Of a DNA stretch of 64,000 bases, positions 1-64,000 are shown piece by piece. The notes beneath the pieces were generated by a model. That model saw only the letters and a list, made by a program, of their open reading frames with translations. It searched no databases and was not told the origin of the DNA. A program made the translations under genes and the position numbers. Within the stretch, counting starts at the first letter, position 1; each line of letters opens with the position of its first letter. Origin of the DNA: Calothrix sp. MO_167.B12 (GTDB lineage: Bacteria > Cyanobacteriota > Cyanobacteriia > Cyanobacteriales > Nostocaceae); NCBI GenBank assembly GCA_030066045.1, contig JASJCJ010000028.1, positions 1 through 64,000 on the forward strand, in the 5' to 3' direction.

Positions 1-119
1 CTTCATCACTAGTACACCCTGCCAACGACGGCGATCGCAGTTTGCTCGTGGACTTAAAAGTCCACATCGCTCTTATTAGTAGTATAGGATAAAAGCCATC
101 ATAATTAATGGGACAAAGC
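1..119. repeat. Left-edge noncoding stretch with the end of a MITE-like element
   Basis: No credible gene. Positions 92-119, read on the minus strand, give a copy of the terminal sequence of the element at 120-339 and of the one at 56894-57145 (ending GTCCCATTAATT). The two elements therefore abut in opposite orientation at about 119/120. Only part of the left one is in the window. Confidence 0.5.
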
Positions 120-339
120 ACTAGTACTTCACCACATTAATTTTGATGGGAAGCTGTAGTGCGGGCATCTTGCCCGCTTCCTTACAGCAGGGAGCGAGAC
201 GTTCCCTATTTCCAAGTAGGGAGCAAGACGTTCCCTATTTCCAAGTAGGGAGCGAGACATTCCCTATTTCCAAGTAGGGAGCGAGACGCTCCCACTACAA
301 TTGTTTTACCCCTCAGAATTAATATGGCGGAACACCAGT
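120..339. repeat. MITE-like element with long imperfect terminal inverted repeats
   Basis: The left end begins ACTAGTACTTC and the right end, read on the other strand, begins ACTGGTGTTCC. About 27 bp match imperfectly, including the shared block ATTAATTyTGA. The interior holds about three and a half tandem copies of a 31-bp unit (about 186-300) centred on GGGAGCGAGACGTTCCC, plus a TGCGGGCATCTTGCCCGC hairpin. A related element lies at 56894-57145. No coding capacity. Confidence 0.6.
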
Positions 340-415
340 GGTATTTTTCACCAGAACCTATCTCAAATGGCGTAAGAGGACTCCTGTTACACCGCGCGCG
401 TATAACGGAGAAGTG

Positions 416-1447
416 TCAATTAACTCCATTAGAATCGGTCATACCTAATCTTGGTATTCTATTAAATATCAAATCTTCCTTGGGAGAAAAATTAGCATTG
501 ATCCTGCTATTTAGTGTGCAATAAAGTTGTTCTATGATCTGTATATTGGCTATGACTAAATCGTTAACCATTCCTCGCCAATATATTGTGAATATTGTCG
601 CTAAAACTAAATAGCAACCTAATCGCTGTTGCCAATTTAAAGGTGATTGATTAATAGCAATTATATGCTCATTAAATCTTCTCCAACGAGGGAAAATTAT
701 CTTTCCCTTTTTGCTAGGATCATGCCATATTGTATATAAATGTATAGAACGAGCATTGATATTGATTGATTGTTCTGAGTGCCTTCTGAGGAAGAAGAGA
801 TGCTCAGGAATTTCATAAAATCTGCCATAAAGGCTCAGTCTTGCGAGTAGTAGCCTATCTGCCCCTGCATACCTATCTATAAGTGGAGTTTCTTTGAGAA
901 TGCTACTACGTATAACTCCAAAAATTTGATAGCAAGAGTGTGGCAGATATGCTAAATCACAAAAACGTTCATAAGGTTTTTGGGAATCGGTTTTTAGCTT
1001 GACATTATCATTAGTAAATTTGACATATAATTCATCTTTGTTATCCAAGAAATTACCATTTTCATCAATAACTTTGGCCATAGAATGGCATAATACGATC
1101 TCTGGGTCTTTGTCCAGTACTTCAATACACTTTTCCAGAAATTCTGGGGCAAATATATCATCGTGAGCTGCCCACTTAAAATATTCACCTCTCGATAATT
1201 GAAAAACCAGGTTATAGTTAGGGGCTGCACCAATATTTTCCTGGTTACGATGGTAGCGAATACGTTTATCTTGAGCTGCATATTCTCTACATATTTCTTC
1301 AGTCATATCTGTAGAAGCATTATCTGCAATGATCAGCTCAAAATTTTGAAAAGACTGATTTAAAATAGCTTCTATTGTTGTTTTTAAAAAACGAGCTCCA
1401 TTGTATACAGGCAATCCAATACTTACACGAGGGTTTTCACAAGTCAT
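416..1447 (-). CDS. Glycosyltransferase family 2 (GT-A fold), exopolysaccharide locus
   Basis: Predicted inverting GT2 that transfers a sugar from a nucleotide sugar to a growing repeat unit at the cytoplasmic face of the membrane. Residues 8-29 form the first GT-A strand and helix (VSIGLPVYNGARF). The IADNAS motif is near 40-45 and a WAAHDD acidic pair near 92-97 acts as the metal/nucleotide motif. Acceptor specificity cannot be read. I chose the ATG at 1447 although the frame stays open to 1513: AGAGGA lies just upstream, and the paralog at 11868-12887 starts at the same point. The two proteins are closely similar over their whole length. Last gene of the minus-strand cluster, about 0.6 kb downstream of a GT4 gene whose paralog also accompanies the other GT2. 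Confidence 0.88.
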   Translation of the reverse strand: MTCENPRVSIGLPVYNGARFLKTTIEAILNQSFQNFELIIADNASTDMTEEICREYAAQDKRIRYHRNQENIGAAPNYNLVFQLSRGEYFKWAAHDDIFAPEFLEKCIEVLDKDPEIVLCHSMAKVIDENGNFLDNKDELYVKFTNDNVKLKTDSQKPYERFCDLAYLPHSCYQIFGVIRSSILKETPLIDRYAGADRLLLARLSLYGRFYEIPEHLFFLRRHSEQSININARSIHLYTIWHDPSKKGKIIFPRWRRFNEHIIAINQSPLNWQQRLGCYLVLATIFTIYWRGMVNDLVIANIQIIEQLYCTLNSRINANFSPKEDLIFNRIPRLGMTDSNGVN

Positions 1448-2069
1448 GGGATTATTTCCTCTTAACTCTATTTTAGGTATTAATAATAAATATGCTCTCA
1501 GCCTATAGCTCAATTAAGTTTTATAATCATGAAAAATAATGCTGCTGAATAAATAATATTATGATATATTTTAACATTCAGACCAGCATCTTGTGTTTGC
1601 ATTTTTAATCAAGAATCTATAAAAGTCATGTGAATATAATATGTCAGAAGAAAATTATTTGAAAATGTTTTCTGTACACACATTTATCCAATCCATGAAA
1701 TTATCACCTCACCCTCGCTTTTGGCGATGCAAAAATCTTTCCCTCCCCTTATTAAGGAGAAGGATGTCCGCTTTTTTCAGGGTTCACCCCCGCTTTTAGC
1801 GATACAAAAATCTTTTCCTTTCTTTATTAGACCTCTCCGGAATTAAATATGCGGAGTGTCAAAACCCTTGTTCGGTGACGTAGCAATGCTACGTCTCTAC
1901 ATTCTTTTCCACCAGAGGTCTATTAAAAAGAGGGATAGTCCGCTTTTGTGAGGGTGAGGTTTTCGTTCTTACTGTTGGGAATTCTATAACTTGTGTACAC
2001 CGTAGCCGTATTAAGGAAAGGGTAACAGAGAGTTAGGGTGAGTCACCCAGGTGGCAACAATCAACCATC
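1448..2069. other. Intergenic stretch of repeated noncoding DNA
   Basis: No credible gene. It contains an imperfect duplication (about 1705-1790 and 1780-1830 continuing at 1926-1965; shared text of the type GATrCAAAAATCTTT and GTCCGCTTTT). The second copy is split by the MITE at 1830-1920. The first copy therefore serves as an approximate empty-site reference for that insertion. Confidence 0.5.
1830..1920. repeat. 91-bp MITE with 5-bp target-site duplication TATTA
   Basis: The element begins GACCTCTCCGG and ends CCAGAGGTC, so its termini are inverted (GACCTCT/AGAGGTC). It is flanked on both sides by TATTA (1825-1829 and 1921-1925). A near-identical copy at 40112-40201 is flanked by its own perfect 5-bp duplication, TAATA. 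The interior has a hairpin around GACGTAGCAATGCTACGTC. No coding capacity, so it must be moved by a transposase encoded elsewhere. Confidence 0.85.
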
Positions 2070-3242
2070 TTATTTTTTGGACTGATTAATAGTTTTAACA
2101 ATTACATCGTAATAACTCTTAGCAATTGCATCCCAACTGAAACGCAAGGCATTTTCTCTGGCTTTTTCTTGCCAATTAGACTTGAGAACTTTTGCGATCG
2201 CATCTGCGTAAATATCTAATTGGGTAACGTCGCACAATATACCAGCATCACCAACAATATCACTACGAATTTCGTCATCTGTGGCAACTACTGGTAAGCC
2301 GCAGGCCATAGCTTGGATGTAAGCTTGACCAAAAGGTTCGTCAAGGGAGGGAAGGGTAAATATATCTGCACAGCGATAAACTTCAGGCATTTGATTAAAG
2401 GGAAAGGTCTTGATGGCAAAGCGATCGCTCCCCAATAATTCCTCACCCAGAGTTTGAAAATATTCACGGTCAGGACCATCTCCAGCAATCATCAGACTGA
2501 CCTGAGGCAGACGGGCAACTGCTCTAATTGCCAGTTCAACCCGCTTGTGATCCCTACGATTCAAAGAAGCAACACATAAAACCAAGGGTTTGCCCAAACC
2601 ATGTTCGATGCGATCGCCTGACGGTTTAAACCAATCAATATCTACCCCATTGGCAATCACTGTTGTAGATTGATGAGGATTTACCCCACGAACAAATTCA
2701 GCCATTGTGTTGGAGAAGACAACTAGATGATCTGGGTTAAATCGCATACTTCTGACTAAGGATTTACCACCACCAGTCAACCCAGTATGAGCTTTAAACA
2801 GAATGGGTGTACCTAGTATTTTCCTGACTACAGATGCCATTGCCAAACCGCCATAGTCGTTTAAAGGAAAAATTAAATCAGCCGGCTCCCGTAATAACCG
2901 AGTGGCACAAGGTATAAAGTTGGTTAAGTGTTCAATTACAATATCTGGATGGGTAGAAAAGCTTTTGAGTAATCGATTGACAACAGGATTACTGACTAGA
3001 TTACGGGCTTTTGTCCGGGGAATACCACCAGCAGGATAAAAATATGGGCTACATGATGCTCCTGCTAGTAATTCTATTTCAAAATAAGGACTAAGACGAT
3101 TTGCAATTTCGATGGCAAAAATCTCAGTCCCACCACTCCAATTTACACCTGCACTGGGATGAACAATCGCAATACGATAGGTCTTTTTAGTTTGCACATT
3201 TACCAGGTTATGATGATTGGATTCAGTTAGTTCTTGAGTCAT
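2070..3242 (-). CDS. Glycosyltransferase family 4 (GT-B fold)
   Basis: Predicted retaining GT4 of 390 residues, cytoplasmic, acting in polysaccharide assembly. The N-terminal domain has the glycine-rich acceptor loop IVHPSAGVNWSGG (about 27-39). The C-terminal donor domain has the LVLCVASLNRRDHKR strand-loop and the nucleotide-sugar signature PSLDEPFGQAYIQAMACG near residue 300. The second glutamate of the usual E-x7-E motif is Gln here, whereas the close paralog at 15165-16352 keeps Glu. That may change donor binding or mean divergence. Starts at ATG 3242 without a clear Shine-Dalgarno. It precedes the GT2 at 416-1447, and both have paralogs further upstream in the cluster. Confidence 0.88.
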   Translation of the reverse strand: MTQELTESNHHNLVNVQTKKTYRIAIVHPSAGVNWSGGTEIFAIEIANRLSPYFEIELLAGASCSPYFYPAGGIPRTKARNLVSNPVVNRLLKSFSTHPDIVIEHLTNFIPCATRLLREPADLIFPLNDYGGLAMASVVRKILGTPILFKAHTGLTGGGKSLVRSMRFNPDHLVVFSNTMAEFVRGVNPHQSTTVIANGVDIDWFKPSGDRIEHGLGKPLVLCVASLNRRDHKRVELAIRAVARLPQVSLMIAGDGPDREYFQTLGEELLGSDRFAIKTFPFNQMPEVYRCADIFTLPSLDEPFGQAYIQAMACGLPVVATDDEIRSDIVGDAGILCDVTQLDIYADAIAKVLKSNWQEKARENALRFSWDAIAKSYYDVIVKTINQSKK

Positions 3243-3452
3243 TTTTTTATACTAGTATTTTTATATGAATAAGGTACAATTCATATCCTTTTGAAGTAAG
3301 AGGCAGTCCTAATATCGCCTCTGATTAAGTTAAATAGTTAGCATTCATAATGCAAGGGTGCAGGGAGTTGTAAGATTTTCGCGCTATGTCTTAAATTATG
3401 GTTGAAGAAGTCGGGAATCGCTCACAGCCGCAACTCGTCAAAGTAACCAGGT

Positions 3453-6128
3453 TCAAGGAGCTGGGTATTTCCAAACACCATAACAGTTGGTAGCTACCCA
3501 AAGTTCCCTGGTTTTGGGGTGAACTCTCAATGCACTCGCTTCTAATGCTCCATCAACTGGCTTTCCTTTTTCTACAACTGAAGTTAATACTTGCCATTTT
3601 TTTCCACCATCCATTGAACGAATAACGGAAACATCTGTTTTATAAATATCCTTATGGCCCCCGGCATATACTACCTGGGGTTTAATAGGATCTACGGCGA
3701 CGGTGGTAATTCGTCTTCCTCCAAATTGGTCTTTCGGTGTATTTACTTCAGAAAGAACATTATTCTGCCATTGATATAGTCTATCATTAGCAGCAATATA
3801 ATATTTTTTCTGCTGATAATCATATGCTGCGTCACGAATTTCTCCATCTAGTTTGACTACCACTTTCCATGTCTGACCACCATTATGAGAAATTACTAAT
3901 TCCTTTTGGTTACGGCCGATCAGAAATTTGACTGGACCATTACTATAACTAAATACACCATCACAGCCGTCCATTTTAGTCCAAGTCACACCTCCATCTT
4001 TACTTCTATGGTCAAATACAAAAATATTCTTTTTATCTTTGGGATCAACCATGCTGACGTTGGCACCCTTCAAAGGAATTTTAGTACGTTTAACTCGCAA
4101 ATCCCCATTTAGTGAAGTAGCGAGATAACGTTGCCCAGTCCAGCTGTCAGCATAAGATGTCACAAAAGCCCTTTGCCCAATTGCCAAGCCACCATAAGTA
4201 TGTCCTCCCCAGGATTTACCAGAAACATTTATATATTTCCAACTCTTGCCATAATTATCAGAAAAGCTGCCATTATAATCTTGGGAAGATAAAAATATTG
4301 AATTGGGATAATGAACATTGAAGTTGATCAGACCACCAATCATTATTCCGTTGTAACCATTGGCATCCCAGTGCCAATTTAATCCTCCATCAGCACTAGA
4401 TGAAATCCAATCACCACCAAATGACCACATTTTACTGGGATTATTTGGGTGCCAAGCTAAAAGACCTCTTCTACCATTAATTGGCAGAAAAACTTGATTT
4501 TGATTGATGTTTTGCTTTCCTCTGCGCCAAGTTTTTCCTCCATCGACTGAGGTATGTGGATACCACTCCCATCTACCTACTTGATTCATTAAAAATAAGT
4601 ATTTAGGGTTAGTAGGGTGAACTGCAATATCATAAAAGCCTCGTTTGTCGAAGTCACCGATGATATTCATTTCTTGGAATTTGTCTCCTCCATTACGGGA
4701 AATGTAAATCTTGTCAGCAGTATTGACAAATAATGTATTTGGTTTACTGACTGCAAAAGATATTCCCCGGAAATTACCATTCATAATTTTGGTGAATGTT
4801 TTTCCCTGATTCTTACTTTTAAAAAGACCTTCTGCTGATGCAATAAATAAGGCTCCAGTTTGCGGATGAACTGCTAGATATGCACCACTATAATTAGGGG
4901 ATATTTTCTGAAAACTCTTACCACCATCATTTGACTTGAAAAGCCCTTTAGTTTGGCTGGAATAGTAGACAATATTGCTTTTATTATTTGCTTTAGAGGA
5001 ACGGTCAAAAGCTATTTGGGTCCGAATATCTCTGTAACCACTGTGCGCCATTGGCAAAACTCGCTTCCAACTGGCGGCTTTATCTTCACTCAAATAAAGT
5101 CCATGCCATTTAATGTTAAAAGCTCCGTCCGCAGAATTTGATCCCACTGACAATACTCTATTAGAATTATTAGGATCAATATATATGCCAGAAGAACCCC
5201 GGGCATGATAACCAAAGTTTGCTGATTCCCAATATTTTCCACCATTGGTACTTCTATATAGACCACCAACATCCGTTCCTGCAATTAGTAAGTTTCCATC
5301 AGTGGCATCAATTGCTAAAGCTTGTAACCATTGGCCACCTTCACCACCAACAAAGTTACTGCTTTCTGGTGATGGTTTCAAAAACACAGGAGACCATAAG
5401 GAAGAACTGATAAATTTACGTATATCTTGGTTTTTCGATTTAGTTTGGTTTTGTGGTTTAGTTTGGTATCTTGCTTGGTTTTGTGGTTTAGTTTGGGATG
5501 TTAACTTTTTGGGAACTTGGACAGCCAGTTGGAAATTATCTATGAGAACAATGTTCCAGTCTGCAAATAAACCAACAGCACCTTGGGGTGAAACTGTAGA
5601 TTGCACATTCTTAAATACAGAATTACCGTTGACCTCTACAGATAAACGGTTGCTTTCTGAGCGCAATATTAGCTGTACCCACTGATTTTCACCTACTCTC
5701 TGATAGGTTCCTTCGGCAATGACTGATTTGCCTTTACTGCCGAATTTCAGTAAACTAATACCACCCTCGGGATCAAGTTGTAATATGTGATAGTTATTTG
5801 TAGCATCATAGCCAAACAAAATACCAAATTTATTACCCCTTGCCTGATATTGGGATTTCATCGCTACATTCATTTCAAAATTTTCACCCTCAAAGGATGA
5901 AAATATTGCTTTGGCTCCTGGTGTAGAGCCACTATTAACAACTAGATTTCCCTGTGAAGCTGACCAATTACCATCCACAACTTTCCATTGGGAAAGACTA
6001 CCGGAATTAAAATCATCTGTATAAGTTTTTTGAGTTATGCTGGCAAGTGGCTTAGAACAAGTACAGAGAAAGACTAAGCACGTAAACAGAAAAAGGAACA
6101 CATATTTATTACTCGCTTTACGACTCAT
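3453..6128 (-). CDS. Secreted Asp-box (BNR/sortilin-like) beta-propeller protein resembling GH74, with N-terminal LamG/DUF1080-like domain
   Basis: 891 residues. Residues 1-30 are a signal peptide with a long hydrophobic core; the cysteines there do not form a good lipobox. Residues about 35-205 look like a concanavalin-like LamG/DUF1080 domain (FNSGSLSQWKVVDGNW). A Gln/Lys/Thr-rich linker with repeated TKPQNQ follows (about 206-235). The rest is a long array of Asp boxes (S-x-D/N-x-G-x-x-W/F), for example STNGGKYW, SNDGGKSF, SVDGGKTW, SADGGLNW, SHNGGQTW and SMDGGKKW. The IAGTDVGGLYRSTNGG opening of the propeller resembles GH74 endo-glucanases. It could trim or bind the exopolysaccharide outside the cell; catalytic aspartates cannot be assigned by eye. 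ACAGGA stands 5 nt before the ATG. Substrate unknown. Confidence 0.75.
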   Translation of the reverse strand: MSRKASNKYVFLFLFTCLVFLCTCSKPLASITQKTYTDDFNSGSLSQWKVVDGNWSASQGNLVVNSGSTPGAKAIFSSFEGENFEMNVAMKSQYQARGNKFGILFGYDATNNYHILQLDPEGGISLLKFGSKGKSVIAEGTYQRVGENQWVQLILRSESNRLSVEVNGNSVFKNVQSTVSPQGAVGLFADWNIVLIDNFQLAVQVPKKLTSQTKPQNQARYQTKPQNQTKSKNQDIRKFISSSLWSPVFLKPSPESSNFVGGEGGQWLQALAIDATDGNLLIAGTDVGGLYRSTNGGKYWESANFGYHARGSSGIYIDPNNSNRVLSVGSNSADGAFNIKWHGLYLSEDKAASWKRVLPMAHSGYRDIRTQIAFDRSSKANNKSNIVYYSSQTKGLFKSNDGGKSFQKISPNYSGAYLAVHPQTGALFIASAEGLFKSKNQGKTFTKIMNGNFRGISFAVSKPNTLFVNTADKIYISRNGGDKFQEMNIIGDFDKRGFYDIAVHPTNPKYLFLMNQVGRWEWYPHTSVDGGKTWRRGKQNINQNQVFLPINGRRGLLAWHPNNPSKMWSFGGDWISSSADGGLNWHWDANGYNGIMIGGLINFNVHYPNSIFLSSQDYNGSFSDNYGKSWKYINVSGKSWGGHTYGGLAIGQRAFVTSYADSWTGQRYLATSLNGDLRVKRTKIPLKGANVSMVDPKDKKNIFVFDHRSKDGGVTWTKMDGCDGVFSYSNGPVKFLIGRNQKELVISHNGGQTWKVVVKLDGEIRDAAYDYQQKKYYIAANDRLYQWQNNVLSEVNTPKDQFGGRRITTVAVDPIKPQVVYAGGHKDIYKTDVSVIRSMDGGKKWQVLTSVVEKGKPVDGALEASALRVHPKTRELWVATNCYGVWKYPAP

Positions 6129-6845
6129 TTTTCCTGTCCATATTTATTCTTTCAAGCAGGATTAAAAGCACTATTGAGACTTTTGTTTTAGCTGTAGTCT
6201 TAGAGGGTGTTTCTTAACTGGCTATGCTCAAAACCAAAATTAAATGTAAGATCGAACCTCACAAGCGGGGGTGCTAAGGAGAGGGGCACTGTCGGGCGGG
6301 GTGGGGTTTTATATTTAATTGGACCCAGTTACTTACAATTGGTGGTAGGTTTAAATCCCCCACTAATTATCCGCCCAAACCTTCTTCCTCCTGACTTCGT
6401 TAATCAAATATTAAGTGGGATCTGTTACGGCTTCATAGGTATTTCAATTTATTCATCAGATTTTTATCAGCCGCAGATGCACCTGCTAGGGTGGTGGGTT
6501 ATCTCCCAAGTATAATTCACCCTATGCTTTAATAATTATTTTATGAGTACGCTCTTAGATAATTATACTGGGAATGGCTGATTTTGAACTTCAAAATATC
6601 TTTTATTGGTACTTAGAAAATAAATAATTGCAAATAAAGCCCAAATTGACTATAAAAGGTTAACTACTCCCTTCGGTGCTATAAAATTACCGAAAAGTTG
6701 TAGGCTGGGTTGAGGGACGAAACCCAGCATCTCGTTGGGTTACTCTCCGAGAAGCCGCTGTTGCGTCTACACTTCGTACCACTTCGTGGAAGCAAGCTAC
6801 AACCCAACCTACGTTATAGGTAATCTTCTGCCGGGAAGGGAGTAA
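6129..6845. other. Intergenic region, about 0.7 kb, no credible gene
   Basis: A 102-codon open frame at 6207-6515 (+) has no recognisable family, no ribosome site, and a biased composition that looks like noncoding DNA. The downstream part is occupied by the inverted repeat at 6700-6812. Nothing else is recognised. Confidence 0.4.
6700..6812. repeat. Dispersed inverted repeat, GTAGGTTGGGTT family
   Basis: Starts GTAGGCTGGGTTGAGG and ends CAACCCAACCTAC, with internal GAAACCCA and TGGGTT blocks. Full or partial relatives are at 30021-30120, 40210-40284 and 62980-63013. This copy and 30021-30120 share an internal block around CACTTCGT and AGCAAGCTACAA in opposite orientation. Confidence 0.7.
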
Positions 6846-8024
6846 TCAAAAATTGGCAATTTGCTCGTAAAGGTTACGAGTTTGCTGGCAAACAACGGAT
6901 TGACGAAAGTTTTTCTGTGCTAAAATACGACCGCGATCGCCCATAGATTGTGCCAATTGAGGATTACTTAACAGTTCAGCTAAAGCTGCGGCTAAAGCCT
7001 CGGTATCTCCATAGGGAACTAGGATACCCGAACCTCGATCTTCAACTAAATAAGGGATTCCTCCCACTGTTGTTGCCACTACTGGCTTACCTGCTGCCAT
7101 TGCTTGCTGAATTACCATCGGTGAAACTTCTGCTTGAGAAGGCAAAACCAGAATTTGGCATTCTGCAAAAGCTTTTTTGATCTGATTATTATCTAGTAAG
7201 CCACAAAAAGTAACCTGTGACTCTAACTGATGTTCCCGAATATAATTCTGTAAGACCTCTGCATAAGCTTGTTGTTCCACTGCACCAGCTAAATATAACT
7301 CAAATTCGATCTGGCGATCGCGCAGTTGTGAAACTGCTTGCAGTAGAGTTAAAATTCCTTTGCGTACAGTAATACTGCCAGCAAATAAAATTCGCCCGGC
7401 AATGGTTCGATCTGATAACTCAAAGTAAGCTTCTTCTGTGGGATTATTAATGGAGTAAGTATGTTTGATTTGCCAATCTTTGAGGAAGGTGTTGATATGG
7501 GGAGAAATAACCGTTACATAACGCACCGCAGCTAAGGTTTTAAGTTCAAACTGAGTATTAAAGTAGCCTTTGATCTGACGATAAAGCTGTTGCCATTTAC
7601 CCAATTCTCCAAAGTCCAGCTGTGCCTCTTCTTGTAAAACTCCATGAATGGTAATAATAGTGGGAAACTTCCAGCTACGGGCTCCGTAGCCATAAAAATT
7701 AGTGCCGTGGACGTGAACGATATCGGGTTTAATTCTTTCGATGGTATTAATTAACCACTGACGCTCTTGCCAATAAAACCACAGCTGACTCAAACTCTGA
7801 TAAGAACGCTTCAGATGGACTTGAATTCCCGTTCTAGAGATTAAATCTTCTTGTCGGGCAAAATCGACCGTAACCACATGAATTTCTAAGTCGTCAAACT
7901 GGGCTAATCCTGAAACCAAATTATTAACTACCGCTTGAATCCCACCCCTGACTTTACCGGGATCGGCAGGATAAGGACCAACAATAGCTACTCGTAACTT
8001 TTTGTCTTGCTGAAGTTGACTCAT
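6846..8024 (-). CDS. Glycosyltransferase family 4 (GT-B fold)
   Basis: 392 residues, predicted retaining glycosyltransferase. The N-terminal acceptor domain begins with AIVGPYPADPGKVRGGIQ (about 13-30). A HVHGTNFYGYG segment follows the first Rossmann half. The donor domain has ILFAGSITVRKG and the signature PSQAEVSPMVIQQAMAAG (about 295-312). The second glutamate of E-x7-E is replaced by Gln, as in the GT4 at 2070-3242. Minus-strand member of the exopolysaccharide cluster, between galE and the Asp-box protein. No obvious ribosome site before ATG 8024. Sugar specificity is unknown. Confidence 0.86.
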   Translation of the reverse strand: MSQLQQDKKLRVAIVGPYPADPGKVRGGIQAVVNNLVSGLAQFDDLEIHVVTVDFARQEDLISRTGIQVHLKRSYQSLSQLWFYWQERQWLINTIERIKPDIVHVHGTNFYGYGARSWKFPTIITIHGVLQEEAQLDFGELGKWQQLYRQIKGYFNTQFELKTLAAVRYVTVISPHINTFLKDWQIKHTYSINNPTEEAYFELSDRTIAGRILFAGSITVRKGILTLLQAVSQLRDRQIEFELYLAGAVEQQAYAEVLQNYIREHQLESQVTFCGLLDNNQIKKAFAECQILVLPSQAEVSPMVIQQAMAAGKPVVATTVGGIPYLVEDRGSGILVPYGDTEALAAALAELLSNPQLAQSMGDRGRILAQKNFRQSVVCQQTRNLYEQIANF

Positions 8025-8037
8025 GCCAAATTAAAAG

Positions 8038-8150
8038 AATTTAGAATGTAGAATGAGCGAATTGCGTGGGAGCAATGGGGATTTTACGCCGACGCAAAAC
8101 GCACTGCTTGTAAAAGCAGGGGAATTTAACCCCCCAAAGTTGGTTAATCT
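8038..8150. repeat. Dispersed repeat with CAAAACGCACTGCTTG and AAAGTTGGTTAA blocks
   Basis: Shares AATTTAGAATxTAGAAT, GACGCAAAAC, CTGCTTGTAAAAGCAGGGG and AACCCCCAAAGTTG blocks with 13361-13485. It is also related, in the opposite orientation, to 38066-38120 and 58811-58932. No coding potential. Confidence 0.65.
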
Positions 8151-8166
8151 TTATTTTTGAGTATTT

Positions 8167-9168
8167 TTATTGAGACCTAACCTGATACCAACGCCAAGCA
8201 TCTTCAATCAGAATTTCTAAATCTCGCTCTTGAGGTTGCCAACCTAAAATTTTCTCAGCTTTTTTAGCACTTCCAACTAAAATCGGTGGATCTCCGCTTC
8301 GTCTGTCTGTAGTCACAATTTTCCAAGACTTGCCCGTTACAGCTTTTGCTGCTTCCATTACCTGCCAGACAGAGAAACCATTACCATTACCAAGATTGAA
8401 GGCATCTGTTTTTCCTCCTTGCAGCAAATATTCCAGTCCCAGAATATGTGCTTGGGCTAAATCGACAACGTGCAAATAATCGCGGATGCCAGTACCATCT
8501 AGAGTATCGTAGTCTGTACCATAAACATAAACGCAATCTCGCTTGCCAGCAGCTGCCATTAACACTAGAGGAATCAGATGGGTTTCTGGAGTCCTATCTT
8601 CTCCTAATCTGGCTTTTTTGTCTGCGCCAGCGGCATTAAAGTAACGAAAACATACGGCACGTAATTGGTAAGCCTGACTAAAGTCATTGATTAACTGTTC
8701 GCCAATTAGTTTAGTTGTGCCATAGGGGTTGATGGGAACTTGAGGATGCTCTTCGGTCAGAGGAATCCATTGAGGTAGGCCATAGGTAGCACAGGTGGAA
8801 GAGAAGACCAGTTGCTTCACCCCTGCTGCCACCATCTCTTCGAGTAGGGTTAGGGTAGCGACAACGTTATTTTGATAGTATTTACTGGGCTGTTCTACTG
8901 ATTCTCTGACATAGGTATAGGCCGCAAAGTGAATTACCGCAGCAATGTCATGGGTAGCAAAAATTTGTTGCAGTAAATTGCGATCGCCTACATCACCGCA
9001 AATGAATTCGGCTTGCAGCACATTTTCCACGAAGTCGCGATGACCAAAGACGAGGTTATCTAAAATCAGTACTGAGTAACCCGCCTCTTGTAAAGCCATC
9101 ACAGTATGGGAGCCAATGTAACCTGCGCCTCCAGTAACGAGAATTTTTGAGCCGTTTGTTAATGTCAT
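8167..9168 (-). CDS. galE: UDP-glucose 4-epimerase
   Basis: 333-residue short-chain-dehydrogenase-type epimerase interconverting UDP-glucose and UDP-galactose in the cytosol with bound NAD+. The glycine-rich NAD loop is VTGGAGYIGSHT at about 11-22. The SSTCATYG segment near 123-130 carries the catalytic Ser/Thr, and YGTTK near 149-153 gives the Tyr-xxx-Lys pair. The RYFNAAGA and YGTDYDTLDGTGIRDYLHV segments are typical of GalE. Full length for the family. Its place among glycosyltransferases suggests it supplies UDP-galactose for the repeat unit. No strong ribosome site is visible before ATG 9168. Confidence 0.95.
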   Translation of the reverse strand: MTLTNGSKILVTGGAGYIGSHTVMALQEAGYSVLILDNLVFGHRDFVENVLQAEFICGDVGDRNLLQQIFATHDIAAVIHFAAYTYVRESVEQPSKYYQNNVVATLTLLEEMVAAGVKQLVFSSTCATYGLPQWIPLTEEHPQVPINPYGTTKLIGEQLINDFSQAYQLRAVCFRYFNAAGADKKARLGEDRTPETHLIPLVLMAAAGKRDCVYVYGTDYDTLDGTGIRDYLHVVDLAQAHILGLEYLLQGGKTDAFNLGNGNGFSVWQVMEAAKAVTGKSWKIVTTDRRSGDPPILVGSAKKAEKILGWQPQERDLEILIEDAWRWYQVRSQ

Positions 9169-9325
9169 TTGATTACGTTAAATTTAGGGGGAGTTGAAAA
9201 GAATGTCATTTCAGTTATCAGTTTCCCTATCGATAAATTGAAGGGCTAATGAAACTCACCAAAAAAATTTTGACTCTCCACGGATAAATCCACACAGCTT
9301 GATCAGAGTCTATTTTTCGGTCACA

Positions 9326-10510
9326 TTAAACGAGGCGATCGCTACATACATCATTTAAAGACCAATCTAAAGCCTGGAGAGCAAACATGGTCGCCCAAGA
9401 GTTGCAATCTTGACTGTCAGCATGATAATACAGTCCCTGTTCAGGGGATTGTATACTGGCTAGAAATTGCCAACCTCTGGTGATATTGTCGGCATAGGTC
9501 TGGGGAGCGATCGCTAACCAAAGACGAATAGCTTGGGCGGTGGCATCGGCAACTTTCAGCTGGTGACAAGAGGTGGTATTGTACCAGTTAAACAAACTGC
9601 CATCATCATTCTGCCAGATTTGTAGCTGTTTTACTCCTGCTTGTAAAATTTCACTGACGTTTTTGTAGCCTTTAGTTTGCAGATATAATAATCCTTCTAA
9701 GGCATAGCAATGAGCATGACAATAAACAGCATTGGTTGCGGGAAATGCTCGAAAGTAACTACGGTCAAAACAATTGGCGATAATTTCCTCGGCAATTTCT
9801 AATGCTAGTTGGCGATAGGTGCAATTTCCTGTTTCCTCTGTCAGACCATCTAAAGCAATCACGGTTTTGAGCATACTGGCACCAAAGGTGTTTGACCAGT
9901 GCGGTGTCACTTTGAGAATGCTTCCATCTTCAGCAACACAAATTTGTCTTTGTTCCAGCAACTTGACGGTGAAATTCGCCATGCTCTCCAAGATTTCGTC
10001 ATCGACATATCCTGCTAAATATTTCTTGTAAGCCAATAGCCCGCTAATAGCCATGCAGTTATCAAAGACATATACTTTACCATTTTTCCCCAAACCGCCA
10101 GAAGCCTGAACCAGCCTCTGTAATTGCTGGGAGATCGCATGGGTGCGTAATTCTAATAAAGTATTAGTGTCATTAGGTTTCAGTCTATGTGACTTTCTTG
10201 ATTTAGAGGATGAATTCTCTATGGGAAATAGCCACGCAATCTCTGTTTTACGACATCTAGATGTATCCCCATCAAGTCTATGTCTATTTGGACTCATCTG
10301 GGTCAAACTAAATCTGGTGATGTAAATTAATTGAGAAACTAAATTCAGATAAAAACCCATAATCTCAGGGTAAACATAACCTGGATGTTGGGGATTTAGC
10401 CAAGAGTAGACATTACCTTGAAGATCGACAATCTCAGATGTGGCTAAAAACATTTTTAGCTCATCATACAAGTGGGATAAGGGAGAAATTACCCGCAAGC
10501 TATTTGTCAT
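9326..10510 (-). CDS. Putative alpha/alpha-toroid (six-hairpin-like) protein of the polysaccharide locus
   Basis: About 394 residues, cytosolic by the absence of a signal peptide. The C-terminal two thirds consist of repeated helical hairpins with aromatic and small residues: VFDNCMAISGLLAYKK, CHAHCYALEGLLYLQTKG, VADATAQAIRLWLAIAP, WATMFALQALDW. This is the look of six-hairpin glycosidases, epimerases or lyases. The conserved-looking QNDDGSLFNW and Cys-His pairs could be functional. I could not place the family. The start is ATG 10510, because AAGGA lies 8 nt upstream; the alternative TTG at 10516 would sit too close to it. It lies between galE and the GT2 at 11868. A role in trimming or modifying a glycan is inference. 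Confidence 0.7.
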   Translation of the reverse strand: MTNSLRVISPLSHLYDELKMFLATSEIVDLQGNVYSWLNPQHPGYVYPEIMGFYLNLVSQLIYITRFSLTQMSPNRHRLDGDTSRCRKTEIAWLFPIENSSSKSRKSHRLKPNDTNTLLELRTHAISQQLQRLVQASGGLGKNGKVYVFDNCMAISGLLAYKKYLAGYVDDEILESMANFTVKLLEQRQICVAEDGSILKVTPHWSNTFGASMLKTVIALDGLTEETGNCTYRQLALEIAEEIIANCFDRSYFRAFPATNAVYCHAHCYALEGLLYLQTKGYKNVSEILQAGVKQLQIWQNDDGSLFNWYNTTSCHQLKVADATAQAIRLWLAIAPQTYADNITRGWQFLASIQSPEQGLYYHADSQDCNSWATMFALQALDWSLNDVCSDRLV

Positions 10511-10560
10511 GATCAAATTCCTTCTATTGGTTAGTCAATACCTTCACGACTAAAGCTGGG

Positions 10561-10668
10561 TGTCACAATCGGTAGTTGGTGCGTGACACTATAAATCTCA
10601 TTGCTACGTCACACAACGGCAATAATGTGGTCAGAATACACCGATTTTGCCTCCCCTAGAGAAAAAAA
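10561..10668. repeat. Leader block shared with the region upstream of the GT2 gene at 11868-12887
   Basis: Shares TGTCACAATCGGT, CAACGGCAATAATG, CACCG and a following ATTTTGCCT block with 13150-13280, in the same order and orientation. Each copy sits upstream of a minus-strand gene of the polysaccharide cluster (51 nt from the ATG here, about 260 nt in the other). It may be a duplicated control region or an old repeat. Confidence 0.55.
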
Positions 10669-10741
10669 GATGCCAGTTGTGTAAGTCCTAACCTTGATTG
10701 TGCAAGAGGTTTATAAATTTCCAGTTTTATTCTATGAAGTG

Positions 10742-10949
10742 ATATAGGAATCCGGTTTGATTGTTGAATAAAATTAGGTACTTGTAGAGTACGTTATGCT
10801 AAAAGCACCTTGCACGCCCGTCATATTAATGGATAGGGTCGTACTCTCAGGGATAACATACCCTAGGTGTTTTAAGCGCACAGACACGTAGCAACTTCTC
10901 GTAAGAGTAGACAGGCTACATCAACAAAAATCAAATAGTAATCCTATAT
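10742..10949. repeat. 208-bp inverted-repeat element
   Basis: The left end, ATATAGGAATCCGGTTTGATT, and the right end, which reads ATATAGGATTACTATTTGATT on the other strand, form imperfect 21-bp terminal inverted repeats. A shortened relative at 31190-31339 shares the right end and the internal TCATATTAxTGGATxGxGxCGTACTCTC block. Confidence 0.7.
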
Positions 10950-11697
10950 TTTTCATTTCAGCCATCATATCATGTTCGTGTAATTAATTATGATATAAGC
11001 TTTCCAAAATTTTTATATTTTAACAAAGTCAGGAGAAGGAAAGATAATTGGTGAGGATTTAGCATCTCGGCTTCGCTCGATATATAGTGCTACGGGCTAG
11101 GAAACAGGGAACTCTTAACAGGGAAGAGCAGCCTATCAAAGAGTTACCGAAATATTGGGGTCTGGTGCCCTGTCTTTTGAGGCAGAATGTTTTTGGGACG
11201 GGGTTTGAATCCCGGTCACAAAAACAAACTTATTACTTATTACTTATTACTTATTACTTAATTCAAACGCCCCTTCAGGCATAGTGCCATAAAAGCAACA
11301 GCGAAGTCGAAACTTTAACCTAAAAGCTCGAAGGCAAGAAAGAGGAAAACCTTTTTGCCAGTGAGTTGTTTTGTTTTATCTTCTGACTTTGAGCATAGCG
11401 AGTTAAAATATCAGTGTGATTTTTGTCGTAAGTGTTCAAGCGAACATGATATCATTCATCAGTTTCTCTAAGTTAATATGCAGCTAAATTGTATAAAGTA
11501 AAAAAATTAAAGTAAAAAAATCAGATGATTGTAGTGCGGGCAGCGTTCGACGGCTCGACTGAGCTGAGCCGAACGTCTGAGCTCACGCCGAAGTCCTGCC
11601 CGCTTTATGTATACAATTTAGACGCTTAACAGCTTATCAATCAATCGAGGGGCAACAGCCAGGAAAAAATGTGAATGCAGAATGCAGAATACAGAAT

Positions 11698-11806
11698 CAC
11701 ATATCTTGCACCTTCTCAATAAGGGTAAGGTGGGCATTGCCCACCCTACGAAATAATAAGGGTTACAGGCGATAATTTTCGCAATAATCATGTGGTGCAA
11801 GATGTG
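11698..11806. repeat. 109-bp MITE (CACATATCTTGCAC ... GTGCAAGATGTG)
   Basis: Terminal inverted repeats of about 14 bp. The internal TCTCAATAAGGGTAAGGTGGG and TTCGCAATAATC blocks recur in the copy at 44570-44677, which sits inside the decayed NRPS gene. A diverged candidate is at 29008-29172. No coding capacity. Confidence 0.8.
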
Positions 11807-11867
11807 AGGAATGGAAAAATTTCTAAATTCTAAATTCGCTCATTCTAATTTCAGGGCTTGATACCGA

Positions 11868-12887
11868 TTACTGTTTAGTCATACTTAATCTAGGTATTCG
11901 ATTAAATATTAAGTCTGTCTTTGGAGAATAACTACTATTAAGACTGCTATTGAGAGTACAATAAAATTTGTCCAGGATTTGTATTGTGGCTACCACTAAA
12001 TCTTTAGTCATTCCTTGCCACTCTTGTTGTAACAATTCTCCTAAGGTCAGATAACAAGCTAATTTATCTAGCCAAGGTAATGGAACTTGTTTAATAGCGG
12101 CAAAATACTCAAAGAAATTTCTCCATCTGGGAAAAATTATTTTACCCCGGTTAGAAGGGTCAAACCAGATAGAGAATAGGTGTACAGACTGGGCATGAAT
12201 ATTAATTGATTGAGTTGAATGTCTTCTCAGAAAGAATAAATGTTTAGGAACTTCATAGAAGCGACCAAGTAAACCCAATCTAGCCAGTAACACTTTATCG
12301 GCACAACCGTAACTATCAATGAGTGGAGTAGTTTTCAGTACACTAGCACGTATCAATCCAAAAACTTGATAACAGGAATGAGGACAACAAGCTAAATCTC
12401 GAAAACGTTCTTGTGCTTTAACAGAATCTGTCCTTAGTTTAATATTTTCATTTGCCCACTTGACATATAGTTCATCATCTTTTTGTAACAAATTTCCATT
12501 ATCATCTATCACCTTAGTCATTGGATGACAGAGAACAACATCGGAGTTACTATCAAGAACTTGAACACAATTTTCTATCAATTCTGGGGCACAGACATCA
12601 TCGTGGGCAGCCCACTTAAAATACTCACCTTTAGATAATTGAAAAACACGGTTATAGTTAGGGGCTGCACCAATATTTTCCGGGTTACGATAGTAGCGAA
12701 TACGCCGATCTTTGGCTGCATATTCTCTACATATCTCCTCGGTGGTATCATTGGAAGCATTGTCCGCAATAATTAACTCAAAATCCTCAAAAGTTTGCTT
12801 TAAAATTGACTCTATTGTTGTTCTCAAAAAACGAGCACCATTGTATACGGGCAGTCCGATACTTACACGAGGATTTTCACATTTCAT
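11868..12887 (-). CDS. Glycosyltransferase family 2, paralog of 416-1447
   Basis: 339 residues, GT-A fold. VSIGLPVYNGARF lies at about 8-20, IADNAS at about 40-45 and the WAAHDD metal/nucleotide motif near 92-97. It is very similar throughout to the protein at 416-1447, with the same C-terminal segment RGKIIFPRW and the same ending region KxDLIFNRIPRL. I place the start at ATG 12887 rather than the TTG at 12908, because the paralog aligns there and the segment between is not conserved. It lies downstream of the Wzx flippase on the same strand after a long repeat-rich gap. A sugar transfer step in the same or an alternative repeat unit is likely; specificity is unknown. Confidence 0.88.
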   Translation of the reverse strand: MKCENPRVSIGLPVYNGARFLRTTIESILKQTFEDFELIIADNASNDTTEEICREYAAKDRRIRYYRNPENIGAAPNYNRVFQLSKGEYFKWAAHDDVCAPELIENCVQVLDSNSDVVLCHPMTKVIDDNGNLLQKDDELYVKWANENIKLRTDSVKAQERFRDLACCPHSCYQVFGLIRASVLKTTPLIDSYGCADKVLLARLGLLGRFYEVPKHLFFLRRHSTQSINIHAQSVHLFSIWFDPSNRGKIIFPRWRNFFEYFAAIKQVPLPWLDKLACYLTLGELLQQEWQGMTKDLVVATIQILDKFYCTLNSSLNSSYSPKTDLIFNRIPRLSMTKQ

Positions 12888-13709
12888 AGAATCATCTTTT
12901 CCGAACAAAACTTAAGTCCTTAAGAAGAGATTTCCTCTGATATCTAATTCAATTTAGCTTGAACACAATCAAGTAGAACCCTACCAAATTAATATAAAGT
13001 CTCTTCTGCTACAACTTGATATTACCATTGAAATAAGCATATTATTTTTATACTTTATATGAAAATAATATAAAAATAACGTGAATTTAATTCCAAAAAA
13101 GAAAAATATTATTTGATGATTTCGTCAATTGCATCATGAATTACGCAGTTGTCACAATCGGTGATTGGTGGGTGATGTTAAAAGTCTGATGACTGCATTC
13201 AAATATGATCGCCACCTCAGGCAACGGCAATAATGCGAGCAGAAAATCTACACCGCATTTTGCCTTCCCTACAGAAAGAATAAATTAATTTATATAGTAA
13301 TCTGATTTAATTTGTGCAAAAAAATATGAGTCTGGTGATAATGTTTACCAGATGTATATCTTAAAAGAATTTAGAATTTAGAATTTAGAATTTAGAATTT
13401 AGTTTTGCAACGGGTATTTTAGCCAGACGCAAAACTCTCTGCTTGTAAAAGCAGGGGAATTTAACCCCCAAAGTTGTTTAATAGTTAAATAATATGCCTA
13501 TAATTATAGTGCTACGCGCTAGGGAATGGGGAACTCTGAACAGCTTTCTTTCAAAGGGTTTCAGTATTTATAAATGTCCGCATCTCGTCAGGTATAGTAC
13601 TATATAGGCTTGAGGTAAAAAAGTAAGATAATGCTTTTTTTAATGTGATTTTAGAATTAATCTAAAATCACAATTCAACTGATTTAATGATGATTGTTTT
13701 ACCCAAAAA
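12888..13709. other. 0.8-kb intergenic stretch, AT-rich with repeats
   Basis: No gene seen. It contains the leader block shared with 10561-10668 (here 13150-13280) and a dispersed repeat at 13361-13485 with four tandem AATTTAG units. It also has a segment at 13505-13605 whose ends (TATAGTGCTACGCGC and AGTACTATATA) resemble those of 11084-11290. Confidence 0.5.
13361..13485. repeat. Dispersed repeat, same family as 8038-8150
   Basis: Begins with tandem AATTTAG units. It then carries GCAACGGGTATTTTAG, GACGCAAAACTC, TGCTTGTAAAAGCAGGGG and AACCCCCAAAGTTG, shared with 8038-8150 and with the inverted copy at 58811-58932. Confidence 0.65.
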
Positions 13710-14981
13710 TTAGCTTTCATAGAATAATTTTTTATTCTTATGGAAAACATATTTTTCAACCCAGACATTGAAGATGACAGACATAATTAAATGACTAGCT
13801 AATACTGCGATCGCGACCCATAATACTCCCATTTTTACTGTTACTAATAAAGCGGCTGTAAACACTACAGTATAAATAACATCAAAGTAAAATACTATGT
13901 GGGTTTTATCTATAGCATTGAGTACCAGGGAGGATGATAGTTTAAAGGCTCTGGGTATTACAGAAAGACAGATAAGTACCAAGATAGGAACGGTACTACT
14001 CCAGTTTTCACCAAATATAATGGGTACATAAAATGGAGCGGCAGCTGATTGTAGAAGAACAATGGGAACTATCACACTAGCAATTGTTTTCACACTGCTA
14101 ACATATCTTTTCTTAAACTGTTGGTAACTTTTACGAACAGCACAAAGATGGGGAAATAGAGGAGATATTAATGTTTGGACTATATTCATAGTAATGCCAG
14201 AGCCTGCATTGAATGCGAAGTAATATATACCCAGCTCATCAATTCCGAGGAATCTCCCAACTATCAAATAATCCAAATTCATTCTCAGTCTGTTTAAAAA
14301 TTCAACGGCAATGACATTTTTGCCAAAATTAGTAATATCTTGCCATTTATCTAAATTAAAAGATTTAGGAGGTCTCCAAGAGCTATTTTTATAATATACA
14401 AAAATCCAAACTACATTTGATATGACCATAGCCCAAACTATAGACCATACACCCATACCCAAAATAGCTAAAGTGACGGTGATTAGATTACCAAGTAGTG
14501 ATTGACCAGCATTACCGATGGCTTTGATTTTGAGACGATTTTCTCTTTCTATTAATGCACCTTGTACTAAAAAAATAGGAAAAATGAAATAAACTAAACC
14601 CACACTACAAATGGGTAAGATTAAATTGGGGTTACCATAGAAATATGCAATGGGAAATGCAGCTAGACATTGCACAAGAAATACCGAGACGCACAACATC
14701 CAGTTTAGCCAGTAAGAGGTATTGCATATGGTTTCCAGATCCTCTTCATCAGCCTGGACAATCTTAGCTATAGTTCCCCTATCTAGGGTAAACAGAGCGG
14801 AAAATTCAATCACAATATAAACAATTGCCATTAGCCCATAATCTTTAGGGCCAAACATACGAGCTAGGGTGACTGTTGTTCCTAAACGAAAAATACGATT
14901 GGCTAATTCTGCCAATCCTAGCCAACCAGCGTTACGAATAAATTGACCTGAAAATGTTTTTTGTAACTTAGCAATGAGCAT
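13710..14981 (-). CDS. Polysaccharide flippase, Wzx/PST type
   Basis: 423-residue polytopic membrane protein with roughly twelve hydrophobic segments. The N-terminus has the family look: an amphipathic start, then GWLGLAELANRIFRLGTTV and RMFGPKDYGLMAIVY at about 19-52. This matches the oligosaccharide flippases of the MOP superfamily, which move lipid-linked repeat units across the plasma membrane. Near family length (about 420-490). It is flanked by glycosyltransferases and lies downstream of the Wzy- and Wzc-type genes, which together make a complete Wzx/Wzy-type export set. ATG 14981 has no clear ribosome site. Confidence 0.88.
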   Translation of the reverse strand: MLIAKLQKTFSGQFIRNAGWLGLAELANRIFRLGTTVTLARMFGPKDYGLMAIVYIVIEFSALFTLDRGTIAKIVQADEEDLETICNTSYWLNWMLCVSVFLVQCLAAFPIAYFYGNPNLILPICSVGLVYFIFPIFLVQGALIERENRLKIKAIGNAGQSLLGNLITVTLAILGMGVWSIVWAMVISNVVWIFVYYKNSSWRPPKSFNLDKWQDITNFGKNVIAVEFLNRLRMNLDYLIVGRFLGIDELGIYYFAFNAGSGITMNIVQTLISPLFPHLCAVRKSYQQFKKRYVSSVKTIASVIVPIVLLQSAAAPFYVPIIFGENWSSTVPILVLICLSVIPRAFKLSSSLVLNAIDKTHIVFYFDVIYTVVFTAALLVTVKMGVLWVAIAVLASHLIMSVIFNVWVEKYVFHKNKKLFYES

Positions 14982-15164
14982 TGATACTTGATTAATTTTA
15001 GGTTGATATTGATTGAGATAATAATTTAAGGTGTAAAATAGATGTTGCCAAAATAGCAGTCTTATATAATAGAATTCATGCTATTTTTCTCGCTCCTCAT
15101 CTCCCCTCAAGTCCTGCGCAATCTCTCATGGGGGAGACCTCCAAGACTGCGCTGCTCTCTACAT

Positions 15165-16352
15165 TTATATGGGGTTTGGTTTCTCCTCTACTCCCTTGCT
15201 AAGAACCCCCCTGCCTCTTCCAGACTGGGTAATAGTTTTTATAATTACATTACGGTAACGTCTGGCGATGGCATCCCAACTAAAGCCTAAGGCATGTTCT
15301 CTAGCTCGTGCTTGCCAATCTCCCTGGAGTACTGTTGATAATGCAGTAGCATAACTATCTGGATTATTGACATCACATACTACTCCACCATTGCCGACAA
15401 TATAACGACGCATCTGATCGTCAGTAGCAACTACTGGTAAGCCACAAGCCATTGCTTCTAGATATGCAAGTCCAAAAGGTTCATTAATGGATGGAAGGGT
15501 AAAAGCATCGGCACTCCGATATACTGAGGGCATTTGTTGGTGAGGAACACTCTTAATTACAAACCGCTCCGTACCTAATAATTTTTCTCCTAAACTTTGA
15601 AAATAATCCCGGTCTAATCCATCACCACATAATAAAAGGCTGGCTTGTGGTAAGCGAGCCACAGCTTGCATTGCTAATTCTATCCGTTTATGGCTATTAC
15701 GTTTTAAAGAAGCAACACACAGAACCACTGGTTTGGGTAGGTTTAAATCAATGCGATCGCCATTTGGTGTAAATTTATTAACATCCACCCCATTGGGGAT
15801 CACACTTGTAACTTGACTGGGTCGGAGATTGCGAGCAAATAGAGCCATTTCCTCGGAAAATACCACTAATCTATCTGGTTGAAAACGTAGGTTACGACCC
15901 AGGGACACTCCTTTTCCTACTAAACCAACGTGCTCTGTGAATAAAATAGGAGTTCCCTTAATAGCTCTAACAACAGCTGCCATTGCCAAACCACCATAGT
16001 CATTGCACGGAAATATTAAGTCTGTGGGATGGGTCAAACAATGAATCGCACAGGGTAAAAAGTTGGATAAATGTTCTATAACTATTTCTGGGTGGGTAGC
16101 AAAGCGATGAAACAGAGGGGCAAGCAGTGGATGGCGCACTAAATTATAGGCATCAACCCGGGGAATACCACCAGCAGGATAGCAGAAGTCAGTGCAGGTA
16201 GCGCCACTCAATAATTCCACGTCAAAGTAGGAATTAAGATGACGGGCTAGTTCAATGGCAAAAATTTCTCCACCACCACTCCAATTTACACCTGCACTAG
16301 GATTAACAATAGTAATACGATAGGTCTTTGTAACTTCTTGCATCTTCAACAT
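15165..16352 (-). CDS. Glycosyltransferase family 4, paralog of 2070-3242
   Basis: About 395 residues. The shared opening KTYRITIVNPSAGVNWSGGG and the donor signature PSINEPFGLAYLEAMACG mark it as a close paralog of the protein at 2070-3242; this copy keeps the second glutamate of E-x7-E. The frame is open to a TTG at 16391. I prefer the ATG at 16352 (or 16343), since the extra residues are not conserved in the paralog. It follows the Wzy-type gene with a short gap of about 46 nt, so co-transcription and coupled translation are likely. Retaining sugar transfer at the cytoplasmic membrane face is expected; specificity is unknown. Confidence 0.87.
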   Translation of the reverse strand: MLKMQEVTKTYRITIVNPSAGVNWSGGGEIFAIELARHLNSYFDVELLSGATCTDFCYPAGGIPRVDAYNLVRHPLLAPLFHRFATHPEIVIEHLSNFLPCAIHCLTHPTDLIFPCNDYGGLAMAAVVRAIKGTPILFTEHVGLVGKGVSLGRNLRFQPDRLVVFSEEMALFARNLRPSQVTSVIPNGVDVNKFTPNGDRIDLNLPKPVVLCVASLKRNSHKRIELAMQAVARLPQASLLLCGDGLDRDYFQSLGEKLLGTERFVIKSVPHQQMPSVYRSADAFTLPSINEPFGLAYLEAMACGLPVVATDDQMRRYIVGNGGVVCDVNNPDSYATALSTVLQGDWQARAREHALGFSWDAIARRYRNVIIKTITQSGRGRGVLSKGVEEKPNPI

Positions 16353-16398
16353 CAGTAAGTTGGCACAATATACGGGTTGGTGCGTAACCAAGAACAGG

Positions 16399-17865
16399 TT
16401 ATTGATGTGCCAGTTGCGTAAGTCTTATAGAGTCATCTTTGGTATGAGACTGATTCCAGTTGTCCCAACCTGCGATCGCCATTAGAGTTGACCAATAGAA
16501 AAAGAAGGTAGTATGGCTCCATATATTTTCAGTAATCATACCTACAGGTAATGCGAGGGAAATTGCTAATAAAATTTCACATAAGTGGCGTTGTGAACTA
16601 CTAATAGTTGGGGAACGGAGTAATTGCAATATCCTTACCACTTGAGAAGCTAAAAAAGTGATAAAAGTTACAATACCTAAAACCCCTCCCTCTATTAAGG
16701 CTCGAATATAATCATTGTGAGGTAAAAGCCCACTATGACTAACAAATGGACTAGTTCCTAAGCCAAAACCTAATAGAGGAGAATATTCCCACTGTTTTAG
16801 TAAGTAACTCCACTCAGCTAATCGCCAATTGAAGCTATTGCCATCACTCTTAGAGAGAATAATTGCACGGGATATATTCATATCAGGATTTAAAAGTGGT
16901 GTTTCGGCAATTGAAGCCAGACGTTCCTGGCCAAACTCTGTCATGCCAAACAAAGCGATCACAATGGCAAATAATAATAATCCACCAATCAGATTAGTTA
17001 AACTTAATCTGGGAACAACTAATACCAAGATAAAAACAGCCAGCATCACAATGCTAAATAAAGCTTTTGTACCGACAAAGAAGAATGCCAGTACGCCCAA
17101 TAAAAGTAACCAGGTCACCCGTTGTTTGGCACATCTAAGTTTCCAGGTGGTTAGACCAATAAACAACAGTAAAAAGGTTCCAAAGGTATTTGGATGACCA
17201 AGAGTTCCATTGATCCGAGAAAGATTTTCACCGATGGAATCGGCAGTTACATTGATTAATTGAGGAGGAAGGAGTGATTGGGGTAGAAATGTCTGCATCG
17301 CTGCTGCTGTTAGGGGTGCAATCAGACTTAGGAATAAAAGAGATATGAGTTTTTGGGGATCAACTCTATCTTTGAGCTGCATTACTATTAGATAGACCAT
17401 CAACCAAGAAAACAGGCGTACCCATTCACGGATAGCTGTTATTAAATATGAACCTTCTAGTCCTAATCCCCCAAGAGGTAATAGTATTACCCATAGTCCC
17501 TGTAATAAAATCCATCCTGCGAATAACCACCAGAAGTTATCCATTTGTAGACGTTGACCCGTTAATAGCTTCAGGGTTACATACAATATAGCCAATAGGT
17601 CTAAGCCAAGTGCAAATGCTGCTGGTATTTGGTAGTCGGAGAAAATATCGAGAGAGCTACGCAGAATCAACAGACCCATAACTGCTTGCTCAAATTTGGC
17701 AAAAAACCAGACAAGTACTGCTCCTGCAAGTAGAGCAGCACCTACTAACAAGGGTTTTAGACCAGCCAGGAAGCCGACAGCTAACCCTATACCAATACCT
17801 CCCAAGACGGCAAAAAACGTCAAACGGGAAGAAAGATTTGAGCTTTGAAGTTTTAACATTGTCAT
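16399..17865 (-). CDS. O-antigen ligase/polymerase (Wzy)-type membrane protein
   Basis: 488 residues with about ten to twelve hydrophobic helices. A large loop contains RINGTLGHPNTFG, and a second carries WEYSPLLGFGLGTSP followed by PHNDYIRALIEGG. These are the hallmarks of the O-antigen ligase/polymerase family, where the loop His and Arg residues act on lipid-linked glycans at the outer face of the plasma membrane. Expected role: polymerising repeat units delivered by the flippase at 13710. GAGG lies 5 nt before ATG 17865. It begins 15 nt downstream of the Wzc-type gene, so the two form an operon with coordinated chain-length control. Confidence 0.88.
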   Translation of the reverse strand: MTMLKLQSSNLSSRLTFFAVLGGIGIGLAVGFLAGLKPLLVGAALLAGAVLVWFFAKFEQAVMGLLILRSSLDIFSDYQIPAAFALGLDLLAILYVTLKLLTGQRLQMDNFWWLFAGWILLQGLWVILLPLGGLGLEGSYLITAIREWVRLFSWLMVYLIVMQLKDRVDPQKLISLLFLSLIAPLTAAAMQTFLPQSLLPPQLINVTADSIGENLSRINGTLGHPNTFGTFLLLFIGLTTWKLRCAKQRVTWLLLLGVLAFFFVGTKALFSIVMLAVFILVLVVPRLSLTNLIGGLLLFAIVIALFGMTEFGQERLASIAETPLLNPDMNISRAIILSKSDGNSFNWRLAEWSYLLKQWEYSPLLGFGLGTSPFVSHSGLLPHNDYIRALIEGGVLGIVTFITFLASQVVRILQLLRSPTISSSQRHLCEILLAISLALPVGMITENIWSHTTFFFYWSTLMAIAGWDNWNQSHTKDDSIRLTQLAHQ

Positions 17866-17880
17866 CGATACCTCAAATCA

Positions 17881-20052
17881 TTAATCTGAAGTTTCCACCC
17901 TAGATTCAGTAGTAGTAGATGCAACCAAACGCTTGAGTGGTTTTTCTAAGGCTGGTTGATAGCCCTTCACAGGATAACGGTAATATCTTTCAGTCAATCC
18001 GGCGATTCCATTCACCGCTATTCCCAAGATGGGGATTCTGTTTTTATTCAGTTCTGATACTGTTCTTTGCAATGCTTCTTTGATAGTAAAACTGGGACGG
18101 GTAACCATAACTACCCCATCACTCTGTTGTCCCAATGTCGCAGCATCAGCACAAACACCTAAAGGAGAAGTATCTACAATCACGCAATCATAATGTTTTT
18201 GAGCTTCTCTCAATAGCGATCGCATATCTTCTGACTCTAGCATTTGTGATGGTCTACCGTATAATTTGCCAGATGGCAGTATAAATAAATTTTCTACTGC
18301 TGTAGGCTTTACGGCTGACTGCAAAGTTTTTTCACCGTGAAGTATATCCGTAACTCCCGTGTCTGGAAGCATCTGAAAGAGGTTATGTTGTACAGGACGG
18401 CGCAAATCAGCATCTATGAGCAGTGTCCGTCGAGATAACATGGCGGAAGTTGCAGCTAGGTGAGAAGCAACAACTGATTTGCCTTCACCAGAAATGGTAC
18501 TGCTAACGATGATCAGCTTTAACTTCTCTGGGCTGCGAAATTCTAGGTTCTTAAACAGCATCCGGTAAGGTTCCACAAACCCCACTTGATCTAGAAATTT
18601 CTCAGCGGGTTTGAGCAGTAGGGCTGATTTTGGCAAACGGGGCAATACTCCTAGCAATGGTAATTTTACTAGTTCTTCAGCCTCTAATGGATCCCGTAGT
18701 GTATTATCCATTACTTCTAATAATAGAACTACACCAGTCGCTAGCACAGTGCCAAAGGTTGCTGCTAGAACCAATACCACAGCTGGGATGGGTGATGTTG
18801 GCAATAGTGGTGCTTTTGCTTTGCCTATAATTCTCAGGTTTTCTACTTTTTGCGCTTCCGCAATCCGTGCTTCTTCCAGGGTGCGCTGTAGTGTTTTTAA
18901 CGATTGAGCAGCTTCTTCTCGTTCTCGAACTAGTCTAGTTAAAGGTTGTAGCTTAACTGGTAGTTGAGTCAGGCGAGTTTGCAGATTACCTCGTTCAATC
19001 TGCACGGCTCTGAGTCTGTTTTCCAAGGCTACTCGCTCAACTTCTGTATTTACAAGTTGAGAAGTGAGTTGTTGACTGATTTGGTCGCCAGCTATATCCC
19101 TGGCAGGAGCATTTTGAGTTCCTGGGGCAATGCTATTAAGTTCCTTTTGGTACAAAGAACTAATCCCATTCCGTTCTTCAATTAGATTCCTGACAGTGGG
19201 ATGATCGTCTTTCAAACTCACTCGAGCGGCAATTATTTTTTGATCTATTTCTGCTAATTTTGTTCTTAACTGTCTTAATTCTTCATCTTGACCGCTACGC
19301 ACTTTAGCATAGGCAGTATTAAGGTTTCCTGCCTGAGTAATTTTTCGCAGGGATGCTTCGCGAGACCGCACTTCTTGGAGTTGGGTTGTCAGAGTACGTT
19401 CTTGCCCTTCCAAGGTGGCTAAACTTTCTACCATGCTGCGGCTTTGCTCGTCAAAAGAGATAATGCCGCTCTTTTGTCTATATCTGTTTTCCGCTGCTGC
19501 CGCTAATCGCCAGCGTGTACGAGCTTTGGGAACCTCGGTTTTTTCTAAAAATTCCCGTACTTTTCTCGCTTCTGATTTAATGTTCTTGATGTTTTCCTCA
19601 AGCATTGCTTGGGCAACTGCATTCAACATTTTGGCAGCTAAATTAGCATCTTCGTTAGCATACCTCAGTTCGAGAATGTTAGTAGTTGGTATATTTTTGA
19701 CTTTTAAATCCCGATTTAATGCTTCACTGAGTGCATCAATTGTCAGCTGGTTAGATTTTGGCACAGCTATGGCAACTGCTCGTTCTAAAACAGGCTGGGA
19801 CTTCGCTAATTCTGCTTGGTCAGACACCGGATCGGGACCACCAAACTGCCGAGGTACTTGGGTTAAGTCTCGACCGAATTGGGAAATGCTCACTAGTTTG
19901 TTATCAAGCATCAGTCGCGTAGATGTCTCATACATTCTAGGCGCGACCATTAGATAAGCAACCGCTCCAGCTATAACCGCAGAGAAGGTTGCTACAGCGG
20001 GCAGAGCACGCCGTTGCAGGACTACTGGTAGGGATGAAATGCCTTTTTCCAT
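17881..20052 (-). CDS. Polysaccharide co-polymerase with tyrosine autokinase domain (Wzc/CpsCD-type)
   Basis: About 723 residues. An N-terminal Wzz-type domain spans two membrane helices (about 15-35 and 410-445) that flank a long, heptad-rich periplasmic coiled coil. The cytoplasmic BY-kinase domain follows: Walker A STISGEGKSVVASHL near 517-530, Walker A' LLIDADLRRP, and Walker B CVIVDTSPLG. The C-terminal tail has a short tyrosine cluster (RYYRYPVKGYQP), the expected autophosphorylation site. It controls chain length and export. The frame allows a TTG at 20058, but ATG 20052 is the likely start. Immediately upstream of the Wzy-type gene (15-nt gap). The tail cluster is shorter than in E. 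coli Wzc. Confidence 0.93.
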   Translation of the reverse strand: MEKGISSLPVVLQRRALPAVATFSAVIAGAVAYLMVAPRMYETSTRLMLDNKLVSISQFGRDLTQVPRQFGGPDPVSDQAELAKSQPVLERAVAIAVPKSNQLTIDALSEALNRDLKVKNIPTTNILELRYANEDANLAAKMLNAVAQAMLEENIKNIKSEARKVREFLEKTEVPKARTRWRLAAAAENRYRQKSGIISFDEQSRSMVESLATLEGQERTLTTQLQEVRSREASLRKITQAGNLNTAYAKVRSGQDEELRQLRTKLAEIDQKIIAARVSLKDDHPTVRNLIEERNGISSLYQKELNSIAPGTQNAPARDIAGDQISQQLTSQLVNTEVERVALENRLRAVQIERGNLQTRLTQLPVKLQPLTRLVREREEAAQSLKTLQRTLEEARIAEAQKVENLRIIGKAKAPLLPTSPIPAVVLVLAATFGTVLATGVVLLLEVMDNTLRDPLEAEELVKLPLLGVLPRLPKSALLLKPAEKFLDQVGFVEPYRMLFKNLEFRSPEKLKLIIVSSTISGEGKSVVASHLAATSAMLSRRTLLIDADLRRPVQHNLFQMLPDTGVTDILHGEKTLQSAVKPTAVENLFILPSGKLYGRPSQMLESEDMRSLLREAQKHYDCVIVDTSPLGVCADAATLGQQSDGVVMVTRPSFTIKEALQRTVSELNKNRIPILGIAVNGIAGLTERYYRYPVKGYQPALEKPLKRLVASTTTESRVETSD

Positions 20053-20189
20053 CGTCAACTTACTCTAGTTTTTTTCAGAAAGTAAATACAGCCTAAATCA
20101 TTAATAATGTCTATTTCTGTCTGCATTACCTTCCTATGGATGACATTGTTTGCATTGGGCTTACTGTAAGGGTGTTTGAGTGATGAGGT

Positions 20190-21386
20190 TTATTTTTTAC
20201 TGAAAACTTCAGCCAGTCCACTTGCGGAAGAGCTAGCTTCAGTCAAATCAATTTTTTGTGGGTAATTCAAAAGACTCTTATATAATTTCAAATTTTCAGA
20301 CGTAATTTGTTCCCAACTATAGTTTAACTCTACGTACCTTTTTGCTTTCTGGGCCATGAGAACCAATTCTTGGGGATGGTGGATAGCCCAATTTATAGAA
20401 GTCATACAAGATTCTAAGTTCCCTGCTTCAAACAGCACTCCCTTTCCACCATTAATCAATTGCTGATGGGGTGGGATATTACTTGCTAATACAGGGATAC
20501 CTTCTTGCATTGCTTCTAACATCGCTAAGGGTAATCCTTCTAAATCGGAAGGTAAGACGAATAAACCAGCACCCCGAACAATTTCCCACAGACGAGCACC
20601 CCGCAATTCCCCCGCAAAAATAATATCGGGGTCATTTGCTACTTTTTCCAGTAGTTCGGAAGTAAACGACTTAGTATCGCTGACTCCGCCTGCCAGTACT
20701 AATTTCCATCCTTCTGGTTTGAGGGCACTAAAAGCTTTTACCAGTAAGTCAGGACGTTTTTCTGGTACTAACCTACCTAAAAATATCAGATAACGTCCTT
20801 GTTTTAAACCCAAAGATTTTCCATAATTAAATTGTGAGTCGGAATTACCATACTGAGCAGGTGCATTAGGAATATAGACTGTCTTACGATTGTAAGTCTT
20901 TAAGAAATAGTGATGTAATGCTTCTGACACCACAACCATGCCGTGGGCACAACGTACCGCTGTTTTCTCTCCCATTTTGATCAAACGGGTGGAAAAACCT
21001 CCCCACTTTGCCCGCTGCCAGTCTAATCCTTGGCATGTGACTACCACTTTTGCTGAGGCTGCAATTCTGGGCAAACAAGTAAATAAAGATGGTCCTAGGG
21101 CATGGAAGTGAACTATGTCATATTTTTTACCACTGGTTGCGATCGCTCCTAGGGCTGAAGTCATGAAAGCGTCTACCCCTTTGGCTTCCCAAGCTGGTAA
21201 AGAAATAACATTGACACCCTGATAATCGTAATTTTCTAGCCAGCCAAATTCTGTATAAGAACAACGGGCGAATAAATCAACTGTGTGACCTTTTGCCACG
21301 ATCCGTGGATATAACTCTGCACAGTAATGCTCAATACCTCCCTGCTTTGGAGGTAAACCTTTCGCACCAATTACAGCTATTTTCAT
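20190..21386 (-). CDS. Glycosyltransferase family 4
   Basis: 398 residues. It starts MKIAVIGAKGLPPKQGGIEHY, the acceptor-domain loop seen in cyanobacterial and rhamnosyltransferase-like GT4 enzymes. The donor domain has RYLIFLGRLVPEKRPDLL and the intact E-x7-E motif PSDLEGLPLAMLEAM near residues 280-295. I chose ATG 21386, where the conserved fold begins; the frame runs back to a TTG at 21422, and AGGAG lies 15 nt before the ATG. It sits directly upstream of the Wzc-type gene and probably acts early in repeat-unit assembly. The sugar is unknown. Confidence 0.87.
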   Translation of the reverse strand: MKIAVIGAKGLPPKQGGIEHYCAELYPRIVAKGHTVDLFARCSYTEFGWLENYDYQGVNVISLPAWEAKGVDAFMTSALGAIATSGKKYDIVHFHALGPSLFTCLPRIAASAKVVVTCQGLDWQRAKWGGFSTRLIKMGEKTAVRCAHGMVVVSEALHHYFLKTYNRKTVYIPNAPAQYGNSDSQFNYGKSLGLKQGRYLIFLGRLVPEKRPDLLVKAFSALKPEGWKLVLAGGVSDTKSFTSELLEKVANDPDIIFAGELRGARLWEIVRGAGLFVLPSDLEGLPLAMLEAMQEGIPVLASNIPPHQQLINGGKGVLFEAGNLESCMTSINWAIHHPQELVLMAQKAKRYVELNYSWEQITSENLKLYKSLLNYPQKIDLTEASSSASGLAEVFSKK

Positions 21387-21613
21387 AGTAATTACTTTAT
21401 GCTCCTGGATAAATGTTGTCAAATATACATTAAATTATTTCAGTTTTAGGCTGAAAAAAATACTTGTTGCTTTAGTGCCAAACAGTATTTTTTTAGACGC
21501 TGGGATTGGTGGTCTATATTCTACCTGTACTGAAAATAAATTCTAGTTTAGAGTTGAAATTTACGTTGAAACTGACAGTCATTAACTCTCCTCACTCCCA
21601 AAATTTCTGATTT

Positions 21614-22840
21614 TTACACTAAAACTGCTGGTTGATATTGCTGCTGCCACCGGGCAAACATATCACTATATACATCCTTGACAACAGTACGAGCTGCATA
21701 GGGTTGTGCGGTGCGGATGCAAGATTCCTGAGGATAATTTTCTGGATGCAGCACCACTCTTTTGAGAGCATCGGCGATGGCATCTGGGGTGCGTGCGTCA
21801 CAAACTACGCCACTATCAGCAGCCAGTAATTTGGGCGTTTCTCCACATCTAGTAGTAACTATAGGAGTTCCACAGGCTAATGCTTCCAATACCACTAGAG
21901 GTAAGCCTTCGTAAGCACTACTCAGCACAAATGCATGGGAAACTCGATGTAGCTTAGCTAATTTCTCAGGTGCTACAGCACCAAGCATGGTTACTTGCTT
22001 GTCTATACCCAATCGACTAATTTCTGCTGCCAATGGCGATGCTAATTCCCCATCTCCGGCAATTAACAGATGTACTGATGGCTCTTGCATGGCTGCCAAT
22101 GCATTGACTAAAAGCAAAGGGTCCTTCTGTGGATGCAATCTACCCGCAAATAGAATAAAGCGGGTTTGCTCATCTACACCCAGTTCCTTAGCCAACTGAT
22201 ATTTTTCAGCCTCTGTTTTCCCTCTGTCCAAGGGATAAAAAATCTCATTGTCAAATGAGTTTTTGATATAAGCAATCCGATTGGCAATACTAGGGTAACG
22301 TCTTCGGTACATTTCTGCTGCATCTGTGTTGCAGGAAAGTATCTGGTTAAATTGCCCCATTAGCTTCTTCTCTAGGGCAAAGTATGCAGCCGGAAATCTA
22401 CGCCATAAAATCCCATTCTTATCTCCTACAGTTTTCATCTGTGTTTGGATGTCATTATGAACGAACAGAGTTTTCTCTCCCTGCCAATGACGAGTCACCA
22501 AAGTCGGCTCTAGCCGATGAAAGTGCATGAAGTCTGAGGCAAAACAATGCTTTCTCAATGCAGCAGTGTACTTGATGGTGGTAGGAATCAAGCTTCTGAC
22601 ATTATCATCCTTTAATGCCAACAGAGGAAAGAATTCTATCTCTCTACCTGCAAATTCCCCAATTTGCCATGTACCAATTCTGTCCTTATCAGGATCTCCT
22701 GTTCCCACCAAACGCAATGCAAATTCCTGGGGTGCATACTTGATGAAAATGTTAATTAGGGTCTGAATCCCTCCGATAGTCTTATTCCAGGGATTGTATT
22801 GGTAAAAAATAGTCAGAATTGGTTTTTTCATCTCATACAT
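21614..22840 (-). CDS. Glycosyltransferase family 4, first gene of the minus-strand cluster
   Basis: 408 residues. The acceptor domain has ILTIFYQYNPWNKTIGGIQT (about 8-27). The donor domain has FILFAGRLHPQKDPLLL near 230 and the E-x7-E motif SSAYEGLPLVVLEALACG near 305-322. Two ATGs, 22840 and 22831, are equally plausible; neither has a strong ribosome site. As the 5'-most gene of the run, its upstream 1.3-kb region (22841-24171) should hold the promoter of the exopolysaccharide operon. Retaining sugar transfer is predicted; specificity is unknown. Confidence 0.86.
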   Translation of the reverse strand: MYEMKKPILTIFYQYNPWNKTIGGIQTLINIFIKYAPQEFALRLVGTGDPDKDRIGTWQIGEFAGREIEFFPLLALKDDNVRSLIPTTIKYTAALRKHCFASDFMHFHRLEPTLVTRHWQGEKTLFVHNDIQTQMKTVGDKNGILWRRFPAAYFALEKKLMGQFNQILSCNTDAAEMYRRRYPSIANRIAYIKNSFDNEIFYPLDRGKTEAEKYQLAKELGVDEQTRFILFAGRLHPQKDPLLLVNALAAMQEPSVHLLIAGDGELASPLAAEISRLGIDKQVTMLGAVAPEKLAKLHRVSHAFVLSSAYEGLPLVVLEALACGTPIVTTRCGETPKLLAADSGVVCDARTPDAIADALKRVVLHPENYPQESCIRTAQPYAARTVVKDVYSDMFARWQQQYQPAVLV

Positions 22841-24171
22841 TCTGGAAGGATTTATACTGCAAAAATGTTATCGCTATTTTTCCCAATCAAATATTTTTTA
22901 AGCTTTTATAAATATTTGATATTCATAGATAATTTCTTGACATTCAAGTTCATATTATCTTCATACAAACTTCGCAATTTCATTAAATTATTTGCCAAGA
23001 AATAAAATCTTTATATACTTGCCAAACAGTACAGTAAAACTCATAGGTTTGTACTACTTAATTCGAGCCATTCTACACAGTAGCTTTTCTGCTAGCTATT
23101 TCATCCTCAAAATAATTATTTAAGAATACACCATCCTGTTCTCAGGATCTGCTGCCAGCAAAAATCTACCTTTTGGAGAATATTTGGCTGTAAATATCTC
23201 TGACATACTATTTGCATGAGCATTCCTTATCCTCCCATTGCCAAAGACCAATAATTATGAAGTTAAGAGTAGAATTCCCTTGGAGGTAGCATTTTTTCTG
23301 ATGAAATACAAACTTCAGAGGAGAAATGACTTCAATTACATCTGTTAATTTAATACTTTGTTACTTACAAGTAAAACAAGTGTAATTGCAGTAATTTAAC
23401 TCCAAGAGTAGAATTCTCTGGAAATAAACAAACAAACCTTCAGGAGCAATCTGATGATTTGTATATCTGAAGTTTCACAGTAGCATAAATATTGCTACCA
23501 ACTTTTCCAAGAAAAATGATTTTTACCAAGTCTTTATAAACTATTAATTCACCCTGTATTCGCGCTCGTATGATTTTGTATATCTGAACTGCTGCATTTG
23601 ATGTTGGTTAGTGATTGTAAAATCCACTGAAAACCCACAATCATGGTTATACATTGGCAAAATAATAATTGCCCAGCCAACGTATAGTTATGTTTAATTT
23701 GATGCTGATTAGCAAAAAATGGTATTTTGCTCCTTTACAATAAGTTCATAAACTTCCAAGATTTTATGGTGAATATACAGAGAAGTGATGTGGATGATGG
23801 CAACAGGGCAAACCCGTCTAAATTGCTCTTGACAAAAATGATAATAAATGAATCAACAAAGTAACCGCGCTTGAAAGTTTGATTTATAGGGTTTTTCAGG
23901 TAAGTAGAATACAAACTTTATTCCTAATATTTAAGATAGGCTTAGAATACCATCCCATAAGACTGTATTCCATCCAAGCGAAAACCGCTATATTTTCCCA
24001 CTTTCCAAGCAATTCATCGGGTATGCATGGGATTATTTTGGGCTGGATTGATATTGATGTATTCTTGTTGGCAAAAAGTATTGTTTCGCCCAGTATTCGC
24101 ACTGATAATCTCAAGTAATAGATTTTACCTAAATATAAACCTACTGTCAAATCAAAGATTGTGGAGGACAA
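22841..24171. other. 1.3-kb AT-rich intergenic region between divergent transcription units
   Basis: No credible gene. Overlapping frames at 23879-24118 (+) and 23896-24195 (-) mirror each other and show no family. It separates the minus-strand exopolysaccharide cluster from the plus-strand ABC ATPase, so both promoters should lie here. Short motifs recur within it (AGAGTAGAATTC at about 23263 and 23405; TTTGTATATCTGAA at about 23459 and 23575). I cannot assign a regulator. Confidence 0.4.
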
Positions 24172-24918
24172 ATGCTCAAAAAGCAGCACCAACACAACGA
24201 TCGCCTATTATCGCCAAAAATCATATTTCGCATACATGGAATTACGAAAGTCTACCAGATGGGAGAGGTAGAAGTGCGCGCTCTACGGTCAGTGGATCTC
24301 GAACTTTATGAAGGAGAGTTTGTAGTTCTGCTGGGGCCTTCTGGAAGTGGTAAATCAACTCTTTTGAACATTTTGGGGGGATTGGATGTACCTTCTAGCG
24401 GTCAAGTCTTTTTTCGCGATCGCGATTTAACCCATGCTAGCGATGCCCAACTGACCAGATTTCGCCGTGACTGCGTTGGTTTTATTTTCCAGTTTTATAA
24501 TTTGATTCCCAGCCTCACTGCCAGGGAAAATGTCGCCTTAGTCACAGAAATAGCCCGCAGACCAATGTCTCCAGAACAGGCTTTAGAACTAGTGGGATTA
24601 GGCGATCGCTTGGATCATTTTCCGGCGCAAATGTCTGGTGGCGAACAACAACGGGTAGCGATCGCTCGGGCTATTGCTAAGCGTCCAGAGGTTTTATTGT
24701 GTGACGAACCCACGGGGGCACTTGATTTTCAAACGGGAAAATTAATATTAGAAGCACTAGCACAGGTTAACCAAGAACTAGGTACTACTACGGCAGTAAT
24801 TACCCATAATGCTGGTATTTCTGCGATGGCTGACCGAGTAATTTCCATGAGGAGTGGTGAGGTTGTCAGCATACATAGTAATGAGCATAAACTAGTACCG
24901 GCTGAGTTGGAGTGGTAG
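24172..24918 (+). CDS. ABC transporter ATP-binding protein, MacB/LolD type, without adjacent permease
   Basis: 248 residues. Walker [17 protein letters not shown] lies near 53-68, the Q-loop near [17 protein letters not shown], the signature [15 protein letters not shown] near 155-169, and Walker [13 protein letters not shown] near 175-186. The H-loop is TAVITHN. This is the ATPase class that drives MacB, LolCDE and DevC-type exporters. GGAGG stands 5 nt before ATG 24172. The next gene is rdgB on the other strand, so the partner permease and fusion protein must be encoded elsewhere, or the gene was separated from its operon by repeat-mediated rearrangement. Substrate unknown. Confidence 0.92.
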
Positions 24919-25126
24919 TTGTTGGTTGTTGGTTGTTAGTTGTTAGTTGTTAGTTGTTAGTTGTTAGTTGTTGGTTGTTGGTTGTTGGTTGTTGGTTGAT
25001 GGGATAATGGGAAAAATTAGTCCCCCCATCTCCCCATCTCCCCATCTCCCCATCTCCCCATCTCCCCATTTCCCCATCTCCCCATCTCCCCATCTCCCCA
25101 TCTCCCCATCTCCCCATCTCCCCGCA
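24919..25126. repeat. Two adjacent simple-sequence repeats
   Basis: First a run of TTGTTGG/TTGTTAG units (about 24919-24997), then about a dozen copies of the 9-bp unit CCCCATCTC (about 25021-25122). A run of related TTGTTGG units appears at 55030-55098. Such tracts can vary in length by slippage. Open frames across them are artefacts. Confidence 0.85.
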
Positions 25127-25135
25127 CTTCTCACC

Positions 25136-25711
25136 TCATATACGAAGTTTTTCGAGCTGGGGTAATAAAGCAGCAAATGCTCTTCCTCGATGACTCACAG
25201 AATGTTTCAATCCTGGGGACATTTCCGCAAAGGTTAATAACTTGTTTGGAACATAAAAAATGGGATCGTAGCCAAATCCACCTTTACCACGAGGTGCATG
25301 GAGAATTTCACCCCGACAAATACCTTCTGATTGTAAAACGATCGCGCCATCAGGACTAGCGATGGCAATGGAACATACAAACTGTGCTTGACGATTAGTT
25401 TCGTTTTCTAACTCTCCCAATAACCTAGCAATGCGATCGCTATCTGTTTTACCATAACGGGCAGAATATATTCCAGGGGCACCATTAAGTGCGTCTACCT
25501 CCAAGCCAGAATCATCTGCAATTGCCCATTTCCCCATAGCTAACGCCACCTGAGACGCTTTGAGTTGGGCATTGGCACTAAATGTATCACCCGTTTCTTC
25601 TATTTCTATTTCTGGAGGCTTGAGGGTCAATTCCCACATAGGATCATCCAGGTAAGCTTGCATTTCCTTTAACTTACCTGGATTACTGGTAGCTACAACA
25701 AGTACTGTCAT
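25136..25711 (-). CDS. rdgB: XTP/dITP pyrophosphatase (RdgB/HAM1)
   Basis: 191 residues, the family length. It hydrolyses noncanonical purine nucleoside triphosphates (ITP, dITP, XTP) to the monophosphate and so cleans the nucleotide pool. The opening VATSNPGKLKEM carries the substrate-binding Ser/Asn/Lys motif, and ADDSGLEVDALNGAPG near 65-80 carries the Mg2+-binding acidic residues. The GKGGFGYDPIF segment and the HRGRAF ending are typical. The C-terminus ends right beside the simple repeat at 24919-25126. ATG 25711. A housekeeping gene with no apparent operon partner. Confidence 0.95.
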   Translation of the reverse strand: MTVLVVATSNPGKLKEMQAYLDDPMWELTLKPPEIEIEETGDTFSANAQLKASQVALAMGKWAIADDSGLEVDALNGAPGIYSARYGKTDSDRIARLLGELENETNRQAQFVCSIAIASPDGAIVLQSEGICRGEILHAPRGKGGFGYDPIFYVPNKLLTFAEMSPGLKHSVSHRGRAFAALLPQLEKLRI

Positions 25712-26057
25712 TAAAGTAATAAGTTATAAATTATGTAAATTATGGGTCTTACAGCAGTTTTCATCTATTTGAACCACATCTTCATGTAGGGGTTTAGCAG
25801 TGCTAAACCCCTACGGTGTGGTCTATTTACCTGAAAATCGCTGTAAGTGTTGCCATCTTAACCCATAAGGAGGAGGGAAGGAGTGAAGGAGGGAAAGAGG
25901 GAAAGAGGGAAAGAAAATTGAGTTAATTTTTCAGTTTTTCGTTTATTTATTCTCAAAGCTTTAGACGCTGCGCGTCTACACTCCCTCACTCCCTCACTCC
26001 CTCACTCCCTCACTCCATCACTCCCTCACTCCCTCACTCCCTCACTCCATCACTCCC
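25712..26057. other. Intergenic stretch: MITE, low-complexity purine run and CTCCCTCA repeat
   Basis: Holds the 98-bp MITE at 25749-25846, a GAGGGAAA-type run (25869-25915), and about ten copies of the 8-bp unit ACTCCCTC (25978-26057) reaching the stop codon region of the phosphohexomutase gene. No gene. Confidence 0.6.
25749..25846. repeat. 98-bp MITE, copy 1
   Basis: Starts TTACAGCAGTTTTCA and ends TGAAAATCGCTGTAA, giving 15-bp terminal inverted repeats with two mismatches. The central hairpin is GGGGTTTAGCAGTGCTAAACCCC. It differs from the copy at 28329-28426 by a single base, so one or both moved recently. Confidence 0.85.
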
Positions 26058-27494
26058 TCACTCAGCCCATTCCTTCGCCCAAGCCAGGGTTTGATGCACC
26101 TGTTCTAGGGTGGGCGCTTCACAGTAAAGCCGCAAAACTGGTTCCGTACCGCTAAAGCGAATCATTAACCAGCTTTTATCTTCTAAGCGGAATTTATACC
26201 CATCAATTGTTTGGCAATCAATCACTGATTTACCAGCAATCTCTGTTAATGGTTGGGTTTGCAACTGCTCTAAAAGACGGGAACGCACTTCCATACTTGC
26301 CAGGGGTAAATCTATGCGATCGTATGCTGAGTTAAAATCTGTTTGTGACTGTAATTGACGGTAATAGTCACCCAAGTCCAAGCCAGACTCCACAACTGCT
26401 TCTAAAACATACAAAGCTGACAATAAAGCATCCCGTTCGGGAATATGGTTCCCATAACCAATGCCCCCGGATTCTTCACCCCCCAACAATACTCGCGCCT
26501 CTAACATCCTGTCAGCAATATACTTGTAACCAACGGGTGTCTCGAATACAGATAAATTATTCAAAGCTGCAACGCGAGGAATTAAATCCGAACCGCTAAC
26601 TGTTTTGACTATCTCCCCAGCAAACTTTCGTCTTTTTGTCAAGTGGTCAATTAAGATGGGAATCAAGATTTGGGAACTGAGGAAATTTACTTCCCCATCC
26701 ACAGCAGCAATACGATCGCAGTCTCCATCAAATACTAAACCGACTGTTAAACCTTTGGGTTCCTGTTCTCGATGTTCCTTCATAGTTTGTAATAAACGGG
26801 AGAGGTATTTTGGTAAAGGTTCCGGCGCCCCTCCTTCAAAAGTCGGATCGCGATCGCTATTAATTTCCCTGACCCCTTCTCCCAGGATTTTAGCCAATCC
26901 CCCAGCAGCAGCACCATGCATAGCATCCACAAACACGGTTAACTTACCAGAGGCGATCGCATCCTGAATTTTGGCAATGTCTACCTTACTTGCCAATTCT
27001 GCACAGTAACTATACCAGGGATTAAAGTATTCTATTTTACCTGGATTAGCTGCCGGAGGTACTTCCTCACCCAACAACTTTTCAATTTCCTTAGTCACCT
27101 CTGGCGGCACCGAACCACCAAAAGCACTCTTGACTTTCAAACCCGAATATTTACCTGGATTGTGGCTAGCAGTAATTACTAGTGCTCCTAAAGCATTTTG
27201 TTGTTTTGCCGCCCAGCTAAAAGCTGGTGTGGGGGCATAGGTTTCGCTAAACAAGATATCAAATCCAGCAGCAGAAACCACTTCAGCCACCTTAGCGGCA
27301 AAATCTTCAGACATAAAGCGGCGATCGTAACCGACAACAATTTTGCGGTTTCCTACTTGTTGACCATAGGTATTAAGTAGCACCTGGGCGGCAACTGGCG
27401 CGACTAAAGCTAACCGTTCAAAAGTGAACTCATCAGCTATTACACCGCGCCAGCCATCTGTACCAAACTTGATTGAGTTAGCTGCAACTGGCAT
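26058..27494 (-). CDS. Phosphoglucomutase/phosphomannomutase family protein
   Basis: 478-residue alpha-D-phosphohexomutase that interconverts hexose-1-phosphate and hexose-6-phosphate. The active-site serine loop is ITASHNPGKYSG (about 107-118), the metal loop DGDCDRIA (about 250-257), the sugar-specificity loop GGEESGGIG (about 335-343), and the phosphate-binding loop RFSGTEPVLRLY near the C-terminus. All four domains are present and full length. It could feed GDP-mannose or UDP-glucose synthesis for the exopolysaccharide cluster, though it lies outside it. The glucose or mannose preference cannot be told from motifs. ATG 27494. Confidence 0.92.
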   Translation of the reverse strand: MPVAANSIKFGTDGWRGVIADEFTFERLALVAPVAAQVLLNTYGQQVGNRKIVVGYDRRFMSEDFAAKVAEVVSAAGFDILFSETYAPTPAFSWAAKQQNALGALVITASHNPGKYSGLKVKSAFGGSVPPEVTKEIEKLLGEEVPPAANPGKIEYFNPWYSYCAELASKVDIAKIQDAIASGKLTVFVDAMHGAAAGGLAKILGEGVREINSDRDPTFEGGAPEPLPKYLSRLLQTMKEHREQEPKGLTVGLVFDGDCDRIAAVDGEVNFLSSQILIPILIDHLTKRRKFAGEIVKTVSGSDLIPRVAALNNLSVFETPVGYKYIADRMLEARVLLGGEESGGIGYGNHIPERDALLSALYVLEAVVESGLDLGDYYRQLQSQTDFNSAYDRIDLPLASMEVRSRLLEQLQTQPLTEIAGKSVIDCQTIDGYKFRLEDKSWLMIRFSGTEPVLRLYCEAPTLEQVHQTLAWAKEWAE

Positions 27495-27631
27495 CGAGAT
27501 ATCCCAACTTTTTAAATAAGGATTGTAACATTTATATCAAAGATACTATATCTCGTGAATATACTCATGAAATTATTATTTTGTAGTACTAAATTGTGAC
27601 AAAAGAATACATAAATAATTACAGCTTAATC

Positions 27632-28015
27632 ATGTACAAATCAAATTTAAAAAGAATAGCAGAGATATTAGTAGCACTACCTTTAGGTGTATCAATTTTA
27701 GGATTTAGTTCTCCTATATTTGCTGCCGATGCGCCTAGTAAGCAGTTCATTGAGAGGGATATACCCATAACTTGGATTCTTGATGAGTGGTACAGGAAAA
27801 ATCCAAATATTCCTTCCTATGCCTGTGTTTGTACAAAAGTTTACTGCGATAATTCTCAATCATGGCCATTTCGCAGTTTTACAATTGGGGGTGTTTTACC
27901 TGCCCTTGGTTCTTATAACAAAAATAGTGTTGAAAGAGTTGGCTTTGTGTGTGGCCAAGTAAGTTCACAAGAAATTAAAGCAATTAAGGAACATCCAGTG
28001 TTAGACAACCCATAA
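27632..28015 (+). CDS. Small secreted Cys-containing protein of unknown function
   Basis: About 127 residues. The N-terminus has a charged start, then a hydrophobic stretch (EILVALPLGVSILGF) and an AxA-type site before ADAPSK, so it is exported to the periplasm or outside. The mature part has four cysteines, in CVCTKVYC and VGFVCG, which could pair. The frame is open from a GTG at 27596, but the signal peptide only makes sense from ATG 27632; no ribosome site stands out. Not recognised. It lies head-to-head with the phosphohexomutase gene. Confidence 0.6.
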   Translation: MYKSNLKRIAEILVALPLGVSILGFSSPIFAADAPSKQFIERDIPITWILDEWYRKNPNIPSYACVCTKVYCDNSQSWPFRSFTIGGVLPALGSYNKNSVERVGFVCGQVSSQEIKAIKEHPVLDNP

Positions 28016-28199
28016 TTATTGGCGACAGAAACCCAAACATAATATTTCTGAGTCCATTGCTCTAAAGATTTTACCGGCTTTTGAAATATAACTAAATCAA
28101 GCTCACCAGTTAAAAGTTTTGATTTTCTCCTAATTGCATCGGCAACCGGATTAAGGATATAGGAATCTGGTTTGATGGGTGAAAAAACATAAGTATCTG

Positions 28200-28254
28200 T
28201 AGGGTAGGCATTGCCCACGAAAATCATTATATGGTGGGCAATGCCCACCCTACT
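28200..28254. repeat. Long imperfect hairpin built on GTGGGCAATGCCCAC
   Basis: GTAGGGTAGGCATTGCCCAC on the left pairs with GTGGGCAATGCCCACCCTAC on the right across a short AT spacer. The same GGGCATTGCCCACC core is inside the MITE at 11698-11806. Left of it, near 28154, is ATATAGGAATCTGGTTTGAT, resembling the left end of the element at 10742-10949. Confidence 0.6.
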
Positions 28255-28328
28255 ACTCTCTGCGCCTGGAGCGTGAGATAAATTCATACCTGAATTCAGC
28301 AACACCTGTGAAATTTTGTTTTGCAGTA

Positions 28329-28426
28329 TTACAGCAGTTTTCATCTATTTGAACCACATCTTCATGTAGGGGTTTAGCATTGCTAAACCCCTACGGTGTG
28401 GTCTATTTACCTGAAAATCGCTGTAA
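28329..28426. repeat. 98-bp MITE, copy 2
   Basis: Same element as 25749-25846 with one base different in the central hairpin (GCATTGC instead of GCAGTGC). Same orientation. The two copies bracket 2.5 kb that includes the phosphohexomutase gene and the small secreted protein. Confidence 0.85.
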
Positions 28427-28432
28427 ATTGTG

Positions 28433-28454
28433 AAAAAACGGGGCTGGAACCCCG
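28433..28454 (-). terminator. Rho-independent terminator for the gene at 28509-28901
   Basis: On the minus strand the sequence reads CGGGG, loop TTCCAG, CCCCG, then TTTTTT. It lies about 55 nt beyond the stop codon of the minus-strand gene. A short, canonical stem with a T run. Confidence 0.75.
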
Positions 28455-28508
28455 CTAAACCACTAAAGAATCAAACACACACAAGAACTACTAGAACCAA
28501 TTAGCAGA

Positions 28509-28901
28509 TTACTTTGCATACCAGCCGTACTGGAGTGAACCGTTATGTGAAAAAGTACCAGCTATGCTATAAGCTCCTCGCTCAAATACCCAACCGTTAT
28601 ACCTTTGAGTCCATCCCGATCTTCTTCTGGTAAAAGTAACATTACGATTACGACACCTACCATCAACTATTTGATCTGTTGTTTCTCCTCGCATTGTTAA
28701 GCGTGCAGTAAATTTATATCCTGGGCTAATTGGAGTTAAAACAGAGATTTTAAGTGTACCTTCAGCACCATTACCATTTATATATAAAGTCCGATTACCG
28801 AGTTGAGCACAACTATTTGGACGTTGAGCGATCGCAGCAGGTACGGCAGACATAAAAATACCAGTTAATGCTAAGAAAGCAAAACATTTTTTAGCTAACA
28901 T
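28509..28901 (-). CDS. Small secreted protein of unknown function
   Basis: 130 residues. Residues 1-25 are a clear signal peptide (FAFLALTGIFMSAVPAAIAQ, cleavage after AIA). The mature part is about 105 residues, rich in beta-type and basic residues, with two cysteines (NSCAQLG and GRCRNRNV) that may form one disulfide. AAGGAGA lies 7 nt before ATG 28901, a strong ribosome site, and a terminator follows the gene, so it is a well-defined single-gene unit. Family not recognised. Confidence 0.72.
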   Translation of the reverse strand: MLAKKCFAFLALTGIFMSAVPAAIAQRPNSCAQLGNRTLYINGNGAEGTLKISVLTPISPGYKFTARLTMRGETTDQIVDGRCRNRNVTFTRRRSGWTQRYNGWVFERGAYSIAGTFSHNGSLQYGWYAK

Positions 28902-29383
28902 AATCAGTTCTCCTTGATATAGTATATAAGTTGAAATTTTGTTGGTTACGAGTTCAGCAAAACTGACTTTTCAATTGCTTAAGTAGCAGTCAATTTATGT
29001 CAACTGACATCTTGCACCAAAGTATTAATACTGATTTTTGATGTAATTAATAAACATATTAATTAATAAACATATATTTTTATCAATAACAGGAAAAATC
29101 AGGTTTCTTAGCCTGCGTAGGCAGGCTTTGCTTGTATAGCCTCACCCTTCTAGGGTGCAGGTGCAAGATATGAGTCAACCTAATTCACACTTATGGGTGA
29201 AATTTTTGGCATAGAAAAGACTGTCACACTCAAAAAAATTGGTGCGTTATGCAGATATTGAGTTGAGGCTAATTTTTAACTTAAGAAGTGCAGCTTCAGT
29301 AAGTAATCCGCAAGTAAAGCCAAAAAATCAGATTAATTCACCAATTTCATACTGGTATGGGATAATCCTGGATACACATACTT
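28902..29383. other. Intergenic stretch with a possible diverged MITE
   Basis: Positions 29008-29172 are bounded by CATCTTGCACC and GGTGCAAGATATG, which resembles the termini of the MITE at 11698-11806, but the inside is different and AT-rich. It has a small hairpin GCCTGCGTAGGCAGGC. No credible gene. Confidence 0.4.
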
Positions 29384-29734
29384 CTATTGTCCCTTACACC
29401 AGGAAGTGCCTCCTGGGATATAAACACAGCCTCCACCGATGACGGGTGGGGTATAAAGTAAACCACGTTCAGACAAGCTACGACGACGTTGCACAGGTCG
29501 ATATACATTTCCTTGAACTCTGGGATTACCTGCATAACCCCAATTTCCAGTCCTGCTATCGAACCAATAGTTACCTGGCTGGATGCGATAACCCAATCTT
29601 CTTTGCAATTTGTATAGTTCTTGACCTCGAATTAATCTACCATTAATTACCACTTGGGCATTAGCGGTAAAGCTTAATGGTCCAATGAGAGAATAAACCG
29701 AAAGGACAGTTGTAAAGATTAGTTTATATATCAT
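29384..29734 (-). CDS. Small secreted protein of unknown function
   Basis: About 116 residues from ATG 29734. The N-terminus is a signal peptide (KLIFTTVLSVYSLIGPL, then FTANAQ as cleavage region). The mature part carries ingredients seen in short cyanobacterial secreted proteins: NGRLIRGQELYKLQRR followed by RIQPGNYWFDSRTGNWGYAG, and a C-terminus with two Cys (GGCVYIPGG, SWCKGQ). The open frame extends to 29836, but the extra 34 residues are polar and precede the signal peptide, so the internal ATG is favoured. Function not recognised. Confidence 0.62.
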   Translation of the reverse strand: MIYKLIFTTVLSVYSLIGPLSFTANAQVVINGRLIRGQELYKLQRRLGYRIQPGNYWFDSRTGNWGYAGNPRVQGNVYRPVQRRRSLSERGLLYTPPVIGGGCVYIPGGTSWCKGQ

Positions 29735-30276
29735 TACCTGTTCTTTTTTAAGGTGTGTATTTTGATTGGATTTTGGACAAAGTTTGATTTGATTTTTTGT
29801 CTTTCCTTTATCAGTATGTTTGATTATTTCAATCAATAGTTCAGGAAAATTTAGAACTTGGAAAATTCAGTTAAATTCAGTTAAATTCAGGTTTGGACTT
29901 TTTGTCCAAAGTCCAAAGTAAAATATACTCACTTCGCTCCAAGCAAACTATGTAGAAGCTCTCTCCTTCTCCTCACCATCATTAACCCTCTTATGTCACT
30001 CTGGGAAGAAAAAAATAAATGTAGGTTGGGTTGTAGCTTGCTTCCACGAAGTGGTACGAAGTGAAACCCAACAATACCGAAGTTTTTGGTTGTTGGGTTT
30101 CGTTCCTCAACCCAACCTACGCCTAAATTCATTCTCGTGCCAAGGTTCTGCCTTGGTACGTGTGGCGCGAGGCTCTGCCTCGATTTGGAGGCGGAGCCTC
30201 CAGCCCTGTGTTCCTTGCCAGAGTCAAGGAACAAGTCGTGTCACATATTTTGTATGAACATTTACTCTCGAAAATG
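29735..30276. other. Intergenic stretch with direct repeats and an inverted repeat
   Basis: Holds three tandem GTTAAATTCA units (about 29870-29890), a hairpin around GGACTTTTTGTCC and AAAGTCC (29894-29918), the GTAGGTTGGGTT-family repeat at 30021-30120, and short CCTTGGTACG and GCGAGGCTCTGCCTCG palindromes at 30140-30185. The open frames here are repeat artefacts. Confidence 0.45.
30021..30120. repeat. Dispersed inverted repeat, GTAGGTTGGGTT family
   Basis: Begins GTAGGTTGGGTTG and ends CAACCCAACCTAC, a 13-bp perfect terminal inverted repeat. It shares internal blocks with 6700-6812 in the opposite orientation. Confidence 0.75.
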
Positions 30277-30720
30277 TCAAAGCCAAGATTCTAACGCCAA
30301 GGCTTGTACCTGTTGTATTCGTTGAAAATCGCTGTCGCCTGAGACAACGGTGAGGTTATAGTACAGAGCAGTCGATGCTATCCACAAATCGTTATCACTA
30401 AAACCCAAATCTTGAACTGTAAACTTTCTACGCTTTGCTTTATCTTTGGGACCAAAATGCTTAATAATTTCTCCTTTAAGGCTACCGTAGACATCGGCAA
30501 CCCCTCCATTAATGGGATAAAGGTCAATGGTTTGTAGAAAAGCTCTGACAAAGTGAAGATTTGCCTGCTGTTGAGAGGACTTTTGTACCATGTAAAGGAG
30601 TTCGCCTTGCACAATAACGCTAGTTGCAACCCCTAAGCCAATGTGCTCTTGTAATCGACGAATGACGTTGCTTTCTCCAAAAATGATGCGGCTGCAATGA
30701 TTAGTGTCTAGGAGATACAT
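30277..30720 (-). CDS. vapC: PIN-domain ribonuclease toxin, VapC type
   Basis: 147 residues from ATG 30720. PIN acidic residues are in place: Asp5 in YLLDTNH, Glu40 in VQGELL, Asp111 in SDNDLWIA and Asp129/Asp131 in SGDSDF. Such toxins cleave tRNA or rRNA when freed from the antitoxin. It starts 2 nt after the stop of the antitoxin gene, so translation is coupled. The longer frame to 30768 overlaps the antitoxin end and is unlikely. The pair lies next to the large NACHT-TPR gene but is separated from it by repeats. Confidence 0.88.
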   Translation of the reverse strand: MYLLDTNHCSRIIFGESNVIRRLQEHIGLGVATSVIVQGELLYMVQKSSQQQANLHFVRAFLQTIDLYPINGGVADVYGSLKGEIIKHFGPKDKAKRRKFTVQDLGFSDNDLWIASTALYYNLTVVSGDSDFQRIQQVQALALESWL

Positions 30721-30722
30721 CC

Positions 30723-31055
30723 CTAAAATTCTGCCTGGGAACGGGTTTGGTAAACAAGCTGCAAACACTCCTCAAAGTCGTCTCCTTGCCAAGTTCCTGC
30801 AAATTTCAGCAAATCTTCTGCTTTAGAGCCTCTAATAATTGGTGTTGCTTCCTGTACTTCAGGTTGAGTTTTGCTCTCCTCCGGTAGAGACTCGCTATCG
30901 CCATTGGAAGTATCATCTTTTTTGGTTGAGGGGTCAAGAGGTAATTCCTCTAACGTTGGTTTCGTCTTGAGAAAACGCAAAAAGTTCAGGGTTTCAGCTA
31001 GGAGAACATCTGAGGAGGATTCAATTTCTTGGAGTAGTTGTTTTTTAATATTCAT
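30723..31055 (-). CDS. Antitoxin partner of the VapC-type toxin (DUF2281-like)
   Basis: About 110 residues from ATG 31055. The N-terminal helix NIKKQLLQEIESSSDVLLAE followed by TLNFLRFLK resembles the short cyanobacterial antitoxins that precede PIN toxins. The middle is acidic, Pro/Ser-rich and probably disordered. The C-terminus (LLKFAGTWQGDDFEECLQ) is the kind of segment that threads into the toxin. Antitoxin-first order with a 2-nt gap is typical of vapBC. It is longer than usual because of the low-complexity insert. No DNA-binding fold is certain. Confidence 0.78.
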   Translation of the reverse strand: MNIKKQLLQEIESSSDVLLAETLNFLRFLKTKPTLEELPLDPSTKKDDTSNGDSESLPEESKTQPEVQEATPIIRGSKAEDLLKFAGTWQGDDFEECLQLVYQTRSQAEF

Positions 31056-31113
31056 GCCAACTTGTACCGTTGTTTTGGTTAAGGGACTTCCAAGAAATAA
31101 ATTATCCCACATG

Positions 31114-31140
31114 GTAGGGGCGGGGTTACCCCGCCCCTAC
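31114..31140. repeat. Perfect GC-rich palindrome GTAGGGGCGGGG-TTA-CCCCGCCCCTAC
   Basis: A 12-bp perfect stem with a 3-nt loop. The same hairpin is inside the element at 48975-49076 and, in a shortened form, at 55150-55171. It could terminate transcription or be an old repeat core. Confidence 0.75.
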
Positions 31141-31189
31141 GAATCATAGGATTGGTAAAATGACTTTGGGATATTTTTTAATCTGGAAG

Positions 31190-31339
31190 TCCCTAAGTAC
31201 TTGTAGGGTGCGTTATGCTAACAGCTAACGCACCGAGTCATATTACTGGATGGTGCCGTACTCTCATCGGTAACACAGCCTACGTGTTTTAAGCACTCGT
31301 GCAGGCTACGCCAACAAAAATCAAATAGTAATCCTATAT
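31190..31339. repeat. Truncated relative of the element at 10742-10949; supplies the 3' end of the NACHT-TPR gene
   Basis: Shares TACTTGTAG, GTTATGCTAA, the CGTACTCTC block, GTGTTTTAAGC and the right terminus CAAATAGTAATCCTATAT. The stop codon of the NACHT-TPR gene (31334-31336) lies inside the right terminus, so the last residues of that protein come from the repeat. The left terminal repeat is missing. Confidence 0.65.
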
Positions 31340-34300
31340 TAACTTTTCCACTTCAGCAGCTTTTTCTTGTAAATCAAGTTCTTGGTAGATTTGCAGACTT
31401 GCGGATAAGAACTGACGAGCGCTTGTTTCAGCACTGGGTTGATTAATTTGGGCGCGTTTGAGATATATTTCCCCTAAAAGCTTGTGTGTAGAGGCTTCTA
31501 GTTTACGACGATTGTATTCTTGGAAGACTTGCAGAGATGTTTGAGCTAGTTCTTCCGCTCGTTCTAGATTTTCTAGGGCGTTAATTTCCAGGTAAGCACG
31601 GGCTATATCTAGTGCTTTATCTGCTTGATCTATGGTTTGTCCTAACTGGTGAAAATACGTAAAAGCGGTGTGGTAATTTTCTTCAAAGTGGGCGATTTTT
31701 TCTGGTATGGATGGGTCATCAGCAGGTAATAGGCGTAGGTATTCTGAGTTAAGTAGGCTGAGTATTATGTGGTCATATGCCAGATTTTCTGTGTAGTCCC
31801 CTGCTGTGCTAATTTCAATGGCTTGATGGATGTTTTGCTCTGCTTGTGCGAGTAAGTTAAAGGTTTCTGCTTTATCTTGGGTATTTTTGGCTAATAAACC
31901 TTGGGAGTAAGCAAGTTGCCTACAACGCCTTGCTACACTTTCATCTTTACCTAGCTTTTGGTGTAAATCACGGCTTTGTTGGGAATATTCAATCGCCTTC
32001 GGGTAATTTTCTAAATCTCGGTAGCAGCTAGCTAACCATGATAATTGATTGGCTACATCATTTTGTAGATCCAATTGCTGATAGAGTTGGAGACTTTGTT
32101 GGTAGTGAGCGATCGCATCTTTATATTTACCCCATGCTTGATAAATCCGACCTAGATTACAGTATGTATTCGCAATTGCTGGTTGATCATCCAGTTGCTG
32201 ATGAACTTCTAATCCTTTAAGTCCACAATCAATAGCCTGCTGGTATTTACTCCATTCCCGATAACAATCACCAAGCCAAAGCCACCGATTTGCGACATTA
32301 CTTTGTAAATCCAATTGCTGATAGAGTTCGAGGCTTTGTTGGTAGTGAGCGATCGCATCTTCATATTTACCCCATCCTTGATAAATTCTACCCAATTGAT
32401 AGTAAGCATCGGCTATATCTTTTTGTTCATCTAACTGTTGGCGAATTGCCAAGTCTTTGAGTTCACAATCAATAGCCTGTTGGTATTTACCCCATTCTCG
32501 GTAACAATCAGCTTGGTTATACCACTGATTCGCTACATCCTGCTGTTTACCCAATTGTTGATACAGTTCGAGGCTTTGTTGGTGGTAAGCGATCGCATCT
32601 TCATGTTTACCCCATGCTTGATAAATCCGACCTAGCCGATAGTATGCATTAGCAATTGCTGGTTGGTCATCCAGCTGCTGGCGAATTTCTAATCCTTTGA
32701 GTCCACAATCAATAGCTTGCTGATATTTACTCCATTCCCGATAACAATCACCCAACCAAAGCCACCGATTTGCTACATTACTTTGTAAATCCAATTGCTG
32801 ATAGAGTTCGAGGCTTTGTTGGTGGTGAGCGATCGCATCTTCATATTTACCCCATTCTTGATAAATTCGACCTAGCTGGTAGTAAGTGACAGCAACTAAA
32901 GATTGGTCATCAAGTGGCTGGCGTATAGTCATACACCGTTGCTGACATTCCAGTGCTTGCTCATATTTACCCCAGTCTCGGTAGCACTCAGCTAGGTTAT
33001 ACCAACGAGAAGCTACATTCTTCTGTTTATCCAATTGCTGATAAAGTTCGAGACTTTGTTGGTAATGAGCGATCGCATCTTCATATTTACCCCATCCTTG
33101 ATAGATACGACCTAGCCGATAGTAAGCTGATGCAATTTCTGGTTGTTTTTGAATCTCCTGCCATATTGCCAAATCTTTGAGTTCACAATCCAACGCTTGC
33201 TCATACTTACCCCATTCTCGATAGCAAACAGCTAGCCAATCCCACTGATGAGCTACATTTTCTTGTTTGCCTATTTGCTGGTATAGTTCTAGGCTTTGTT
33301 GGTGGTGAGCGATCGCATCTTCGTATTTACCCCATGCTTGATAAATCCGACCTAGCTGATAGTAACTTACAGCAACTAAAGATTTGTCATCAAGTGTCTG
33401 GCGTATAGTCATACACTGTTGCTGACATTCCAGTGCTTGTTCATATTTACCCCATGCTTGATAAATTCGACCTAGTTGGTAGTAAGTGACAGCAACTAAA
33501 GATTGGTCATCAAGTGTCTGGCATATAGTCATACACTGTTGCTGACATTCCAGTGCTTGCTCATATTTACCCCAGTCTCGGTAGCACTCAGCTAGGTTAT
33601 ACCAACGAGAAGCTACACTCTTCTGTTTATCCAATTGCTGATAAAGTTCGAGGCTTTGTTGATGGTGAGCGATCGCATCTTCGTACTTACCCCACGCTTG
33701 ATAAATTATACCTAACTGATAATAAGCTGAGGCAATTGCTGGTTGGTCATCTAACTGCTGACGTGTTGTTAAACAAAACTGCTGACACTCTAATGCTTGC
33801 TCATATTGACTCCGATCTTTATAGCAATCACCCAACCAATACCATAAGTTAGAAACATCCTTCTGTTTATCCAATTGCTGATAGAGTTCAAGACTTTTTT
33901 GGTACTGAACGATCGCATCTTCGTATTTACCCCATGCTTGATAAATCCGACCTAGGTGATAGTAACCTAAGGCTACATTTGATTGGTTATCTAAATTTTG
34001 ATAAGTATGTAAATATTTTTGCCGACATTCTATTGCTTGCTCATAATTTCCCCATTCTCTGTAAGTATTAGCAAGCCAACCCCACTGGTTAGCTACATTG
34101 CTTTGTTTACCTAATTCTTCATATAGTTCGAGACTTTGTTGGTAATGAGCGATCGCATCTTCATATTTACCCCATCCTTGATAAATACGACCTAGGCAAT
34201 AGTATGCATTAACAATTGCTGGTTGGTCATCCAACTGCTGGCCAATTTCTAATCCTTTGAGTCCACAATCAATAGCCTGTTGATATTTACCCCATTCTCG

Positions 34301-37300
34301 ATAACAATCACCAAGCCAATACCACTGATTAGCTACATTACTTTGTTTACCTAATTCTTCATATAAGTTACGGCTTTGTTGATAGTGAGCGATCGCATTT
34401 TCATATTTACCCCATGCTTGATAAATGCGACCTAGTTGGTAGTAAGTGACAGCAACTAAAGATTGGTCATCAAGTGTCTGGCGTATAGTCATACACTGTT
34501 GCTGACATTCCAGTGCTTGCTCATATTTACCCCAGTCTCGGTAGCACTCAGCTAGGTTATACCAACGAGAAGCAACATTGCTTTGTTTATCCAATTGCTG
34601 ATAAAGTTCGAGGCTTTGTTGGTGGTGAGCGATCGCATCTTCATATTTACCCCATCCTTGATAAATTCTACCTAGCCGATAGTAAGCTAAAGCAATTCTT
34701 GTTTGGTCATCTAACTGTTGGCGAATTTCTAATTCTTTGAGTTCACAATCAATCGCCTGCTGGTATTTACTCCATTCCCGATAACAATCACCAAGCCAGT
34801 ACCACTGATTAGCTACATCGCTTTGTTTATTTAATTCTTTATACAAGTCACGACTTTGTTGGTAATAAGCGATCGCATCTTCGTACTTACCCCAATCTTG
34901 ATAAGTTCTCCCTATGTTGTAGAGAATATGAGCCTCATATTTATAATTTTTTAGTCCTTTCGCAATACCAAGCGAGTTTTGAAAACATTTTAGTGATTCC
35001 TCATATATACCACTTAAACGATGACACCAACCCCAGTGTCCCCAGAAAATAAATAAGGTGTTTGTTTCATGATAATCAGTCATTTTTGATTGACTGTAAT
35101 ATTCATCTGCCTTGCTGTAATCTTCTTTTTTCTCATGACATATAGCTAATGCCCAATAAACAAATGGGGTAAGAGGGCTTTCTGACTGGTGAGTTATTTC
35201 CTCTAAAATTGCAATTGCTTTGTCATAATTATCTGAACGGATATAAGACATTCCGGTGATAAAATTTAATGCCTGTTGCTGTTCCAATTCCCCACTCGGA
35301 TTTTGTCGCATTATTTCCAAAGCAGGTGTCATCTCGTCACCCAATTCTGCAACCAAATTCCCGATACTGCAAAATCTATCAGGTTCTAATTTATTAACAA
35401 TCTCAGTCACACATTGAGATAATTCTGTCCCAGCTTCACCACAAGTAATATAAAGAATTGCTGACTGTACCCTGACGCACATCTCTTGAGAAACAACAGA
35501 ACTTTCCCCAACTTGTTTCAGTGTGGCTATGACTTCACCTTTCTGATTAAACAACTCAATTTGGCGCAGTAATCTCAACAGTTGCTTAATTACATCATCT
35601 TCAAAATCAGCATCTACCCCAACATAGGTCAAAACTAACTTGTCAATTAGCTTTTTACGAATACTATGATTATTAACCTCAACTTCAGTGATTACTTGAC
35701 CAGCAAATAGTAAATCTTGTAGTGGAAATTCTGACTGCATACAGGTATTATCTGCTTCTCCCTGTAATCCAGACCAAATAATCATAGCATCTGGCGCAGC
35801 AGCATTTTTTATTTTGATTTCTCCACATTCAAGTGCAGGTTGGTAATTATCAAGTTTTTGGAAAAGTTTTTTCACCAACTTATTAATCATGTTGGGAAAA
35901 TGAACGCCGTAATAACCCAAAGCCAACAAAATTGGCTCCCTCCAACGGGGTTCATGTAAACGTAAATCAATGATTTCTAGAATTTCGCTGATATCATTGT
36001 CAGCAATATAACGTGCAGCAAAATACTCCTCAAATGTTAGATGCATAAAGCCATAAACACCAGGCGCACGTTCCACAAATAAACCCGTAGTTTCCCGGAC
36101 TTTCCGTAAAAATTCCTGTACTGTTTGTCGTATTAACTCGGATTCTGGTTCAGTATCATTCAATTCAGCTAACTTTTCAGCTAACTTTTGCTCAACTTCC
36201 GCCTCTGTCACCACACCAGAAGGCTTTTCTTCATGCATCCAGTCAGCCAAGGGTGCTAAAAATTCCACCACCTCATTTTGGCTGAGTAACACCTTGTTAG
36301 CATCGGGTAATTTCTTCCCTAACTGCCAATCTTCAGTTAAAGTTTGCACTGCTAACTCATATAGTTTTACCCGTTGATTGGGTAAGCGTTCCCCATTGCG
36401 GTGAATCAATGCCAAAATCGTCAATAGCAGTGGGTTGGCTGTCAGGCGTTTTACTCCGTCATTTTCTTGAATAGCCTTTAAAATCTCCCTTGCTTGGGCA
36501 TCTCCGGCTCTTTGCCATTGTTCCTCACCACTTTCTGGCTGTTGCGCCTTTTCTATTGCCTGACACCAACGATACAGGAAATTCTCTACCTGTTCGCTAC
36601 TCATATCTTCAATGGTAAACTCACTGAAGCGACTGCTGAGTTGCACATCCCGGTAGCCAGCAATGCGGCTGGTAATCACAAATTTGTTACTAGAGAAAGC
36701 ATCAACAAATTCATCAATCCGTTGGACTATCTGTTTGCGAATTTTTTGGTCAAATACCTCATCCAACCCATCCAATAGCATTAAGCAATGTCCTAAACGC
36801 ATTTGCTCTAATAGGAGTTGAGCAATTGGATTATCGCCATTACTGTTATTTCCCTGTTCCCCCATACCTGTATTAGTTGGAGATTGGGAAACTGATTCCA
36901 CCACCCCATTTTCAAAATAAGTTTCCCACTGGCGATAAAACTGACACAGATAATCACATAAACTCAAATCAGGTTGTTGTTCCAGTCGTTCAGCATAGTC
37001 TGCAATGCGAAAGAAAACAGGTAGACGCACTTCCCCTAAATCTTCCTTGTCTTCTCTCCCCGTAACCCTTTCTTCCCTCTCCCGTTTAGCAGTGGCAAAA
37101 TGCAGGGCTAAGTAATGCATCAAAGTTGTTTTCCCCGCCCCAGGAGCACCTAAAATCACGCTGTAGCGATTTTCTCGTACTGCCTGGGATAAATCGACCT
37201 TTTGGGTTACTTTTTTGCTGGTGACTGCTGGCTCATATTCTAAGATAGATTCTGCATATTCTTCGTAGTAGTCAGGTTCATCTAATTCACGGTAACTAGA

Positions 37301-38041
37301 ACTACTAACACTCACCCTTTGCCTAATCTCCGCTTCCCTGTATGCACCCCTTGCTAATTTACTAGCATTTCCATCTAGGGTTTCCGTAACTTCCTGTCTT
37401 CTTACAGCTTGCAGGGAAACATAAATTTGGTCGAGAAAAATATCCACTTGGCGTTGCACCTGCATTACGCCACTGGTTCTCAGATAGGCATTTTCAGCAA
37501 TTAACCATTCTAAGTAAGGATACAGCAATGGATTTATAGCTGGACGGGTTGTAAATCTGACTACCTTACCCCGCCAATCCCAAAAATCCGGCGCACGGCT
37601 GCGAAATTCATCTAAAAAGTCTGCTTTATTCAGCCAAAAAATTAAAATGATTTGTTGTTGAAAAAGTATCTCTCGCCCCAAATTTAACTGCTTTAGTTCA
37701 TTCAGTATGCGTGGTAGGGGAAGCTGTTCAATCCCAAATGCCATGACAATCCGGCGATGATTCCCACCACTGGCTTGTTTTGCAGCCTGCTCAGAACCAT
37801 AGATAAAGTTATAGAGTGAATTATCACTATAGAAAAAATTTTGAAATTGAAATTCCTGGCTACTATCTTGCAGTAATAACTTGAACTGTTCCACCACCGG
37901 ATGCTGGGGACTAGGTTCTGGTACTATGGCAAAAATAGTCTTCATTCCACTAGATAGCAAGAGAATGTTGACTAAATCTGTCAATTCATCTTGCTCAATT
38001 TGACTAAGAATTGGAGCAGGAACATCAATATCAGGTTGCAT
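31334..38041 (-). CDS. Giant NACHT-TPR protein (STAND NTPase, NLR-like)
   Basis: 2235 residues. The N-terminal region (about 1-190) contains an IILIFWLNKADFL and APDFWDWRGKVVRF segment, like the regulatory P-loop-type domain found before TPRs in cyanobacterial STAND proteins. The NACHT NTPase follows: Walker A VILGAPGAGKTTL (298-306), Walker B LMLLDGLDE (420-428), a sensor segment FVITSRIAGYRD, and a winged-helix-type region to about 700. A helical linker reaches about 920. Then come roughly 28 TPRs to about 2050, alternating AYYQLGRIYQAWGKYEDAI-type and LGDCYREWGKYQQAIDCEL-type motifs. Predicted switch or scaffold that oligomerises on sensing a ligand. It follows the ATPase gene at 38259-39560 by 217 nt. 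An anti-phage or cell-fate role is inference. Confidence 0.85.
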   Translation of the reverse strand: MQPDIDVPAPILSQIEQDELTDLVNILLLSSGMKTIFAIVPEPSPQHPVVEQFKLLLQDSSQEFQFQNFFYSDNSLYNFIYGSEQAAKQASGGNHRRIVMAFGIEQLPLPRILNELKQLNLGREILFQQQIILIFWLNKADFLDEFRSRAPDFWDWRGKVVRFTTRPAINPLLYPYLEWLIAENAYLRTSGVMQVQRQVDIFLDQIYVSLQAVRRQEVTETLDGNASKLARGAYREAEIRQRVSVSSSSYRELDEPDYYEEYAESILEYEPAVTSKKVTQKVDLSQAVRENRYSVILGAPGAGKTTLMHYLALHFATAKREREERVTGREDKEDLGEVRLPVFFRIADYAERLEQQPDLSLCDYLCQFYRQWETYFENGVVESVSQSPTNTGMGEQGNNSNGDNPIAQLLLEQMRLGHCLMLLDGLDEVFDQKIRKQIVQRIDEFVDAFSSNKFVITSRIAGYRDVQLSSRFSEFTIEDMSSEQVENFLYRWCQAIEKAQQPESGEEQWQRAGDAQAREILKAIQENDGVKRLTANPLLLTILALIHRNGERLPNQRVKLYELAVQTLTEDWQLGKKLPDANKVLLSQNEVVEFLAPLADWMHEEKPSGVVTEAEVEQKLAEKLAELNDTEPESELIRQTVQEFLRKVRETTGLFVERAPGVYGFMHLTFEEYFAARYIADNDISEILEIIDLRLHEPRWREPILLALGYYGVHFPNMINKLVKKLFQKLDNYQPALECGEIKIKNAAAPDAMIIWSGLQGEADNTCMQSEFPLQDLLFAGQVITEVEVNNHSIRKKLIDKLVLTYVGVDADFEDDVIKQLLRLLRQIELFNQKGEVIATLKQVGESSVVSQEMCVRVQSAILYITCGEAGTELSQCVTEIVNKLEPDRFCSIGNLVAELGDEMTPALEIMRQNPSGELEQQQALNFITGMSYIRSDNYDKAIAILEEITHQSESPLTPFVYWALAICHEKKEDYSKADEYYSQSKMTDYHETNTLFIFWGHWGWCHRLSGIYEESLKCFQNSLGIAKGLKNYKYEAHILYNIGRTYQDWGKYEDAIAYYQQSRDLYKELNKQSDVANQWYWLGDCYREWSKYQQAIDCELKELEIRQQLDDQTRIALAYYRLGRIYQGWGKYEDAIAHHQQSLELYQQLDKQSNVASRWYNLAECYRDWGKYEQALECQQQCMTIRQTLDDQSLVAVTYYQLGRIYQAWGKYENAIAHYQQSRNLYEELGKQSNVANQWYWLGDCYREWGKYQQAIDCGLKGLEIGQQLDDQPAIVNAYYCLGRIYQGWGKYEDAIAHYQQSLELYEELGKQSNVANQWGWLANTYREWGNYEQAIECRQKYLHTYQNLDNQSNVALGYYHLGRIYQAWGKYEDAIVQYQKSLELYQQLDKQKDVSNLWYWLGDCYKDRSQYEQALECQQFCLTTRQQLDDQPAIASAYYQLGIIYQAWGKYEDAIAHHQQSLELYQQLDKQKSVASRWYNLAECYRDWGKYEQALECQQQCMTICQTLDDQSLVAVTYYQLGRIYQAWGKYEQALECQQQCMTIRQTLDDKSLVAVSYYQLGRIYQAWGKYEDAIAHHQQSLELYQQIGKQENVAHQWDWLAVCYREWGKYEQALDCELKDLAIWQEIQKQPEIASAYYRLGRIYQGWGKYEDAIAHYQQSLELYQQLDKQKNVASRWYNLAECYRDWGKYEQALECQQRCMTIRQPLDDQSLVAVTYYQLGRIYQEWGKYEDAIAHHQQSLELYQQLDLQSNVANRWLWLGDCYREWSKYQQAIDCGLKGLEIRQQLDDQPAIANAYYRLGRIYQAWGKHEDAIAYHQQSLELYQQLGKQQDVANQWYNQADCYREWGKYQQAIDCELKDLAIRQQLDEQKDIADAYYQLGRIYQGWGKYEDAIAHYQQSLELYQQLDLQSNVANRWLWLGDCYREWSKYQQAIDCGLKGLEVHQQLDDQPAIANTYCNLGRIYQAWGKYKDAIAHYQQSLQLYQQLDLQNDVANQLSWLASCYRDLENYPKAIEYSQQSRDLHQKLGKDESVARRCRQLAYSQGLLAKNTQDKAETFNLLAQAEQNIHQAIEISTAGDYTENLAYDHIILSLLNSEYLRLLPADDPSIPEKIAHFEENYHTAFTYFHQLGQTIDQADKALDIARAYLEINALENLERAEELAQTSLQVFQEYNRRKLEASTHKLLGEIYLKRAQINQPSAETSARQFLSASLQIYQELDLQEKAAEVEKLI
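32038..34900 (-). repeat. Tandem 240-bp DNA repeats inside the TPR array, each with a phased GATCGC/HIP1 site
   Basis: The motif GAGCGATCGCATCTTC or a close variant occurs at 32109, 32349, 32589, 32829, 33069, 33309, 33669, 33909, 34149, 34389, 34629 and 34869 (first base of the octamer position). Spacing is exactly 240 bp except one 360-bp step caused by an extra half unit at about 33420-33540. Neighbouring units are almost identical in DNA as well as protein. Confidence 0.92.
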
Positions 38042-38065
38042 CTGGGAGTAACCTATAACCTATTT

Positions 38066-38243
38066 TCAACCAACTTTGGGGGTAAAATCCCCGTTGCAAA
38101 ACGTAATTCTACATTCTAATACCATTTCTTTGTGAGGCTGCGCTAAATTCCTGACTCTCCTCTTTCCTTCTTTCTTCGTGTGCTTTGCGCCTTTGTGGTT
38201 AATAAATTCTTGAATTTGGCGCATCTTTATACAGAATTGGTAT
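38066..38243. repeat. Two repeats between the ATPase and the NACHT-TPR gene
   Basis: 38066-38120 (CAACTTTGGGGGTAAAATCC and TTGCAAAACGTAATTCTA) is an inverted short copy of the 8038-8150 family. 38119-38243 is bounded by ATACCATTTC and GAATTGGTAT, the ATACCAATT-type termini seen at 39779-39991 and 48975-49076. Confidence 0.55.
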
Positions 38244-38258
38244 AACTTCTACATTCTT

Positions 38259-39560
38259 TTAATTATTACTTTTTTGCCAGCGTTCTATATCTTCCATCAG
38301 TATGGGATTGACATCAAACCAAACATTCCCACTTTCATGTTCATAACCCAAAATCGACTTATTCTGTAACAGTTCATCACAGATAATAAATTCACCCTTG
38401 TTAGGCAGATTATGGGTTTGAGTTGTCAATTTTCCTGTACGGTGTACATCAAGCAATACATCAAATTGATAGTCATATAAATTATATGATTGACGTTCTT
38501 TTTTGATCGCTTCTTGTGCAACCTCTAAATCAACTAAACCCTGTCTTCTAGTTAAAGCCACTTCACAGCAGGTTCTTGCTAAACGTACCAGATCCCGATT
38601 AACACCACCACTTTTCTCAGAAATTTCTTCTAAAGCATCTGTGTCAAAGATAGTTTTATTTTCATAAGTTCTATTTAATTGCTGTAACCTCTTGGAAACT
38701 ATCTTTTTCATCATTTCTCTCCCATAATCATCGGGCTTTCTGGTAGGACATAAATTTTCATCACAATGAAAAATAGGGAGATTGTTCAAACAAAAGCACT
38801 CATCAAAGTGTTCTTTGGCCTGGCGATATTCAGTTGCATACCTCAATTCTAGTGGTATGGAATAAATAATGTGACACTCCGGTTCTGTCAACAAACTTGA
38901 ACGGCAAAACATATCTAAAGTCGTACCTCGTTCGTGTTTGTCTAAACCATCTACAATTACTAATAATTTTTCTAATCTCTTTTCTTCTGCTGCTTTAATG
39001 ATACTATTAACGTTTTTGATAATGTCATTTAATACCGGAAGCACATTTAAAGTTCGAGTTTGTTGTCTATCGAAACCACGCTTGAGGAGTAAGCCTACTT
39101 TCTCCATAATTTCTGGTAGCTTTAAAGCTCCTGCTTCAGTTTGTGACTCAACTTTGACTACAGTTTTTAAGGAATTCTCTAGATTATTATACAGTTTGCG
39201 GTCAAGCTTCCAACCCGAATTTTTTGCTTGATTATAGATTTCTAAACCAATTAAAATTACTACCTCTGCATAACCTGCATTGAATTTGTTGAGAGCAAAT
39301 TCAGCATCAATCCAAATAACAGTATGTTCGTGTGCTATTTTCTGTTGCAGTCGTCGCAGTTCCGTAGTTTTTCCACTACCTCTATGACCTGCTAACAGAA
39401 ATTTAGCTGGGTCTTGCTGTAAACTAATTAAAGTCACAAGCCTTTCTACAGGACTGTTTTGCCGTTGGACGTAGAAGTTGTTTAATTCTTCGGATGTAGC
39501 TAAGGGTTTCTCTGGCTCAAAAAGTTGGTAAATAGGTTGCCAAAAACCGACCGTACTCAT
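38259..39560 (-). CDS. P-loop (AAA/STAND-type) ATPase upstream of the NACHT-TPR gene
   Basis: 433 residues. A short N-terminal segment (FWQPIYQLFEPEKPL) precedes the P-loop LLAGHRGSGKTTELRR (Walker A about 58-66). Walker B LLVIVDGLDKHERG is near 198-211, followed by the sensor-like region SGGVNRDLVRLARTCCE. The C-terminus is an alpha-helical, winged-helix-like part. It resembles the AAA ATPases found next to STAND and TRADD-N-type proteins in bacterial conflict loci. Same strand and 217 nt upstream of the NACHT-TPR gene, so probably its operon partner. No catalytic effector motif is visible. Substrate or trigger unknown. Confidence 0.78.
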   Translation of the reverse strand: MSTVGFWQPIYQLFEPEKPLATSEELNNFYVQRQNSPVERLVTLISLQQDPAKFLLAGHRGSGKTTELRRLQQKIAHEHTVIWIDAEFALNKFNAGYAEVVILIGLEIYNQAKNSGWKLDRKLYNNLENSLKTVVKVESQTEAGALKLPEIMEKVGLLLKRGFDRQQTRTLNVLPVLNDIIKNVNSIIKAAEEKRLEKLLVIVDGLDKHERGTTLDMFCRSSLLTEPECHIIYSIPLELRYATEYRQAKEHFDECFCLNNLPIFHCDENLCPTRKPDDYGREMMKKIVSKRLQQLNRTYENKTIFDTDALEEISEKSGGVNRDLVRLARTCCEVALTRRQGLVDLEVAQEAIKKERQSYNLYDYQFDVLLDVHRTGKLTTQTHNLPNKGEFIICDELLQNKSILGYEHESGNVWFDVNPILMEDIERWQKSNN

Positions 39561-39833
39561 ACTGATAACCTAAAAATGAGAGGGATTCCTGTATTGGGCT
39601 GTACATATGTTATCAGTATAAATAGGGCTTTAGCTTTGGGTTGATAATAAAAGTTAAAAAAATATTATTTAATACACCTAAAGGCAACAGGCAACAGGCA
39701 ACAGGCAACAGGTAACAGGTAACAGGTATTTTCATGTTTGGTTGTATACAAACGTCCATCAGGGACTAATACCAATTCTTGCACATAGGACTACAGATGC
39801 TTTGGTAGGGGTTTAGCATTGCTAAACCCTTAC

Positions 39834-39952
39834 GCTTGCTAAACCCTTACGCTTGCTAAACCCTTACGCTTGCTAAACCCTTACGCTTGCTAAACCCTTA
39901 CGCTTGCTAAACCCTTACGCTTGCTAAACCCTTACGCTTGCTAAACCCTTAC
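39834..39952. repeat. Seven tandem copies of a 17-bp unit (GCTTGCTAAACCCTTAC)
   Basis: Seven perfect units follow one variant unit (GCATTGCTAAACCCTTAC). The variant is the right arm of the hairpin GGGGTTTAGCATTGCTAAACCC also present in the MITE at 28329-28426. So one arm of a mobile-element hairpin has been amplified in place. Confidence 0.9.
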
Positions 39953-40111
39953 GCATTATGTATGTGTAGCAAACATTATTTGAATCGGTATAACTATTTT
40001 CTAGTTAGTCAGCGCGGAGTTTGTAGGGGCGCATTGCGTGCGCCCTTGAGGAGTTAGGAACTTGAAAGGATAGTAATTGTAGTGGATTGACACAGCTAAA
40101 ATAGTGTAATA

Positions 40112-40201
40112 GACCTCTCCGGAAATTAAATATGCGGAACGCCAAAACCCTTGTAGAGACGTAGCATTGCTACGTCTCTACATTCTTTTCCACCAGAAGT
40201 C
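40112..40201. repeat. 90-bp MITE with 5-bp target-site duplication TAATA
   Basis: GACCTCTCCGG at the left and CCAGAAGTC at the right. Flanked by TAATA at 40107-40111 and 40202-40206. Second copy of the element at 1830-1920. Confidence 0.85.
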
Positions 40202-40209
40202 TAATAGGT

Positions 40210-40284
40210 GTAGGTTGGGTTGAAGAATGAAACCCAACACCAGTAAAGCTTTGTTGGGTTTCCCTATCGCTCAACCCAACCTAC
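40210..40284. repeat. Dispersed inverted repeat, GTAGGTTGGGTT family
   Basis: GTAGGTTGGGTTGAAG on the left, CTCAACCCAACCTAC on the right, with internal GAAACCCAACA and TGTTGGGTTTC arms. Begins 3 nt after the target duplication of the preceding MITE. Confidence 0.7.
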
Positions 40285-40492
40285 ATTTTTAGGCGTGTCA
40301 GTCTAGTAGCGTGCATTATATAACAACTAACGCACCGATTCATATTACCGGATGGTGCGTTGCGCTGCGCGACAACACACCCTACTGGCTGGCTACTGGC
40401 GTGGCAAGTTACTATTCTTTGCGATCGCATATTGTACCTGGTTAGCTCAATTGTTTGTAGTAGATTGCTTACCTGCACGCACAAATCAAGGA

Positions 40493-40526
40493 AAAACCGC
40501 CCCAAGTGCAGTTAAGGGGCGGTTTT
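40493..40526 (-). terminator. Rho-independent terminator of the adhesin gene
   Basis: A perfect 11-bp stem, AAAACCGCCCC / GGGGCGGTTTT, with a 12-nt loop. On the minus strand it ends in a run of five T. It lies 25 nt beyond the stop codon of the minus-strand gene. Confidence 0.85.
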
Positions 40527-40550
40527 CGGTTGTTCAAAGAATATTAAATA

Positions 40551-43500
40551 CTAAACAGCAACTTTAAAGTACACATCAACCATATCGATCGCTTGACCGT
40601 TCATCATTGCGGTACTGTGCTCGCCGTGGATGTTGCCCTGAGCATCAGTGCTGAAGACATTGGTGTAAGAGGTGAGCAGGTCGGTGATGCCAGCGGACCC
40701 TAAGGAAACCAGTTCACCGTTATCAGTGATACCGTTCTGGTTCGCGTCTTGCCATAGCTTTAACTCATTGAACAGAGCATCTTGGGCGTTGACAATGCCG
40801 TCGCTATTGGAATCAAAGGACTCAAGCTTGGCGAAGCCTTCACCGACGCTGGTGCCACCAAATAGCTCGGAGCGATCGTCGATTTGACCGTTTTTGTTCT
40901 TGTCAATTGCTAAGAAGCCATCTTCCCCAGAGAGCCATCCTGTGTTGACCTTTTTGCCGGTGTTGAGGATATCGAATTTCACCCCTTTATCAATACTCTC
41001 GGTTTGCACGCCATCACCATTGAGGTCAAAGGCGATGGGGCTTACATAATCGTATTCGGTTTTATCCAGGATGTTGACTGTCTTTTCACTACCTGTATGG
41101 ATTATGTCATGGTTATTTCCAGAAGTCCCGGAGATTTTGATGGAGAAGTCCTCGGTTCCTTCGACAAAGTTGGGATTGTGGCGAGTAAAATCGCTATCCT
41201 GGTCAACGGTTACTTTTTCCTTCCAAGTTTGCACCTCAAAGTGGTCGGACATGGTCTCGCCTGCTCGAACCAGAACATGAACGGTGCCACCTGTTTGAAC
41301 TACCCCATCTTGTTCAACAGTATAGTCCCAAATGGTGTCTCCGTCCGGACCAACCTGGGGGCGATCGCCACTTGACGACTGTGTGCCATTGGGAACCCGA
41401 TCATCCACAATTTCCAGAAGTTGACCACCTACACCACTGCGTATGTCATAGTAACCTCCCCAGATGATGTCCTGGTTGGCTGCCTGATAATCATTGCGGT
41501 CAACCCGTTGAGCGGTGCCATCTGTTACATCAATGGTAAATACGGTATCTTGGCTCACCGCATGGTCGAGTTGTACCTTATAGAAGGAAGAATATCCTTC
41601 GTGAATTGATGTGTTACCAATGAGAGTGGCATTGATTTGCTGCCCGTTGTCAGCAAGGTTAACATAGTGACTCGTATCTGAATCTTCTGCCCCAGGAGCG
41701 TAAACAGTACCTACATTCTGGTAAATACCATTTTCTACTTGCTGTACTTCTAGCTTTTTAATCTTGAATCTATCTTCGGGAGTTTCGTCGGAGGTGGAAG
41801 CAGCAATTACTAATACATTACCAGCTACTTCATTGTTATTGATATCTGCCCACCGCGCATATGAGCTATGGGTGTTATTATCTTCTTTGAATTCAAGACT
41901 GTTTAAGAAGGAATCACTCAAAATGTTGTGGTTATTGAATGAGTCATCAACCGTACCAACCCAATAAGTGATATCACTGTCAGCTCCCACGGAAGCTAAG
42001 AAGGTGCGATCGACAATTACAGACTCGGAGAATTCAAACAGGACGAAGTTGTCTCTATAAACATTATCAACACGATGTAGTCCATTTCCTCCGTTACCTT
42101 CTGAGTTATCGGTAACTCCTAGTCCATTGGAAAAGCTACCCAAGAAGGCTTTATCCCAAACTCCATGATTAGTACGGCTGAAAGCACTGGTTTTAACTGA
42201 TACGTCACCAGCAGTAAAGGTACGAATATTACCATTTGCACCATCTAAGCCGCTATAACCTCTGAAGTAGAAGGTTTCAGTTTCACCTGAACTTGTAAGG
42301 TTTTGAGCTGTTCCCGTTTCTTGGTAAATCCAGGTCTCACCAGGAGCCAAGATATTATCTCCATCTCCTTGGTGAGTAATATTAGTAATTATACCTTCTT
42401 GATCGTCGGTGACTACAATGTCATTTTTCGCAAATGATACATTACCAGTATTGGTAATTTCATAAGTCCAAGTCACTGTATCCCCTGAACTAATCTCTGC
42501 TGCTGACTCTGGAGTGTCAGCATCTACTCCATTGGTGAACTTTTCAATGTCAATGCCGGGATTGAGGGTTTGATAACCAAAGTCCTGGTCTAGGTTAGTT
42601 CCACCCGCAGGTAGATCAACCATTGACATATTATCTAAGGAGGCATCGGGGTCGCCAGTTTGCTGGACGTTGCCGGTGATGGTATCTGCGTCCACCATCA
42701 CTGTATAATTACCTTGGGCTAAGTCCTCAAATAGGTATTGCCCATCTCCTGAGGTGACATCAGTGGCGACGACTTCACCTGTATCTTTATTAATTAGCTT
42801 GACGGTAACACCGTTAATACCTGCCTCGTCATCATCTTGGACACCATCACCATCATTATCTGCCCATACCCTGTCTCCAATGGTGCCTAGGGGTTGATAA
42901 CCAAAGTCCTGGTGAAGGTCATTTCCACCCGCAGGCAGGTCAACCATTGACATATTATCTAAGGAGGCATCGGGGTCGCCAGTTTGCTGGACATTGCCGG
43001 TGATGGTATCTGTGTCCACCATCACTGTATAATTACCTTGGGCTAAGTTCTCAAATAGGTATTGCCCATCTCCTGAGGTGACATCAGTGGCGACGACTTC
43101 ACCTGTATCTTTATTAATCAGCTTGACGGTAACACCGTTAATACCTGCCTCGTCATCATCTTGGACACCATCACCATCATTATCTGCCCATACTCGGTCT
43201 CCAATGGTGCCTAAGTTGTTATAGAAACCTGCATCAATTGTGGGATCGTATTCACCAGGATCTAAAGTCACAACATCAGAGATTAAACCATCAGAGTCTA
43301 GTGCTGGATCATCTCCCTGTTGAGAGGGACTGACTTCACTAAATCCTTCAGGTTGTTCAAATTGAACTTTATAATCACCTGCGAGGACAGTGAAATGATA
43401 TTCTCCATTCTCATTGGTGGTGGTGGTGTCTATCACTTCACCAGCTTCTATTTCACCATCTCCATCAATATCACTCAGTAGGTTAACGGTAACTCCAGCA

Positions 43501-44159
43501 ATACCCGCCTCACCTTCATCTTGAATACCGTTAGCATTGGAATCTTCAAACACGAAGTTTCCTAGTTTTGCTAATTCAACCTCAGCAATGATAATCTGGT
43601 TATCTGGGTTTAATACACCATCATCCGTGCTATCGGGGGCGATGATAACTGCCAGCTTGTCACCAAACTTTGGTATAAAGCCATCACCGTCAGTCAGAGC
43701 TAAATTTGCAATTCTTTGCGCCCGCTCTTCACTGTAATTTCCCAATCCTAGTGTGATGTTTTCGTCGTCTAGAATAGACCAAATTGCTCTCTGGACATCA
43801 CCGTAAGTAACAGTACCAAGGCTATTACCATTCTCGTCAGATAATTCTGTACCAACAAATCCCTGATTAATGATCCAGTTCAGTGAGTCCAGGTTTTCAG
43901 GCTTTTCGATGTTACCTGGACCAATTAACTCAGGGGGTAGTTCCTCATAACTAGAAAAAACTTTGCCTTTTGTAGCACCAATAATACTGCGATCAGTATC
44001 TATACACCAGGCATCATATTGACCATCTAAGGAATTACCACTAGCGATGTTAATGTCAAGGTATGTAGGCTCGCCGAACCCAGTTCCTGGTCCATCCCAG
44101 GAAAATTCTACTTCGTCAGGTAAAGCTGCTGAAATATTCTGCAAATAATTATCTGTCAT
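40551..44159 (-). CDS. Large modular secreted adhesin-like protein: SdrD-B repeats, DUF11-like, Calx-beta, C-terminal Ca-binding domain
   Basis: 1202 residues with no classical signal peptide. Residues 1-200 form an N-terminal domain with GQYDAWCIDTDRSI, recalling thioester/Cys-containing adhesin heads. Three SdrD-B-like units follow (about 203-315, 316-423, 424-531), each with Asp-rich Ca-binding loops such as DSNANGIQDEGE and DNDGDGVQDDDEAG. Units 2 and 3 are a near-perfect 324-bp DNA duplication. A DUF11-like domain covers about 532-620, an unassigned domain about 625-850, and a Calx-beta-like region about 860-1035. The C-terminal domain (FDLNGDGVQTESI, DKNKNGQIDDRSELFG, DSNSDGIVNAQDA) is of the kind found in type I-secreted cyanobacterial proteins. 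Surface attachment is inference. A terminator follows. Confidence 0.85.
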   Translation of the reverse strand: MTDNYLQNISAALPDEVEFSWDGPGTGFGEPTYLDINIASGNSLDGQYDAWCIDTDRSIIGATKGKVFSSYEELPPELIGPGNIEKPENLDSLNWIINQGFVGTELSDENGNSLGTVTYGDVQRAIWSILDDENITLGLGNYSEERAQRIANLALTDGDGFIPKFGDKLAVIIAPDSTDDGVLNPDNQIIIAEVELAKLGNFVFEDSNANGIQDEGEAGIAGVTVNLLSDIDGDGEIEAGEVIDTTTTNENGEYHFTVLAGDYKVQFEQPEGFSEVSPSQQGDDPALDSDGLISDVVTLDPGEYDPTIDAGFYNNLGTIGDRVWADNDGDGVQDDDEAGINGVTVKLINKDTGEVVATDVTSGDGQYLFENLAQGNYTVMVDTDTITGNVQQTGDPDASLDNMSMVDLPAGGNDLHQDFGYQPLGTIGDRVWADNDGDGVQDDDEAGINGVTVKLINKDTGEVVATDVTSGDGQYLFEDLAQGNYTVMVDADTITGNVQQTGDPDASLDNMSMVDLPAGGTNLDQDFGYQTLNPGIDIEKFTNGVDADTPESAAEISSGDTVTWTYEITNTGNVSFAKNDIVVTDDQEGIITNITHQGDGDNILAPGETWIYQETGTAQNLTSSGETETFYFRGYSGLDGANGNIRTFTAGDVSVKTSAFSRTNHGVWDKAFLGSFSNGLGVTDNSEGNGGNGLHRVDNVYRDNFVLFEFSESVIVDRTFLASVGADSDITYWVGTVDDSFNNHNILSDSFLNSLEFKEDNNTHSSYARWADINNNEVAGNVLVIAASTSDETPEDRFKIKKLEVQQVENGIYQNVGTVYAPGAEDSDTSHYVNLADNGQQINATLIGNTSIHEGYSSFYKVQLDHAVSQDTVFTIDVTDGTAQRVDRNDYQAANQDIIWGGYYDIRSGVGGQLLEIVDDRVPNGTQSSSGDRPQVGPDGDTIWDYTVEQDGVVQTGGTVHVLVRAGETMSDHFEVQTWKEKVTVDQDSDFTRHNPNFVEGTEDFSIKISGTSGNNHDIIHTGSEKTVNILDKTEYDYVSPIAFDLNGDGVQTESIDKGVKFDILNTGKKVNTGWLSGEDGFLAIDKNKNGQIDDRSELFGGTSVGEGFAKLESFDSNSDGIVNAQDALFNELKLWQDANQNGITDNGELVSLGSAGITDLLTSYTNVFSTDAQGNIHGEHSTAMMNGQAIDMVDVYFKVAV

Positions 44160-44518
44160 AACCTGGTAATTTTTACGAAATTAAATTCAATAAATGATGA
44201 TTTTCAAAAGAAAGATATATTTGACTGTTTTATCGCTGAATCTTTAAAACCTTTATTCGTGAAATTGAGATGGAATGGGCATATCCAATATTTGGTTAAA
44301 ATCACTGATTGATTGTTAATTGTCATCACGAATAGTTTAGAAGATTACGCATAAATATCGATGCGGAAGAATGGCTATAACAATTAGGATAAGTAAATAA
44401 AAATCCATTGACAACGGTATTTACAGAATAGCGAAAAAACTTTTTACTTTCTTCGTATATAAATCAGTTTTATAAAGAATATATTAATTTGAATTATCTG
44501 TGGCATTATTAATACTGA
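44160..44518. other. AT-rich upstream region of the adhesin gene
   Basis: No gene seen. It separates the minus-strand adhesin from the plus-strand NRPS relic, so the adhesin promoter should be here. No strong -10/-35 pair could be chosen. Confidence 0.4.
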
Positions 44519-44569
44519 GAACTTTTGTTGGGCATTGATGTTTAATTGATGTTCCTTAGAGGAGGTAAT

Positions 44570-44677
44570 CACATATCTTGCACTTTCTCAATAAGGGTAA
44601 AGTGGGCAATGGTGGGTTACGAAAAAATAAGGGTTTCAGACTCTAATTTTCTCAATAATCTTATGGTGCAAGATGTG
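44570..44677. repeat. 108-bp MITE inserted in the NRPS pseudogene
   Basis: CACATATCTTGCAC on the left, GGTGCAAGATGTG on the right; second copy of 11698-11806. It interrupts the adenylation relic exactly between codons for SLEEVI and GLLPIIN, which are adjacent in intact domains. Flanked by AAT on both sides, a possible 3-bp duplication. Confidence 0.85.
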
Positions 44678-45103
44678 AATAATGGGATTATTGCCCATTA
44701 TCAATGATTTGTGGAGTTTATTGAGCTTTGGGTCTAGCATATACCCAAGAGCGTTTAGCCTTTTATATTGGAAGACGCTCAAGCTAAGTTATTGCTTGCT
44801 CAACAGCAATTATTGGCTAATATTTTCAAGCAGCAGGTTGAAATTTTGTGCATTGATTCAGATTAGGGAACTATAGCTGAAACACCCATAAAATTTGTTA
44901 TAGGAGAAAATATAATTTATATAATTAATTTATACTTCTGTATATACAGTTATCAATCAAACTCTTTCTGTTTTCCAGCAATTGCTGCGAACTGAAAAGA
45001 TCATAGCTAATCCGCACAATTTAGTCCTGCATAGGATTCTTTTTGATGGAGAAGCTTTGAATTTCTAAATCTTAAAGCCTTGGTTTGCTGTTCACGGAGA
45101 CAA

Positions 45104-45214
45104 AGGGAGCATCCCTAATATTAAATATTGTAGTGTGGGCATCTTGCCCGCATCAAATATCAAGGTAGCAAGATGCTTCCACTATGTAATATTTTTGAAA
45201 AATTGGGATGCTCT
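45104..45214. repeat. 111-bp MITE-like element with 8-bp target-site duplication GGAGACAA
   Basis: Inserted between HGDK and the following SP-stop-LVNLY codons of the relic. GGAGACAA occurs at 45096-45103 and again at 45215-45222. The element ends are AGGGAGCATCCC and GGGATGCTCT, nearly inverted. Its core TGTAGTGTGGGCATCTTGCCCGC is related to that of 120-339. Confidence 0.85.
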
Positions 45215-45364
45215 GGAGACAAGTCTCCCTGATTAGTTAATCTGTACATTATTACAGAGAATACTGTTTCACAATGGCTGATTTAAATAGGGAAACAGAC
45301 AATGTAATTGGTTGTCCGATTCCGGACTTGTAGGTATATCTAATTAGACTAGAAGGGAGAGTCA

Positions 45365-48300
45365 GTGGAGAAAGAAGACAAACAACTGAATTATTGGAAA
45401 CAGCAATTAGCAGGAGCTTCTGCATTACTGGAATTACCCACAGACTATCCCCGCCCAGCAGTACAGAATTACCGTGGCGCTCACCACTCAGTAGAAATCC
45501 CTGCAAAATTGAGCGCGTCCCTGCATCAGTTGAGCCATGAGCAAGGTGTAACCCTATATATGACCTTGCTAGGAGCATTTGTCACCTTACTATATCGCTA
45601 TAGTGGGCAATCAGATATTATGGTTGGCTCTCCAGTTGCAGGTAGAAATCGCCAAGAAATCAACGGATTAATTGGTTTTTTTGTCAACACCTTAGTCCTA
45701 CGCACCGACTTATCAGGTAATCCCAGTTTTAGGGAATTACTACAGCGAGTACGTCAAGTCACATTAAGTGCCTATAGCCATCAAGATATACCCTTCTCCA
45801 AACTGGTAGAACAACTCAACCCAGAGCGCTCATTGAGTTATCATCCCTTGTTTCAAGTCATGTTTGTATTGCAAAACCCAACACAAGCATCAGACAAATT
45901 GTTGGGTTTAAATGCAACCCCAGTAGAAGTGGAGACAACAACAGCCAAGTTTGACTTGGTATTATCAGTACAACCCAGAGATGACAGATTAATTGCAACC
46001 TGGGAATACAATAGTGATTTATTTGTTCCTGGCACAATTACCCGCATGGGGGGACATTTGCAAACCCTACTTGAAAGTATTGTCACTAATCCCCAGCAAT
46101 CCATTGCCACATTACCCCTACTCACAGCAGCACAACGACAGCAGTTACTGTTTCAATGGAATAATACCAACGCAGAATATCCCCACAACAAGTGTATTCA
46201 TCAACTATTTGAGCAACAAGTAGAACTGACACCAGATGCAGTGGCAGTGGTGTTTGAACAGCAGCAACTTACTTACCAACAGTTAAATACCAAGGCAAAT
46301 CAACTAGCACATTACTTACAGAAATTAGGGGTGCAGCCAGATGTACTAGTGGGTATTTGCAGCGAGCGCTCCCTAGATATGATAGTGGGACTATTAGCTA
46401 TTCTCAAAGCCGGTGGAGCTTATCTACCCCTTGACCCCAATTATCCCCCACAACGACTGGGCTTGATGGTAGAAGATAGTGGTATATCCCTGTTGTTAAC
46501 CCAAGAAAAACTGGTATCCAGATTACCCCAAATCAATGGCACTGTACTTTCTATGGATAGTAATTGGAAACATATAGCCAAGGAAAGTGAAGATAATCCA
46601 GTCAGTGGGGTGAATCCTTCTAACTTAGCTTATGTGATTTATACTTCTGGTTCTACGGGTAAACCCAAAGGAGTTTTAGTCCCCCATATTGGACTAGGTA
46701 ATTTAGCTGTAGTCCAAACCAAGGAATTTAATCTCAGCTCACACAGCCGTATTCTTCAGTTTGCTTCCTTTAGTTTTGATGCTTCTGTGTTTGAAATAGT
46801 CATGGCATTGTCCACAGGAGCACGACTATGTTTAGCTTCCCAAGAGTCCTTACTTCCAGGACCAGATTTAATAAAGCTATTGGGTGAGTATAAAATAACC
46901 CACCTCACCATACCACCTTCGGCGTTGGCAGTCATGACTTGGTCAAAATTACCAGACTTAGAAGTGATGATTGTGGCGGGGGAAGCAACAACGGTAGAGC
47001 TGGCAGAAAAATGGTGTGATGGTGTGCGTTTTTTCAATGCTTACGGACCAACGGAATCGACTATTTGTGCGACTATGGGAGAATATATTCCAGGTAGTGG
47101 TAAACTGCCCATTGGTCGTCCCATTGCTAATACTCAGATTTATATTCTTGATGGTGAGTTGCAACCTGTGCCGATTGGTGTGCCAGGGGAGTTGTACATT
47201 GGTAGTGTGGGATTGGCACGGGGTTATCTCCATCGTCCACAATTAACTGAACACAGGTTTATTGCCAATCCTTTTAGTAATGATTCCCAAGCCCGTTTAT
47301 ACAGAACTGGTGATTTAGGACGTTATTTAGCAGACGGTAATATTGAATATTTAGGTCGAATTGATAATCAAGTTAAAATACGGGGATTCCGGATTGAGTT
47401 GGGTGAGGTTGAAGGGGTATTAACTCAACATCCGATGGTGGAACAGACTGTGGTGATGGTGAGGGAGGATGTCCCCGGTGATAAACGTTTAGTGGCATAT
47501 GTTGTGGCTAATTCCCAAGGGGTGCCAACTAATAGGCAACTCTATGATTTTTTACGGCATAAGTTGCCTGATTATATGGTGCCTAATGCTTTTGTCTACC
47601 TAAATAATCTTCCTTTAACTCCTAATGGTAAAATTGACCGTCAAACCTTACCTATCCCGAATAATTCTAACTATCAAATATCACCTAACTTTGTTGCTCC
47701 TCGTGATGAATTAGAACTGCAATTGACAAAGATTTGGTCAAAATTTCTTGGGGTTAAACCTATTGGTGTAAAGGATAATTTTTTTGAACTTGGAGGCCAT
47801 TCTTTATTGGCTATCTCCTTATGGAAAGAAATTGAGACACTAATTGAACGCAAACTACCTTTAACCACACTCTTTCAATTGCCAACCATTGAGGAATTGG
47901 CAAAAGTGATTACTCAACAAGGATGGCAACCTCGTTCTTCCTCCCTAACTGTGATTAAATCCGGTGGTGATAAACCTCCTCTTTTTTGTATTCATACTTT
48001 GGGGAGAGGATTAGAATATTATCGTCCCTTAGCAACTTACTTATCTTCAGATAGACCTCTGTATGGACTAACAATTGAAATTGATGAAGATAATCCAGGA
48101 AAATCTTCGAGTATGAAATCTGTGGAAGATTTAGCGGCTTACTATATTCAAGATATGAAAAATATGCAAATGCAAGGTCCTTATTTATTAGCAGGATTTT
48201 CATTTGGAGGATTAGTTGCATTTGAAATGGCACAACAATTAACTGCTCAAGGAGAACAAGTTGGATTTCTGGCATTATTTGATACTCTTACCCCAAAAGT

Positions 48301-48856
48301 TCATCAGAAATTATTATCGCAACAGCAAAAATTATGGAAACAACAGCGATACTTGATTATCAGGGAAAAGCTCTCGGAACTCGACTTATCCTATTTGTCA
48401 TCTACAGCGATAAAAAAAGTCAATCTCCAATTTCAACGGTATATCAAACCGCTGAATACACTCTTGAAAAGAAATTATTATCAATTTTATAAACAGCTTG
48501 GTTTGCCAATTCCCAATCATCTGATAGAATTGAGCGATCGCAAAGCAAATACAAAACATCCTTACTTGAGGATCTCTTCTTGGATGAAAAATTATCAACC
48601 ATCAACATACCCAGGTTGTATTACTTTGTTTCGAGCAATTGATCGAGATCAAGAAATAGAGGCGGGTATAGATTTAGATCCTTTTTTAGGTTGGCAGGAA
48701 TTAGTCAAGGGGGGTTTGAAGACCTATGATATTCCTAGTAGCCATCTAGGAATGTTGCAAGATCCTCAGAGTTGTGGATTAGTTGAAAAATTACAGACTT
48801 GTCTTGATGAAAACAGTTACAGTGCTACGCACAAGTCAAAAATGAATTTAATATAA
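45365..48856 (+). CDS. NRPS terminal module, N-terminally truncated: C(partial)-A-PCP-TE
   Basis: 1163 residues. It starts mid-condensation domain (LNYWKQQLAGASALLELPTD), so the HHxxxDG catalytic motif is absent. GRNRQEINGLIGFFVNTL and YSHQDIPFSKLVEQLNPER are intact C-domain motifs. The A domain (about 278-785) has YTSGSTGKPKG, FNAYGPTES, YRTGDLGRY and NGKIDR. The carrier domain has FFELGGHSLLA (phosphopantetheine Ser near 815). The thioesterase (about 875-1163) has GFSFGG with the nucleophile Ser. Hand alignment of the substrate pocket gives D-A-F-T-I-A-A-I-C-K, close to the Phe code of GrsA. A GTG start at 45365 with AAGGGAG upstream is usable. Given the pseudogene just upstream, this is probably the surviving tail of a deleted megasynthase, though TE and A may still fold. 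Confidence 0.88.
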   Translation: MEKEDKQLNYWKQQLAGASALLELPTDYPRPAVQNYRGAHHSVEIPAKLSASLHQLSHEQGVTLYMTLLGAFVTLLYRYSGQSDIMVGSPVAGRNRQEINGLIGFFVNTLVLRTDLSGNPSFRELLQRVRQVTLSAYSHQDIPFSKLVEQLNPERSLSYHPLFQVMFVLQNPTQASDKLLGLNATPVEVETTTAKFDLVLSVQPRDDRLIATWEYNSDLFVPGTITRMGGHLQTLLESIVTNPQQSIATLPLLTAAQRQQLLFQWNNTNAEYPHNKCIHQLFEQQVELTPDAVAVVFEQQQLTYQQLNTKANQLAHYLQKLGVQPDVLVGICSERSLDMIVGLLAILKAGGAYLPLDPNYPPQRLGLMVEDSGISLLLTQEKLVSRLPQINGTVLSMDSNWKHIAKESEDNPVSGVNPSNLAYVIYTSGSTGKPKGVLVPHIGLGNLAVVQTKEFNLSSHSRILQFASFSFDASVFEIVMALSTGARLCLASQESLLPGPDLIKLLGEYKITHLTIPPSALAVMTWSKLPDLEVMIVAGEATTVELAEKWCDGVRFFNAYGPTESTICATMGEYIPGSGKLPIGRPIANTQIYILDGELQPVPIGVPGELYIGSVGLARGYLHRPQLTEHRFIANPFSNDSQARLYRTGDLGRYLADGNIEYLGRIDNQVKIRGFRIELGEVEGVLTQHPMVEQTVVMVREDVPGDKRLVAYVVANSQGVPTNRQLYDFLRHKLPDYMVPNAFVYLNNLPLTPNGKIDRQTLPIPNNSNYQISPNFVAPRDELELQLTKIWSKFLGVKPIGVKDNFFELGGHSLLAISLWKEIETLIERKLPLTTLFQLPTIEELAKVITQQGWQPRSSSLTVIKSGGDKPPLFCIHTLGRGLEYYRPLATYLSSDRPLYGLTIEIDEDNPGKSSSMKSVEDLAAYYIQDMKNMQMQGPYLLAGFSFGGLVAFEMAQQLTAQGEQVGFLALFDTLTPKVHQKLLSQQQKLWKQQRYLIIREKLSELDLSYLSSTAIKKVNLQFQRYIKPLNTLLKRNYYQFYKQLGLPIPNHLIELSDRKANTKHPYLRISSWMKNYQPSTYPGCITLFRAIDRDQEIEAGIDLDPFLGWQELVKGGLKTYDIPSSHLGMLQDPQSCGLVEKLQTCLDENSYSATHKSKMNLI

Positions 48857-49260
48857 CGTGAGTTCGATGATTTTTTTATCCTGAAATCCTTGCCTGCCAA
48901 AAATTTAAGAAATTGCCTGCTCATCAAAGTTTAGGAGTTATTGAGACTAAAATCAATTAGGAGTCAGTTAAGTTATACCAATTTGAAAAAACAATGGGAC
49001 ACATGATTGATTGGTAGGGGCGGGGTAACCCCGCCCCTACGAGTGGATATGTCGCAAACATTTTTTGATTTGGTATTAATTGTTGACGAATTGGGATACT
49101 CCCATTAATAACGGTATATATAGGAGTAGTATTTGATTTCTGAAAAACAAGCAGGAGCTAAGAGCTTACTATACCAAGGTTTAGTTCCCAGTATACGTAA
49201 CAAGAATCAAGTATGATTCCTATACAAGTGTCTACACCAGGTACATAAGATAGGTTTACA
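48857..49260. other. Intergenic stretch with an ATACCAATT-type element
   Basis: The element at 48975-49076 runs from ATACCAATTTGAAAAA to TTTTTTGATTTGGTAT and contains the GTAGGGGCGGGG palindrome. No gene is supported. Convergent ends of the NRPS gene and the CHAT-NACHT gene lie on either side. Confidence 0.55.
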
Positions 49261-52200
49261 CTACTCCTTTTGAGCAAAATGTTCCTTCAGCGTCTGATGG
49301 ATGAAGATATAGCCACCACCAACTTTTCTTAAAAAGATGCGTTCTGTAGCATAGTCAAGGAAGCGAGCATAGTTCCAGGGAGTATAACCTTGCAACCATA
49401 GAATTACACGCAAAGTGAAGTGTTGAATCAGAACTAACCCAGCAAAAACGGGACCTTTTCCACCCACTAATCCAGCAAGTAACCCAACTGCTAATCCTAT
49501 ACTGATTACTTCATGATTTTGTCCTTTTACATAATTAAGGCTACAAAGCATTCCTACGGGAAAAAAGATTCCAAAGAAAAGACAGGCATTCTTAGCTGAT
49601 CTCCAAACACCCTGGTTAGGAATTATGGTTTGCTCTAGGTTTACTCCTTTGTCCAAAAAACCAATGAGTCCAGGAAGTATTGTGAAGATTAGTAATTCAA
49701 TAAAGATATCAAATAAGTCGTCTAAGTTACCGAGATCATACCTGTTTGAAAAAAGCAGACGAGCTAACACATAAATTGAGCCCCAGATTAGTCCAACTAC
49801 TGAATATTTTATGGCTTTTTCCCACGATGTCTTGATAGTATCAATAATTCCTATTTCTTGGCTTATTAAAGTGAAAAATATGCCCAGAACAAATCCATCA
49901 ATTATTAAAGGAGATATTACCTCCCTCCATTTATAACTTTTTTCAACAATTGCGTAGACCATTGGGGCAGCAATGATTACATATATTAGCCCAGATATTA
50001 GCCCAGACATAACCCCAGGAATAAACCTAGATATGTCCTGGGGTTTGAACCTGTCTCGTATGGCTCTAGGTATAAATCTAGATATGTGCCGAGGTCTAAA
50101 CCTGCGTATAATTCTAGGTATAAAAATAGATAGCACTAGGGAACTCAGACCTGATGCTAAACCTGCTATTACTGAAGGAATCACCAAGGATATCTGTGCT
50201 CCTAAATCAGATGTAACCAGCGTACTAAAGTGTAAGAATGCAATTAGACCAACTATTAGTCCAAGAATAAGTCTAGAACCAATAAGATACATCCGTTTTT
50301 GATTAGTTGTTTGCAACGAATCGTGCTGTATCTGCTCAATTAATAATACTTCTTGAGATTTCTGTATCATTCTCTGAGCCAACCAATTTAGCCAATGAAG
50401 CGATTGCTTTTTTGGATATTTTATTTCTTGGGACTCTTGCTCTTCTTCAAATCTCCGTTCAATATAAGTATCAAGTAAATGATTGCGGCGTTCTGACAAC
50501 GAGTTTATAGGTAATAATTTCTTTTTTCCTTCATAAGCAACAGCAATGATATTTAGAGTTAGAGGACTTTTCACTAATTCTTGTATTGCTTTATCTTCTT
50601 CTTTCAATTCCTTAACTCCTGATAGTGCGTCCCCTGCATCATCAAGATAGCGATTTATTTGCTCTTCTGTAAGTTGTTTATAGAAAACTGCACTTTGTAA
50701 TTGTAGTTTATCCGAGACTTCGTTGTAATCTTGAATTCGACAACAAACAACCATTTCAGTTTTGTCATTTTCTCGAAGAAACTCATTAATTTTTTGGATA
50801 CAAGCTCCTCTTTGACTTTCTCTGACTTCATCTAAACCATCTAAAAGAAGTAGCAACTGCTGATTTCTAACCCAACTTTTACACTGTTCTTTAGAAAACT
50901 GATAAATCCTATTCAGTTCTTGAACTAACCAATCAGCCAAAGGCTTTGTTCGTCTCTCTCCAGCCCAACTAGAAATATTAAGAACTACAGGAATTGGTAA
51001 ATCTGTATTTTGCTTTGCATCCCTAATTAATTCTTGAGCAATTTCTAGAAGTGCTGTAGTTTTACCTGAACCTGGTTCACCAAGAATCAGCATTGTTCTT
51101 TTGTTTTTAAGCTCACCAAATATATCAATCGCTCTAGTTCCTTCAGGTAAGTCTTGCTTTTCTTGATTAGGGTTTTCTCTTTGGTTTGCTGTAACTACAT
51201 CGAAATGTTCCTCTAAGCCTAGTTCAATTACTGCTTTTTCTAGATGTAATGCTTTTTTCAGGATACCTTCAACCCAGTATTTATCTACCTTGTCCAGCAA
51301 ATTTTGGCGAGGATTATTTTGTTTTTTGATATCAATAATTTTGGCATCTATATATCCACGTAATTTCCGCCAAGTAATTTCCTCTTTGGCTAAATTTTGA
51401 TGAATTACTGGTAACCAACTTATTTTTGGTAATTGCTCATTTCTCTCTGGATTCTCTATATAATTTTGTACTTGAATTCGAGCCTGTTGTACAGAACGAT
51501 ATAAAGACAGGCTTCCAGTGAAAAATTCGAGAAAAGATTTCAAAAATTCTTGTGCTATCTTATCAGGAAAAGGTTCTCTCCAAACAATAATTTGAGCAAT
51601 ATCTAAATCTGCTAATTGACGTGCTAATCCTAAACCATCACAAGAATTGAAAATTGCTAATTTCATTCCTTGATATTGGTTAATGGCTGCTTGAATAATT
51701 TCTCTTATTTCTTGAATATCCAGTGTTTCTTCTGCATTCAAATACAGTAACCCGGTATTACTATCTTTATCTGTTTCACTATGTCCAGAAAAAAATAGAA
51801 TATCCCAGCGTTCTTTTTTCATGAACTCGAAGAATTCTAAGCGTGTAGGTTGTCTGAGAAAGACACAATATGCTCCTGATATTTCTCGGAGTAATCGTCT
51901 ATCGGCTTCGACATCAATACCTGTAGTATCTCCTAAAATACATAATATTTTGACTCTTTTTGGTCTTGGTAATGCTGACATTTTTTCAGAATAAATAGAA
52001 TGAAAATGTTCTGAATTACTGAAGGATATAGCAATATCAGCAAAGCAGTTTTCACTAAAAAAAATCCACCAATGCCAAGGTAGTTTTGGCAATATTTGTT
52101 TAGTTGATTCAGAACTAATATTATCTGTGTGGATAACAACATTAATTTCATCTCCAGACTGTATATTAAGTGCTTGTTCTAATTGTTTTCTGACAGGATT

Positions 52201-52278
52201 AAGCCAATAATTCAGTCTTGATCGTAAATCTTCAAAAGCTTTGTTACACTCAGATATATCTCTTATATATTCCGCCAT
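49261..52278 (-). CDS. CHAT-NACHT protein with membrane region (caspase-like, NLR-type)
   Basis: 1005 residues. The CHAT domain covers about 80-300: the catalytic His is in LFFSGHSE (His166) and the Cys in LAIFNSCDGLG (Cys213), the caspase/separase dyad. The NACHT NTPase covers about 350-660: Walker A LILGEPGSGKTT (400-407), Walker B LLLLLDGLDE (475-484), sensor CCRIQDYNEVS and a helical tail. Several hydrophobic segments fill about 660-945, with short internal repeats (DISRFIPG and HISRFIPR). The C-terminus RFLDYATERIFLRKVGGGYIFIH resembles other cyanobacterial NACHT proteins. A membrane-anchored, ligand-triggered protease of a cell-death or anti-phage kind is plausible. Target and trigger unknown; no operon partner on either side. 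Confidence 0.87.
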   Translation of the reverse strand: MAEYIRDISECNKAFEDLRSRLNYWLNPVRKQLEQALNIQSGDEINVVIHTDNISSESTKQILPKLPWHWWIFFSENCFADIAISFSNSEHFHSIYSEKMSALPRPKRVKILCILGDTTGIDVEADRRLLREISGAYCVFLRQPTRLEFFEFMKKERWDILFFSGHSETDKDSNTGLLYLNAEETLDIQEIREIIQAAINQYQGMKLAIFNSCDGLGLARQLADLDIAQIIVWREPFPDKIAQEFLKSFLEFFTGSLSLYRSVQQARIQVQNYIENPERNEQLPKISWLPVIHQNLAKEEITWRKLRGYIDAKIIDIKKQNNPRQNLLDKVDKYWVEGILKKALHLEKAVIELGLEEHFDVVTANQRENPNQEKQDLPEGTRAIDIFGELKNKRTMLILGEPGSGKTTALLEIAQELIRDAKQNTDLPIPVVLNISSWAGERRTKPLADWLVQELNRIYQFSKEQCKSWVRNQQLLLLLDGLDEVRESQRGACIQKINEFLRENDKTEMVVCCRIQDYNEVSDKLQLQSAVFYKQLTEEQINRYLDDAGDALSGVKELKEEDKAIQELVKSPLTLNIIAVAYEGKKKLLPINSLSERRNHLLDTYIERRFEEEQESQEIKYPKKQSLHWLNWLAQRMIQKSQEVLLIEQIQHDSLQTTNQKRMYLIGSRLILGLIVGLIAFLHFSTLVTSDLGAQISLVIPSVIAGLASGLSSLVLSIFIPRIIRRFRPRHISRFIPRAIRDRFKPQDISRFIPGVMSGLISGLIYVIIAAPMVYAIVEKSYKWREVISPLIIDGFVLGIFFTLISQEIGIIDTIKTSWEKAIKYSVVGLIWGSIYVLARLLFSNRYDLGNLDDLFDIFIELLIFTILPGLIGFLDKGVNLEQTIIPNQGVWRSAKNACLFFGIFFPVGMLCSLNYVKGQNHEVISIGLAVGLLAGLVGGKGPVFAGLVLIQHFTLRVILWLQGYTPWNYARFLDYATERIFLRKVGGGYIFIHQTLKEHFAQKE

Positions 52279-52619
52279 TAGTTCAGCTTTAGAGATGAAT
52301 TCATCTGTTTTATCATCTTCATTTATAATCCCTCTTTGACACTTATCTAAGGCTTGATATTTTTGTCGCCAATTTTGACTACAGATGCTTTAAGGCTGTG
52401 TTGAACTAGCCTTATATCTAGTAATCAGGGGGTAAAAATAATATTATGAAAATGATGGTGCCAGTAGACAGATTTCCTAACAATAACTTTAGTTTAGACG
52501 ATCTGTAATTCCTCAATGCGATCGCACGAAGTAATACAATACTCAAAAGGCCACAGATCCCCGACTTCTTAAAGAAGTCGGGGATCTAAACACCGGCGAC
52601 TCGTCAAAATTAACAATAT
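52279..52619. other. Intergenic stretch with a terminator-like hairpin
   Basis: No credible gene. An HIP1-like GCGATCGCAC site at about 52519 and the inverted repeat at 52556-52588 are the only structures seen. Confidence 0.45.
52556..52588. terminator. Perfect 16-bp inverted repeat downstream of the Cu ATPase
   Basis: AGATCCCCGACTTCTT and AAGAAGTCGGGGATCT, separated by one base. It lies 32-64 nt beyond the stop of the minus-strand ATPase gene. The stem is strong, but no T run follows, so it may act as a terminator or a repeat. Confidence 0.5.
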
Positions 52620-54932
52620 TTATCCCATGGCTTTCGGCTGAAAATTACGCAAACGCAAGGCATTACTCACCACAGAAACCGAACTAAATGCCATTGCCCC
52701 CCCTGCAATAATCGGGTTGAGTAACCAGCCAAAAATGGGAAACAAAATCCCTGCGGCAATGGGGATACCTGCAATATTATATATAAAGGCAAAGAAGAGA
52801 TTTTGGCGAATATTGCCAATGGTAGCTCGACTGAGCTGAATTGCTGTGACAATCCCCTGTAAATCCCCTGATATTAAAGTAACATCACTTGCTGCGATCG
52901 CCACATCTGTTCCCGTACCAATGGCAATCCCCACATCTGCTTGGGCTAAGGCTGGCGCGTCATTAATACCATCCCCCACCATTGCCACTATTTTAGATGC
53001 ATGTCTTCTATACCTCTCCCTTTGTATAGATTTAACAATGTTGGCTTTTTGCTCCGGTCTCACTTGGGCAAAGACTCTTTTTATACCAACTTCTTGAGCG
53101 ATCGCTTCTGCGGTTTGTTGGTTATCTCCTGTGAGCATTACTACTTCTAAACCCATACTTTGCAAGGCTCTCACCGCTGTTGTACTGGATGGTTTTAAAG
53201 CATCGGCAATACCAAATATTGCCTCTATTTCCCCATCCACCGCCATCCACACTACGGTTTTTGCACTGGCTGACCATGTGTGTTGATAATGGCGCAATTG
53301 CTCAGTATTAATATTTAATTCTTCCATCCATCGCTGAGTCCCAATATGTACCAGATGGTCAGAAACTGTACCTTGTACGCCACTACCTGCAAAGGCTGCA
53401 AAATTATTAGTTTCTGCAATTTTCAACTGTTGTGATGCTTGCAAAGAGGCGGTTTGTAGTGCCTCATAACTAACTATTGCTTCTGCAAGGGGATGTTCTG
53501 ACTTTCTTTCCAATGCTGCGGCTAGACGTAAAAGTTTTAACTCATTCCGATTTGCAGTTCCTGCCACAGTAGCAAAGTTTGTCACCGTAGGTTTACCCAT
53601 TGTCAATGTACCAGTTTTATCTAAGACAATGGTTTGAATCTTGTGCGCCAGTTCCAAACTTTCCGCATCCCGAATTAAAATCCCGTTTTCTGCACCCTTA
53701 CCCGTACCTACCATCACTGAAGTTGGTGTGGCTAAACCCAAAGCACAGGGACAGGCAATAATTAATACGCCAACGGTGGTAATGAGGGCTAAGGTAAAAT
53801 TACGGGTGAAACTAAACCAGATGATAAAAGTGCTCATGGCAATGGCAATTACCGCCGGGACAAACCAGCCGGTAACTTGGTCTGCTAACCTTTGAATGGG
53901 AGCTTTTGAACCTTGCGCCTGTTGTACTAATTGGACGATTTGGGCTAAAAAAGTATCTTTCCCTACCCGTGTGGCTCGGAATTTAAAGCTACCTGTCTTA
54001 TTAATTGTTGCTCCAATTACTTCATCCCCTGGTTGTTTCTTTACAGGTATACTTTCCCCCGTCACCATAGATTCATCTATGGTAGAAGTTCCTTCGGTGA
54101 CTTCCCCATCCACAGGAATTTTTTCCCCAGGACGTACTAACACCACATCATTAATTTTGACTGCAACTATGGGAATATCAACTTCCTGAGCATCACGAAT
54201 CACCCTAGCAGTTTTAGGTTGTAAACCCATCAGTTGACGAATTGCTTCTGAAGTTTTTCCCCTGGCGCGATTTTCAAACAATCTTCCCAAGAGAATTAAG
54301 GTTATGACTACCGCAGAAGTTTCATAATATACTTCTGCTTGCAAACCACTCACAGTAAAAAAATTGGGAAAAATGGTTGCACAGAGGGAATAGAAAAATG
54401 CCGCACTAGTACCCAGAGATATGAGGGTATCCATTGTGGCGACACGATTTTTGAGTGCCTTCCCAGCATTAATATAGAAGCCATAGCCACACCAAAATTG
54501 TACGGGTGTGGTTAATACTAACTGCAACCAAGGGTTATGCAACCATGAAGGGATGAAAGGTAAATTCAACCCAGTCATCATGGGTAAAGAGCCAATTACA
54601 AGTATAATACTGATTACTGCTCCCACTGCAACTTTAATGGTCAAATCCCGGGATACAGCCGAGCGAGCCTTTGTTTCCCTATCTGACTGTGGTGCAAGTA
54701 TATCTGTTTCCAGGAGGTGTGCGGAATAACCCGCAGCTTCCACAGCTCCTTGAATTTGCTCTAAATTAGCGACTTGAGAATTATATTTAACTGTAGCTTG
54801 CTCTGCACCAAAATTGACACTGCATTCGCTCACACCTGGGACTTCTGTAATTGCAGTTTCCACTGTTTTAGCACAGGAAGCACAACGCATACCTCCCAAT
54901 TTGAGGGTGAGGGTATTGATATCAGCAGTCAC
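52620..54932 (-). CDS. copA: Cu(I)-translocating P1B-type ATPase
   Basis: 770 residues. One N-terminal heavy-metal-associated domain carries GGMRCASC (Cys17 and Cys20). The rest is a full P1B pump: actuator loop TGES, membrane motif [11 protein letters not shown], phosphorylation site DKTGTLT, the EHPLAEAI motif, and the hinge [17 protein letters not shown] in helix 7 and [15 protein letters not shown] in helix 8 match the Cu(I) subgroup. It exports copper or loads it into cyanobacterial compartments (CopA/CtaA/PacS class). Which one cannot be told. The start is the GTG at 54932, with AGGAG 9 nt upstream. A single-gene unit; a Cu-responsive regulator is not seen nearby. Confidence 0.95.
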
Positions 54933-54989
54933 GATTGCTAACTCCTGCTATTGATGAATTGTAGAGTCACTATAACTATTTTAGACTTT

Positions 54990-55171
54990 CTTCTTGTCTT
55001 GGTTGACAGTTGACAGTTGACAGTTGACAGTTGTTGGTTGTTAGTTGGTGGTTGTTGGTTGTTAGTTGTTGGTTGTTAGTTGTTGGTTGTTGGTTGACGG
55101 TTTAATTCCTTCCCTCCATCACTCCATCACTCCATCACTCCCTCACTCCGGGCGGGGAAACCCCGCCCCTA
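54990..55171. repeat. Simple repeats and a GC-rich hairpin
   Basis: TTGACAG units (55004-55032), TTGTTGG and TTGTTAG units (to about 55098), CACTCCAT units (55112-55148) and a GGGCGGGG-AAA-CCCCGCCC hairpin (55150-55168). It separates the Cu ATPase from the next gene. Confidence 0.75.
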
Positions 55172-55176
55172 CTCCT

Positions 55177-55647
55177 TCACTCTCCACATCGTTCTACCTT
55201 AAAAATACTTGACGATGGCTTGTTTGCGATCGCATTTTTCCAACCTATTCCAGCTAAAAAGCTATCTCCATCCCTAGTTTCCACCACATCCACGCCCCAT
55301 TCACCTGGTTGTAAGGAATCCGGTGAGGTACTCATTGCTGGGGTGGTTTTTATTCCACCTAAGATTAAAATAGGTGGTAGTTTCTGACCATTTTTAATTT
55401 GCTCGCGACGTAGTGTTACTAAAGCATTTGCATAATATTCTCCCATTTGTGTGGCTGAATATTTATCGGCATCAAATAAAACTTCAACAATCCAATGGGG
55501 ATTATTTACCAATCGACACTCAGCCACATCTTGCAATCCCTCGATAAACACCTGAGCAAATTCCTCCCGACTCAAAGCTGGGAGAATATCCTCAGAAATA
55601 TCAAAGTTATGGGATAGCAGCATTCGCGCTTTGCTCACATTACTCAC
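55177..55647 (-). CDS. Small protein of unknown function
   Basis: 156 residues; begins at GTG 55647 with GAAGG 9 nt upstream. No signal peptide or membrane segment. It has a charged N-terminal helix, then a mixed region, then LPPILILGGIKTTPAM and a short C-terminal tail. I cannot place it in a family. It follows the TetR-family gene by 141 nt on the same strand, so it may be co-transcribed with it and depend on the same signal. Confidence 0.7.
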   Translation of the reverse strand: MSNVSKARMLLSHNFDISEDILPALSREEFAQVFIEGLQDVAECRLVNNPHWIVEVLFDADKYSATQMGEYYANALVTLRREQIKNGQKLPPILILGGIKTTPAMSTSPDSLQPGEWGVDVVETRDGDSFLAGIGWKNAIANKPSSSIFKVERCGE

Positions 55648-55788
55648 AGAGATTTACCTTCAATAGCACCCTCATACAACTTACCATTCCCCAGAGAAGG
55701 AGGGCGAATCATTCCTATCAGGGGAACTTCAACCCAAATTCAAGATATTTATTACATCCATGTATATACAAAAAACAGATCGCTAAAA

Positions 55789-56664
55789 TCAATCAAACTT
55801 TACTCCCCGTGCTAAAGATTCAATTAACTCGCTGCGACTGAGGTTGTTTTTTTGCGCGATCGCATCTAAATTATTCCAAGCAGTATCCGTGAGTCGTAGC
55901 GATCGCAATTTTTTTGATTCTGGATAATCTCGTTTAAATTTACCAGAGCTAGAACGCTTGCGTCGTGAGGATTTTGCTCGAATTGCAGCATATTTATCCC
56001 CATCTTTTTTTTGCCCTCTAACAATCAAATTTACCAAACAATCAACCAATCTTTGCCGTTCCATGGGCATAATTTCCCCAGCTTGCAGCATATACTCAAT
56101 CATGGTGAAATGGACCAGAGCACCCAAAAATATCCGGGTTGTTGCTTCTGGATCGGTGAGTTGTAATTCTGGATGCGATCGTAGATAATGAGTTATAACT
56201 CGAACAACGTCTTTATCTATAGTCCGAACCATATACTGCGCCAGCATGGGAAATCTTCCAGATTCACCAATCATTAAGCGGATTAAATCTAAAAATTCTG
56301 GGGTATCGCTAATATTTTTACTAAATTGATCCAACATATTATTTGCCAAATCGGCTATAACTGTTGCAGGTTCCCCTGGGAATGTTTCCAAATTATGCTG
56401 ATTTATAAATCCTTTGTGACTTGCAATTAAACGTTCAATTAAAGCAATAAATAATTTCTCTTTATCTTGGAAATAACTGTAAATAGTAGTTTTTGAAACA
56501 CCTGCTGCTGCTGTGACTTTATCCATTGTAGTTCCAGCAAAACCATGTGTTAGAAACTCCTGCATTGCCCCCCGTAAAATAGCTTCAACTTTTTCTACAG
56601 GCTGTGAATCATCTAAATGATTATCGCTATTTATTTTTTTAATAATTCTTTTTTTGGCTTTCAT
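55789..56664 (-). CDS. TetR-family regulator with C-terminal ribbon-helix-helix-like extension
   Basis: 291 residues, about 90 longer than typical TetR proteins. The N-terminal HTH domain (about 22-70) has AMQEFLTHGFAGTTMDKV and AAAGVSKTTIYSYFQDKEKL, the usual recognition helix and wing. The ligand-binding helices follow to about 222. A basic linker (SSRRKRSSSGKFKRDY) leads to a C-terminal segment of about 35 residues (LRSLRLTDTAWNNLD followed by NNLSRSELIESLARG) with the strand-helix-helix pattern of RHH DNA-binding folds. It probably represses the devB-like promoter, since a palindromic operator sits there. ATG 56664 has no clear ribosome site. The divergent gene lies 626 bp away. Confidence 0.87.
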   Translation of the reverse strand: MKAKKRIIKKINSDNHLDDSQPVEKVEAILRGAMQEFLTHGFAGTTMDKVTAAAGVSKTTIYSYFQDKEKLFIALIERLIASHKGFINQHNLETFPGEPATVIADLANNMLDQFSKNISDTPEFLDLIRLMIGESGRFPMLAQYMVRTIDKDVVRVITHYLRSHPELQLTDPEATTRIFLGALVHFTMIEYMLQAGEIMPMERQRLVDCLVNLIVRGQKKDGDKYAAIRAKSSRRKRSSSGKFKRDYPESKKLRSLRLTDTAWNNLDAIAQKNNLSRSELIESLARGVKFD

Positions 56665-57205
56665 AATTAATCACTGAAATTAGCAATACCCAGGGAAAAT
56701 TATTTTCAAATCATCTTTTTCGCCTGTTACACCTCTTAATTTTATATGGCGCACTATGCCAACAAAAATCAATCTATTAAACAATGAGTGGGATGGATAT
56801 CCTTGCTCGTCAACTGTACTCGACAAAAATGAAATCTGCTGTGTCTCTACCAGCATCCCATGTATTACACATTATTTCTATCATAACTCTCATAGTGGTC
56901 TGTCCCATTAATTTTGATGGTTAATTGTAGTGGGAGCGTCTCGCTCCCTGCTGTAAGGAAGCCGCACTACATCTGTCCTTCATGTCTAACGCGCTCTTTG
57001 CACCTAAAGCCCTACGGGCATGGCTGAGTATAAAGCACACGCTGCACGTTAACGTAGTTCCTCTGTTGGCGCAGCCGCCCTGCAAGGGCTAAGAGGCACG
57101 CTAATGTGTTCTTCACTTCTCAGAACTAATGCGATAGAGCACTAGAGGCGCATCTGTGGGTGAAATAAATTCATACCTGAATTCAGCAATGCCAAAACAA
57201 ACATC
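56665..57205. other. Intergenic region between the TetR gene and the devB promoter
   Basis: Occupied largely by the 252-bp element at 56894-57145 and, next to it, a GTGAAATAAATTCATACCTG block (57160-57190) also seen near 28271-28305 and 58739-58770. No gene. Confidence 0.5.
56894..57145. repeat. 252-bp MITE-like element, relative of 120-339
   Basis: Left end TAGTGGTCTGTCCCATTAATTTTGA; right end read on the other strand is CTAGTGCTCTATCGCATTAG. About 24 bp are imperfectly inverted. Its inner half contains TGGGAGCGTCTCGCTCCC, shared with 186-300. Confidence 0.6.
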
Positions 57206-57270
57206 TTGACAAAACGAACTAGACTGTTTAGTTTAGTAAATATGGACTAAACGATTTAGTTTACTAGTAA
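57206..57270 (+). promoter_or_regulatory. devB-like promoter with TetR-type operator
   Basis: The -35 box TTGACA is at 57206-57211 and a -10-like TAGTTT at 57229-57234 with 17-bp spacing. A perfect inverted repeat ACTAAA-CGA-TTTAGT lies at 57246-57260, and TTTAGT repeats at 57227-57232 and 57232-57237 overlap the -10. A second perfect palindrome, TTACTAGTAA, is at 57261-57270. The cluster covers the promoter and start region, as expected for TetR repression. The ribosome site AGAGGGG precedes ATG 57290. Confidence 0.75.
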
Positions 57271-57289
57271 CTTACCGTAGAGGGGAATT

Positions 57290-58600
57290 ATGGTACTCGG
57301 TACATCTGTAAAAGGCTTCATCCTGGATAGAATCAAGTCTCGACAAGTTACTATCTTTGGCATTGCAACGAGTCTTGCATTGGGTGGGGTATTATTATCT
57401 CAAGTTTTCCAGAACCAAGTATTACAAACAAAACAAGAGCAGCAGATAGTTATCCCTGAAATTAAGACGGTGACAGCCTTAGGTAAACTGGAGCCAGAAG
57501 GGGAAGTGATTAAAATTGCTGCATCCTCATCGAGTCAAGGAGGACAAGGGAATAAAATAGACAAGCTATTAGTCAAGGAAGGGGAAGAGGTAAAAGCAGG
57601 GCAGGTAATTGCTGTTTTGGATAATAGTAACAAACTCCAAGCAGCGTATGAAAAAGCGAAGGAAGCAGTAGGAATTGCCAAAGCTAATTTAGCGAAAGTT
57701 AAAGCAGGTGCAAAAAATGGAGAAATTAACGCTCAAAAAGCGGAAATTGCCAGGATTCAAGCACAATCCCTAGGTGAGTCAAGAGCACAACGGGAAACCT
57801 TAGCAAGATTAGAAGCGCAGTGGGAAGGGGATAAAGCTACACAGAAAGCAACTATTAGAAGATTGGAAGCTGAATTGAATAATGCTCAATCGGAATTTAA
57901 TCGCTATGAGAAGTTATATAAAGAGGGTGCAATTTCTCAATCTGATTTTGATAGTAGACATTTGAAAGTAGATACTGTTGTCCAACAATTAAATGAAGCT
58001 AAGGCGACTTTACAACGAACAAAAAGAACAGGAAATAGGCAAATTCAAGAAGCAAAAGCTGTTCTCAATCGGATTCAAAATGTGAGTAGTCAACAAATTA
58101 ATTCAGCTCAAGGAACGCTGAATAAAATTACTGAAGTTCGTCCGGTAGATGTGGAAGCAGCGCAAGCTGAATTAAGACAAGCGGTAGCATCAGCGAAAGA
58201 AGCAAAAGCTAATTTTGACCAATCTTTTATTAAAGCACCCAAAGAGGGTGTAATTTTGAAAATCAATAATTATCCTGGTGAAAAAGTTTCTGATGATGGG
58301 ATTGTTGAGTTAGGACAGGTGAACAATATGATGGTATTAGCTGAAGTTTACCAAACTCATATTAATAAAATAAAAGTAGGTCAAAATGTGCGTGTAAAAA
58401 GTAATTCTCTAGCTGATGAGTTACAGGGTAAGGTGGATTTTATTGGTTGGCAAATACAACGACAAAATGTGATTAATGCCGATCCCAGTGAAAATATAGA
58501 TGCTAGGGTTGTAGAGGTTCGAGTTCGGTTGAATAAGGAATCTAGTCAAAAAGCTGCTAAGTTTACTAATTTGCAGGTTAAGGCAGTGTTTGAATTATAA
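57290..58600 (+). CDS. devB: DevB-like periplasmic adaptor (membrane fusion protein)
   Basis: 436 residues. An N-terminal membrane anchor (about 20-42) leads to a lipoyl/beta-barrel half (ITALGKLEPEGE-type region, TVTALGKLEPEGE near 62-75) and a long alpha-helical hairpin, about 100-300, rich in Ala/Gln/Glu/Lys. The second lipoyl half (APKEGVILKINNYPGEKV) and a beta-barrel domain follow. This is the HlyD/DevB architecture. In Nostoc, DevB works with DevC and DevA and a TolC-like outer channel to export heterocyst glycolipids; several paralogs are usual, so the substrate here is open. First gene of the operon with ATG 57290, controlled by the operator just upstream. Confidence 0.9.
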   Translation: MVLGTSVKGFILDRIKSRQVTIFGIATSLALGGVLLSQVFQNQVLQTKQEQQIVIPEIKTVTALGKLEPEGEVIKIAASSSSQGGQGNKIDKLLVKEGEEVKAGQVIAVLDNSNKLQAAYEKAKEAVGIAKANLAKVKAGAKNGEINAQKAEIARIQAQSLGESRAQRETLARLEAQWEGDKATQKATIRRLEAELNNAQSEFNRYEKLYKEGAISQSDFDSRHLKVDTVVQQLNEAKATLQRTKRTGNRQIQEAKAVLNRIQNVSSQQINSAQGTLNKITEVRPVDVEAAQAELRQAVASAKEAKANFDQSFIKAPKEGVILKINNYPGEKVSDDGIVELGQVNNMMVLAEVYQTHINKIKVGQNVRVKSNSLADELQGKVDFIGWQIQRQNVINADPSENIDARVVEVRVRLNKESSQKAAKFTNLQVKAVFEL

Positions 58601-58973
58601 AAATTGTTTTTTTATATCAGCCTCAAATTATTCATTTATATGATTGCGAATTAAGCACAAAAGGTGGTGTTGCTGAATAGGAATATTAAATTTCAACATC
58701 ATATGTCTTAAACTATTTTGATCTGCGTCTAATGCGACTCTGCGTGAGATAAATTCATATCTGGGATTAAATAACGCAAAAAATATTAAATCGACAAATA
58801 ATTATCTATTTTTAACCAACTTTAGGAGTTAAATTATTCTATTTCTACAAGCAGCGCATTTTGCGTCGGCGTAAAATACCCGTTGCAAAACACAATTCTA
58901 AATTCTAAACTCTACATTCTACATTCTTTTAAAAACCTCCAAAACCACACTGTACTCAAAATTTAAAATAATT
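58601..58973. other. Intergenic stretch with repeats between devB- and devC-like genes
   Basis: Holds a TGAGATAAATTCATA block (58739-58770, shared with 28271 and 57160) and a 58811-58932 repeat that is the inverted relative of 8038-8150 (AACCAACTTTAGGAGTT, AGCGCATTTTGCGTCGGCG). The 373-bp gap weakens, but does not exclude, co-transcription of the two genes. Confidence 0.6.
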
Positions 58974-60149
58974 ATGCTGGGATTAATTCAAAAAATTCAA
59001 CGTCGTACCCCCTTGGGTTGGTTACAACTTACCCGTCACAAAGGACGATTTATTGTTGCACTTTCAGGAATTGCCTTTGCTGACATTCTCATGTTTATGC
59101 AGCTTGGTTTTCAAAGTTCACTTTATGATAGTAATACTAGTCTTAATCGTGAAGTGCTTGCAGATATTGTTTTAATTAGTTCTCAAGCTAAAAATACTCA
59201 AAATTTATCGACATTTCCTCGAAATAGATTATTGGAAGCATCCGACGTACCGGGGGTGAAAGCATCTGAACCCATGTATATTGGTATGGTTTCTTGGAGA
59301 AATCCACAAACACGAAAAAAAGTTCAGATACAAGCAATTGGATTTAATCCTGAAATACCTGCTTTAAATATACCTGAGGCTAACGCTCAACTCGATAAAA
59401 TTCAATTACCGGACAGGTTTTTATTTGATAAAGCCGCAAGAGGAGAATATGATCAAGTTTTTGCTCAAGTAGAAGCGGGAGAAGAAGTATCTACAGAAAT
59501 AGGTAGACGAACTATTACTGTCAATGGATTGTTTAAATTTGGTGCTTCCTTTGCTGCGGATGGTTTATTACTCTCCAGTGATGATAATTTTTTACGCTTG
59601 TTTCCTTCACAAAAAGCAAGCAGTGTCAATGTTGGTTTAATTTATCTAAAACCGGGATATGACCCTCTTCAAGTTGTCAATCAACTAAAAGCTCATTTAC
59701 CAGATGATGTCAAAGTTCTTACTAATAAAGAATTTATTCAATTTGAATTAGATGTACTTACTAAAGAAAGTCCAATTGCTTTTGTTTTTGGTTTTGGTGT
59801 AGCTATGGGGTTTTTTATTGGTGTAATTATTGTTTATCAAATTCTTTCAACGGATGTAAACTCTCATTTAAAAGAGTATGCCACATTCAAAGCAATGGGT
59901 TATGGAAATAATTATTTATTAGGAATCATTTTTGAAGAAGCACTTATTATTGCTGCCATTGGATTTATCCCAGGATTTTTTATTCCCTTAGGATTATATG
60001 CTGTAGCGGCGACTGCAACAAGTTTGCCTATATATATGACAGTTGAAAGAGCTATTACTGTATTTATTTTAACTGTAATATTGTGCGGAATATCGGGAGC
60101 GATCGCAACTCAAAAATTACAATCAGCTGACCCTGCTGATATGTTTTAA
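58974..60149 (+). CDS. devC: DevC-like ABC transporter permease
   Basis: 391 residues. The N-terminal cytoplasmic helix (RTPLGWLQLTRHKGRF) precedes the first transmembrane helix (about 28-48), a large periplasmic domain (about 50-260), then three helices (about 262-385) with IAFVFGFGVAMGFFIGVIIVYQ. This is the MacB/DevC layout with four helices and a big extracytoplasmic domain. It partners with the adjacent ATPase (34 nt downstream) and the DevB-like adaptor. Substrate unknown. ATG 58974, no clear ribosome site. Confidence 0.92.
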   Translation: MLGLIQKIQRRTPLGWLQLTRHKGRFIVALSGIAFADILMFMQLGFQSSLYDSNTSLNREVLADIVLISSQAKNTQNLSTFPRNRLLEASDVPGVKASEPMYIGMVSWRNPQTRKKVQIQAIGFNPEIPALNIPEANAQLDKIQLPDRFLFDKAARGEYDQVFAQVEAGEEVSTEIGRRTITVNGLFKFGASFAADGLLLSSDDNFLRLFPSQKASSVNVGLIYLKPGYDPLQVVNQLKAHLPDDVKVLTNKEFIQFELDVLTKESPIAFVFGFGVAMGFFIGVIIVYQILSTDVNSHLKEYATFKAMGYGNNYLLGIIFEEALIIAAIGFIPGFFIPLGLYAVAATATSLPIYMTVERAITVFILTVILCGISGAIATQKLQSADPADMF

Positions 60150-60183
60150 TTTTACCAAAAATAATTTACTAATAAACAGAATC

Positions 60184-60900
60184 ATGAGCCAATATTTGAC
60201 ACAAAAGCCAGCTATTTCTATCCAAAATCTCAATCATTATTTTGGTAAGGGTCAACTGCGAAAACAGGCTTTATTTAATATTAACCTGGAAATACAAGCA
60301 GGTGAAATAATTATTATGACAGGACCATCTGGTTCTGGGAAAACAACCCTGTTAACGATTTGTGGTGGCTTGCGTTCTGTTCAGGAAGGCAGTGCAAAGG
60401 TATTAGGAAAAGAATTATGTGGTGCTTCTGCAAAGCAGCTAACAGTTGCTAGGCGCAACCATGGTTATATTTTCCAAGCACACAACTTACATGGTAGTTT
60501 GACTGCACTGCAAAATGTGAAAATGGGTTTAGAAATTCATTCCCATATTTCTACTCCAGAAATAGACAAACGAGCCGTGGAAATGCTGGAATTAGTGGGA
60601 TTAGGAAATCGAATTAATTATTATCCCGATGACTTATCAGGGGGACAAAAACAAAGGGTAGCCATAGCGCGGGCACTCGTTAGTCAACCAAAGATTGTTT
60701 TAGCAGATGAGCCGACTGCTGCACTCGATAAAAAATCGGGACGTGATGTAGTGGATTTAATGCAAAAATTAGCTAAACAACAAGGTTGCACTATTTTGTT
60801 AGTCACCCACGATAACCGCATTCTCGATATTGCTGACCGAATTGTTTATATGGAGGATGGAAAATTAGCTACTCAACCAGAAACGGTGCAGATTTCTTAA
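60184..60900 (+). CDS. devA: DevA-like ABC transporter ATPase
   Basis: 238 residues. Walker A MTGPSGSGKTTLL is near 45-57, the Q-loop at GYIFQAHNL, signature [15 protein letters not shown] near 148-162, Walker B IVLADEPTAALD near 170-181, and the H-loop LLVTHDN. It powers the DevC-type permease at the plasma membrane. It resembles the lone ATPase at 24172-24918 in type, but here the permease and adaptor are present. ATG 60184 follows the DevC gene by 34 nt. Confidence 0.93.
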   Translation: MSQYLTQKPAISIQNLNHYFGKGQLRKQALFNINLEIQAGEIIIMTGPSGSGKTTLLTICGGLRSVQEGSAKVLGKELCGASAKQLTVARRNHGYIFQAHNLHGSLTALQNVKMGLEIHSHISTPEIDKRAVEMLELVGLGNRINYYPDDLSGGQKQRVAIARALVSQPKIVLADEPTAALDKKSGRDVVDLMQKLAKQQGCTILLVTHDNRILDIADRIVYMEDGKLATQPETVQIS

Positions 60901-61014
60901 TAATAGCAGGGATGCAGTCTCATATACTTACATCTCTAACCAATTATTGTTATCCTTAATATGTCAATTTGTGATTTTTTCACAGATTAATGTTTTAAGT
61001 TTCAACTCTAAGCC

Positions 61015-62313
61015 ATGCTTCTCGAATTTAGTGTCGGCAATTATAGATCATTTAAAAAGCAAGTTACTTTTAGTATGGTGGCGGCTAATCTTGTCGCCAA
61101 AGATAAGAAACTAGATAAAAACAATGTTTTTGCAGTTGATGAAGATTTGAAGCTGCTTAAAAGTACTGCCATATATGGGGCAAATGCTAGTGGTAAAAGT
61201 AACCTTGTCAAAGCATTAGGCTTTATGAAGTGGTTTATGGTTAATTCATCTAAGAATACTCAGAGTACAGAGGTAATAAATGTAGAACCTTTTAGACTCA
61301 GCACAGATACAGAAGATAAACCATCCTATTTTGAGTTGGTATTTTTAATGGATGGTCAAAAGTATAGATATGGATTTGAAGCTAACCAGGAAAGGGTTGT
61401 TTCAGAATGGTTATTTTATGTCCCCAAAGTTAGAGAAACCAGACTATTCGAGCGTGACATAGATAGTTTCACAATATCTAAAGTTTATAATGCTGACGTT
61501 CTTCAGACAATAACAAGGAATAATGCACTTTTTTTATCTGTTTCTGCTCAGTTCAATGTTGAACTTGCACAGAATATTTTAGAATGGGTGACAAATCAGC
61601 TAAATATTATTCCTATATTAGATGATATGACATATTTTAATTATACAGTTGATTGTTTGATTCATGATAAAAATAAGAATGATATTATTGAACTGATTAA
61701 AAAGCTTGATTTGGGTATCAATAGCATCCAAATAGAACAAGAAGATTTAACAATTGATATGTTTTCTGGTGAGGATTCTACAACTAAACTGCATCACTGG
61801 AGGAGACTTCTGACTCAATCTATCGGAGGTAAAGTTACTTCAATTATTACTATGCATAGAAAATTCGATACAGATGGAAATTATAAATCAATAGAAAGAT
61901 TTGATTTAAATACTCATGAATCTGAAGGGACGCAAAAACTTTTTGCCTTGGCTGGACTTCTAATCACCACACTAAAGAAAGGTCAAATTCTTATTGTTGA
62001 TGAACTTGATGCAAGATTTCATCCCTTGATAACCCGTACAATTGTTGAGCTATTTAATTCGAGAGAAACAAATTCAAATAATGCTCAATTGATATTCATG
62101 ACCCACGATACTAATTTACTTAGCAATAAGCTTTTTCGTCGAGACCAAATTTGGTTTACTGAAAAAAATAGATATGGTGCAACAGATTTGTACTCTTTAG
62201 CAGAATACAAAATACGTAATGATGCATCATTTGAGAGTGATTATATAAAAGGTAGATATGGTGCAATACCATATATTGGAGATTTAACTCATCTGATTGA
62301 CTCCCATGGCTAG
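61015..62313 (+). CDS. AAA15-type ATPase, AbiLi/RloA-like, first gene of a defence-type pair
   Basis: 432 residues. The start MLLEFSVGNYRSFKK is the opening strand-helix of SMC/OLD-like ATPases. Walker A IYGANASGKSNL (55-62) lies in the N-terminal half, and Walker B ILIVDELDARFHP near 325 in the C-terminal half, with FMTHDTNLL near 362. The middle is a variable lid or coiled region. This fold partners TOPRIM/RloB proteins in abortive-infection systems (AbiL, RloAB) and in the related AriA of PARIS. It overlaps the next gene by 8 nt (ATGGCTAG), so translation is coupled. Defence role is inferred from family and pairing, not from experiment. Confidence 0.85.
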   Translation: MLLEFSVGNYRSFKKQVTFSMVAANLVAKDKKLDKNNVFAVDEDLKLLKSTAIYGANASGKSNLVKALGFMKWFMVNSSKNTQSTEVINVEPFRLSTDTEDKPSYFELVFLMDGQKYRYGFEANQERVVSEWLFYVPKVRETRLFERDIDSFTISKVYNADVLQTITRNNALFLSVSAQFNVELAQNILEWVTNQLNIIPILDDMTYFNYTVDCLIHDKNKNDIIELIKKLDLGINSIQIEQEDLTIDMFSGEDSTTKLHHWRRLLTQSIGGKVTSIITMHRKFDTDGNYKSIERFDLNTHESEGTQKLFALAGLLITTLKKGQILIVDELDARFHPLITRTIVELFNSRETNSNNAQLIFMTHDTNLLSNKLFRRDQIWFTEKNRYGATDLYSLAEYKIRNDASFESDYIKGRYGAIPYIGDLTHLIDSHG

Positions 62314-62932
62314 AAGAAATAGAAATTCTGGTAGAAGCTCTCGTGGATACTCACCCAGAAAAGTTAATACAAAGGAAGTCAGACAGAGATTTTTGATAGT
62401 ATGCGAAGGGGAAAAAACTGAACCTAATTATTTCAGGAGTTTTCGTGGTAATAATCAGGTTATCGAAATAGATGTGCGAGGTTTCGGAGAAAATCCTAGT
62501 AAACTAGTTGATAGTGCAAAAAGACTTCACACACAAGAGGATGAGGATTATGATCAAGTTTGGTGTGTTTTTGATCGTGATGATTTTCCTCCAGAAGATT
62601 TTAATAATGCTATTCAAAATGCTAAAACTTGGAAATTTCAAGTAGCCTATTCCAATGAAGCTTTTGAATTATGGTATGTTCTGCATTTTCAATTCCTCAA
62701 TACTGGTGTTCCCAGAAGTGATTATAAAAAGAAATTAAATTCCTTACTTGGTTATAAATATCAGAAGAATAGTGCAACAATTTATGATGAGCTATTTGAG
62801 AAACAACCTACTGCGATTAAAAATGTGAACAATCTGCTGAAACAATACAATCCTCATATCCCAGCTAGAGATAATCCATCCACAACTGTACATTTGTTAG
62901 TAGAGGAACTCAACAAATATGCTCCTCCTTGA
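62306..62932 (+). CDS. RloB/AbiLii-like predicted TOPRIM-type effector
   Basis: 208 residues from ATG 62306. A basic N-terminal tail (ARRNRNSGRSSRGYSPRK) precedes FLIVCEGEKTEPNYF (Glu34, Glu36, Glu39) and VWCVFDRDDFPPEDF (Asp90, Asp92), the glutamate and DxD elements of TOPRIM-like nucleases. The middle has SNEAFELWYVLHF and the C-terminus NPSTTVHLLVEEL, both typical of the RloB family. The longer frame from TTG 62297 is unlikely. Expected to act as the toxic effector kept in check by the ATPase it overlaps. The trigger is unknown. Confidence 0.86.
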   Translation: MARRNRNSGRSSRGYSPRKVNTKEVRQRFLIVCEGEKTEPNYFRSFRGNNQVIEIDVRGFGENPSKLVDSAKRLHTQEDEDYDQVWCVFDRDDFPPEDFNNAIQNAKTWKFQVAYSNEAFELWYVLHFQFLNTGVPRSDYKKKLNSLLGYKYQKNSATIYDELFEKQPTAIKNVNNLLKQYNPHIPARDNPSTTVHLLVEELNKYAPP

Positions 62933-62979
62933 AACGAACTGAAGTTATCTATAGTCCAATACCTAACATTATCAACATG

Positions 62980-63013
62980 AATGTTGGGTTTCACTTTGTT
63001 CTACCCAACCTAC
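62980..63013. repeat. Partial GTAGGTTGGGTT-family repeat
   Basis: ATGTTGGGTTTC at the left and CTACCCAACCTAC at the right. A short fragment of the family at 30021-30120, beside the stop of the gene at 63042. Confidence 0.55.
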
Positions 63014-63041
63014 AAATATTTGAAAACTTCCCAACTAATAC

Positions 63042-64000
63042 TTATGGCTTAGTTAAATGTTGTTCGTTTTTGCGGTATTTGGCAATTAACCTGCGTCGTT
63101 TGATGGGTGGGTAAACCAGTATCGTTGCCAAAGGTAATCCAGTTCCTACTAATCCTAATAATATGTAAAAATTGAAGAATCCGATAGTATAACCAATTCC
63201 TAAACTAATTCCCAATCCTATAGCAAGTAAGCGGAGTATAATATTAAAAATAATATCTGCTTTGTCATGATACAAAAATCGCAACGTAACTATTATGAAA
63301 CATAATAATAATATAAAAATACATATACCCAGACATATTAAACCTATAATATTCCCAATTAGAAGATAGGGAAAAACAATAATATGTATAACCTTAGCTA
63401 TAACCAAACTCCAAGCTATAATCAAACCCAAAATTAAAACCATACCAGAACACCCTAAACACCCCTCTAGGTTTGGGTTACAAAAACACCCATATAAAGC
63501 TAAAAAAAATAGTACGGGAATAATTGGCTCCATAATACCTACAATATCCAAAGAGGTAGTATCCGCAGATGTAATACCCACAGATGTAATTGCAGCAACT
63601 AAGGAGCAAGCAAAAAGTGGTATGTACGGAACTTCTCGCCTTGCAATTGGTATAGCAGCAGTCTGTACTTTGACTGTGATAGGATAAGTCTCTGGTATCC
63701 CATTGGTATGCAAAAGTAACTGACGTTGAAATTGTTTATCAGCTACCAACTTGCTAGTATCTATACTAATTTGACACGTATTGGGTTTATTTGCGGTACA
63801 TCTTATAGCTTCTCCTACAGAAATCCAAGCATGAGAGTCTGGAGTATGGGGTGGATCTTGAGGGTGGGGTGCAACTTCCCATCTACCCTCCAATACAGTA
63901 TCAGGTATTGGGTTTGTTATTTTAATTGTTTGTGTCAGCCTTTCACCCAAACGAGTTGCTGTAAATTCTAGCACTGGGGGACTGATTTCAATTCCTGGTA
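63042..64000 (-). CDS. 3' part of a membrane protein, incomplete at right edge
   Basis: The frame stays open past the GTG at 63974 to the window end (preceding residues read PGIEISPP), so the true start lies outside. The N-terminal part (about 100 residues visible) is a beta-rich domain (LEFTATRLGERLTQTIKITNP, then TCQISIDTSKL) of the type seen at the ends of cyanobacterial surface or kinase proteins. It is followed by about six hydrophobic helices. The basic C-terminus (PPIKRRRLIAKYRKN) is probably cytosolic. I cannot name the family. Confidence 0.6.
   Translation of the reverse strand, partial: PGIEISPPVLEFTATRLGERLTQTIKITNPIPDTVLEGRWEVAPHPQDPPHTPDSHAWISVGEAIRCTANKPNTCQISIDTSKLVADKQFQRQLLLHTNGIPETYPITVKVQTAAIPIARREVPYIPLFACSLVAAITSVGITSADTTSLDIVGIMEPIIPVLFFLALYGCFCNPNLEGCLGCSGMVLILGLIIAWSLVIAKVIHIIVFPYLLIGNIIGLICLGICIFILLLCFIIVTLRFLYHDKADIIFNIILRLLAIGLGISLGIGYTIGFFNFYILLGLVGTGLPLATILVYPPIKRRRLIAKYRKNEQHLTKP

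Follow-up and report, generated by a model that had tools for sequence, protein, structure and literature searches.

AefR-like TetR regulators (TetR_C_7), FrrA and MexL among them, share the TetR_N and TetR_C_7 domains with the fusion described here and, like it, lie divergent from an exporter operon; FrrA (6g87/6g8g) and 8wrf (MexL) were among its nearest sequence and fold matches. The fusion differs from these regulators in an extra linker with a ribbon-helix-helix (RHH) module and in a candidate second site 3′ of its gene. The same strand-helix-helix module, predicted here, is that of the RHH/CopG (MetJ/Arc) repressors, and the candidate motif precedes the genes of its stand-alone relatives that share the ribbon, whereas in the fusion the module forms another repressor's tail and the candidate site lies 3′ of the gene. 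The RHH gene of cyanobacterial Tn3-type elements (L182, L183, and L140) encodes a similar RHH segment and linker and comes with the same motif or close copies; unlike the fusion, it encodes a stand-alone protein, has its sites upstream, and lies beside a Tn3-type transposase gene. Lambda integrase combines two different DNA-binding domains in a single protein and bridges sites of two kinds; the likeness is in working principle only, as it is a recombinase and not a repressor. Mce3R, the double TetR repressor of Mycobacterium tuberculosis, likewise has two DNA-binding parts in one TetR-type chain, but both are TetR-type HTHs that bind inside one asymmetric operator (PMC11667970); in the fusion, the two folds differ and the candidate sites are on opposite sides of the gene. 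The open-access literature searched (titles and starts of abstracts) described no TetR-RHH fusion, no RHH protein in cyanobacterial Tn3 elements, and no pairing of a second DNA-binding module with a conserved site behind the gene.

The window, i.e., the whole 64,000-nucleotide stretch of Calothrix sp. MO_167.B12 DNA that was analysed, encodes the fusion protein with the following predicted parts:

55789–56664, minus strand: tetR-RHH fusion gene, 291 aa, of a conserved fusion family
56440–56580, minus strand: TetR_N DNA-binding domain, residues 29–75 (Pfam PF00440, E 1.8e-15)
56023–56304, minus strand: TetR_C_7 (AefR-like) ligand/dimer domain, residues 121–214 (Pfam PF14246, E 7.1e-10)
55918–56013, minus strand: basic linker, residues 218–249 (alignment; model confidence low)
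55807–55917, minus strand: RHH module, residues 250–286 (alignment, models, structure comparison, and Pfam on relatives)

The 291-aa protein exceeded the curated Pfam cut-offs for PF00440 (56.9 bits, cut-off 24) and PF14246 (39.3 bits, cut-off 22), the latter in agreement with the fold matches. The tail of the window protein alone matched RHH_4 and RHH_1 at E 0.0017 and 0.0089, under the curated cut-offs; among 37 aligned tails and relatives, RHH_4 was matched at E<=0.1 by 33 and RHH_1 by 31, the best RHH_1 match reaching 1.4e-7. A full-length AlphaFold2 model based on 39 aligned rows gave a fair TetR body and two tail helices (260–272 and 277–285; ten-residue means 75–82), with residues 218–256 nearly throughout of low confidence, and the tail modelled by itself gave the same two helices (block means 84–94). 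The ribbon strand was absent from the monomer model, which is to be expected for a domain that requires two chains. Foldseek with the tail returned nothing at E<=0.001, and the 50 matches listed for the whole model all fell on the TetR body and are uninformative about the tail. In a second structural comparison with 26 chains, the best Z was 3.8, which is low; most of these chains are RHH proteins (PutA, Arc, AtaR, CopG, AmrZ, and ParG).

The RHH part was among the most uniform stretches of the fused proteins, with K251, R254, S255, R257, L258, T259, W263, R277, and E279 invariant in the 39 aligned rows (L012 left out; two sequences present twice, L010/L081 and L011/L087). Median dN/dS values were 0.10 (RHH segment), 0.16 (TetR body), and 0.18 (linker), rough figures given the few codons (37 in the RHH segment; 13 usable of 14 pairs each for RHH and TetR body, the duplicates L010/L081 and L011/L087 included). 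L253, S255, and R257 are the predicted DNA-facing ribbon residues, by analogy with Arc. By its sequence, then, the ORF is an AefR-like TetR protein followed by a basic linker and a predicted RHH segment at about residues 250–286. This is what the first-pass annotation had described, and Pfam, the models, and conservation across the 39 rows bear it out. It had also counted a disordered tail as evidence against an RHH fold; on this point the outcome is mixed, AlphaFold2 having predicted disorder for the linker and not for the two helices.

The homologues collected, fused and unfused, were nearly all cyanobacterial, and the fusion, as judged from these predicted proteins, is a conserved family of filamentous cyanobacteria. 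In the first set of fused loci, duplicates included, devB adjoined the regulator on the opposite strand in 42/42; a divergent devB was present in 25 of 27 loci checked from the second set, the remaining two being tetR fragments. The corresponding genes in the window were as follows:

57290–58600, plus strand: devB-type membrane fusion protein (NCBIfam TIGR02971, above cut-off)
58974–60149, plus strand: devC permease (NCBIfam TIGR01185, above cut-off)
60184–60900, plus strand: devA ATPase (NCBIfam TIGR02982, above cut-off)

A 99-row TetR tree required two changes between fused and unfused, as for one gain and one loss, the apparent loss being L094 (Fischerella muscicola), which is tail-less within the fused clade. 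A devB match beside the regulator was absent from L094 as well. At locus L044 (G016), what is left of a fused tail has decayed and contains stop codons, and fragments of devB lie next to it. Nine of ten genomes with a fused gene also had an unfused homologue, and the Calothrix genome itself encodes an unfused paralogue that is divergent from its own devB. Downstream of the fusion, a 156-aa ORF (55177–55647) had no NCBIfam match and was found at the same place among the fetched loci only in L008, L066, and L067. A 1005-aa ORF (49261–52278), in which reading by eye showed hydrophobic stretches towards the C-terminus and a P-loop motif (LGEPGSGKT), looks like a NACHT-type protein.

The devB promoter contains the candidate TetR operators:

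57206–57211, plus strand: TTGACA, −35-like hexamer ahead of the operators (sequence)
57218–57232, no strand: TetR operator 1, ACTAGACTGTTTAGT, 13/14 (score hand-counted)
57246–57260, no strand: TetR operator 2, ACTAAACGATTTAGT, 13/14 (score hand-counted), with a further half-site, GTTTACT, to 57265

Pairs of ACTAAAC-N-GTTTAGT sites were common to fused and unfused devB promoters. With L017 left out and loci with identical stretches dropped, the best site scored at least 11/14 in 38/38 fused and at least 12/14 in 47/47 unfused promoters, and shuffles reached a score of 12 in 0.5% (fused) and 0% (unfused). A second site scoring at least 10 lay within 60 bp in 37/38 fused and 42/47 unfused promoters. 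The best site was a perfect 14/14 in 2/38 fused versus 30/47 unfused promoters, kinship being ignored in this comparison; the unfused paralogue of the Calothrix genome has operators of 14/14 and 13/14. TTGACA was present in 35/35 anchored fused promoters (35 of 38 were anchorable, by a pattern that itself requires TTGAC). Because ACTAAAC-N-GTTTAGT also stands at the promoters of unfused homologues, which lack the RHH module, we assign it to the TetR domain. The wider spacing ACTAAAC-N6-GTTTAGT, which to the eye had appeared to replace N1 in fused promoters, was considered as a mark of the RHH tail and rejected, as both spacings (N1 and N6) were counted in both groups. The first-pass annotation had seen two kinds of palindrome at 57246–57270 and linked them to the two folds of the protein. 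The stretch consists of one TetR operator of the ACTAAAC-N-GTTTAGT type with an extra half-site, and it belongs to the TetR part, since unfused homologues share the sites (47/47 at 12/14 or better). That one chain has two operator types is likely, but the evidence does not support these palindromes as the two types. The original observation was right and its interpretation half right.

The candidate RHH site likely lies 3′ of the gene and not at the promoter palindromes:

55758–55770, minus strand: candidate RHH site, TGTATATACATGG, 18 bp 3′ of the stop codon

The motif was first noticed upstream of the transposon RHH gene L042/L140 and was afterwards tested at the fused loci. A search of 142 loci for the decamer TGTATATACA gave matches only in fused loci and in the L042/L140 element. 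After removal of duplicates with identical stretches, 31 of 39 distinct fused loci had this core no more than 300 bp 3′ of the stop codon, as did 0 of 60 unfused loci; shuffled flanks gave 0.025 loci, and no other 10-mer was present in more fused 3′ flanks than the decamer and its overlaps (31 loci). The decamer occurred in 25/33 fused clusters at 90% identity. Related fused loci are not independent: 70% identity left eight clusters, seven with the site in some member and four in all. Among 48 aligned copies, selected as departing from the decamer at no more than one of its ten positions, the three columns not used for the selection were T in 45, G in 48, and G in 46, and the best flank column reached 37/48; the conserved columns thus extend to TGTATATACATGG between ordinary flanks, with GG pointing away from the gene. 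In the sequences compared, the 13 bp are strictly conserved just 3′ of most fused genes. Of the 31 fused loci with the site, 22 had the first copy 0–21 bp beyond the stop codon and nine had it 31–179 bp away. The exact decamer was missing in 8/39 fused loci, one of which had a single mismatch and four of which form the V253 clade (one evolutionary event). In the stretches examined, no exact decamer was found in front of the 39 fused genes or within them, and there was none in the 5.5 kb examined at the unfused paralogue of the Calothrix genome.

The 13-mer occurred once in the whole Calothrix genome (7.66 Mb), at this position, and a reversed control pattern also occurred once; as the control is equally frequent, position and not number carries the case for the site. 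In 198 genomes, there were 74 copies of the 13-mer and 18 of the reversed control. Fifty-four of the 74 lay within 600 bp of a tail, counted against the best 59 tail matches, and 20 elsewhere; of the 54, 50 were 3′ of the tail in the same orientation and four were 5′ of stand-alone genes. The exact 13-mer was found 3′ of 37/50 tail-bearing genes of the second set and was absent in 13/50 (these 50 were taken as fused; three had open frames below 240 aa, and the TetR match was confirmed in 27, L146–L172). The gene downstream of the fusion varied among loci and lay on either strand, which indicates that the site goes with the fused gene, and an operator of the downstream gene was rejected on the same grounds. 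An NtcA site was also rejected, the motif having GTA-N2-TAC and the consensus being GTA-N8-TAC (PMC6161253). A decamer at 44939–44948 of the window was considered as a second target and discarded, as it is not part of the single-copy 13-mer. As a string of letters, the decamer appeared in the open-access literature searched only in a paper on two green algae.

Presence of the site varied with ribbon residue 253, a position that would face the DNA if the ribbon lies as in Arc. Fused genes with L253 had the site in 28/32 cases and those with V253, all of one clade, in 0/4; the four 3′ flanks of the V253 clade had no 8-mer or longer in common that could serve as an alternative motif. Close copies of the motif also preceded L048 and L198, two more stand-alone RHH genes, whose ribbon reads LRSxRL; for L048 the ribbon had informally led us to expect this. 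The motif was not found upstream of stand-alone RHH genes with another residue at 253, namely L050 (M), L061, and L065 (V), nor, as far as these were parsed, upstream of the KRGVML group or the PAS-protein group; L005, L006, L052, L058, L063, L064, and L201 were excluded from this comparison. The exact decamer occurred in 1/31 control loci (L198).

The stand-alone tail relative L042/L140 (G036:C355) is the gene immediately ahead of a Tn3-type transposase gene. Three TGTATATACA palindromes closely precede this RHH gene, and the opposite end of the contig has three more. The module was carried by three kinds of Tn3-type element: L140; L174–L177, which are remnants; and L182/L183/L185, of which L182 and L183 are plasmids of Gloeothece PCC 7424 and PCC 7822. 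The Tn3 transposase of L182 is annotated; L183 has none annotated, and its transposase was found by tblastn. The end sequences of the three kinds matched one another nowhere at E<=1e-3, and transposase identity between L140 and the L182/L183/L185 type was only about 26–30%; for the RHH proteins, identity between L140 and the two Gloeothece plasmids was 75–78%. The motif or a close copy preceded the RHH gene of Tn3-type elements (CCATGTATATACT in L182, L183, and L185), and in L140, L182, and L183 the motif or close copies stood at both element ends. Compared with its orientation at fused loci, the motif was reversed at transposon and stand-alone RHH genes, where it lay upstream. The RHH gene and the end repeats probably form a repressor-operator system of the transposon, and a site beside inverted repeats could serve transposition. 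Repeats of the CCATGTATATAC or ATGTATATACAT type were present at both ends of L140, L182, and L183, and the elements in L140 and L182 contained a tyrosine recombinase gene.

The RHH segment and linker of L042 were 70–74% identical to the nearest fused tails. In the alignment, the linker motif of the fused proteins, KSxRRKR..SGKF..DY, is largely common to the transposon RHH proteins, which have YSGTxxKSPRR or similar, GKF or GSF, and DY. An unrooted tree of 69 columns separated 37 fused from five transposon-type tails on one branch (98/87). Transfer from the transposon to the repressor is likely, being the simpler reading of these sequences on a tree without a root. Outside fused genes, 388 genomes of the class contained one more near-identical transposon-type copy (G460), along with weaker, more distant RHH matches. 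Behind the 39 fused genes, nothing of the transposon ends was found beyond the motif, save a 13-bp match in L085. The 3′ flank in the window (L007) had no transposon-end match beyond the motif, the neighbouring window genes scanned included no transposases, and the viral contigs scanned had no relative of the transposon RHH protein.

More distant relatives of the segment occurred in large PAS/GAF sensor proteins and in coiled-coil proteins. The PAS/GAF sensors (L051–L054, L056, L057, L197, L199, L201, and L202) had an RHH module of related type at the N-terminus; all six examined in Pfam had PAS and RHH_1 matches, the latter above cut-off in five. A conserved palindrome, CCGTNTAYGYATACG, lay close upstream of the start codon in 10/10 PAS/GAF regions, so these proteins may bind DNA too, which suggests DNA-binding sensors with a self-operator. 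The coiled-coil proteins (L058, L063, and L064; 375–521 aa) had an RHH-like segment at the start. Occurrence of the segment in proteins that do not bind DNA had been raised as an argument against a DNA-binding tail; the segment does extend to other protein classes, and all ten PAS/GAF regions have the upstream palindrome.

Module and motif are found together in more than one kind of setting, which makes the tail the likely reader of the site. With moderate confidence, and from sequence comparisons, we regard the protein as a TetR repressor of the divergent devBCA that has a transposon-type RHH module in the same chain and bridges its own gene. The TetR dimer would bind the ACTAAAC-N-GTTTAGT pair and repress devBCA (and itself), and the two tails of the dimer would pair into one RHH dimer on TGTATATACA. 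As the TetR and RHH sites flank the regulator's own gene, the protein could bridge both. Such a bridge would close a loop, steady repression, and tie the regulator to its own locus, adding avidity to the imperfect TetR operators and an address that the unfused paralogue lacks. The distance from the TetR site to the 3′ site was 881–1753 bp (median 1004, n = 30; 1487 in the window), which would be a workable loop length, looping being proposed from this geometry only. More tentatively, the repressor domain of the transposon and its cognate site may have been domesticated together, the protein clamping both ends of its own gene and the site, single in the genome, acting as an address label among paralogues whose operators are nearly identical.

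The main rival reading is that the tail binds the 3′ site and acts only there, as a roadblock to read-through from or into the gene or as a local anchor. We consider this possible, though rather unlikely. The first site follows the stop codon within 21 bp in most of the 31 fused loci that have it, many downstream genes are convergent, and a simple terminator scan found no hairpin terminator in 55600–57300 of the window; against these points, in 9/31 loci the site is displaced by up to 179 bp, downstream genes lie on both strands, and a roadblock gives no reason for placing the tail on a regulator whose TetR sites flank the other end of the gene. It seems doubtful that the decamer is left over from the transposon end which brought in the module, with the tail now only a dimer or tetramer helper. 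The subterminal position of the motif in Tn3-type elements and the linker common to fused tail and transposon protein would fit a relic, yet apart from the L085 match the 39 fused 3′ flanks retain no transposon end beyond the motif, the 13 bp are nearly invariant nonetheless, and S255 and R257 are unchanged in all 39 rows.

Action of both domains at the devB promoter palindromes, the version proposed in the first-pass annotation, now appears very improbable. Many fused promoters do have extra GTTTA half-sites 5 bp further out than the TetR operators, but unfused paralogues have the same half-sites at 1-bp and 6-bp spacing, and in the stretches examined the exact decamer was absent from the upstream regions and interiors of the 39 fused genes. 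A role as an RNA element in the 3′ untranslated region of tetR would explain the fixed orientation of the 3′ motif relative to the gene; it is hardly credible for a motif that, at transposon and stand-alone RHH genes, is upstream and inverted and that L140 has at both ends.

If the bridging reading is true, the fusion would represent a bacterial repressor in which each of two unrelated DNA-binding folds has an identifiable site of its own. The unfused paralogue in the same genome, the V253 clade without the site, and the stand-alone transposon forms provide natural controls. The family would then be an example of a regulator that gains locus specificity by capturing a domain of a mobile element together with its target, and would show how paralogous regulators could stay distinct although their operators are the same.
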